Shown: positions 1 through 32,037 of the stretch, piece after piece | Numbering within the stretch: the stretch's first letter is position 1 | How the letters are laid out: every line of letters begins with the position of its first letter | Assembly (NCBI GenBank): GCA_905612295.1 | Contig: CAJQRN010000046.1 | Coordinates: 1-32,037, forward strand | Length of the DNA stretch: 32,037 bases | Direction: 5' to 3' | From: an uncultured Candidatus Nitrosopumilus sp. | GTDB lineage: Archaea; Thermoproteota; Nitrososphaeria; Nitrososphaerales; Nitrosopumilaceae | Made by a program: the position numbers and the translations under genes | The notes under the pieces: generated by a model | Told to the model about the DNA's origin: nothing | What the model saw: the letters and a program-made list of their open reading frames with translations, nothing else | Databases searched by the model: none

Positions 1-2
1 AA

Positions 3-278
3 GATATCTCTGCAGATCTAAATAATTTCATTAGTCTTTCTAAAAATATGGTTATGACTAATCATTCTTCTTCACTTTATTTTCTTGTCGACTTTCAATT
101 TGAATATGATGACAAATTAAAATTTCTAGTAGTTAAAATTAATCAAGATTTCATTACTTCTCTTCAAAAACAACTTTGTTTTTTTATCTCTGATGGAACC
201 CATGAATTTAAAATCAAAATAATTCCAAATCTTGTAGAAACGTTACTAATTGACTGGTTAAATTATCCTGGAAATTAA
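3..278 (+). CDS. C-terminal part of an unrecognised protein, cut by the window edge
   Basis: The frame is open from the left edge to a TAA at 276-278, giving about 91 residues. In-frame Met codons occur at 48 and 54, but nothing marks either as the true start, so this is most likely the 3' end of a gene that begins outside the window. The residues alternate hydrophobic and charged stretches (LKFLVVKI, FKIKIIPNLVETLLIDWL) as in a folded soluble protein. No motif is recognised. It lies on the same strand as UbiX, 201 bases upstream. Chance openness in AT-rich DNA cannot be excluded over this length. Confidence 0.4.
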   Translation, partial: DISADLNNFISLSKNMVMTNHSSSLYFLVDFQFEYDDKLKFLVVKINQDFITSLQKQLCFFISDGTHEFKIKIIPNLVETLLIDWLNYPGN

Positions 279-479
279 ATTATTTTTTATGCCTGGATGT
301 TTTTATTTTATCAAAATTGTGTCTTTTTCTATAATTTTATCCGTTCCTAAAGGATTTAGTATTTATCTGATAATGTTTTTAAATTATGTAGGAGGAAATG
401 GAAGAAACATGATTAGTGAATTTACTGAAAGTATACTTTACACAGGGTCTTTGACAAATACTACTTTCCAGATTAACTC

Positions 480-1037
480 TTGAAATTAATTATTGCCATA
501 ACTGGAAGTACTGGTGTTATTTACGGAATTAGAATGTTGGAGACCTTAAAAAAATTAGACATAGAAACTCATTTGGTAATGTCTGAATGGGGTGAAAAAT
601 GCATTTCTATGGAAACTGAGTACACTCCAGAATATGTTAAATCTCTTGCAAATACTACTTCAGATTCAAAAAATATGGCTGCAAGTGTTTCTAGTGGGAC
701 TCATAGAATTAATGGAATGATTGTTGCTCCTTGTAGCATGAAAACTTTAGCTGCAATTGCAAATGGATATGATGATACTCTTGTTGCAAGATCTGCTGGA
801 GTTACAATTAAGGAAGGTAGAAAATTAATTCTGATGGTTAGAGAAACCCCTCTTTCTGCAATTCATTTAGAAAATATGTTGAAGCTATCTAGATTGGGTG
901 TTGTAATTTTACCTCCTGTCACTGAATTTTATACAAATCCCAAAACAATTGATGATATTGTAAATCACGGTGTTGGTAAATGTTTAGACCAGTTTGACAT
1001 AGATCACGATTTATACCCTCGTTGGGGTAGTTTCTAA
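480..1037 (+). CDS. ubiX: UbiX-type flavin prenyltransferase
   Basis: UbiX family enzymes attach a dimethylallyl group to FMN to make the prenylated flavin cofactor of UbiD-type decarboxylases. The 185 residues match the family length. The N terminus has the flavin-binding loop ITGSTGVIYG. The middle has APCSMKTLAAIANGY, and the second half has RETPLSAIHLENMLKL and ILPPVTEFY, all family signatures. The start is TTG at 480: an in-frame stop lies at 474-476, so no earlier start is possible, and the protein then begins MKLIIAITGS as expected. The TTG overlaps the TGA (481-483) of a short upstream frame. A SRPBCC-family gene follows after 7 bases, so the two are probably co-transcribed. No UbiD partner is in the window. 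Confidence 0.95.
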   Translation: MKLIIAITGSTGVIYGIRMLETLKKLDIETHLVMSEWGEKCISMETEYTPEYVKSLANTTSDSKNMAASVSSGTHRINGMIVAPCSMKTLAAIANGYDDTLVARSAGVTIKEGRKLILMVRETPLSAIHLENMLKLSRLGVVILPPVTEFYTNPKTIDDIVNHGVGKCLDQFDIDHDLYPRWGSF

Positions 1038-1044
1038 AACACCT

Positions 1045-1473
1045 TTGGCTAAGTTTTCTTTAGAAAAAATCATTTATGCAAAAAGAGAAGATGTTTTTAA
1101 GATTTTTTCAAATTATGAAAATTACCCAAAATTAATTCCACAATACTATTCCTCGATTCGTATTCGTTCAGTCAGAGATAACATTGCTGTGGTTGAAGAA
1201 CATCTGATATTAGGTGACTTGGAATTATTACTTATGGCAAAACATGTTGCTAAACCCTCTGTACTGCATGAAGTGTATGTCATTGGAGGTAAATCTAGAG
1301 GCAGTTACATTAGACAGGAATTTATTGAAATTCCAGAAGGCACTAAAATTTTAGTTAATGCAAATTTGAAATTAACTGGAAATATGAGGATTCCAAAATT
1401 ATTGGACAGATCAAAATTAAGTAAAAATTATTCTAATCTTATGGATGATTTTGCCAAGATATGTGAAAACTAA
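1045..1473 (+). CDS. SRPBCC (START/polyketide-cyclase-like) superfamily protein
   Basis: This 142-residue protein has the pattern of the small SRPBCC or Coq10-like fold. It opens with IIYAKREDVFKIFSNYENYPKLIPQY, i.e. a first strand followed by a helix in the classic 'vfeli.d.e.yP.f.P' arrangement. Later come strands around LEEHLILGDLELLLMAKH-type segments and a C-terminal helix. Such proteins bind hydrophobic ligands or act as cyclases or lipid carriers; the ligand here cannot be told. The start is TTG at 1045, 7 bases after the ubiX stop, and the shared strand suggests one operon. The 3' end overlaps the convergent tatA gene by 4 bases. Confidence 0.75.
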   Translation: MAKFSLEKIIYAKREDVFKIFSNYENYPKLIPQYYSSIRIRSVRDNIAVVEEHLILGDLELLLMAKHVAKPSVLHEVYVIGGKSRGSYIRQEFIEIPEGTKILVNANLKLTGNMRIPKLLDRSKLSKNYSNLMDDFAKICEN

Positions 1474-1676
1474 TCTGATTTTACTTCTTTATCTTTAGAA
1501 ATACTGTCTATTTCACCTTTGAAATCTTTTAGTTCTTTATCCCCTTGAATTTTCCCTTTTTCAAATTCTCCTTTAGCTTTACCAAATGTTTTGGCAAGTT
1601 CAGGAATTTTTTTTGCACCAAAAATTAGTACACCAATAACTACAACCAAAACAATAATTTCAGTACTTCCAAGCAT
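1470..1676 (-). CDS. tatA: TatA/E-type twin-arginine translocase subunit
   Basis: TatA oligomerises to form the conduit of the twin-arginine pathway, which exports folded proteins across the cytoplasmic membrane. The 68 residues have the full TatA layout: an N-terminal membrane helix (EIIVLVVVIGVLIFGAKKIP), the hinge FGAKKIPELAKTFGKA, then an amphipathic helix and a charged acidic/lysine tail. The start ATG (1674-1676) places the membrane helix right at the N terminus, as in the family. tatC lies 27 bases upstream on the same strand, so tatC-tatA is probably an operon. The gene ends by overlapping the convergent SRPBCC gene. Confidence 0.93.
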   Translation of the reverse strand: MLGSTEIIVLVVVIGVLIFGAKKIPELAKTFGKAKGEFEKGKIQGDKELKDFKGEIDSISKDKEVKSD

Positions 1677-1703
1677 TGTACACCTACTTTCCTGATTTCA
1701 GAT

Positions 1704-2537
1704 TTAAGTGTTCAACTTTTTACGTTGTTTACGCTCGATGAATAATATGCCTACCACGTACAATCCTATCATTGGACCTGCAACCAACATCATTGTAACA
1801 CCTGTTCCGTCTGGAGTGATAACTGCACCAAAAATTATTATTATTACTATTGCATATCTGATATTTTTTCTCCAAAAATCGTTGCCTACCATTTCGGACA
1901 TTGATATGGCATACATTACTAGTGGAAGCTGAAACGAGAAACCAAATGCCAATAAAAATTGTAATACAAAAGTTACAAATTCCATTACATTTAGAAATGT
2001 GACTAATCCTGCAGACTCTCCATACTTGTACAAAAATTCTAAAATAAATGGAATTACAAAATTGTATGAAAATATACAACCTGCAATAAATAATCCTAAA
2101 GCTGGTAATGAAATATTCCTACTAACATTAATTTCATTTTCTTTTAATGCTGGTTTGATAAACCCTACAAGTTCTCTGATAATAACTGGCATTCCTACTA
2201 CCATTCCTACAAGAGCTGAGACATACATTTGAGCAAAAAAAGCTTGTCCTGGAGCTGTTTGAATTAATTGGACTCCTTCTGGTACTAGGTTTTCTTTCAT
2301 GTGGTTTGTAATTTGAGCTGCGATATTGTTTTGTGGTTCTAATGTTGGATAGTATAATGTGATTCCTGCTATTTCTACTGGCACTGCATGACAAGTTAGA
2401 AGAACCATTGTAATTACTCCAATAACTAAAACGATTCGAAGTAATCTTTTTCTTAACTCTTCAAGGTGTTTATTGATGCTTTCTAAATCAGCAGACATTC
2501 GATTAAGATGTATTTGTAAATCTTGTGAGCGAGTCAT
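1704..2537 (-). CDS. tatC: TatC twin-arginine translocase receptor subunit
   Basis: TatC is the multi-spanning membrane receptor that binds twin-arginine signal peptides. The 277 residues contain the conserved cytoplasmic N-terminal motif HLEELRKRLL followed by a first membrane helix. The central family signature GMPVIIRELVGFIKPALKENE corresponds to the loop before the third helix, and more hydrophobic helices follow, ending in a basic tail (ERKQRKKLN). The length agrees with archaeal TatC. The start MTRSQDL at 2537 is one option; Met14 (MSADLES) would also leave the HLEELRKRLL motif intact. It sits just upstream of tatA and downstream of a gene for an exported sugar dehydrogenase on the same strand (68 bases). 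Confidence 0.93.
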   Translation of the reverse strand: MTRSQDLQIHLNRMSADLESINKHLEELRKRLLRIVLVIGVITMVLLTCHAVPVEIAGITLYYPTLEPQNNIAAQITNHMKENLVPEGVQLIQTAPGQAFFAQMYVSALVGMVVGMPVIIRELVGFIKPALKENEINVSRNISLPALGLFIAGCIFSYNFVIPFILEFLYKYGESAGLVTFLNVMEFVTFVLQFLLAFGFSFQLPLVMYAISMSEMVGNDFWRKNIRYAIVIIIIFGAVITPDGTGVTMMLVAGPMIGLYVVGILFIERKQRKKLNT

Positions 2538-2605
2538 AACAATCGTTCTGCCATACTGTAAAATTTAAACTAAATTAAATCTAAAAATTTTTTTTGTAGA
2601 TTAAA

Positions 2606-3781
2606 TCAATTTTTACGTTTAATGATAATTACAACTGCGGCAATCCCCACAATTACAACTCCAATTAAGACATACAATATTGGGAAATCATCACTAGACA
2701 CGTTTGATGTGAATTTTGTAGCATCCTCAAGTTCCACCTCAGATATACGAATGATCTTATCATCATTTCCATTTGCAGTAAGAAGATACAGAACACCATC
2801 TGGGCCTATTTGTGCAGTTCTAATTCTTCCAAACTCACCTTCAAACATTTTTTCTTCACTGGTTAAAGAACCATCTTGAGCAATATCAAGAACCATAAGG
2901 TGTTGACCTCTAAGTGCTCCAACCAAAAATTTTCCGTTCAAACTAGGAATTTTTTCTGAATCATAAAACACCATTCCGCTTGGAGCCCACGTTGTCTGAC
3001 CACTGTGTAGAATTGGATTTACAAAAGTGTCATCAAATGAATCGCCCACTACTTTTGGCCACCCATAATTTTTACCCTTTAAAATTACATTAATTTCATC
3101 ATGTCCACTACCCATTTCTCCGGATGGTCCATGTTCAGATGATACAAACATGCCATCTTGGGACCATGCAATTCCTTGAGGATTACGATGACCATAAGAA
3201 AACACAGAACTTGAGTCAAAAGGGTTGTCATCAGGAATCGTACCGTCAGGATTAATTCTAAGGATTTTTCCTGCTAGTGAAGAAAGATCTTGGGACCGTT
3301 CAGGATTTATTGCGTCTCCTGTTGTAATGTACAATTTTCCATCAGGCCCAAACTTAATTCGTCCACCATCATGCCACGGGGCACCTGGAATGTCATCTAT
3401 GATAATCTGCTTCTCTGTTAGCGTGTTATCATCAACTATGAAACTAAAAACCTTATTTTGAAAAAATTCAAGTTCTAAATTTGTCTGATAGACGTAAATT
3501 TTCTTATTTTTTTCAAATTCAGGATGTAATGCAAGACCTAACGTTCCACCCTCAATTGATCCACTTTTTGGGAATGTTTGTATTACTTTCACCTCGCCAG
3601 ATTCTCCAATTTTCCATATTCGTCCATCTCTTTCTGTGAAGTAAATTTCGCCATCAGGTCCAAAAACAATTTCCCACGGATTGTTTAAACCGTCAACTAG
3701 AACATCCACATTCAAGTCTCCAAATGCCGGAATTATAATTGGAAATAAAGCAACAAAGAAAATGATTAACAATAATCTCAT
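2606..3781 (-). CDS. Exported membrane-anchored GSDH-family (PQQ-type) sugar dehydrogenase
   Basis: This 391-residue protein is a six-bladed beta-propeller of the glucose/sorbosone dehydrogenase family, whose studied members oxidise aldose sugars with PQQ. Blade-like repeats are visible (GLNNPWEIVFGPDGEIYFTE, GGRIKFGPDGKLYITTGDA, GHRNPQGIAW, SSEHGPSGEMGSGHDE, GKNYGWPKV, QIGPDGVLYLLTANG). The His in PWHDGGRI matches the family's catalytic position. An N-terminal signal peptide (LLLIIFFVALFPIIIPAFG) exports it, and a C-terminal helix near residues 366-387 followed by KRKN anchors it outside the cell. No twin-arginine motif is seen, so the export route is probably Sec despite the neighbouring tat genes. 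Many archaeal homologues have untested substrates, and cofactor use is inferred. Confidence 0.85.
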   Translation of the reverse strand: MRLLLIIFFVALFPIIIPAFGDLNVDVLVDGLNNPWEIVFGPDGEIYFTERDGRIWKIGESGEVKVIQTFPKSGSIEGGTLGLALHPEFEKNKKIYVYQTNLELEFFQNKVFSFIVDDNTLTEKQIIIDDIPGAPWHDGGRIKFGPDGKLYITTGDAINPERSQDLSSLAGKILRINPDGTIPDDNPFDSSSVFSYGHRNPQGIAWSQDGMFVSSEHGPSGEMGSGHDEINVILKGKNYGWPKVVGDSFDDTFVNPILHSGQTTWAPSGMVFYDSEKIPSLNGKFLVGALRGQHLMVLDIAQDGSLTSEEKMFEGEFGRIRTAQIGPDGVLYLLTANGNDDKIIRISEVELEDATKFTSNVSSDDFPILYVLIGVVIVGIAAVVIIIKRKN

Positions 3782-3933
3782 AATTCAAAGATACTTTTTT
3801 TGCTTAAAATCCTATGCAATGAATTTTGATGTGTCTTCCCACAACATCATGTGGGATAACTAGCCTAAACTTTTTAATTTTTTGTCAACAAGAAAAACCA
3901 TGTCTGTTTCAAAAGTAAAATTTTAGATAGAAA

Positions 3934-4086
3934 TCATATGTCCTCAGACATGTCTTGTTGAAGAGATTTTTTTTCATTGGATTCTTTTTCTAATTTTCTA
4001 CGTTTAATCCATAAAGAAATACCACCTGCAATCATGGCAGTGAATAAAATTATGCCAGCCATTTGGAGTTCTATGGAATACAACAT
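3934..4086 (-). CDS. Small single-span membrane protein (50 aa), unrecognised
   Basis: This short frame reads MLYSIELQMAGIILFTAMIAGG..., then LWIKRRKLEKESNEKK and an acidic end SEDI. It has one hydrophobic segment (about residues 9-27) followed by a strongly basic, then mixed-charge tail, so it is probably a membrane peptide with a cytoplasmic C terminus. It starts with ATG at 4084-4086 and ends with TGA at 3934-3936. It lies between the sugar dehydrogenase (same strand) and divergent purP. No family is recognised. The clean helix-plus-tail composition argues for coding, but the length makes this tentative. Confidence 0.5.
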   Translation of the reverse strand: MLYSIELQMAGIILFTAMIAGGISLWIKRRKLEKESNEKKSLQQDMSEDI

Positions 4087-4164
4087 GCTAAAACTTGGAA
4101 TGTAATGAAAAAAAAGTCTTGTGGTTTATTTCGATTCATCAAATCAAGATTTTACATATATTAG

Positions 4165-5277
4165 ATGCCAGTATTTAGGCATAATATGATCAAAAGTTCT
4201 GAAATCAAGAAGATTGTTAATGATTATTCAGATGTAAGAATAGGCGTGCTAGGAAGCCATTCAGCTTTAGAGGTCATGGACGGGGCAAAAGATGAAAATT
4301 TTCAAACAACTGTTTTTTGTCAAAAAGGACGGGAAGGCCCATATCAAAGATTTGGAAGAATTGCGGATGAAATAGTAATTTTAAATAAATTCAAAGATAT
4401 GGCGTCAGCTAAAAATCAAAAAATGCTAAGGGATACAAATACAATCGTAGTCCCGCACAGATCCCTTACAGTCTATCTAGGGTACAAAACAATCGAGGAT
4501 TCATTTAAAGTTCCAATTTTTGGAAACAGAAAATTATTTCAGGCTGAAGAGAGAACGGCAAAGAAGGGTCAGTATTACTTATTAGAAAAAGCTAAAATCA
4601 AATATCCAAAATTATTCAAGGATCCAAAAGGAATTAACAAACCATGCATTGTAAAAGTTCAAGAAAAAAAAAGGCCGTTGGAAAGAGCATTTTTTACAGT
4701 TTCATCATATAAGGATTATAAAGAAAAATCAGAAGCAAAAATAAAACAAGGATTGATTGCTAGAAAAGATTTAGAAAAAGCAAGCATAGAAGAATTGGCA
4801 ATTGGAACATACATGAATTTTAATTTCTTTCACACACCAATATCAAAACAAGTGGACTTTATTGGAATTGAAAGAAGGCTTCAAACAAACATTCACGATT
4901 ATAATGCATTACCGGCAAAGGAACAATTGGAAATGGATATTGATTTACAAAATATCGAAGTTGGACACACTCCTGCAAGCATTAGAGAGTCATTACTTGA
5001 AAAAGTAATCAAAATGGGAGATAAATTTGTGGCCGCAGTCAAAAAAGAATATGCACCAGGCATAATTGGACCATTTTCACTTCAAAGTGTGATTACAAAA
5101 GATTTGGAATTAATTGTGTATGACGTATCATTAAGAGTTCCAGGAAATCCAATAGTTGCAACAACTAGCCCATATACAAAATATCAATACGGTCAGACAT
5201 TTGGGGTTGGAAGAAGAATTGCAATGGAAATTAAACGAGCTCAAGAAGAAGACAGACTAGATGAAATAGTTACATAG
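4165..5277 (+). CDS. purP: PurP: formate-dependent FAICAR synthetase of purine biosynthesis
   Basis: PurP converts AICAR, formate and ATP into FAICAR, the penultimate step of archaeal IMP synthesis, replacing the folate-dependent bacterial step. The protein is an ATP-grasp enzyme of about 360-370 residues. Family stretches seen are IGVLGSHSALEVMDGAK near the N terminus, FCQKGREGPYQRFGRIADE, VVPHRSLTVYLGY, PIFGNRKLFQAEE, YMNFNFFHTPI, GIERRLQTNIHD, GIIGPFSLQSV, and a C-terminal VYDVSLRVPGNP plus PYTKYQYGQ. The first ATG (4165) gives 370 residues; the ATG at 4186 (MIKSSEIKK) is the likelier start because the family begins close to that segment. A TATA-like stretch (TTTTACATATATTAG, 4150-4164) precedes 4165. 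Confidence 0.95.
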   Translation: MPVFRHNMIKSSEIKKIVNDYSDVRIGVLGSHSALEVMDGAKDENFQTTVFCQKGREGPYQRFGRIADEIVILNKFKDMASAKNQKMLRDTNTIVVPHRSLTVYLGYKTIEDSFKVPIFGNRKLFQAEERTAKKGQYYLLEKAKIKYPKLFKDPKGINKPCIVKVQEKKRPLERAFFTVSSYKDYKEKSEAKIKQGLIARKDLEKASIEELAIGTYMNFNFFHTPISKQVDFIGIERRLQTNIHDYNALPAKEQLEMDIDLQNIEVGHTPASIRESLLEKVIKMGDKFVAAVKKEYAPGIIGPFSLQSVITKDLELIVYDVSLRVPGNPIVATTSPYTKYQYGQTFGVGRRIAMEIKRAQEEDRLDEIVT

Positions 5278-5294
5278 ATTTTTAAAAAATAGAC

Positions 5295-5624
5295 ATGAAA
5301 AAAATAATTCTTTTTCCCCTAATTTTGTTTTTAATAGGAATTCTCTTCCTTACAGGTATTGTACTGATCAACATGTTAACGGACGTAGTAGCTTCAACCA
5401 GTACAGAGGCTAAACAAGAAAAGCAAAGAATTGAGACAGAGACAAAATCTTGTGATAATTTTGAATGTCTACGAGAATTGGTAATAGATACAAAACAATT
5501 TTGTTCAGACTATCCATATTATGATGTGAATTTTTGTACGACATTTAACAATGAACTTAAGGAAATGAGAAAAAATCTCGAGGAAATGGAACAAAATCTG
5601 TATGATTCCACACCCATGCCCTGA
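5295..5624 (+). CDS. Small N-terminally anchored extracytoplasmic protein, unrecognised
   Basis: The 109 residues start with MKKIILFPLILFLIGILFL, continuing hydrophobic to about residue 28, which reads as an uncleaved signal anchor or signal peptide. The remainder is hydrophilic and charged, with four Cys (SCDNFEC, FCSDYP, NFCTTF) that could form two disulfides outside the cell, and a helical C terminus (NELKEMRKNLEEMEQNLYD). It follows purP by 17 bases on the same strand and may share its transcript. It is the last core-like gene before the accessory junction. No family is recognised. Confidence 0.65.
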   Translation: MKKIILFPLILFLIGILFLTGIVLINMLTDVVASTSTEAKQEKQRIETETKSCDNFECLRELVIDTKQFCSDYPYYDVNFCTTFNNELKEMRKNLEEMEQNLYDSTPMP

Positions 5625-5662
5625 ATCAACTAGATGAACAAAATATAATTTAACAAGAAGAA

Positions 5663-5760
5663 AGAGGCGTAAGCCCTCTAAACTGCAGAACATTAAGAGA
5701 TTTCCTCTTGTGGTCAAGCGTTAAACGCTTGGTTGCCTTTTTGGTTCTGCGGGGCTACGC
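5663..5760 (+). ncRNA. Candidate structured RNA with mutually exclusive helices
   Basis: This is a GC-rich island in AT-rich DNA with nested pairings. A 5' hairpin AGAGGC(5663-5668)/GCCCTCT(5673-5679) is closed by a GTAA tetraloop. A 7-bp stem GCAGAAC(5685-5691)/GTTCTGC(5744-5750) encloses two hairpins: AAGAG/CTCTT (5695-5709) and CAAGCG/CGCTTG (5715-5731). An alternative helix pairs 5667-5676 with 5752-5760 (nine pairs, one bulged A) and cannot coexist with the 5' hairpin. A TATA-like box (TATAATTTA, 5644-5652) lies about 20 bases upstream. No tRNA, 5S or SRP pattern fits. Strand is assigned from the TATA box and is uncertain. The family is unknown to me. Confidence 0.55.
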
Positions 5761-5940
5761 GGGTTATTCGTCAGATAGTTTAACTAACGACATTATTTAT
5801 TATAAAACATACAACTATTTAACATTATTAGATAATTATTTCAATAAATTCTTAGTTTTTATCTAATTATTATATGATTATAAAAATTAAATTGAAAAAA
5901 GATGGAAAAACATATTTCCAATACAAAAAAAGTATAGAAC

Positions 5941-6040
5941 GTTAATTGGTTAGATTGGGAATATACTGAATACCATTCGTTCTAATTTTGAATGATTAAA
6001 GCGGTTTGACATTCAAAATGGAATGCTGATACCAATTAAC
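5941..6040. repeat. 100-bp nested inverted repeat
   Basis: Perfect 10-bp terminal arms GTTAATTGGT (5941-5950) and ACCAATTAAC (6031-6040) enclose a 5-bp pair CATTC (5974-5978)/GAATG (6021-6025) and a 9-bp pair TTTTGAATG (5986-5994)/CATTCAAAA (6010-6018). The three are properly nested, so the segment could form one long interrupted hairpin or a cruciform. No flanking target-site duplication is seen. It lies 40 bases before a zinc-ribbon mini-gene and about 390 bases before the integrase gene. The rest of 5761-6080 shows only AT-rich sequence. Confidence 0.6.
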
Positions 6041-6080
6041 ACTACAAAGTTTATTCTAGACAATAAATAATTAAAAAAAT

Positions 6081-6341
6081 ATGAGTAAAATGATATTCAT
6101 TAAAGAAATTATTAGCATAGCAAAAGAACCAAGACTCTGTCCAACATGTCAAAAAGAGGACAAGCTGGAAAAAGATTTGATCAGAGAAGAAAGATCATGT
6201 GGAAGAACAATTCTTTGTACAAGATGTGAAGCACTGATTGTAATAACAGCTAATAATTTAGTTAAAGTCGAGTTGTCATCAATTAAAGGAGATACAATTA
6301 TGCTCAAAGAACCGCATTTAATTCGTAAAGTAACGTACTAA
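6081..6341 (+). CDS. Small zinc-ribbon protein, unrecognised
   Basis: The 86-residue frame contains LCPTCQKEDKL at residues 19-29 and ILCTRCEALIVI at about 52-63, two CxxC knuckles about 30 residues apart as in a zinc ribbon. The C-terminal half alternates hydrophobic residues (ANNLVKVELSSIKGDTIML) like a small beta sheet. It could bind nucleic acid or be a structural ribbon; no family is assigned. It starts with ATG at 6081 and lies 86 bases upstream of the integrase on the same strand, so it may belong to the same accessory module. Confidence 0.6.
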   Translation: MSKMIFIKEIISIAKEPRLCPTCQKEDKLEKDLIREERSCGRTILCTRCEALIVITANNLVKVELSSIKGDTIMLKEPHLIRKVTY

Positions 6342-6427
6342 GTTAACATAAGAAATTAGTCACTAAAACAGTAGATGAGGAAAAAAGACATTTCGTATAA
6401 ATCGTACTTGCGACTTTATGAACAAGT

Positions 6428-7615
6428 ATGGGACTTACTATGACGGATTTTAGTTTAGACTTGTTGGTTGAGACATTACCATCTAAAGTCACTCAAAAAA
6501 ATTACAAATACATTTTAAATAAATTCTTAGAGTTTGGCAAGTTTTCAAGCTATGATAACATTATAGAAACTGATGTTAAGAAGCTGGATAAAATAATCAA
6601 GGCTTACATCATTAGTTTGAAAAGTACAATGAATCCAAACTCAGTTCCAAGTTACGGTGATGCAATCAAGTCATTTCTGGAAGCAAACGATGTTGATCTT
6701 AATTGGAGAAGAATCAAGAAACTGTATCCAAGACCTGCAAAAAAGACAGGCCAGTCAGCATACTCCACTGAAGACATACAACTCATGCTAAAGCATACTG
6801 CCAAGATTAGAAACAAGGTTTTCATTCACTTTCTTGCAAGTACGGCAGTTAGAGTTAGTGCATTAGATGAACTGAGGATGAAAGACCTCAGGGACATGCC
6901 TCATGGCTGCAAGATGGTTACAGTCTATGCAGATGATATTGAAGAATACAGGACGTTTCTAACACCTGAGGCAAGTTATGCTTTAGGCTTGTATCACAAA
7001 GAGAGACAAGAAAAAGGTGAAATTCTAGATGAAGATAGCCTCGTATTTGTAAAGCTGAACGGAAAACCTGTCGACAAGTCATCCACTGGAATGATTATTC
7101 ATAGAGCATTGGTTAGAGCAGGGTTGAAAGTTACAAACCACGATAAGGATAAGGGATTTAGGCATAAAGTTCAACTAAATCACGGTTTTAGAAAGCGATT
7201 CAATACAATTCTCAAGTTAAACAATGAAGTCAATGACAATGCCATTGAGAAAATGATGGGACATTCAAAAGGACTGGATTCAACGTACCTGCAAATTACA
7301 GATGAGAAACTGTTTGATGAATTTTGGAAAGGTGTTGATGAGTTGACCGTATCAAGTGAGTCCAGAGACAAGCTAAAGATTAGAGAGTTGGAAAAAGAAA
7401 ATGCAAAAGTTAGTGAAGAAAGGATACAGGAATTACAGGATCAAATTAATGAAATTCAAGGCCATGTCAAAGAAAGGGATAAGACTATGGATTACAAAAG
7501 AACTATGAAAATATTAGAAAGTACAGGACAGATAGAAGACATTCCAGCACACCAACAAATTGAAATGCTCACACCAAAACAAAAAGATTTGTTGTTAGAA
7601 AAAATATTCAGATAG
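6428..7615 (+). CDS. Tyrosine recombinase / integrase
   Basis: This 395-residue protein is a site-specific recombinase of the phage-integrase superfamily. Residues 1-100 form a SAM-like core-binding domain. The catalytic domain (about 110-300) shows Arg142 in STAVRVSALDEL, His252-x-x-Arg255 in NHGFRKRF, His279 in MMGHSKG and nucleophile Tyr287 in STYLQ, i.e. the R..HxxR..H..Y set. Residues about 310-355 are a charged coiled coil and the last 40 are helical, an extension beyond minimal Xer proteins. A TATA-like GTATAAATC lies near 6395-6403. Met5 (MTDFSL) is an alternative start. It points to an integrated element or a chromosomal recombinase; no clear attachment-site pair was found in the window. 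Confidence 0.9.
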   Translation: MGLTMTDFSLDLLVETLPSKVTQKNYKYILNKFLEFGKFSSYDNIIETDVKKLDKIIKAYIISLKSTMNPNSVPSYGDAIKSFLEANDVDLNWRRIKKLYPRPAKKTGQSAYSTEDIQLMLKHTAKIRNKVFIHFLASTAVRVSALDELRMKDLRDMPHGCKMVTVYADDIEEYRTFLTPEASYALGLYHKERQEKGEILDEDSLVFVKLNGKPVDKSSTGMIIHRALVRAGLKVTNHDKDKGFRHKVQLNHGFRKRFNTILKLNNEVNDNAIEKMMGHSKGLDSTYLQITDEKLFDEFWKGVDELTVSSESRDKLKIRELEKENAKVSEERIQELQDQINEIQGHVKERDKTMDYKRTMKILESTGQIEDIPAHQQIEMLTPKQKDLLLEKIFR

Positions 7616-7626
7616 TTTTTTTATTT

Positions 7627-7758
7627 CTAATTTGTGAGGGTGAAAGCATCATCAGTTTCACCTTTATCATAAATTTTTGCACAACGCTCATGATACACAT
7701 GATCATTTCTAATGTGAAGTTCTGCTTCAATTTCTGTATTACATAAAGTACAATTCAT
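7627..7758 (-). CDS. 43-aa zinc-finger-like mini-protein
   Basis: The frame starts MNCTLCNTEIEAELHI and continues NDHVYHERCAKIYDK, ending FTLTN. A CxxC pair at residues 3-6 and a His/Cys pair (HxxxHxxC, roughly residues 22-27) match a treble-clef or half-LIM style zinc site. It starts with ATG at 7756-7758 and stops with TAG at 7627-7629. It is convergent with the integrase gene, whose stop is only 11 bases away. The regular zinc-site spacing is the main argument for coding. Confidence 0.6.
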   Translation of the reverse strand: MNCTLCNTEIEAELHIRNDHVYHERCAKIYDKGETDDAFTLTN

Positions 7759-8220
7759 GAATACAATACATCTTGGCAGTAGTTATCCCATTTCTTCTTT
7801 CAAAACAAGTGCCCAAATGGTTAGGCAACGACGTATGCTCAGACTATTCGCGTACATATACAATAGAAGTTGTTATGTTACTATCTAGACAATGAAAATA
7901 ATTCCTTGAGATATTTTCTTCTAGTCACTTAGATAATGTTCTGATACAAACATTACTTAGACCATTCAAAGTTTGCAGATTTTAAATTCATCATGGTATT
8001 GAGCGAATTAAAACAGAGGCTAACACTATTGGCTCATATTCTAGTAGGGAATTATTATTATCGTAATTGGTGGTAAAAATAATTTATGAGTTGATTTCTC
8101 AAATCGTGACTAATATGTCCTCTATTCAACGTTCTAACCAAAACATTACTTAGACTTGTATGGATAGGAAAACATTCTGCTAGATTGATAGTTCTTTGAG
8201 TCTTAGGTATTTTCTATTTT
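7759..8220. other. Gene-free stretch in the accessory region
   Basis: No convincing gene is seen on either strand; the longest clean frame with a start is under 30 codons. It contains the 193-bp-spaced direct repeat described separately, and a degenerate inverted copy of the repeat core (CTTAGATAATGTT, 7928-7940) just before its first copy. It may hold att or regulatory DNA, or the remains of decayed genes. Confidence 0.5.
7938..8155. repeat. Direct repeat pair, 25 bp imperfect with 15 bp identical core
   Basis: AAACATTACTTAGAC occurs at 7948-7962 and again at 8141-8155, 193 bp apart. Both copies are preceded by GTTCT ten bases earlier, at 7938-7942 and 8131-8135, so the match extends over 25 positions with a few changes. 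The pair lies in a gene-free stretch downstream of the integrase. It could be binding sites, a recombination scar or a remnant of duplicated promoter DNA. Confidence 0.55.
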
Positions 8221-8598
8221 TTATTCAGGACTTGCAAACATGTCTTGCACCTGCTCCAATACTATCATCCCCTTTGCAACATAGATGAATTGTATGTTTT
8301 CCAATCTCAATTTTTCATCTTCTGCAAATGCTGTAGGGTCTTCGCGGAAGGGGTCTAATCTGATAAACGTATCTCCGTACTCTATCCATTTAGAATTTTC
8401 ATGATCTAGCATAGCTGCATTTTCCATGTAAATTTGATTATCCTCAACGTCAGTCAGGATTCCTGAAAATGTGTCTCCTGCATGGTTTTCTTCTATGTCT
8501 TCTGCAAGTTGCAGTACTATGGGCATTCCAAGATATTTTCGAATAACGTCTGTCTCAATTTTAACTGCTGAAAATGCTGATGAAACGTTTCGAGTCAC
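8221..8598 (-). CDS. Unrecognised acidic protein, possibly Sm-like fold
   Basis: This 125-residue protein is the last gene of the five-gene operon, 5 bases after its neighbour. The central part reads YLGMPIVLQLAEDIEENHAG, then TFSGILTDVEDNQIYMENA, and near the end IQFIYVAKGMIVLEQV. The order (strand, bulky-hydrophobic 'v.v.l', 'f.G.L...D', then a late 'i.yi..g.i' strand) resembles an Sm/LSm barrel with an insertion at about residues 65-95, but the similarity is by eye only. The protein is acidic, with no membrane segment or signal peptide. The function is unknown; an RNA-binding role would be an inference. Confidence 0.65.
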   Translation of the reverse strand: MTRNVSSAFSAVKIETDVIRKYLGMPIVLQLAEDIEENHAGDTFSGILTDVEDNQIYMENAAMLDHENSKWIEYGDTFIRLDPFREDPTAFAEDEKLRLENIQFIYVAKGMIVLEQVQDMFASPE

Positions 8599-8603
8599 GA
8601 TGA

Positions 8604-9365
8604 TTAGATGCCCCCTAAACTATTTGATGTTGTCTGAGAATAGCTCTCGTTGCTTTGTATCTTCCAGCTGCCATCCTTATCGATGATCAGTGCCATTTTT
8701 TGCGTTACTCCGTTATTGATTTGATTGTGCAGATTCAGATGTTTTTGAATTTCTTGCAAATTATTCTCTATTGAGTATAGTATGTCATATTCCACCTTGC
8801 CATTGTCCGTGTTGTACCATAACCCATAGTAGAGCGTATTTTTAGCCAAAGTATTTTTTATGTATTCTCTATACTTGGCAAAATTATCCGTGTTGCATTG
8901 CTGTCGTGTCACTGCAATTAATGCAAGCGAGTTGTCCCCAATGTTTGATTCACCATGTATTTGTTTTAACGTGACTTTTTCACCACACTTGTCCCAGTAG
9001 AGCGGTTCACTTTTTTCAGTAAACTCTTTTTCACATTTTTTAAACTCATCTGAAATTTTTTTATCAATTGGTTGCTCTACAACGATTCCTCCGTCATAGC
9101 AATCCTTGCAAATCCAGTTTGGTTTCTCAGAACCCTTCTCCAACTTGCCCCATCTGTTTTCATCCTTGATCTTCTCCCACCTGTTCTCAAGCAGAATTCT
9201 TTTTTCATCTATGAGATCATCCCATCTGCTTTGCAACCTTGGCGTAAATCGAGGATCATAGAAGATTAGGACGTTTGTAGAATTGCACTTTGGACAGTAA
9301 ACAGGATAGCCAGGAGACGTTGAGCATATCTGAACCTTTTTTCTACGATGAGAGTCTTTACTCAT
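8604..9365 (-). CDS. Zinc-ribbon protein with long insertion, unrecognised
   Basis: The 253 residues open with a basic segment (SKDSHRRKKVQ), then YCPKCNSTNVLIFYDPRF at about residues 23-40 and WICKDCYDGG at about 84-93. These look like the two halves of one zinc ribbon separated by a charged, Trp-rich helical insert (RWDDLIDEKR, ENRWEKIKDENRWGKL). The rest includes SLALIAVTRQQCNTDNFAKY and LYYGLWYNTDNGKVEYDILY, looking like an alpha/beta domain. The gene overlaps the preceding gene of the operon by 8 bases. The ribbon pattern (CPxCNxxNVxIxF ... PxWxCxDC) recurs in the 88-aa protein at 20711. No function is assigned. Confidence 0.75.
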   Translation of the reverse strand: MSKDSHRRKKVQICSTSPGYPVYCPKCNSTNVLIFYDPRFTPRLQSRWDDLIDEKRILLENRWEKIKDENRWGKLEKGSEKPNWICKDCYDGGIVVEQPIDKKISDEFKKCEKEFTEKSEPLYWDKCGEKVTLKQIHGESNIGDNSLALIAVTRQQCNTDNFAKYREYIKNTLAKNTLYYGLWYNTDNGKVEYDILYSIENNLQEIQKHLNLHNQINNGVTQKMALIIDKDGSWKIQSNESYSQTTSNSLGGI

Positions 9366-9849
9366 TTTTTATTCCCTTTAATTTTCGGTTGTTAGCCACT
9401 GTAATTCTAAACAAGAATATGACATATCTGCTGATATTACTATCCCATAACCTTGAACCGTTTACAGTCCGGCTTACATTATCAAATAGTCGTATGTGGT
9501 TTGTGTTGGAGTTGTCATACGAAATTCTAAATGTCCTGTCAAAATCATTGAGAAAATTATTGTTGCAATTTTCTATCTGAACTCTTATCTTTTCATTGAG
9601 TATGATTTCTCGATATGTGAAATACTGTTCAACTGAAAATGATATGTGGAGTTGATTAATTGCTTCAATGTCTGCATCCACTATTTTACATCCGGCAGTA
9701 TATCTACCTGCAACAAATCCACGTCTCCACTCACTTAGCCTACCCCATACAAACACCTCCAGTTCTTTTGCAATTATTTTCAAATATTTTGGGGGAAATG
9801 TCTCAACCCAGCCTTCTATACTTAGTTCGTTTACTGTATCTACAATCAT
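9358..9849 (-). CDS. Unrecognised 163-aa protein
   Basis: Third gene of the operon. It begins MIVDTVNELSIEGWVETFPP, has an aromatic/basic centre (VFVWGRLSEWRRGFVAGRY) and ends in a mixed hydrophobic/basic tail (YVIFLFRITVANNRKLKGIK). There is no signal peptide, and no catalytic motif is visible. The ATG (9847-9849) overlaps the stop of the upstream gene in an ATGA arrangement, with GGAG about 10 bases before the start, which supports both the start and translational coupling. No family is recognised. Confidence 0.7.
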   Translation of the reverse strand: MIVDTVNELSIEGWVETFPPKYLKIIAKELEVFVWGRLSEWRRGFVAGRYTAGCKIVDADIEAINQLHISFSVEQYFTYREIILNEKIRVQIENCNNNFLNDFDRTFRISYDNSNTNHIRLFDNVSRTVNGSRLWDSNISRYVIFLFRITVANNRKLKGIKNE

Positions 9850-10037
9850 TGGAAAATCTCCTTCCTTGTCTTGTAGATCTCATACGAGTTTTTGTTTAAA
9901 CCCTGTAGTAGTTCTGCAACTGCTTCGTGGTTCAAAAAGAGGTGGGTGTTGCCGCATGCAATTATGATACCCTTTGCATTTTCTTGATCACACTCAATCA
10001 GATCCAAGTGATGGCCTTCAAAGAGAACATCACTCAA
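9846..10037 (-). CDS. Unrecognised small protein (63 aa) of the five-gene operon
   Basis: The frame is open from an ATG at 10094, but that would overlap the TPR gene by 65 bases. A TTG at 10035-10037 has AAGGAG about 6 bases upstream and overlaps the TPR stop by only 8 bases, so it is the better start. The product then begins MSDVLFEGHHLDLIECDQ and contains KGIIIACGNTHLFLNHEA followed by a helix VAELLQGLNKNSYEIYK. This strand-turn-strand-helix pattern resembles a small alpha/beta domain. No family is recognised. It is coupled by ATGA to the next gene. Confidence 0.65.
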   Translation of the reverse strand: MSDVLFEGHHLDLIECDQENAKGIIIACGNTHLFLNHEAVAELLQGLNKNSYEIYKTRKEIFQ

Positions 10038-10461
10038 ATCTTTTCTCCTTTTGCCATTGTAGTGCCTTTGTTTTGTTTCGTTTTGCAATTTCATCTGTAG
10101 GGTCTAACCTAACTGCTTCCTCAAAACATGCAATTGCCTCAGGGATTTTTTTCAGACGTATACAAGTGACTCCCTTGTTAAACCAACTGCGAGCATAGGT
10201 AGGGTCTATTCTAATTGCTTCCTCATAACAAGTAAGGGCTTCTTCATGCTTGTCCAGATGAGATGAAACAAGTGCCTTGTTAAACCAAGCAGCTTTAGAT
10301 CTAGGATCTAACTCGATGACTTTGTCATAACATGCAATTGCCTCAGCATATTTTTTTTCTTTACTTAACTTTACAGCCTTTGTTAAAAAATAGGCCGCTT
10401 TGTTAAGTGGTTTTGATTTTTGTATTAGAACTTTTTGTAGTTCTGTTATTTTTCTTACCAT
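10030..10461 (-). CDS. Tetratricopeptide-repeat protein, first gene of five-gene operon
   Basis: The 143 residues are almost entirely TPR. Three 34-residue units are clear: KYAEAIACYDKVIELDP, KHEEALTCYEEAIRIDP and KIPEAIACFEEAVRLDP mark their second helices, each followed by an 'A.W.NKG' type first helix (AAWFNKALV, RSWFNKGVT). TPR stacks bind peptides or scaffold complexes, so this protein probably brings other products of the operon or host proteins together. The start ATG (10459-10461) lies only 4 bases from the inverted repeat shared with the divergent HTH-CBS gene. Six bases inside the gene tail overlap the next gene's ribosome site region. Confidence 0.85.
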   Translation of the reverse strand: MVRKITELQKVLIQKSKPLNKAAYFLTKAVKLSKEKKYAEAIACYDKVIELDPRSKAAWFNKALVSSHLDKHEEALTCYEEAIRIDPTYARSWFNKGVTCIRLKKIPEAIACFEEAVRLDPTDEIAKRNKTKALQWQKEKRFE

Positions 10462-10496
10462 GCATATACTATGTTAAAGTGAAATATAGTATACGC
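10462..10496. promoter_or_regulatory. Inverted repeat (likely operator) between TPR operon and HTH-CBS gene
   Basis: GCATATACTAT (10462-10472) and ATAGTATACGC (10486-10496) form an inverted repeat with 10 of 11 positions matching and 13 bases between the arms. It covers the core promoter region of the minus-strand TPR operon (start at 10461) and lies about 55 bases before the divergent HTH-CBS start, so one bound protein could control both. The ATAGTAT core recurs in a palindrome at 21607. The sequence is seen; the operator role is inferred. Confidence 0.55.
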
Positions 10497-10536
10497 TAAA
10501 CAGTGTATCGGATAGTAAACACATAAATATTTGGAT

Positions 10537-10550
10537 GTGTATAACTACAC
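10537..10550. promoter_or_regulatory. Short inverted repeat at the start of the HTH-CBS gene
   Basis: GTGTA (10537-10541) and TACAC (10546-10550) abut the ATG at 10551. A TATA-like ATAAATATTT lies at 10523-10532, so if the mRNA is leaderless the repeat spans the transcription start. It could be an autoregulatory site, but five-base arms can easily occur by chance. Confidence 0.3.
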
Positions 10551-11126
10551 ATGACACTGCCAGAGATAAGTGAAGCAAAAAATATTAGAGATAAAATGGA
10601 TCTGTCTCTGAGGGACTTTGCAAAAAAGTGCGGCTTGACAGTATCGTGGGTTAATCAAGTTGAGATAGGTCTGAATGATGGTAATGCAGGAATCAAAGAC
10701 CCCAGCTATCTGAAGATGAAAAAAATCTTTGACATGTATGAAATGGAGAAAAATGAAAAACAACAAACCGCAGAAGAACTATGCATTACAGAAATGATTT
10801 CATTTGAAATAGGTGATTTTATTGAGGATGCAAATAAAATAATGATAAAAAAAGGAATTTCACAGATTCCTGTTTTTAAAAAAAATAACTGTGTTGGTAT
10901 GATTACTGATAAGACCATCATGAAGTTGATTGGTTCTAATGTATCGAAGATTGGAATTGCTTCTGAAATGCTGGAGATTCCCCCTCCAACAGTTAATGCA
11001 AAAACCCCACTTCGGGCATTACGCCGTATTTTGGACTATTTTGAATATGTCCTAGTTGAAAAAGAGGGATTCATTATCGGAATATTAGTCAGACAGGATT
11101 TAATGAAATTATTAAAAAACAAGTAA
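10551..11126 (+). CDS. HTH (Xre-type) regulator with CBS domain pair
   Basis: This 191-residue protein has an N-terminal helix-turn-helix at about residues 8-60 (LSLRDFAKKCGLTVSWVNQVEIG is the core, matching the Xre/Cro pattern) and a C-terminal pair of CBS motifs (about 75-130 and 135-190: KGISQIPVFKKNNCVGMIT and FEYVLVEKEGFIIGILV). CBS pairs bind adenosyl ligands such as AMP, ATP or SAM and pass the signal to an attached domain, so this is probably a metabolite-sensing transcription factor. This architecture is common in archaea. It is divergent from the five-gene operon, the usual position for its regulator. The start is supported by a TATA-like box about 20-28 bases upstream. Confidence 0.88.
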   Translation: MTLPEISEAKNIRDKMDLSLRDFAKKCGLTVSWVNQVEIGLNDGNAGIKDPSYLKMKKIFDMYEMEKNEKQQTAEELCITEMISFEIGDFIEDANKIMIKKGISQIPVFKKNNCVGMITDKTIMKLIGSNVSKIGIASEMLEIPPPTVNAKTPLRALRRILDYFEYVLVEKEGFIIGILVRQDLMKLLKNK

Positions 11127-11127
11127 G

Positions 11128-11202
11128 TGGGCCCAATGGGCTTCGATCCCATGACTTTTGGATTAGAAGTCCAACACGCTATCCATGCTGCGCCATAGGC
11201 CC
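11128..11202 (-). tRNA. tRNA-Arg (anticodon TCT)
   Basis: The minus strand folds as a complete 75-nt tRNA: acceptor GGGCCTA/TGGGCCC with discriminator A, D stem GCGC/GCGT, anticodon stem TTGGA/TCCAA with loop CTTCTAA (anticodon TCT), five-base variable loop, and T stem ATGGG/CCCAT with loop ATCGAAG. Position 54 is A instead of the usual T. No intron and no encoded CCA. It is convergent with the HTH-CBS gene, ending 2 bases beyond that gene's stop. Confidence 0.93.
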
Positions 11203-11250
11203 AGAAAATATTGAAATATGTGCCGTAAATACCTAGATGATTTTTTAAAG

Positions 11251-11324
11251 TGGGCCTAATGAGATTCGAACTCATGATCACTGCCATGTCGAGGCAGTAT
11301 CCTAACCAGCTAGACTACAGGCCC
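11251..11324 (-). tRNA. tRNA-Val (anticodon GAC) with C at position 33
   Basis: A 74-nt tRNA: acceptor GGGCCTG/TAGGCCC with discriminator A, anticodon stem CTGCC/GGCAG around loop TCGACAT, and T stem ATGAG/CTCAT with loop TTCGAAT. The seven-base loop places GAC at 34-36, hence Val. Position 33, almost always T, is C here. The variable loop is five bases, ruling out a class II tRNA such as Ser. No intron and no encoded CCA. It lies 48 bases upstream of tRNA-Arg on the same strand, so the two may be co-transcribed. Confidence 0.9.
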
Positions 11325-11435
11325 ACATCATTTTTAATTTAATGCGATATTTACAGTTTAGAAAAATAGCTTACCTATGGGTAATTATCAATACAGACAA
11401 AAATTAAAAGTAATCATAAATCAATTAGGATTATC

Positions 11436-12464
11436 TTGGATACAAAAAAGCCAACTGTGATCGAATTATTTGCAGGTGCTGGAGGAATGGCATTGGGACT
11501 TGAAAAGGCAGGATTTGAAACAAAATTACTAGTGGAATATGACAAGGACTGTGTTGCAACATTGCAAAAGAATAGACCAAAATGGAATGTTACACATGAT
11601 GATATTCATAACATAGATTTCAAAGGAATGAAGGCAGATGTTGTCACAGGGGGTTTTCCGTGTCAGGCATTTAGTCATGCGGGAAACAAATTAGGATTTG
11701 AAGATACTAGGGGGACATTATTTTATGAATTTGCAAGAGCTGTAAAAGAGATAAACCCAAAAATTTTTGTTGCAGAAAATGTTGAAGCAATTTTAAGAAA
11801 TCAAGATGGAGAAACAATTAAGGTAATCATGGATGTCTTGGGATCATTTGGTTATGATGTACGTTATGAAATTTTAAATGCTGTAAATTATGGAGTTGCA
11901 CAAAAAAGAAAACGTGTTATTTTTATCGGTACAAAGAAAGGAGTTAAATTTCAATATCCTAAACCTCAAAAGAATTCATTCACTTTATCTGATGCATTAA
12001 AAGATGTTCCAGATTCTGTTGGCAGTAAATATTCTGAAGAAAAAATAAAAATGCTAAAACATGTTCCACCTGGCGGTTCTTGGGTAAATATGCCAGTTGA
12101 GGTTCAAAAAAAATACATGGGAAAAAGCTTCTACTCTAGTGGAGGTAGACGTGGAATGGGAAGGAGAATTGCTTGGGATGAGCCTTGTCTTACTTTGACG
12201 TGCTCACCTGGTCAAAAAATGACTGAAAGATGTCATCCTGATGCTGAAAGACCATTTACCGTAAGAGAATATGCTCGAATTCAATCATTTCCAGATTCTT
12301 GGACATTTGTTGGAAGTATTTCATCTCAATACAAGCAGATTGGAAATGCCGTACCTGTAAAATTGGCAACTGCTGTAGCAAAAGAAGTTTACAAATCAAT
12401 TATGCATCCTGAGTTATTAGAAAAAATTCCAGTACAATCTAAAATTAAACATTTTGTAAAATAA
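11436..12464 (+). CDS. C5-cytosine DNA methyltransferase (GGNCC/GGWCC class likely)
   Basis: This 342-residue enzyme transfers a methyl group from SAM to C5 of cytosine in a short DNA site. The ordered motifs are complete: I FAGAGGMALG (12-21), IV GGFPCQAFS with catalytic Cys76, VI AENVEAI (Glu114), VIII QKRKRVIFIG (156-165), IX REYARIQSFPDSW, and X QIGNAVPVKLA. The segment GGRRGMGRRIAWDEPCLTLT with TERCHPDAERPF resembles the Sau96I/SinI/Eco47II group, which modifies GGNCC or GGWCC. The start is TTG at 11436. It is convergent, 49 bases away, with an Eco47II-like endonuclease gene, so the two form a type II restriction-modification pair. The exact recognition site is inferred. Confidence 0.95.
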   Translation: MDTKKPTVIELFAGAGGMALGLEKAGFETKLLVEYDKDCVATLQKNRPKWNVTHDDIHNIDFKGMKADVVTGGFPCQAFSHAGNKLGFEDTRGTLFYEFARAVKEINPKIFVAENVEAILRNQDGETIKVIMDVLGSFGYDVRYEILNAVNYGVAQKRKRVIFIGTKKGVKFQYPKPQKNSFTLSDALKDVPDSVGSKYSEEKIKMLKHVPPGGSWVNMPVEVQKKYMGKSFYSSGGRRGMGRRIAWDEPCLTLTCSPGQKMTERCHPDAERPFTVREYARIQSFPDSWTFVGSISSQYKQIGNAVPVKLATAVAKEVYKSIMHPELLEKIPVQSKIKHFVK

Positions 12465-12513
12465 ATAAATCTCTTTGATTTCATTTATACTATAATTTTA
12501 ATTTAATAATTTT

Positions 12514-13158
12514 TTAAAATGAATCGTCAAACCATTTTTTAGTTGTTTTTGTATCTGATTTTAAAGCTTTATTCACTGCTTCCCATGTCTTATCTAATGC
12601 ATCTTTATCGCCTGTAACAAGCTTGTATACTTCTTTTCCCCAAACTTCCTTAATTCTTGGATGATTCACATCTTTTTTTACATTCCATACTCTAGGTTTG
12701 CCACTACTTCCATCTTTTGCATTGATATATGCATAATATGCCGTTGCCTTTTTGTTTTCTTCTACAATTTTTTTTAATTTTTTAAAAACATCTATTTTAT
12801 TCTCTCCCTTGGTTGTATTCCATTTATTTTTTAATTCGATGTAAATCGTATTATCATCATTAGTTATGTCTAGTTGTTTACCTACTTTCAAATCTTTCCA
12901 ACCTTTTAAACTACCTAGTAACTTTTGATGAAAATATCCAATTTTCATACTAACGTTTGTATCTTTTTGTATTGATATTGTAATTTTTTTCCATTTTTCT
13001 AAATCTAATCCCATTTTTTTCATATCAAAAACAGTTTTGAATGGATCAATCCCATTTTTCCTAATGTCTCTATTTTCTTCACCATATGCATCCGTAACAG
13101 ATTGAATTAGTTCCTCGAAAATTTCATCTGAAATAAAATCTACATATTGGTTTGCCAC
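12514..13158 (-). CDS. Eco47II-like type II restriction endonuclease
   Basis: The protein should cut unmethylated copies of the site protected by the adjacent methyltransferase. The diagnostic part is IGYFHQKLLGSLKGW followed by QLDITNDD and YIELKNKWNTTKG, a PD-(D/E)XK-type site with Asp97, Glu108 and Lys110, matching what I recall of the Eco47II family. The frame is open from 13332, but the first 58 codons look non-coding. A GTG at 13156-13158 gives MANQYVDFISDEIFEEL, matching the expected family N terminus, and a TATA-like CTTTTATAAT (13178-13187, minus strand) lies 20-29 bases upstream, as for a leaderless mRNA. The product is 214 residues. It is convergent with the methyltransferase. Confidence 0.85.
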   Translation of the reverse strand: MANQYVDFISDEIFEELIQSVTDAYGEENRDIRKNGIDPFKTVFDMKKMGLDLEKWKKITISIQKDTNVSMKIGYFHQKLLGSLKGWKDLKVGKQLDITNDDNTIYIELKNKWNTTKGENKIDVFKKLKKIVEENKKATAYYAYINAKDGSSGKPRVWNVKKDVNHPRIKEVWGKEVYKLVTGDKDALDKTWEAVNKALKSDTKTTKKWFDDSF

Positions 13159-13382
13159 ACAAAAAGTTTTTTTTAAATTATAAAAGAATTGGCAAATACC
13201 GAATAAATAATTAGAAAATATACAATTTGACCCTACAGGCTCACATCTACTTTTCTTTACGTCAATCATGTTATTGCTAACAGTAACGTGGCTAGATCTT
13301 AAGCATTTTTTGAATCTCATTGCAATAGACATTCTTAAGTTTCCAAATAATTACAAAGAATATTGTTTTTGGAGAATCATAA

Positions 13383-16300
13383 ATGGCATTAAATCAGGCA
13401 CAAAATCAGGCAGTAGAACATACCAGTTCGCCTTTACTACTTGTAGCAGGTCCTGGAAGTGGTAAAACTAGAGTCATAATTGAGCGAATTGTGAGACTAG
13501 TAAATTCAGGCATAAAACCTGATGAGATTCTTTGCCTTACATTTACCAAAAAGGCAACTGAAGAAATGTCTCAAAGGTTAGAAAATAAAGACATTACAGA
13601 TGTTCAAATTAACACATTCCACTCTTTTGCAAAATCCGTTCTACAAGATAATGTGCTAGAATCCGGAGTAAACATTTCTTCAGGGGTTATCAAAAGATCT
13701 GCACAACTGGCATGGGGTCTGAAAAATATTGATTCATTTGATTTTCAACATGTAACGATAGGAAATAACGCTGAAGATTTGATTCGCTCAATCATAGATG
13801 GTATCAGAACTTTCAAAGACGAATTAATTTCCCCAGAAACATTAAAAAAATATCTTGATAAAATGGAATCTGAAGAATTAACTGAAGAGAAACGTGATTT
13901 AATTAATCGACTAAGTGACTTGCATAGAGTATATGTAAAGTATCAAGAATTTTGGGAAGCAAAAAGTGTAATTGACTTTAATGACATTGTAGTTGAAGCA
14001 ATTAATTTACTAAAAACAAAACCACTGATTCAACAAAAATTACAAAATAAATACAAACACATTTTGGTTGATGAGTTTCAAGACAACAACTATGCACAGT
14101 TAGAAATTGTAAAATTAATTTCAAATGGAGTGGATGTCACTGCCGTTGGGGATGACGATCAATCTATATTTAGATTCCAAGGTGCATACATGAAAAACTT
14201 CAGTGATTTTGAAAAACACTTTAAAAATACCAAAATAATCAATCTTGATCAAAATTATCGTAGTACTCAAAATATTGTAAATTTGTCAAACAGTATAGTA
14301 TCCAACATTGAAGAGCGACAAAAAAAGAATCTGTTTTCTAAAAATATTGAGGGTGAAAAAGTAAAGGTCTGTATTTGTACAAATGAGAATGCAGAGGTTG
14401 AATTTGTTGTAAAAACAATCAAAGAACTACTTGGAAAGCCAATAACGCGAGAAGATGGAGAAAAAGGAGTAATATCCTACAGTGATATCGCAATATTATC
14501 AAGAAGTAGAAAATCAGGCGTAAAATTTGTAAAATCACTCAAAGCCCATGGATTACCTGCTGATTTTGTAGGCTCAGACAACCTGTTTGCCACCCCTATA
14601 GTCAAAGACGTGATGGCCTATCTGAACATTGTAAATTCACCAGCCACTGCAGGCAGAGAGATTGCAAGGCTCCTCAAAAATCATGGAATTACTGAATACA
14701 ATGTGGCTAAAATTAACCACTTGGGAGAAAAGTTATCTGATTCAGACAATCCTGGCGTAGATTTTGTCTTGAAATCATTACAAGAGATTGCAAGTCAAGA
14801 CATTACACAGAAAAAAGAGATACTAGAATTTGTTGATATTCTAAACAAATTATCAGAACTATCAAAGTATCGTCCTAGTGATGTAATTTACAAAATTATA
14901 ATGTCTATTTCTGGACTGTACAAAAAATCCATTTCAGATAATAGTACAACAAATCGAATTAATCAAATTTTACTAAAGGAAATTTACGGATATGCATTAG
15001 AATATGAAAATCTATACCCTGAAGAATCACTAACTGATTTTATTTCTTATCTAAATTATTTATTTAGATTTGATTTGGAATTACCTGAAGAATTGGAAGA
15101 AGATGAAAGCATTTTGGTAACTACCATACACCAAAGTAAAGGCAAAGAGTTTCAGGTAGTCTTTGTAGTTGATGCAGCAAAAGACAAACTACCACTACGT
15201 GCAAGAACTAAGAAATTCTATGTACCTGAAGATCTAGCGAAGGGTCTGGTTAGAACTGCAGATGAAAAGACATTGCACATTTTAGATGAGAAACGATTAC
15301 TATACGTTGCAATGACCAGAGCTAAAAGTCATCTGTACATTACATATGCGCAAGACTATGAGAATAGAAAAAAGGAAGCACAGCCATCACCATTTTTAGA
15401 TGAGATTGATTTTAAAAATAATCCACGAATAGAAGTTATACCATACAAATCTAACACTGCTGTACAACTGTCCACTGGCGAGCATTTAGAACAACTAAAG
15501 GCAGAACATCAGCAAATTGCTGTCACATCAATTAATCAAATGAATCTAAACACTGCAGTTCGTAAAATTATCGATTTGGCCAAAATCAAGCACTTTGAGG
15601 AGTTTGGCAATCTGGATACCTTTGATCCTGCTAAATTGTTTGAAATCGAGCCTGAAGAATCCCATATTGACGCCCAATTATACAAAAAATCCATACCACT
15701 AATCAAAAAAGACAACTTTAGACTCTCACCATCAAAAATTCAAACCTATGAGAACTGCCCATTGCAGTTCAAATTCCAATATGTGCTACGAGTACCAACA
15801 CCTTCAAAGACATACTTTGGTATGGGAACTGCCATACATTCTGTTGCTGAAAATCTTACAAAAATGCAAAAAGACGGAAAAGAGTCAACTGAGCAAGCAG
15901 CATTTGAGATTTTAGAAAAACAGTGGGAAACATCATCATATAGAAACCAAAGAACAAAAGAAAATCAAGACAAAGTAAAGTCAAAAGATATGGTGAAGAC
16001 CTACATGGAGTGGGAGAAAAATAATCCAAACACTCCTGTTGATGTAGAGGCAAAGTTTAGAATTGAAATTAATGATGTAACAATTTCAGGAATGATTGAC
16101 AGAGTAGAGCAAACCCCTGAGGGTGAATATGAGGTAGTTGATTTTAAAACAGGTTATGCATACAAAAACAAAAACACAATCAAAGAGGATGTGCAAATGA
16201 ACATCTATGCATTAGGAACTGAGAAACTGTATGGCAAACTACCAAAGAAAACATCCCTGTTTTACATCAAAGACAACAAGTTTGTCCCACACTTTATTGA

Positions 16301-16445
16301 AAAGGAAGCACTTGATGAGTTTACAAAGTCATTGGGTGAAAAAGTTGATAATATTTTTGATGAGAAGTTTGATGCTGCACCAGAATTTAGAAAATGTTCT
16401 AGATGTGACTATGCATCAATTTGTGATGCAAAGGAGGAAATTTGA
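13383..16445 (+). CDS. UvrD/PcrA-like helicase fused to a RecB/AddB-like Fe-S nuclease
   Basis: A 1020-residue superfamily 1 helicase with a C-terminal nuclease. Helicase motifs: Q-motif (LNQAQNQAV), Walker A AGPGSGKT (22-29), motif II VDEFQD (about 230), VGDDDQSIFRF (about 257), LDQNYRS (about 293), TTIHQSKGKEF (about 580) and YVAMTRAKSHL (about 640). From about 780: SPSKIQTYENCPLQFKF, GMGTAIHSVAE, GMIDRVEQ and VVDFKTGYA form a PD-(D/E)XK site, with a final CSRCDYASIC. With the Cys of ENCPLQF this gives the four Cys of an AddB/Cas4-type 4Fe-4S cluster. It probably unwinds and degrades DNA ends in repair or defence. mcrB follows after 7 bases, suggesting an operon. Confidence 0.92.
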   Translation: MALNQAQNQAVEHTSSPLLLVAGPGSGKTRVIIERIVRLVNSGIKPDEILCLTFTKKATEEMSQRLENKDITDVQINTFHSFAKSVLQDNVLESGVNISSGVIKRSAQLAWGLKNIDSFDFQHVTIGNNAEDLIRSIIDGIRTFKDELISPETLKKYLDKMESEELTEEKRDLINRLSDLHRVYVKYQEFWEAKSVIDFNDIVVEAINLLKTKPLIQQKLQNKYKHILVDEFQDNNYAQLEIVKLISNGVDVTAVGDDDQSIFRFQGAYMKNFSDFEKHFKNTKIINLDQNYRSTQNIVNLSNSIVSNIEERQKKNLFSKNIEGEKVKVCICTNENAEVEFVVKTIKELLGKPITREDGEKGVISYSDIAILSRSRKSGVKFVKSLKAHGLPADFVGSDNLFATPIVKDVMAYLNIVNSPATAGREIARLLKNHGITEYNVAKINHLGEKLSDSDNPGVDFVLKSLQEIASQDITQKKEILEFVDILNKLSELSKYRPSDVIYKIIMSISGLYKKSISDNSTTNRINQILLKEIYGYALEYENLYPEESLTDFISYLNYLFRFDLELPEELEEDESILVTTIHQSKGKEFQVVFVVDAAKDKLPLRARTKKFYVPEDLAKGLVRTADEKTLHILDEKRLLYVAMTRAKSHLYITYAQDYENRKKEAQPSPFLDEIDFKNNPRIEVIPYKSNTAVQLSTGEHLEQLKAEHQQIAVTSINQMNLNTAVRKIIDLAKIKHFEEFGNLDTFDPAKLFEIEPEESHIDAQLYKKSIPLIKKDNFRLSPSKIQTYENCPLQFKFQYVLRVPTPSKTYFGMGTAIHSVAENLTKMQKDGKESTEQAAFEILEKQWETSSYRNQRTKENQDKVKSKDMVKTYMEWEKNNPNTPVDVEAKFRIEINDVTISGMIDRVEQTPEGEYEVVDFKTGYAYKNKNTIKEDVQMNIYALGTEKLYGKLPKKTSLFYIKDNKFVPHFIEKEALDEFTKSLGEKVDNIFDEKFDAAPEFRKCSRCDYASICDAKEEI

Positions 16446-16452
16446 TTTAGAT

Positions 16453-19020
16453 ATGACTCTTTTAGAATTTTTAAAAAGTAACCCAACAATGTTCCAAAAC
16501 TATCAGGCGATTGTAATTAAAACACTTCTAGAAAATGACTCAAAATTTCCTTCAACAGTAAATGAAATTAAAAATAAAATAGTTGAATTAAATTTTGATA
16601 GAGAAGATTTTAAGATTAATAGTGCTTGGTCAACTGTAAAGAAAGTACTAGATGACCATAATGTTATTTCAATTAATGGCGAAAATGTAAAACTAAATAA
16701 TGAAAATATTTCGGATGTAGAAAAAACTGAATGTTTAAAAATTTGTGGGCAAAAAATTGTAGAATTTCACATTGATAAAATTGTAAAAGGTGATTATAAT
16801 TTATGGCGAATGCCACCTGGGAGTGCAGAGGAAAAATATCCTTTCAAACTCGAATTTCTAAAATCTAATACAATAGGGGTAGGATGGGGGGAAATAGGAG
16901 ACGATGTAGTAAAGAAAAATATGACAAAAGAGCAGACGAAGGCATTATTTCATAAATTATATCGGCCAATAGATGGAAAATCAAATTCTCCACAATCTTT
17001 TACAAATTTTACACATGAAATAAAACCAAAAGATATCATTGTATTAATTAAAAAAAAGACAATACTTGATTTTGCAATTGTTGTAGGTCCATATCACTAT
17101 CAAAAAGATCCGTCTATTGACTTGCCAGACAACGCTAAATCATATAGCCATAGACGTAATGTTGTTTGGTTAAATCGAGGACCAATACCTGAAAGTGAAG
17201 CATTTGAGTTATCAAGAATGTCTGCATGTGACAGAGTCAAAGATGCACAACTAAAAGAACAATACCTTGCTATTCTTCGAGAAGAAAAACTACCCCGGTA
17301 TTTTCTTTTAAGACATAATGCAAAAGGTCCTTGGAAGGATGATCCAGGGAAGAAATACCATATTGGTAGGGATGAAAAAGATGGGAGGATGGGCAAAAGA
17401 GTTAGGCTCATACTTGATGCAGGTGTTGGTACAAAGACAATTTGGTATTCTACATCTAAAGGGGAATTTTATTTTTGGGGATATGGAACGGTTACGGGGA
17501 TTGACGAGGAAAAGAAAGATACAGATTGGTATCTAACATATAATGATTTTAAATTTTTTGAAGGAGATGTAGATGTTCAGGGAAGAGAACTAACACGAGC
17601 AACTGCATCTGTTAATCAACAACTCCAAGATCTTCAGGGGGATAAAAAATGGAAAATGAATTGGCAGTTTCCAATTAATCCAATCCCAAAAAAACTTTAT
17701 CAACAAATCATAGGAGAAGATTTAACTTCTGAAGAAGACAAAGTAGATACTGTGTCTATGGATAATTATCTGAATATATTAGATTGGAAACCAAATTTAG
17801 TTTTGTATGGTCCACCCGGTACAGGCAAAACATTCATTGCAAGAGAATTAGCTAAAAAAATACAAAAGAAAAATAAATTACCGGATATTTTTATGCTAAA
17901 AGGACCATGGTCTAATTGGGAACCTAATATGGCTAGGCCTAATCCATCATGGGCAACAACTGATGTCCAAAGTAATCTTAGTCAATACAATTTAATGAAA
18001 ATTGGAGATTATGTTATATTTCAAAACAATACTGATGATCTTGGTCCATACCCTGGCGTTGGTTATTTTGGAATTGGAAAAATAACAAAATTGTTTGATT
18101 CCTCTAAACCTTTTTTTGCAGATGAAATTAAAGAAGGAAAAATTCTTTGGCAAAAACGTTTAGAATTTGAAATAATTAAAAAAGTAGATGGAACACAAAT
18201 GATTCCTAGAATGGATGGATTACCCGAAACAAAAGGTTTGAGTAGAATTGCTAATGAAGATAATATTAGAAAATTATTAGACGAAATAGAATCAAAATGG
18301 GGCATAATCATACGTACAAAATTAATCACTTTCCATCCATCCTATTCTTACGAAGATTTTATCGAAGGTATTAGGCCAAAAACAATTGGTGATCAGGTGA
18401 CATACAATCTTGAGGATGGAATATTTAAAAAAATATGTAATGAAGCAAGGAAAGACAACCAAAATCCTAAAAATAAATATGTATTAATCATAGATGAGGT
18501 TAATCGTGGAAATATTTCAAAGATTTTTGGAGAATTAATAACTTTAATTGAAAAAGATAAACGAAATAATTTATCAATTAATTTAGCATATTCTAAAAAA
18601 GAATTTTCAATCCCAGATAATTTGTACATAATTGGTACTATGAACACTGCAGACAAAAGTTTGATACAGATGGATACTGCATTGAGAAGAAGATTTACGT
18701 TTATGGAATTGATGCCAGATTATGAATTACCTCAAATAGATAGAAAAATTGGTAAAATAAACCTGGCCAAATTACTTAAAGAATTGAATAAAAAAATTAG
18801 AAACCAAAATTTAAGAGATAAACAAATTGGACACTCTTATTTTATGAATATTACAAATATTTCAGAATTACAACGTGTATTCGAATATGAGATAATTCCT
18901 CTCTTACAAGATTATTTTTATGATGACTATGATTTATTAGAAAAAATTTTAGGCAAAAAAATTATTTCTAAAAATGACATGTCAGTTAATCATAAATTTA
19001 TTAATTCACTAAAATTTTGA
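16453..19020 (+). CDS. mcrB: McrB-type AAA+ GTPase with multiple EVE/PUA-like segments; C terminus apparently frameshifted
   Basis: McrB is the motor and DNA-reader of McrBC modification-dependent restriction. The AAA+ core has Walker A GPPGTGKT (about 453-460), FHPSYSYEDFIEGIRP (about 627), Walker B LIIDEVNRGN (about 679) and the McrB signature GTMNTADKS (about 728). Residues 1-85 look like a winged helix. EVE/PUA-like segments are suggested at about 117-237 (LWRMPPG, GVGWGEIG), 282-375 (IWYSTSKGEFYFWGYG) and, unusually, inside the ATPase between Walker A and FHPSYS at about 489-590 (GDYVIFQNN, GYFGIGKIT, PFFADEI, WQKRLEFEI). The frame is open from 16231 but its first 74 codons overlap the helicase gene; ATG 16453 is the better start (855 aa). 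The +1 frame runs on to an ATGA overlap with mcrC. Confidence 0.9.
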   Translation: MTLLEFLKSNPTMFQNYQAIVIKTLLENDSKFPSTVNEIKNKIVELNFDREDFKINSAWSTVKKVLDDHNVISINGENVKLNNENISDVEKTECLKICGQKIVEFHIDKIVKGDYNLWRMPPGSAEEKYPFKLEFLKSNTIGVGWGEIGDDVVKKNMTKEQTKALFHKLYRPIDGKSNSPQSFTNFTHEIKPKDIIVLIKKKTILDFAIVVGPYHYQKDPSIDLPDNAKSYSHRRNVVWLNRGPIPESEAFELSRMSACDRVKDAQLKEQYLAILREEKLPRYFLLRHNAKGPWKDDPGKKYHIGRDEKDGRMGKRVRLILDAGVGTKTIWYSTSKGEFYFWGYGTVTGIDEEKKDTDWYLTYNDFKFFEGDVDVQGRELTRATASVNQQLQDLQGDKKWKMNWQFPINPIPKKLYQQIIGEDLTSEEDKVDTVSMDNYLNILDWKPNLVLYGPPGTGKTFIARELAKKIQKKNKLPDIFMLKGPWSNWEPNMARPNPSWATTDVQSNLSQYNLMKIGDYVIFQNNTDDLGPYPGVGYFGIGKITKLFDSSKPFFADEIKEGKILWQKRLEFEIIKKVDGTQMIPRMDGLPETKGLSRIANEDNIRKLLDEIESKWGIIIRTKLITFHPSYSYEDFIEGIRPKTIGDQVTYNLEDGIFKKICNEARKDNQNPKNKYVLIIDEVNRGNISKIFGELITLIEKDKRNNLSINLAYSKKEFSIPDNLYIIGTMNTADKSLIQMDTALRRRFTFMELMPDYELPQIDRKIGKINLAKLLKELNKKIRNQNLRDKQIGHSYFMNITNISELQRVFEYEIIPLLQDYFYDDYDLLEKILGKKIISKNDMSVNHKFINSLKF

Positions 19021-19105
19021 AGACGAATTAGAAAAAATTTGCAAGAATGAATTAGATGATGAAAATATTGATTCCGACAAAGAACCTGTCAAAGAATTAC
19101 AATGA
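19021..19105 (+). pseudogene. Out-of-frame 3' tail of mcrB
   Basis: Directly after the TGA at 19018-19020, the +1 frame continues as FEDELEKICKNELDDE and NIDSDKEPVKELQ to a TGA at 19103-19105. This stop overlaps the mcrC ATG (19102-19104) in a perfect ATGA. One T too many in the AAAATTTT run (about 19010-19017) would explain it. It may be a real mutation, a programmed slip or a sequencing error. Confidence 0.6.
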
Positions 19106-20430
19106 TTGAGCCAATTGAGCTTTTTGAACATCAAGAGTGGCCATCAACTGATGTCGAGAAAATAATTTCAAGAAAAATTGAACTTAATGAATCTGATAGA
19201 AAAATAGTTAAATTTCTCAAAAATGAAAATATTGTAGAATTTGACGAGTTAAAAAGTGGCATACGAATTAAAGCACAGCAATTCATAGGAACTGTATCGT
19301 TTTCAGAATTTAGTCTAAAAATTATACCAAAAATTTACAAAATTCAGAAAAAATCTATTTGGAAAAATATTGCTCAATGTATGCATTTTACTAAAAATTA
19401 TTCTCCAGAAAAAATTATTGATTTTAATAAAATATCTATCAATGATGATGATTCAATTTTACAAGATTATCTTGTATGGACATTAGTGTACGAATGTAAT
19501 GAGCTACTTCGTAGAGGCCTACTCAAATCATATGTAACACATGAAGAAAATTTATCTTATTTGAAGGGGAAAATAATTTTAAAAAATCAATTTCAAAACG
19601 ACATGGGAAAAAAAGTAGGATTTTATTGTGAATATGATGAATTAGAATTTGATAATATTGAAAATAGAATTATTCTACAGACATTAATTCAATGTAGGAA
19701 AATTGTAATAAATTCTGAATTAAAGAAACAAGTTTTTAAATTGATTGAACAGTTTTCTGGAATTGTCCAAAAAGTTCCTATCACTGTAAATGATATTAAA
19801 AGAGTAAGGGGAGCATATGACCGACAAAATATTTCCTATCGGGATTCACATATTATTTGTGAAATGATTATAGAAAATAAAGGAATTTCTGATTTTTATA
19901 ATGATAAAGAAAATCAATCTTTTTCAGTACCGTTTTTTGTTGACATGAATAAATTATTTGAAGATTTTGTTACAAAACTATTTGAAGTATACTGTCATGA
20001 TAAAATATTTACACAAAAAAAACAAAAAGCGTGGATTATAGATGATACAAAACAAAATATTAAAATGATTCCTGATATAATTTTACAAAATAAACGTAAA
20101 GAAATTACAATTATTGATGTAAAGTATAAGAACAAATTAGGGTATAATGATCTTTATCAAATTGGATTTTACATCCATGAATATACAAGTGAAAATAAAG
20201 AACAAGAAATTAAGTATGCATATGCAATCCTTCCCAATTTTTCAGAAACACCAAACATACAAAAAAGTTATCAAGCAACTAAAAGTAAAATTAAGATTTA
20301 TACAAAATTTATTTCTATGGATGAATATATTCAGTTAATTGCTAAACCAAATTCTAGAAAATATATAGTTGATAAAATTCAGACTGAGATCCTAAATCCT
20401 GATGACATAAAGAAACATTATCTACAATAA
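19102..20430 (+). CDS. mcrC: McrC-type nuclease subunit
   Basis: McrC is the nuclease partner that joins McrB hexamers and cuts DNA. The 442 residues carry the family pattern: an N-terminal beta domain (GIRIKAQQFIGTVSF, then SLKIIPKI), a helical centre (LVYECNELLRRGLLKSYV), the conserved FDNIENRIILQTL, then VPFFVDMNKLFEDFVTKLF and a PD-(D/E)XK site with Pro324-Asp325 (MIPDIIL) and Asp339-Val-Lys341 (IIDVKYK). The start overlaps the stop of the out-of-frame mcrB tail as ATGA, so translation was evidently coupled to an intact mcrB. The 3' end overlaps the convergent small-gene operon by 13 bases. Confidence 0.92.
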   Translation: MIEPIELFEHQEWPSTDVEKIISRKIELNESDRKIVKFLKNENIVEFDELKSGIRIKAQQFIGTVSFSEFSLKIIPKIYKIQKKSIWKNIAQCMHFTKNYSPEKIIDFNKISINDDDSILQDYLVWTLVYECNELLRRGLLKSYVTHEENLSYLKGKIILKNQFQNDMGKKVGFYCEYDELEFDNIENRIILQTLIQCRKIVINSELKKQVFKLIEQFSGIVQKVPITVNDIKRVRGAYDRQNISYRDSHIICEMIIENKGISDFYNDKENQSFSVPFFVDMNKLFEDFVTKLFEVYCHDKIFTQKKQKAWIIDDTKQNIKMIPDIILQNKRKEITIIDVKYKNKLGYNDLYQIGFYIHEYTSENKEQEIKYAYAILPNFSETPNIQKSYQATKSKIKIYTKFISMDEYIQLIAKPNSRKYIVDKIQTEILNPDDIKKHYLQ

Positions 20431-20711
20431 TGTACCAATTTTACAATTCCACGTTTTGCTAATCGAATAAAATTATCATCAACACCATATTTCTCAAAGA
20501 TTCTTCTCAGAAAATAAGACCTGACAAAAGATACTGTGGCATAAACTGCAGTGATTGCAATATTTGCCATGTATGGATCCTCTTGAATCCAACCCATAGA
20601 GAGCGGTAACACAACAATCCCCACCCCATATCCTATAGGATAGCCTCCAAAGGAGTTGACTAGTGCCTCAGATGCACTTTTCTTTTTAGAATCTACTGCC
20701 TCATTTGACAT
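20418..20711 (-). CDS. Small two-span membrane protein, phage-like (DUF7220-like pattern)
   Basis: Last of six overlapping genes, 97 residues. The sequence AVDSKKKSASEALVNSFGGYPIGYGVGI, then a second hydrophobic stretch with VYATVSFVRSYFLRRIFEKYG, fits small membrane proteins often seen in phages and plasmids, where a short N-terminal helix with E-A-x-x-N and G-Y precedes two spans and a terminal RSYxxRR motif. The family name is from memory and tentative. It starts with an ATG sharing one base with the previous stop (TAATG). It points to a viral or plasmid origin of this operon. Confidence 0.75.
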   Translation of the reverse strand: MSNEAVDSKKKSASEALVNSFGGYPIGYGVGIVVLPLSMGWIQEDPYMANIAITAVYATVSFVRSYFLRRIFEKYGVDDNFIRLAKRGIVKLVHYCR

Positions 20712-20977
20712 TATTTGATATCCTCCATGATATCCCCATCAAAATCATAATCGTCTTCGTTTCTTTCACCCCATTGGTGGTGGCAATCTGTACACTCCCA
20801 TTTTGGATCATCATCTGATATTAGACAGCCTCCTGGAACAATTTTTTTATCATATATTGCTTGAATTACCTCATCATTTCCTGGGAATCCCCAAAAAATT
20901 ATTGCAACATTATTTTTATTACATTCGGGACATGATGGTTTAGTTTCTGTCAATTTTTCAACCTTATCGTCTATCAT
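20711..20977 (-). CDS. Zinc-ribbon protein (88 aa)
   Basis: It contains SCPECNKNNVAIIFWGFPG at about residues 15-33 and PGGCLISDDDPKWECTDCHHQWG at about 48-70, a two-knuckle zinc ribbon with the extra conserved GGC turn known from small bacterial and phage proteins of unknown function. The C-terminal tail is strongly acidic (ERNEDDYDFDGDIMEDIK). The pattern CPxCNxxNVxIxF...PxWxCxDC is shared with the larger protein at 8604-9365. The ATG overlaps the preceding gene's stop as ATGA. It may bind nucleic acid or act as a protein-interaction module; no function is assigned. Confidence 0.8.
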   Translation of the reverse strand: MIDDKVEKLTETKPSCPECNKNNVAIIFWGFPGNDEVIQAIYDKKIVPGGCLISDDDPKWECTDCHHQWGERNEDDYDFDGDIMEDIK

Positions 20978-21159
20978 TCTGATTTCTCCATTTTTTTACC
21001 ATTTAATTTTGAATCAAATTCATCTTTGAATGAGTTATAGTACTCTATGATTTTATCCAGGTCATCGAATCGAAGTAATGCATAGTTGTCATGGTTTTCT
21101 TTTTCACGAATCATTAATCCTATGTTACACTCAAAATTTTCTAAATCTAATTGCTTCAT
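20974..21159 (-). CDS. Unrecognised 61-aa protein of the six-gene operon
   Basis: The protein reads MKQLDLENFECNIGLMIREKE, then YALLRFDDLDKIIEYYNSFKDEF and ends KLNGKKMEKSE. The central 'ALLRFDDLDKIIEYYNSF' looks like a strand followed by an amphipathic helix. No family is recognised. Both ends overlap neighbours as ATGA (start with the 63-aa gene, stop with the zinc-ribbon gene), a strong sign of a coupled operon and of real coding. Confidence 0.7.
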   Translation of the reverse strand: MKQLDLENFECNIGLMIREKENHDNYALLRFDDLDKIIEYYNSFKDEFDSKLNGKKMEKSE

Positions 21160-21347
21160 CTCATTCTCCTTTTGAAAAATTTATCGCTCCACTCTTCTTC
21201 TTCTTGTGCATATACTGCTAATGCTTGAATTTTGATCAATGTTTTTTGATATACTTCAACATCATCATCTTCAACATCACGGAATGCTTTTTTGTACCAA
21301 TAAAGAATGGACTGTAAATCGTTTTGATTTAATCCTCTATCCCTCAA
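21156..21347 (-). CDS. Unrecognised 63-aa acidic helical protein
   Basis: It reads RGLNQNDLQSILYWYKKAFRDVEDDD followed by VYQKTLIKIQALAVYAQEEEEW and a basic end KFFKRRMR. Two amphipathic helices are likely. The start is TTG (21345-21347), preceded by AGGAGG about 7 bases upstream and overlapping the stop of the previous mini-gene as TTGA; the codon and ribosome site together fix the start. The stop overlaps the next start as ATGA. No family is recognised. Confidence 0.7.
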   Translation of the reverse strand: MRDRGLNQNDLQSILYWYKKAFRDVEDDDVEVYQKTLIKIQALAVYAQEEEEWSDKFFKRRMR

Positions 21348-21457
21348 ACTGATTCCTCCTTATTTTCATATTGTTCTAGTTTTTCTTTGAGATTTGCAAA
21401 TGAAGATAGGATACTATCATGACGTGACTGATTTTTCATTTGAAATAGTACCGTCAT
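21344..21457 (-). CDS. 37-aa protein of the six-gene operon
   Basis: The product reads MTVLFQMKNQSRHDSILSSF, then ANLKEKLEQYENKEESV: a short hydrophobic start and a long charged helix, perhaps a coiled-coil peptide. The ATG (21455-21457) overlaps the previous stop as ATGA and has GGAGG upstream. The stop TGA overlaps the TTG start of the next gene. No family is recognised; the evidence for coding is the chain of overlaps and the ribosome sites. Confidence 0.6.
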   Translation of the reverse strand: MTVLFQMKNQSRHDSILSSFANLKEKLEQYENKEESV

Positions 21458-21567
21458 GCTTTTCCTCCATAGTACATTGGTTCGTCATCATCTTCAAACT
21501 CTCGGATTATTATTGGAAAAAATGTGATCTCCGAGTTTGTTTTCTTTTGAATTACTTGCTGTTTCAT
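21454..21567 (-). CDS. 37-aa protein, first gene of the six-gene operon
   Basis: The product reads MKQQVIQKKTNSEITFFPII, then IREFEDDDEPMYYGGKA. The basic N terminus, hydrophobic middle and acidic C terminus suggest a compact beta-type peptide or an interaction motif. It lies directly behind the promoter: a TATA-like ATAATAATACT lies about 27 bases before the ATG on the minus strand, and a palindrome is just upstream of that. No ribosome site is visible, consistent with a leaderless first gene. No family is recognised. Confidence 0.55.
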   Translation of the reverse strand: MKQQVIQKKTNSEITFFPIIIREFEDDDEPMYYGGKA

Positions 21568-21606
21568 GTATTGTATATGGTACTAGTATTATTATGACAC
21601 ATGTCC

Positions 21607-21631
21607 ATAGTATGCATACTATTCATACTAT
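21607..21631. promoter_or_regulatory. Perfect 16-bp palindrome plus extra half-site (likely operator)
   Basis: ATAGTATGCATACTAT (21607-21622) is a perfect palindrome, and the half-site CATACTAT is repeated at 21624-21631, nine bases further on. The site sits 40-64 bases upstream of the first gene of the six-gene operon, next to its TATA-like region, where a repressor or activator dimer would bind. The ATAGTAT core matches the arms of the inverted repeat at 10462-10496. Operator function is inferred. Confidence 0.55.
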
Positions 21632-21650
21632 TAGGCGTAATAATGTTTAA

Positions 21651-21755
21651 AAATTACAAAAAACACACAAGAAATTACTTGAAGAGTTGAATCTTCCAGC
21701 TGATGTTTTGGTTTTTTACAGTAAAGAGAAATATGAAAAGAGTTTAAAAAAATAA
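21651..21755 (+). pseudogene. Possible remnant of a nucleotidyltransferase-like gene
   Basis: The frame has no ATG and reads KLLEELNLPADVLVFYSKEK then YEKSLKK before a TAA. The pattern 'l.d..vpvDvlvfs.eeye' resembles the C-terminal strand and helix of small MNT-type nucleotidyltransferases. No upstream part is visible. It may be a decayed fragment or chance similarity. Confidence 0.22.
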
Positions 21756-21782
21756 AAATTTAATTATTCTTTAACATTTACC

Positions 21783-22079
21783 ATGGTGTTGTCTCAAAAA
21801 GATTTTACAAATGCCAGAAACAATCACAAAGACCTCAAACTATTTTCAGAGGATGAACTGTATCAAATATTTTCAAGAACCAAAGGGGTATGTCACAAGT
21901 GTGCAAACATGATTCAACTGGAACAATTCATGTCAGATGGCAATGGTGCCTGGTTTATCATAAATTCAAGAAACAAGCCAGTCTATGGTAAAAATGAGCA
22001 TAATTTGCATCAACTGAGACCAGTTTGTTCAAAATGCCTTGATGAGATTACAATAGAAGATGCACAGGTCAGATGGTAA
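21783..22079 (+). CDS. Small HNH/treble-clef-like zinc protein
   Basis: This 98-residue protein has GVCHKCANMIQLEQF at about residues 35-49 and LRPVCSKCLDEIT at about 79-91, with GAWFIINSRNKPVYGKNEHNLHQ between. CxxC, a hydrophobic hairpin, N..H and a second CxxC are the skeleton of an HNH nuclease fold. The catalytic DH of active HNH enzymes is not evident, so it may be a non-catalytic zinc protein. The start ATG 21783 is preceded by AT-rich sequence with a TTAATTATT-like box. A decayed copy of its 3' end lies at 22480-22528. Confidence 0.7.
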   Translation: MVLSQKDFTNARNNHKDLKLFSEDELYQIFSRTKGVCHKCANMIQLEQFMSDGNGAWFIINSRNKPVYGKNEHNLHQLRPVCSKCLDEITIEDAQVRW

Positions 22080-22156
22080 GATAGTCCAAACACGTACAAC
22101 CGTAAAATCTTATCCAAATCCATTTCAAGTTAAATAGAAATTTCATAACTACTAGT

Positions 22157-22474
22157 ATGACTGAACAAAAAACCAACGAAACAACATTACAATTTGTAAC
22201 TGCTTTTCTAAAATCTCAAAAAGGAAAATATGAAGATACACAAATGCATCTCGATAAAGTACTACACTCGCCTGATCATCAAAATGATGAACTTGTCTGG
22301 TTCTTCAAAGCATGCATGTTTCAAAAGTTGGGCAAGACCCAGCAATCCCATGATTGTCTGCAGATGGCGTTAATGTCATTTGATTATCCCGCAGATATTA
22401 CGCCGCCAACTGTTGAGTTCATTTCATCTAATGCTATTCAACACTCTGCACCTAAACTTGATTACATAATATAA
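22157..22474 (+). CDS. Helical TPR-like small protein, unrecognised
   Basis: The 105 residues include LQFVTAFLKSQKGKYEDTQMHL, then ELVWFFKACMFQKLGKTQQSH and DCLQMALMSFD. These are helix pairs with the 'a..l...g.y..a...l..al' spacing of tetratricopeptide repeats, giving about two units. The C terminus is less regular. It has no signal peptide. It is flanked by the intact HNH-like gene and its decayed partial copy, so it lies inside a duplicated segment. The role is probably protein binding, inferred from the fold only. Confidence 0.65.
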   Translation: MTEQKTNETTLQFVTAFLKSQKGKYEDTQMHLDKVLHSPDHQNDELVWFFKACMFQKLGKTQQSHDCLQMALMSFDYPADITPPTVEFISSNAIQHSAPKLDYII

Positions 22475-22479
22475 CGTGG

Positions 22480-22528
22480 TTCAAAACACCTTGATAAAAT
22501 TACAATAGAAGGTATGCCCGTTAGATGG
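22480..22528 (+). pseudogene. Decayed partial copy of the 3' end of the HNH-like gene
   Basis: This stretch matches 22028-22076 without gaps at 38 of 49 positions, including a run of 13 identical bases (ATTACAATAGAAG). In the matching frame it reads GSKHLDKITIEGMPVRW against CSKCLDEITIEDAQVRW, so both zinc-binding Cys are lost. The frame then runs on to a TAA near 22617. No start or upstream homology is visible, so it is a gene fragment. Confidence 0.65.
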
Positions 22529-22650
22529 CAGATATTTCAAGGATTCATTATTTTCAAATACTTACTATTAGTTGTAACAACACACAAAGATAATTCAATT
22601 TTTATTCATAGAAAATAATACTAATTAGAAAGTATGAGGAAATAACACAA

Positions 22651-23100
22651 ATGACTATTGAGGATGCTAAAAAATGGGAATCAATTGCAAAGATGTATGA
22701 ACAAACTTTTGCGCTCTATGTTTCCTTACGTGGAAAAATTCAAGATAATGCATTTCCTTTTATCGACAATGTTGCTAAAGAAGCACTATCTGATGTAGAT
22801 TTAACCGAAGATTTTTCCACCAATATCCAGAATAAAGACAAGGTGTTCAAATCAGACAGTATACCCGAACATATGTTTCAAATTCGAGAAACTATTAACG
22901 AAATATGGGGAAAAGTAGACAAATCTACAGAAATTTACCAAGAAATGAAACTTGATGCATACAAAACTGCAGGAGAAATGTATGAAGAAATCGGGGATTT
23001 AGAAAATGCAGCAAAGATGTATTCCTATTCTTATGATTACTGTGTGGACAAATCTGTTGAACTTTATGAAAAAAATTCTAAAGTAAAAGAAATGGAATGA
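22651..23100 (+). CDS. Unrecognised 149-aa helical protein
   Basis: It begins MTIEDAKKWESIAKMYEQTF and is predicted by eye to be all helical, with a C-terminal part AYKTAGEMYEEIGDLENAAKMYSYSYDYC that has the look of one TPR/14-3-3-like helix pair. Acidic overall, with no membrane segment. It is followed after 3 bases by the integrase-repeat mini-gene, with GGAATGAGAG at the junction, so the two are probably translated from one mRNA. No family is recognised. Confidence 0.65.
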   Translation: MTIEDAKKWESIAKMYEQTFALYVSLRGKIQDNAFPFIDNVAKEALSDVDLTEDFSTNIQNKDKVFKSDSIPEHMFQIRETINEIWGKVDKSTEIYQEMKLDAYKTAGEMYEEIGDLENAAKMYSYSYDYCVDKSVELYEKNSKVKEME

Positions 23101-23103
23101 GAG

Positions 23104-23265
23104 ATGAAAAAACAGTTTAGAGATTTTGCAGACGCACTAGAGTTTGTTAGAGCATTAAATCTGAACGGACAAACAGAATGGGGAGAGTATTGTAAATCAG
23201 GTAAAAAGCCTGATGACATACCTGCAACTCCATGGAATGTCTACAAGGAATGGAATAAGAAATGA
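23104..23265 (+). CDS. 53-aa protein made of one phage-integrase-repeat-like unit
   Basis: It reads FADALEFVRALNLNGQTEWG, then EYCKSGKKPDDIPATPWNVY and KEWNKK. This matches the INT_rpt ('phage-integrase repeat unit') pattern, in which 'a..f.r.L.L.s..eW..ycksGk.P.dIP..P...Yk..W' forms a short domain usually found in tandem in integrases and other large proteins. Here a single unit stands alone. It starts with ATG at 23104, 3 bases after the previous gene. The role may be DNA or protein binding. The family match is from memory, but the signature is distinctive. Confidence 0.7.
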   Translation: MKKQFRDFADALEFVRALNLNGQTEWGEYCKSGKKPDDIPATPWNVYKEWNKK

Positions 23266-23324
23266 GCAATACGTTGTAATGAAATTTCTAAATGCTTATT
23301 TTAATAAAAAACACCCGATAGATA

Positions 23325-23879
23325 TTGAATATTCTTCCCAAGGAATTTTATCAAAAAGATACGGTAGCAGTTGCAAAAAATCTCTTGGGAAAAAAACTAG
23401 TTAGAAAGATAGGTGATTTACAAATGTCAGGAATAATTGTAGAAACTGAGGCATATCGACATAAAGATGATCCTGCCAGTCACGCATTTAGAAACATTAC
23501 AGAGAGAAACAAGATAATGTTTGGAGATGTAGGGATGGCCTATGTTTATTTCACATATGGCATACATTATTGTTTTAATGTTGTAGCAAAAAATTTCAAA
23601 ATAGATGCTGGTGCGGTATTGATACGTGCCATTAAACCAGATAAAGGAATTACAAGAATGCAAGAAAATAGACACATGAAAGATATGAAGAATCTTACAA
23701 ATGGACCTGGAAAACTAACACAAGCATTAGAGATTACAAAAGAACACTATGGTATGGATTTAACAAAAAAATCAGAATTATACATTGAAGATACAACAAA
23801 TGTTGTAAAAATTTCCAAATCAACTAGAGTTGGAATAAAAACTGGAACTGAACTATTGTGGAATTTTAAAATAAAATAA
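23325..23879 (+). CDS. 3-methyladenine DNA glycosylase (AAG/MPG family)
   Basis: Base-excision repair enzyme that removes alkylated and deaminated purines. The 184 residues fit the family and show its signatures: LLGKKLVRKIGD near the N terminus, IIVETEAYRHKDDPASHAF, GMAYVYFTYGIHYCFNVV (with the intercalating Tyr region), AVLIRAIKP and NGPGKLTQALEI. The Glu in VETEAY corresponds to the catalytic base. The start is TTG at 23325, giving MNILPKEFYQKDTVAVA as in homologues. It lies 59 bases after the integrase-repeat mini-gene. It looks like a core repair gene at the island edge. Confidence 0.95.
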   Translation: MNILPKEFYQKDTVAVAKNLLGKKLVRKIGDLQMSGIIVETEAYRHKDDPASHAFRNITERNKIMFGDVGMAYVYFTYGIHYCFNVVAKNFKIDAGAVLIRAIKPDKGITRMQENRHMKDMKNLTNGPGKLTQALEITKEHYGMDLTKKSELYIEDTTNVVKISKSTRVGIKTGTELLWNFKIK

Positions 23880-23934
23880 TTTTAAATATAATATTTTAGA
23901 AAATAAACCACATTAATCTATTAGAAGAATTTTT

Positions 23935-25068
23935 CTATGATGTTTCTATATCTATTTTGATTTTATTCCTACTTGAACTTCTGCGTGTTCTACCATCAAC
24001 TATAATTGCCGGAATACCTTTTGCGGCATATCTTTTAGTATACTGATTAATTTTCTCAACATCCGATTTTTCAATAATATTCAACAGTAATACGGCGATT
24101 TGCGGAAAAACTTCTTGATATACTTCTAATTGACCAATTAAATCTCTTAAAACAGTAGGGGTTTTTGCAAGTTTTACTTCGATCACATATTTTCCATCAA
24201 TTAAAAAATCTACATTTCCAACACTTGTTTTAACTTCTCTTTCTATTTTTTTTCCTTTATACTCTCTAGCAAGAAAAATTTTCAATTGAGTTTGAAGTTC
24301 TTTTTCATCCACACTATCTTCAGGTATGAACTCCTTTTGGATATTATCAATAATTTTTAAAAAGGTAGAATCATATTTTTTAAAATTCTTTGTTTTATTT
24401 TTATAATTAGTATTTTTTTTAACTATGGTTTGTATGCTCTTTTGGCCAATGTTGCTTTTCTCAGAGTCAATTGAAAGTGTTTTGTTAGTGACAAGTATTT
24501 TTTCTTTTTTAAACACATAATCATTAACTCTTTGTAATAATTTTTCTTTATTCCCTTCAGAATTCATGCCTAAATTATCACAGAGTTCTTCAATATCTTC
24601 TTTATACAATTCTTTTTTCCACTCACTCATGGCAGACTTAACAAGGGAATCATTTTTTGCAACTCTTTCTACCAGTTTTTCTTTTTTACCTGTGCTAGGA
24701 ATGTTATGCTCAGCTAAAATATTTTCAAGATCATACTTATGACAACCAAAGTCTAAAAAATTTATTTTATTTTTTATGTCTCTATTATCGATATTTTCAT
24801 GCAATTTATCTAAAATTTTCTCTTCTAAATTGGGTCTACTGGACTTAGAAGGAATGTTTAGTGAGTCACATATGATTTGAATTTCATTTTTACTTGAGCC
24901 ATCTAATAATTCCTTTATGGTATCTTCAAAAATGGTGGCATTTTTCAATATAGTTTGTAACAGTTCATCTTTTTTTCCAGATTTGGGAAATCCATATTCT
25001 TCTAGAATATCTTCGATGTCTTCTTTATCATAATTATCATTAAGAATTTCTTTAAAGATACCTTCCAT
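23935..25068 (-). CDS. Nuclease-like protein with four SAP-like repeats and a PD-(D/E)XK domain
   Basis: The 377-residue protein has four SAP-like helix-turn-helix units at about 13-43, 60-90, 110-139 and 155-184, each ending in 'G.P.sGkK.eLl.ri' (GFPKSGKKDELLQTI, NIPSTGKKEKLVERV and variants). SAP motifs bind AT-rich DNA. A lysine-rich linker leads to a C-terminal domain (about 255-360) with NVDFLIDGKYVIEVKLAKT: Asp287, Glu297 and Lys299 fit a PD-(D/E)XK nuclease core, followed by LRDLIGQLEVYQE and AVLLLNI. The combination suggests a DNA-binding nuclease of defence or repair type. It is convergent with the glycosylase. Targets are unknown. Confidence 0.8.
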   Translation of the reverse strand: MEGIFKEILNDNYDKEDIEDILEEYGFPKSGKKDELLQTILKNATIFEDTIKELLDGSSKNEIQIICDSLNIPSKSSRPNLEEKILDKLHENIDNRDIKNKINFLDFGCHKYDLENILAEHNIPSTGKKEKLVERVAKNDSLVKSAMSEWKKELYKEDIEELCDNLGMNSEGNKEKLLQRVNDYVFKKEKILVTNKTLSIDSEKSNIGQKSIQTIVKKNTNYKNKTKNFKKYDSTFLKIIDNIQKEFIPEDSVDEKELQTQLKIFLAREYKGKKIEREVKTSVGNVDFLIDGKYVIEVKLAKTPTVLRDLIGQLEVYQEVFPQIAVLLLNIIEKSDVEKINQYTKRYAAKGIPAIIVDGRTRRSSSRNKIKIDIETS

Positions 25069-25387
25069 GTTTAATAAAATCTTAATTTTTGTACTATCTA
25101 ACTATTTCTAAAATATTTCTAAAAAAATAAAAAAGAAATGAGTTTCTGGGATCCAGTAGTTTACAATAGTTGAGTATAGAATCTTATAACAACATAAACC
25201 ACTAGGACGTGGTTCTTTTTTGAATTTCTTAAGGTCTTTCAGGCATAATTATAGAAATTATTGATATGAATTTCAAAGATTAACAAAAGCAACGTGTTTA
25301 GATTCGCAAGGTTACATACTAACGGTAGATTCAAAATTTTTCTTAACATCAAAACCATATAATAACTCGAAATTATCACATTAATTC
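25069..25387. other. Intergenic stretch with hairpins
   Basis: No gene is seen. A short hairpin CTGG/CCAG lies at about 25146-25156. A stronger one with a T-run at 25197-25221 is listed separately. The rest is AT-rich promoter-like DNA upstream of the SAP nuclease (divergent) and of the 53-aa gene at 25388. Confidence 0.45.
25197..25221 (+). terminator. Hairpin followed by T6, terminator-like
   Basis: AACCAC (25197-25202) and GTGGTT (25209-25214) form a 6-bp stem with a TAGGAC loop, followed by C and six T (25216-25221) on the plus strand. No plus-strand gene ends nearby, so if it acts it would end a short untranslated transcript. Hairpins are not the main terminator type in archaea; the T-run is the more telling part. 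Confidence 0.35.
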
Positions 25388-25549
25388 ATGGTTGATACAC
25401 TAACTACGTACGATGAATTGAATGAAGATATTCAATTTACTGAAGATGAAACAAAATCACTATTGAAGTTAAGTGAAAAAGAGATACTGATTCTAGTTCT
25501 TTCTGAAATGAAAAAACAAACTGAATTAATGTCAAAAATAATAAAATAA
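25388..25549 (+). CDS. 53-aa acidic protein, unrecognised
   Basis: It reads MVDTLTTYDELNEDIQFTED, then ETKSLLKLSEKEILILVLSE and MKKQTELMSKIIK. An acidic N terminus is followed by one long amphipathic/hydrophobic helix. The ATG is preceded by TATA-like sequence (CCATATAATAA, about 30 bases upstream), consistent with a leaderless mRNA. It could be a small regulator or dimerising peptide. No family is recognised. Confidence 0.5.
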   Translation: MVDTLTTYDELNEDIQFTEDETKSLLKLSEKEILILVLSEMKKQTELMSKIIK

Positions 25550-25618
25550 AATTTATTAAAAAATTTCACTAATTTCAAAAGTAGTAAAAAGTCGAGATAA
25601 AAAATAGGAAAATATTTA

Positions 25619-25867
25619 TTAATTTTTTGATTTTTCAAGTAATTCTTTAATCACATAACTTCGGACATTAGCAAACTCCCATTCTTTTAGATTTGCGGAT
25701 CTGCATTCTTCCTTAATTATTAGTCCTGCAAGACCGTCACTCCAAATATGTCGATTTAAATCATAAACTTCAACAATTTTGCCCCGTTTTGTAATTTTAA
25801 TTGCTCCGTGACATCTTTCAATAATTTTTAATGCCACTCTTAGATAGATTTTTTCAAAATTCACCAT
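25619..25867 (-). CDS. Unrecognised 82-aa protein
   Basis: It begins MVNFEKIYLRVALKIIERCH, contains GAIKITKRGKIVEVYDLNRH, and then SDGLAGLIIKEECRSANLK and a helix VRSYVIKELLEKSK. The order helix, beta hairpin, helix suggests a small winged or alpha/beta fold. It is a single gene with no same-strand neighbour close by; a TATA-like AACTTTAGAC-rich region precedes it. No family is recognised. Residue composition supports coding. Confidence 0.6.
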   Translation of the reverse strand: MVNFEKIYLRVALKIIERCHGAIKITKRGKIVEVYDLNRHIWSDGLAGLIIKEECRSANLKEWEFANVRSYVIKELLEKSKN

Positions 25868-26034
25868 AGTCTAAAGTTAATTGTTCATATCAAAAATGTT
25901 CTGATTTAGAACATAATGGTAATTTCTAACTAATTCTTTGAAGATAATTTTAGAATTATAGGTATATTGTCATAATGAAATAGATATTTTGTTATTAATT
26001 GAGAATAATTGTCAATTTGTGAATTCTGTTTATC

Positions 26035-26241
26035 CTACTCAGGTGAAGGAGGGTTTGGTTGCATGACAACTTTATCTGAACCTTTGCAAGGTTTGTCAGC
26101 TTTGGAATGTTTGTGAATTTTCCAATTTGCACCCTTTGTAAATTTTAGAACTATGTGACCTCTTTTCCATTGTTGACACCATGCACAAAATATCTTAGGA
26201 GAATTAGATTTCTTTGAGTGAAAATTTCCAGAATTTGCCAT
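26035..26241 (-). CDS. Small basic Cys/His protein (68 aa)
   Basis: The protein reads MANSGNFHSKKSNSPKIFCAWCQQWKRG, with LKFTKGANWKIHKHSKADKPCKGS further on. CxxC plus H-x-H and a later Cys form a plausible single zinc site, and the many Lys residues suggest nucleic-acid binding. It ends with a Pro-rich tail NPPSPE. No family is recognised. It is isolated, with a gene-free stretch holding an inverted repeat upstream. Confidence 0.55.
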   Translation of the reverse strand: MANSGNFHSKKSNSPKIFCAWCQQWKRGHIVLKFTKGANWKIHKHSKADKPCKGSDKVVMQPNPPSPE

Positions 26242-26358
26242 TCTATTTTGTAATTCTTTTAGGTATTTATGAAATTATTCTAATTTTAAAAAGAGTATTT
26301 ACTCTACGACACGTAATTTCTTCAATTCTATATTAAATAGTAAGTAGAAAAAATAACT

Positions 26359-26446
26359 TCTCATATTTTATCAGTGGGCACGTGCTCTACACAATCCTGG
26401 CGATAATTATCAATCCCAAATCATTTGCACCTGATAAAATATGAGA
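26359..26446. repeat. 88-bp element with perfect 16-bp inverted terminal arms
   Basis: TCTCATATTTTATCAG (26359-26374) and CTGATAAAATATGAGA (26431-26446) are exact reverse complements. The 56-bp interior contains two more palindromes, GCACGTGC (about 26378-26385) and GATAATTATC (26402-26411). No target-site duplication is visible. It could fold as a long RNA hairpin, be a miniature transposable element, or be a bidirectional terminator. The remaining sequence of 26242-26531 shows nothing convincing. Confidence 0.6.
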
Positions 26447-26531
26447 GCCCTCCTGCAATGGCTACAAACCAAAAATCATTAGGAACATTCCTACTCAAAA
26501 AAGGCATTAAAGATAGGGGTTATTATGAAAA

Positions 26532-26759
26532 TTAATCATGTTTTGATTCTTTTTGGGTAGATCCTTTTTGGTTAGATCTTCCTACCAGGAATAAAAGAGA
26601 ACCGATGATTGTGAAGATTACCAACAATAAAACAGAATCATACCAAGTTGCACCACCCATCCAATTCAAGTAGGGGACAGTAATTCCAATTACCAAAAAT
26701 AATAAACCAAATATAATTAGCAGGTTGACAGATCCCTTTTTCATATTGTGCAAAAACAA
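26532..26759 (-). CDS. Small two-span membrane protein (75 aa)
   Basis: After a short basic start (MFLHNMKKGS) come two hydrophobic segments, about residues 13-31 (LLIIFGLLFLVIGITVPYL) and 41-61 (SVLLLVIFTIIGSLLFLVG), then a hydrophilic tail SNQKGSTQKESKHD. Small proteins of this shape are common in thaumarchaeal genomes and mostly of unknown role. Met6 is an alternative start. No neighbour shares its strand closely. Confidence 0.6.
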   Translation of the reverse strand: MFLHNMKKGSVNLLIIFGLLFLVIGITVPYLNWMGGATWYDSVLLLVIFTIIGSLLFLVGRSNQKGSTQKESKHD

Positions 26760-27113
26760 GGTATACTGATTAAGTTTTGTTTAATAATATAGAGTGATGA
26801 GAAAATAGTAAAACACAGGTGAAATAAATCCCGTTCTTCTCATCACAACTAATTGACAATTATTCCTACAACGAATTTACATAATAGTGACGTGATGAAT
26901 TTTTAACCAGAGATTAAAAATGTAGAATGAAAAATGAATACAGTGTTTTGATTTATTATGAAATATTGTTTTGAAAAAATTTGTTTATATTTGCTAAATG
27001 AGATCAAATGTTCTTGTTTCTGGTAATTTGAAATGAGTATCGATAATCTGTCCTTGGAATTGGCGCTTATAACCATCCGATTCAAATAAATAGATTATAT
27101 GTGAATCTCATTC
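26760..27113. other. Intergenic stretch upstream of the flavodoxin gene
   Basis: No convincing gene. AATTGACAATTATTC (26851-26865) is the exact reverse complement of 26003-26017, so a 15-bp inverted repeat brackets the two small genes in between. Just before the flavodoxin start, AAATAAATAGATTATATG (27087-27102 region) supplies a TATA-like promoter. A 60-codon minus-strand frame at 26903-27085 was judged non-coding. Confidence 0.4.
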
Positions 27114-27731
27114 ATGGCTGGTCCACACGCACATGACGACAATGTTCAACATGATGTTACACCAACTGACGCACCAACAGCAGGAATCGGACTTTATTTT
27201 GGTACACAAACTGGTAAAACAGAACAAGTTTGTGGATACATTAAAGCAGAATTCGGCGATGCAATAACAGATGCTATCGATGTTGCTGAAGGGGATCTAG
27301 AACATTTTCCAAATCTTAATGGTCTAATATGCGGTATTCCTACTTGGAATACAGGCGCTTTAGAACTACGATCTGGAACTGTTTGGGATGACCTCTTAGA
27401 AAAAATTGGTGAATTAGACCTCAAGGATAAACCTGTTGCATTATTTGGTCTAGGTGATTCTGTAGGTTACGGCGAAGATTTCGTCGATGCTATGGAAGAA
27501 CTACATAGATTCTTTGAAAAAGCAGGAGCAAAAATGGTAGGATACGTACCCCTTGACGGATACAATTTTGTCTCTTCAAGATGTTTAGTTCCACATCTTA
27601 ACGAAATTACAGAACCTGAAAACGGTGAAAAATTTTGTGGTCTTCCAGTAGATGAAGACAGTGAAGGCGAACTTACTGAAGAAAGAGTCAAAAATTGGTG
27701 TACTCAAGTTAAATCAGAAATGGGTTTATAG
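27114..27731 (+). CDS. Flavodoxin (long-chain type) with His/Asp-rich N-terminal extension
   Basis: FMN-containing electron carrier that can replace ferredoxin. Phosphate loop: GLYFGTQTGKTEQV (about 26-39). First isoalloxazine loop: GIPTWNTGAL (about 75-84). Second: GLGDSVGYGEDFVDAMEEL followed by GAKMVGYVPLDGYNF and SSRCLV, the long-chain insertion typical of 170-plus-residue flavodoxins. The first 24 residues (AGPHAHDDNVQHD...) are an unusual His/Asp-rich extension. The ATG at 27114 lies about 20 bases after a TATA-like box, supporting a leaderless mRNA and the long start. The partner reductase is not in the window. Confidence 0.92.
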   Translation: MAGPHAHDDNVQHDVTPTDAPTAGIGLYFGTQTGKTEQVCGYIKAEFGDAITDAIDVAEGDLEHFPNLNGLICGIPTWNTGALELRSGTVWDDLLEKIGELDLKDKPVALFGLGDSVGYGEDFVDAMEELHRFFEKAGAKMVGYVPLDGYNFVSSRCLVPHLNEITEPENGEKFCGLPVDEDSEGELTEERVKNWCTQVKSEMGL

Positions 27732-27825
27732 ATTAATTCCATTTTAAAAATTAACTTTATTTTTTTATTTTATAAAAAATTCTGCCACATGCACATCATG
27801 TTCTGTAAGAACAACACGCATCTAT

Positions 27826-28005
27826 CTATGTCCATTTTTTTAAATTACTTTCATAAAGTGTGTGTTTTCTAACAGGTTTAATTCCCATTTCAGATTTGTA
27901 GTTTACCAGACACGTTAAACAAATTTCATGATTTTCAACACAACTGTTGCAATGAATTTTTTGTGTTTTATTTTGTTCATTACAAAAATCACATTGGTTT
28001 TCCAT
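27826..28005 (-). CDS. 59-aa protein with three CxxC motifs
   Basis: It reads MENQCDFCNEQNKTQKIHCN, then SCVENHEICLTCLVNYKSEM. Three CxxC pairs (Cys5/8, 19/22, 29/32) plus a His (H26) suggest two zinc sites in the manner of a small B-box or RING-like cross-brace, followed by a basic tail (KPVRKHTLYESNLKKW). It starts with ATG at 28003-28005 and ends with TAG at 27826-27828. It is convergent with the flavodoxin gene. No family is recognised, but the Cys regularity strongly supports coding. Confidence 0.65.
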   Translation of the reverse strand: MENQCDFCNEQNKTQKIHCNSCVENHEICLTCLVNYKSEMGIKPVRKHTLYESNLKKWT

Positions 28006-28146
28006 AATTACAGTGTAAAAAAATTCATTTAAAAAATATCAGAAGATTATAGAATCTTATTACAAAAATCTAAAAAGAGTACTGAAAAATATTTTAGAAT
28101 GAATGCCAATAGTAACAAATTCATTGGTCGGTTAATCAGATTACTA

Positions 28147-28233
28147 TCATAGATTCCAATATTTCCAGTACTCCATGATCCTATCTAGTTCACTCATATC
28201 TTGGCAGACCAAGCACATAAGATCTATTTTCAT
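28147..28233 (-). CDS. Possible 28-aa CxxC peptide
   Basis: It reads MKIDLMCLVCQDMSELDRIM then EYWKYWNL. One CxxC and an amphipathic helix are seen, and a TATA-like GTATAATAC lies about 20 bases upstream on the minus strand. It is too short to be sure; it is listed because several other tiny Cys-pair genes occur nearby. Confidence 0.28.
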   Translation of the reverse strand: MKIDLMCLVCQDMSELDRIMEYWKYWNL

Positions 28234-28434
28234 ATGGCAGTCAAAGTATTATACGTATATGAAATTTTACGATCGTATTCTAAGATATTAAATGAAATGT
28301 TAAAAACGAATTTTTTTAAAAATTATAAATAAATTAAAAAACATATTATTAAAAATTAAAAAATGTAAAGAAAAATAAACACATGTAAAGAATTACAAAA
28401 ACTTGTTAAAATAAAACAATGATCTTTTTAAAAC
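28234..28434. other. Very AT-rich intergenic DNA
   Basis: Between two candidate mini-genes lies an almost pure A/T stretch (about 28295-28400), including ATGTAAAGAA repeated twice (about 28363 and 28383). No gene or structured element is seen. Confidence 0.4.
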
Positions 28435-28572
28435 ATGGATTACTGTATACACGATAACAATACCAAAACCTGCTTTTATTGTAAAATAAATCAAAATATT
28501 GAGAGTAAAAAGCAAGAAAAAGAGAAGTTTCTAGAAAAAAATGAAAATAATGAAATATTATCTTTCACATAA
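28435..28572 (+). CDS. 45-aa Cys/His mini-protein
   Basis: It reads MDYCIHDNNTKTCFYCKINQ, then a charged helix ESKKQEKEKFLEKNENNE and ends ILSFT. Cys4, His6, Cys13 and Cys16 could bind one zinc ion. The composition, with Cys spacing followed by a helix, resembles the other mini zinc proteins in the window. It starts with ATG at 28435 and stops with TAA at 28570-28572. It is convergent with the HNH gene. No family is recognised. Confidence 0.42.
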   Translation: MDYCIHDNNTKTCFYCKINQNIESKKQEKEKFLEKNENNEILSFT

Positions 28573-28617
28573 TATTTTCTTGAGAAGATAGTAAAGATTA
28601 ATAAAAAAAGCAGTAAA

Positions 28618-28995
28618 CTAGTGTTGTTTATTTTCAAGAGGGCATTTTCCATAGTAGCCTTTTGTTTGATTGCAATTATGGCACAGTATTTGAAAACCTT
28701 TTGGAAAATTATTTTTTGTTATCCAGATTACTAAAGCAGTTCCACTTAATTTTGGCGTGTATTTTAATTTCTTTAAATTATGTTCAGAGTCCATTTCTTG
28801 TCTTCCTGCAATATGATCAATAGTTAAAAATTCAATATGGCTATTTAATCCACAACAATTGCAACAGGGAACATCACTATGGGAAAGATTCTTAGAATAA
28901 TACTGTAAAACTTTCAAGCGATTTTCCTTACTTTCAGGTTTATCTCTATTCTTTTTTTGATTCGCCTTGCGTTCTTCATCAGTTTGAACCAACAA
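28618..28995 (-). CDS. HNH endonuclease-like protein
   Basis: A 125-residue protein. A basic N-terminal region (ERKANQKKNRDKPESKENRL) is followed by PCCNCCGLNSHIEFLTIDHIAG and, after a loop, FQILCHNCNQTKGYYGKCP. The two zinc knuckles and the DH pair in LTIDHI with the later N of CNQTKG form an HNH site, as in phage-type and homing-like HNH proteins. It may be a free-standing nuclease, perhaps mobile. The start is a TTG at 28993-28995. It lies 68 bases downstream of the DinG/XPD-like gene on the same strand. Confidence 0.82.
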   Translation of the reverse strand: MLVQTDEERKANQKKNRDKPESKENRLKVLQYYSKNLSHSDVPCCNCCGLNSHIEFLTIDHIAGRQEMDSEHNLKKLKYTPKLSGTALVIWITKNNFPKGFQILCHNCNQTKGYYGKCPLENKQH

Positions 28996-29063
28996 TGGAT
29001 TATTAATTTTCTATTAGATTAATAATTTACTTAACAAATTTTATTGGTAAACTATAGATTAAC

Positions 29064-30956
29064 TTATGAAATTTTTAAAACATCCCAATATGCTTTAGGG
29101 ACAATATTGCGTGTTTGATTTACTAAATTATTAATTGTTGAATCAATCACATATGTTCTTGCCCAATCATCCTCGGATCTTATAGATCTTCCAAAACCTT
29201 GCAATATTTTCATCATGGTTTCAGAGCTATACCAGGACGGAAATTTGTTCATTTTTGCTCTTACTCTTGTATCTCCTAGTGATTTGTATGGCGCTTTGGC
29301 TATAATTTGAAATCTGGAATCATCGTCTTTAAGGTCAACTCCCTCCCACAAGGATGAAGATAAAAGAACACTTGAGGGGGTTGCTCGATGCTGTGCAATT
29401 TTTTCATCTTGGGTGGTTCCGTCAGAATTACTAGAATGGCAGATTCGAATTCTTTTTTTATTCTCAGGCGACAACTGGCTTAAAATATCAAAACATCTTT
29501 TTTTGGATGAAGTCAAAATCAATCCTCGCTCATGCTTGTGTTTTGTAAGTATTTCATCAATTTTTCTTATAGCGTTTTGCTCGTCTGCAAATGAACTGCG
29601 TGAATTTAAAAATGCCACATCCAAAAATTCTACTTTTCTGTGCTCATAAAGAAAAGGGGATTTAGGAGTATCAATAAACGCAACATGTTTCTCATCCAGT
29701 CCCATTGTTTCACAAAAGTTTTTTTTGTTAATTGTAGCAGACATAAAAATTTGATATTCAGTGTTAAAGAAATCATCCACATATTTTGAAATAAGTAATG
29801 GCTTAATTGAAATTGTTACAGAGTTGCCAAAATCATTACTGTTATCGCTTATAAGAAAATTTTTCGGATCACTTTCAATTTGACCAATGAAATCTGAAAA
29901 TTTTTTGAAATTATCATCATAGTATTCTAATATTTTTAAATCGCCATCATTTCCTTTTATTTCAGCATACTGTGTTGCGTAAAATTTCTTCATTGCAACC
30001 AACAATGCAGTCAATTCTTTAACGTCTGAAATATTGTATCGGCTAAGATCTATCTTGCATTCATCTAACTGTTTGTTTGAAATATCAATTCCAATAAAAT
30101 TAATTATTTGATCCTCTATCCCATGCGCCTCATCAAAAATAGAAACTTTTTTTTCTAAATACTCAGCAAATACAGATTTGTTTTTCATTAATTGAAAAAA
30201 TCCAGAATAATTCCATACTGAAAAATTAGATATTAATCCAAAATATTTTTGAAAATAATATGTGCAAGTACTCTCATTTAGTTTAGTATCAAAAGTGACA
30301 TCCTTTATGAGCGGTTTAAACGTGCAAAATGTTTTAATTGTTTTTCCTTCTGAATTTTCTTCCGTCCCTTCTAAACAAACACCCTTCTCACAAGTATGAC
30401 CCAATTCTTTTGCTAGAATCGGATCATCAACTTTGTGCTCACCCATTATTTTTAAACATTCAAAATTAGATTTGCCTTTAACAGATTTCAAAATTGGAAA
30501 ATCCCGAGTATATTGATCCTGCAGACTCTTAGATTTAGTGATAAAAAATCCAGTTCCAAAATATTTTGCAATGGCCATGCCTATGGCAGACTTTCCCACA
30601 CCAGTTGGAGCAGAAATAACGATTTTTTTAAATCCTAATTTGATATTAGTTTCAATTTCTTTAAGAATTTGTTTTTGAATATCTCTAGGAATAATTTCTG
30701 GTGGAAAGTATTCCTCAATTTTGGAAATTGGAGCAGTTCTAATCGTAGGCGTATCTTTAATTATTTTTCCAGGAATTGTTGGAGGATGAGTAGTTTTGCT
30801 AAATTTATTGATATATTCAGATATGGTGCCATCAACAGTTCCAGAATTGATAAAATAACGTTCAACATTACCATTACAATCGCATTGTATTCCAACTGTC
30901 TTACTGCCAATTGGAGTTGCTTTAATTGTGGATTTGCATATTGGGCATTCAGTCAT
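29064..30956 (-). CDS. DinG/XPD-type superfamily 2 DNA helicase with N-terminal zinc motif
   Basis: The 630-residue helicase opens with ECPICKST and GIQCDCNG (Cys4, 7, 25, 27), a small zinc ribbon not usual in XPD. Walker A is SAPTGVGKS (116-124) and motif II FDEAHG (about 274-279). Between them Cys167, 189, 194, 211 and 231 include the four ligands of the Fe-S cluster that XPD/DinG helicases need for 5'-3' unwinding. C-terminal motifs include FMSATINKK, LLSSSLWEGVDL and ILQGFGRSIRSEDDW. It is probably a repair or replication-fork helicase; the choice between XPD and DinG is not made here. It is divergent from the 31153 gene. Confidence 0.9.
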   Translation of the reverse strand: MTECPICKSTIKATPIGSKTVGIQCDCNGNVERYFINSGTVDGTISEYINKFSKTTHPPTIPGKIIKDTPTIRTAPISKIEEYFPPEIIPRDIQKQILKEIETNIKLGFKKIVISAPTGVGKSAIGMAIAKYFGTGFFITKSKSLQDQYTRDFPILKSVKGKSNFECLKIMGEHKVDDPILAKELGHTCEKGVCLEGTEENSEGKTIKTFCTFKPLIKDVTFDTKLNESTCTYYFQKYFGLISNFSVWNYSGFFQLMKNKSVFAEYLEKKVSIFDEAHGIEDQIINFIGIDISNKQLDECKIDLSRYNISDVKELTALLVAMKKFYATQYAEIKGNDGDLKILEYYDDNFKKFSDFIGQIESDPKNFLISDNSNDFGNSVTISIKPLLISKYVDDFFNTEYQIFMSATINKKNFCETMGLDEKHVAFIDTPKSPFLYEHRKVEFLDVAFLNSRSSFADEQNAIRKIDEILTKHKHERGLILTSSKKRCFDILSQLSPENKKRIRICHSSNSDGTTQDEKIAQHRATPSSVLLSSSLWEGVDLKDDDSRFQIIAKAPYKSLGDTRVRAKMNKFPSWYSSETMMKILQGFGRSIRSEDDWARTYVIDSTINNLVNQTRNIVPKAYWDVLKIS

Positions 30957-31152
30957 ATTCTACAGAGTTAAAATTTAGGTCAAATAAATAACAAGTGTCA
31001 GATAAAAAAATGAGAATGTGTTTAGTGACAAAGATTCTTAGTTTTAGTGTCTTAAATGAAAATAACTAATCAGTCTAATTTCAAATAGTTTAAAATTTTG
31101 TAAATCACAATATAATTTACTTTTTATATCTAATTTTACGTCAATCAATAGA

Positions 31153-31365
31153 TTGAAAATTATAATAAAAAATGGAGAATCAGTTGAAACATATCATGGC
31201 GCTGGCGATGTAGTTGTACTTCCAAAAAGCAAACTAGTTAGAAGATTTGATGAATATGGTTCTTTAATTGAAGAATACAAACTTGTGGATAAAAAAATCA
31301 TGTTAGATGATGACCTTGATAATGATCAAACTGAAATTGTTGTAACTTTAGTTGTGGAAAATTAA
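31153..31365 (+). CDS. Unrecognised 70-aa acidic protein
   Basis: It begins with TTG at 31153 (MKIIIKNGESVETYHGAGDV) and continues VVLPKSKLVRRFDEYGSLIEEYKL, then an acidic LDDDLDNDQTE and IVVTLVVEN. It looks like a small beta-rich domain with an acidic loop. No earlier ATG is in frame. A TATA-like stretch (TTTTTATATCTAATT, about 31121-31135) lies roughly 20-30 bases upstream. No family is recognised. Confidence 0.55.
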   Translation: MKIIIKNGESVETYHGAGDVVVLPKSKLVRRFDEYGSLIEEYKLVDKKIMLDDDLDNDQTEIVVTLVVEN

Positions 31366-31423
31366 TAATTCTAAATAATACCATAATTGTATATCATATT
31401 TGTCAACAAGACAAAGTAGATTG

Positions 31424-31591
31424 TTAGATATCTTGTTGAGGCTCTAGTAAATGCCTCACACAATCACCACATAATCTGTCATCTTCGCTCATAGATGACG
31501 GTATGCTCATTCCAAACATTGATTCTAAATTTTCTGATGAAAATTTGTCAATTCTTTCCAATTCTTTTTTGCATTTGAAACAATCAACCAC
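31424..31591 (-). CDS. 55-aa protein with two CxxC motifs
   Basis: From a GTG (31589-31591) it reads MVDCFKCKKELERIDKFSSE, then SMSEDDRLCGDCVRHLLEPQ. Two CxxC pairs about 36 residues apart suggest one zinc ribbon with a flexible acidic/Met-Ser-rich loop between. An in-frame stop shortly upstream leaves GTG as the earliest good start. No family is recognised. Confidence 0.55.
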   Translation of the reverse strand: MVDCFKCKKELERIDKFSSENLESMFGMSIPSSMSEDDRLCGDCVRHLLEPQQDI

Positions 31592-31798
31592 TCTATTTTC
31601 TAATCCTCTCTAATAGATTAGTTTTATTTTTCTACCTAAATCACATACCAAGGAAATTGTTGAAATAAGTAACAATTGTCACGTAAGAGAAACTGTGCAT
31701 ATGTTTCAGTAACAAAAATTTGTACTTTTGGTAATAATTACAGATTAAAACAAGTATGCTGTATGAATTTATTTTAATAATTAATTTTTGAATAAATT

Positions 31799-32032
31799 CT
31801 ATCGTGTACCGTGATCTTCCTCATCCAATTTATCGTCATCATCATTATCGTGACCACCAGCACCATATCCTCCGTCATATCCTCCGATGTTAGGGTTTGC
31901 TCTAACAGCAACAATGCCAACAACGACAATCACATTGATAGCAACAAAAATCATTAACCCAGTAATACCAATTAGGAAATATATTCCCATTCCAATTAAT
32001 ATTAAAAATAATATTATCTTCTTACGGCTCAT
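31799..32032 (-). CDS. Small membrane protein with Gly/Asp-rich tail (77 aa)
   Basis: After a basic start (MSRKK) come two hydrophobic segments (about 6-24, IILFLILIGMGIYFLIGIT, and about 25-43, GLMIFVAINVIVVVGIVAV), then a soluble tail NPNIGGYDGGYGAGGHDNDDDD ending in KLDEEDHGTR. The tail, with its Gly, Asp and His residues, could bind metal ions, but that is a guess. The start is 5 bases from the window edge, so an upstream in-frame start cannot be ruled out. Confidence 0.6.
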   Translation of the reverse strand: MSRKKIILFLILIGMGIYFLIGITGLMIFVAINVIVVVGIVAVRANPNIGGYDGGYGAGGHDNDDDDKLDEEDHGTR

Positions 32033-32037
32033 TCAAA

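Follow-up and report, generated by a model that had tools for sequence, protein, structure and literature searches.

Type IV restriction systems of the EVE-McrB/McrC kind combine an McrB GTPase with an NxxD motif, one or more readers of the EVE superfamily and a PD-(D/E)xK nuclease, McrC, and insertions into the GTPase domain have been reported as frequent (PMC7641849, PMC11090510). The closest solved proteins to those described here are the McrB (1e-56) and McrC (6e-10) of Thermococcus gammatolerans (6ut3-6ut8; N-domain 6p0f), which share an EVE/YTH-type reader with the present system. Fusions of a UvrD helicase with a PF12705 Cas4-like nuclease were found near restriction genes in bacteria and mesophilic archaea by Hudaiberdiev et al. 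2017; their contexts are not conserved, and an ancillary role in defence was predicted for them (PMC5704561). In E. coli, RecBCD degrades chromosomes that McrBC has broken, and RecBCD and RecA also mend McrBC breaks and lower their lethality (PMC2614495).

The locus analysed here lies in a window of 32,037 nucleotides, the whole stretch of DNA under study, from an uncultured Candidatus Nitrosopumilus sp. (contig CAJQRN010000046.1; Table 1). The gene order helicase-nuclease, mcrB and mcrC, which had been proposed from the letters alone, proved to be real. The three genes share one strand with catalytic motifs intact in each, only 7 nt separate the TGA of the uvrD fusion (16443-16445) from the ATG of mcrB, and the packing is operon-like. 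A sigma-70-type scan for a promoter upstream of uvrD stayed at chance level, the model being bacterial and wrong for archaea. Synteny of the surroundings is lost to the right of position 2489, where a tyrosine integrase and tRNA genes are present; a search for att-like repeats around the tRNA genes and the integrase yielded, at the tRNA genes, no repeat that reached 20 nt.

Table 1. Features of the locus (nucleotide positions in the window, or residues of McrB where stated).
Feature	Position	Strand	Basis
C5-cytosine DNA methyltransferase	11436..12464	+	PF00145
Eco47II-family type II restriction endonuclease	12514..~13158 (longest ORF to 13332)	-	PF09553
Intergenic stretch between the divergent endonuclease and UvrD genes; presumed UvrD-mcrBC promoter region	13159..13382	.	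coordinates only
UvrD-PD-(D/E)XK helicase-nuclease fusion, 1020 aa	13383..16445	+	Pfam; motifs
mcrB	16453..19020	+	ORF; Walker A, Walker B, MNTADKS motifs
McrB, winged-helix-like N terminus	residues 1-112
McrB, EVE/PUA-like region	residues 112-262
McrB, second PUA-like region	residues 262-435
McrB, EVE/YTH domain inserted into and interrupting the AAA+ GTPase	residues 474-622
EVE/YTH-superfamily modified-base reader (predicted)	17872..18318	+	between Walker A and FHPSYSYEDF of McrB
mcrB tail, +1 frame	19010..19105	+	likeness to McrB C-terminal helix in L070, L111
mcrC (PF10117), PD-(D/E)xK motif PDIILQNKRKEITIIDVK	19102..20430	+	Pfam; motif

Judged by its Pfam matches (UvrD_N 1e-66, UvrD_C 1e-47, PDDEXK_1 7e-42), the leading gene encodes a predicted UvrD helicase of the SF1 3'-5' type with a C-terminal Cas4/RecB-like PD-(D/E)XK nuclease. 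Alignment with 19 relatives verified that helicase motifs I-VI, the nuclease residues H819, D906, D920, K922 and Q938, and the Fe-S-type cysteines C792, C1005, C1008 and C1014 are invariant. With a UvrD motor joined to a PF12705 nuclease and with catalytic residues and Fe-S cysteines present, it is the UvrD-Cas4 fusion already described; the accessible part of that study gives type III RM and Dcm/Vsr genes as conserved contexts and names neither McrBC nor type IIG/type I partners in Nitrosopumilaceae (PMC5704561). An SF1A UvrD motor, an Fe-S-type RecB-family nuclease and the end degradation proposed for this protein are also features of AdnAB, RecBCD and AddAB, but here a single gene is flanked by the restriction endonuclease and McrB, with no adjoining second motor-nuclease or RecC/AddB subunit. 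RecBCD is not known from archaea. As for Gabija, no GajA was detected among the adjacent proteins by Pfam or PADLOC, and the sole likeness is that of the UvrD to GajB. Helicase genes stand in operons with McrB-like GTPases or RM genes in type II CoCoNuT and ARMADA/DISARM-like cassettes as well (PMC11090510, PMC12458937). The NxD GTPase motif, UPF1-like helicase and coiled-coil tandem nucleases of CoCoNuTs contrast with the NTAD (NxxD) motif and UvrD-type helicase of the window, which places the locus outside that class, and the YprA helicase of ARMADA/DISARM is absent from it.

The McrB protein (NF008457, 1e-49) contains Walker A GPPGTGKT (residue 453), Walker B VLIIDEVNRG and the signature MNTADKS (residue 730). 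The domain inserted into its GTPase is 30-33% identical to EVE-bearing proteins (L125, L072, L073). As the reader regions were of low confidence in the AF2 model of whole McrB, the inserted domain was re-modelled alone (pLDDT 79), and Foldseek matched it (E ~3e-4, TM ~0.5) to 2p5d, YTH domains, the THYN1-5mC complex 5j3e, 2eve and the N-domain of T. gammatolerans McrB. The isolated reader segments of McrB matched no Pfam family. McrB bears a predicted modified-base reader with an EVE/YTH fold. McrC was recognized by PF10117 (2e-42), has an intact PD...DVK motif and finds its closest solved relative in 6ut5. Sequence and model together indicate the features of a type IV McrBC system, namely McrB GTPase motifs, a downstream PD-(D/E)xK McrC and a reader domain. 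The locus differs from the described EVE-McrB/McrC systems in having an EVE domain within the GTPase domain in addition to two further reader-like regions, and in the UvrD-Cas4 gene that leads the operon. The reader of T. gammatolerans McrB, in contrast, is N-terminal, YTH-like and directed at m6A, and that protein lacks an inserted EVE domain.

A family-wide search of 250 Nitrosopumilaceae genomes detected the UvrD fusion in 30 and McrC in 12 of them; the fusion is an accessory, patchy gene in this family. The recurrence of the exact UvrD-McrB-McrC order, which the sequence-only reading had proposed as a check, was observed in one further genome, from another genus (G536). This assembly is 63% complete and the order rests on the overlap of two contig ends (C10 and C61), which is exact over 55 nt and is found nowhere else in the assembly; joining them yields a single 871-aa McrB frame that lies 54 nt after UvrD and overlaps McrC. 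In phylum samples the trio had appeared to be unique, a view overturned by the family-wide search. A contig scan with the window UvrD alone as query confirmed no relative, and a profile search of contigs returned, among the best 80 matches listed, only distant UvrDs, none adjoining McrC. In the McrC tree both McrCs fall into one clade (97/94). The window UvrD groups among Nitrosopumilaceae orthologues, and the G536 UvrD belongs to a different clade, with L066 and L127 (100/100). As the two UvrDs belong to different clades, the pairing probably arose twice, the other possibility being the replacement of one helicase. Given how rare both genes are in the family, their adjacency in two genera with non-sister helicases exceeds chance. 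The helicase-nuclease is also present in 6 of the 12 genomes with McrBC versus 24 of the 238 others (hypergeometric p = 0.001, uncorrected for genome size, defence load and kinship, e.g. of the congeners G395 and G591). Nevertheless, McrBC was not found beside the fusion in 28 of its 30 genomes, and at 6 of the 8 family McrBC loci whose upstream gene can be seen the helicase is missing; the fusion is therefore not a dedicated part of McrBC. Among such McrBC loci in other families, none had the helicase-nuclease directly upstream. The suggestion that the fusion works with McrBC is hence favoured by packing, recurrence and co-occurrence and weakened by the unpaired loci.

The fusion was not found in one shared core context without mcrBC, as its contexts vary and the gene is accessory. 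The genes that it directly precedes are of type IIG in G031 and G120 (in G009 as relics); in G163 they form a type I/IIG-like set, and in G576 the partner is a DUF1156 methylase. At approximately 10 of 23 resolvable family loci the helicase lies no more than 75 nt before a large same-strand gene, mostly a defence gene. The majority of fusion loci are without McrBC and about half are without a nearby restriction gene.

Restriction enzymes only cut DNA. The best explanation of the locus, with a probability of roughly 0.55, is an accessory, mobile EVE-McrBC type IV restriction operon with a co-expressed end-degrading helicase-nuclease. Since a second genus has put together the same order using another helicase lineage, cutter and end-destroyer probably cooperate. 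McrB rings with EVE/PUA readers, one of them within the GTPase domain, would bind DNA with modified bases, GTP hydrolysis would switch on McrC to introduce double-strand cuts, and UvrD-Cas4 would load onto the cut ends to unwind and degrade them, a task that in E. coli falls to RecBCD once restriction has taken place. The genes would share a single transcript and divide the labour of degrading foreign DNA. UvrD-Cas4 may be a general end-processing helper that stands before several types of restriction module and joined McrBC at least twice. A stricter and less probable version is that, in Nitrosopumilaceae, UvrD-Cas4 and EVE-McrBC make up a genuine type IV system of three components, in which the helicase-nuclease, independently recruited two or more times, is needed for restriction, for example by loading on McrC-cut ends or by remodelling a stalled complex.

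That chance brought UvrD-Cas4, McrBC and the type II RM pair together in a defence island, as separate mobile cassettes that do not cooperate, is unlikely. Such an origin would fit the observation that the fusion and McrBC mostly occur without each other, that G013 carries the RM pair by itself and that the non-syntenic region holds an integrase and tRNA genes, but it is at odds with the identical order, strand and short spacing in two genera with different helicase lineages and with the repeated position of the helicase ahead of large same-strand genes. Somewhat more doubtful is a safety role, in which UvrD-Cas4 would process restriction-cut ends of the host chromosome for repair rather than destroy foreign DNA. 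The mending of McrBC breaks in E. coli provides a parallel, and in family f18 the orthologue adjoins Mre11-Rad50 genes (L133, L135) and its vicinity is free of restriction genes; however, the gene is patchy in Nitrosopumilaceae and accompanies defence genes, in line with the ancillary defence function predicted for its family.

The 3' end of mcrB bears on whether the preferred restriction operon is functional in this strain. The mcrB frame stops about 27 codons short of the conserved end, and the break follows a AAAATTTTG run. As the tail that resembles other McrB C-termini (NFEDELEKICKNELDDENIDSDKEPVKELQ) lies in the +1 frame, the reading frame is disrupted close to the 3' end of the gene, be it genuinely or through assembly. 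The stop of this tail overlaps the mcrC ATG as ATGA (19102-19105), and the coupling of mcrC to mcrB claimed earlier applies to the +1-frame tail only, the mcrB frame itself ending 81 nt before the mcrC ATG. A programmed +1 frameshift (TTT TGA) was considered and is indistinguishable from an assembly error. The mcrB gene of G395 (L110) is likewise broken, in mid-gene. Both breaks would be expected if the system were decaying and the operon defunct in this strain, which is improbable given that GTPase core, readers and McrC are all intact and that a break after such a run may be an assembly error.

The C5 methyltransferase (PF00145, 1e-88) had been thought to pose a paradox by marking host DNA with the base that McrBC classically detects. 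Between it and the helicase lies an endonuclease gene absent from the sequence-only reading (PF09553, 4.5e-41), with GTG at 13158 as the likely start, residue 64 being the first of the Pfam match. Both genes are convergent, as are the PF09553 endonuclease and C5 methyltransferase of Eco47II/SinI-type systems, and the same convergent pair occurs without mcrBC in G013 (methyltransferase 87% identical, endonuclease homologue 48% identical). They probably constitute a separate type II RM module, independent of the neighbouring operon, with the endonuclease as probable cognate, and the paradox finds no support in the form proposed. The recognition site of such systems is GGNCC/GGWCC, and with the site inferred from the family the methylated product would be GG(N/W)m5CC. 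No GGNCC avoidance was detected in the genome (737 kb; observed/expected 1.19), a value that is uninformative on the methyltransferase site. E. coli McrBC would attack GG(N/W)m5CC (PMC2614495); if the methyltransferase makes that mark, EVE-McrB therefore ignores this context or reads something else, and its target base would differ from the local mark. A single RM system of C5 methyltransferase and McrBC is highly improbable. PcaRCI, which pairs McrBC-like subunits with a Dcm-like methyltransferase (PMC8989522), and the frequent linkage of mcrBC homologues to methyltransferases (PMC2614495) offer precedents, but the adjacent convergent nuclease and the mcrBC-free pair in G013 speak against the methyltransferase as McrBC partner.

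The neighbouring methyltransferase predicts that McrB is blind to its mark and thereby provides a clean test of EVE-McrB specificity. That one helicase-nuclease repeatedly stands ahead of restriction systems unrelated to one another, twice ahead of EVE-McrBC and there with different helicase lineages, suggests a portable clean-up enzyme, an idea that is directly testable.

Gene content and relatives point to a Nitrosopumilaceae-like archaeon as the source of the window. The locus (see the table) contains the C5 methyltransferase, UvrD-nuclease fusion (UvrD-Cas4), mcrB and mcrC genes named in the sequence-only reading, together with an Eco47II-family endonuclease gene that it did not mention. 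The GTG at 13158 is probably the true start of this endonuclease, since the Pfam match begins at residue 64, directly after it; about 224 nt upstream of the UvrD gene would thereby be free for putative divergent promoters.

Features of the locus and its surroundings (window positions)
Feature	Position	Strand
Tyrosine integrase	6428-7615	
C5 methyltransferase	11436-12464	+
Eco47II-family restriction endonuclease	12514-13332 (longest ORF)	minus
UvrD helicase fused to PD-(D/E)XK nuclease	13383-16445	+
mcrB	ATG 16453, stop at 19020	
mcrC	19102-20430	

The helicase part retains motifs I-VI, and the nuclease part H819, D906, D920-x-K922 and Q938 as well as four cysteines (C792, C1005, C1008, C1014), all invariant in 19 relatives. 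McrB carries Walker A, Walker B and MNTADKS, and McrC a PD...DVK motif. The nearest solved structures are T. gammatolerans McrB and McrC, and PcrA/UvrD, AdnAB and AddA/RecB for the helicase-nuclease. The proposed coupling of mcrC to mcrB appears only if a frame break is bridged: read in its own frame, mcrB stops 81 nt upstream of mcrC, whereas the +1 frame past this stop remains open until a stop overlapping the mcrC ATG and encodes a tail similar to the helix at the C terminus of other McrBs. Assembly error, mutation or recoding could each account for the break. Another mcrB (G395, L110 10304-13749) is broken mid-GTPase beside an A-rich run, and its relative in G591 is unbroken.

Within the McrB GTPase domain, structural modelling predicts an EVE/YTH fold at residues 474-622, between Walker A and FHPSYSYEDF. 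This segment shares 30-33% identity with three proteins of relatives (L125, L072, L073), each with a weak Pfam EVE match. In the PDB its AlphaFold2 model (pLDDT 79) matched MJECL36, YTH domains, THYN1 bound to 5mC DNA, 2eve and the TgMcrB N-domain, with E values of 3e-4 to 3e-2 and TM about 0.4-0.55. Segments 112-262 and 262-435 also occur in EVE-type proteins of relatives, and their models are of low confidence. GTPase-domain insertions in McrB and EVE-McrB fusions are already on record (PMC11090510, PMC7641849). The L072 protein (5839-7212, G041) additionally contains SRA-like and HNH domains, lies close to a tyrosine integrase and is a probable modification-dependent restriction enzyme.

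Recurrence of the UvrD-McrB-McrC order was found in a genome of another genus, G536, by joining two contigs. One carries UvrD followed after 54 nt by the N-terminal half of McrB, the other the C-terminal half with an overlapping mcrC; their ends share an exact 55-nt overlap found nowhere else in the assembly, and the join yields a single 871-aa McrB frame. Identity to the window is 37% for UvrD and 41% for McrC. The two McrCs cluster together (97/94). The UvrDs do not: that of G536 sits with L066 and L127 (100/100), and that of the window is a deep branch of its own, so the trees suggest that the order was assembled twice or that the helicase was swapped. Among 250 Nitrosopumilaceae genomes the fusion occurs in 30, McrC in 12 and both in six (hypergeometric p = 0.001, uncorrected for kinship or genome size). 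UvrD is missing from six of the eight family McrBC loci with visible upstream sequence (G395, G591, G187, G543, G511, G611), three more being truncated at contig ends (G014, G113, G550); it lay upstream of no McrBC locus seen in other families, and McrC adjoined none of the best 80 distant UvrD loci listed. In G543 (L322 7906-12520), whose McrBC belongs to the window's clade, mcrB is preceded, at a distance of 44 nt, by an MBL-fold nuclease-like gene in the slot that UvrD-Cas4 holds in the window and G536. Could it be an alternative end-processing partner?

Hudaiberdiev et al. (PMC5704561) described a UvrD-Cas4/PF12705 fusion to which the helicase-nuclease corresponds; they observed it beside type III restriction-modification and Dcm/Vsr genes and termed it ancillary. 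Family fusions lie directly upstream of a type IIG enzyme (G031, G120; relics in G009), a type IIG-like/Cas4/type I set (G163), a DUF1156 methylase (G576), an SNF2 set (G047) or a Schlafen-like helicase (G535), or adjoin type I (G036), type IIG (G032) or C5 methyltransferase (G155) genes; the remainder stand alone. Restriction genes were near 1 of 14 control loci, itself an mcrBC locus. In two genomes of another family (f18) the fusion adjoins Mre11-Rad50, without restriction neighbours. At L061, L123 and L065 (three genomes, one copy decayed) a type IIG enzyme immediately follows UvrD-Cas4, and L061 and L065 also adjoin an Mre11-like/Rad50-like/HATPase trio. Methanomethylovorans hollandica plasmid pMETHO01 (L288) carries a full-length UvrD-Cas4 (35%) followed by helicase-related and HSP90-like genes, with a restriction endonuclease close by and no mcrBC. 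Large genes of unknown or odd domains directly follow UvrD-Cas4 at L312 (10453-12207; KTSC/INT_rpt), L315 (10748-12445) and L316 (5530-7554).

Collinearity with relatives stops at base 2489, inside the start region of tatC: DNA to the left is 82-93% identical to eight genus relatives, all breaking at that base, and everything to the right is non-syntenic. Base 2489 is either an island boundary or an assembly join, and the region is accessory; integrated elements of thaumarchaea are known to carry restriction-modification genes and CBS proteins (PMC6563490). The DUF7220 gene (20418-20977) and its neighbour (about 21000-21633) show 79-86% DNA identity to loci in G014, G029, G047 and G032 and to another copy within their own genome (G000, contig C6), and also adjoin mcrBC in G014; the block looks like a hotspot flank.

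The C5 methyltransferase (METHYLTRANSFERASE) is best assigned, from gene content, to a type II restriction-modification module, because G013 encodes counterparts of it (87%) and of the endonuclease (48%) as a convergent pair next to the same two tRNA genes (tRNA-Arg/tRNA-Val), with neither mcrBC nor UvrD (L226 8387-10390). Its recognition site is presumably that of its family, GGNCC/GGWCC, whose avoidance was looked for in the genome and was absent. The M.SinI mark (GGWm5CC) sets off killing by E. coli McrBC, and none of five McrBC homologues, of which four are archaeal, responded in the M.SinI test (PMC2614495). If the presumed site is right, the methyltransferase's mark would be open to attack by E. 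coli McrBC, so by this analysis the window McrB must disregard it, recognise a different base or lack activity. The puzzle in the sequence-only reading, a methyltransferase marking host DNA with the base McrBC detects, is not supported in that form, as the enzyme has a probable partner endonuclease of its own; this constraint is what is left of it.

At slightly better than even odds (roughly 0.55), the most likely reading is that EVE-McrB would bind a modified base and McrC would cut, as their protein families suggest, and that UvrD-Cas4 would then degrade the DNA from the ends, a role suggested by its domains and its place in the locus, by the double occurrence of the gene order and by the precedent of RecBCD (PMC2614495). 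UvrD-Cas4 with EVE-McrBC would be no new kind of system, but a new arrangement of component kinds already known.
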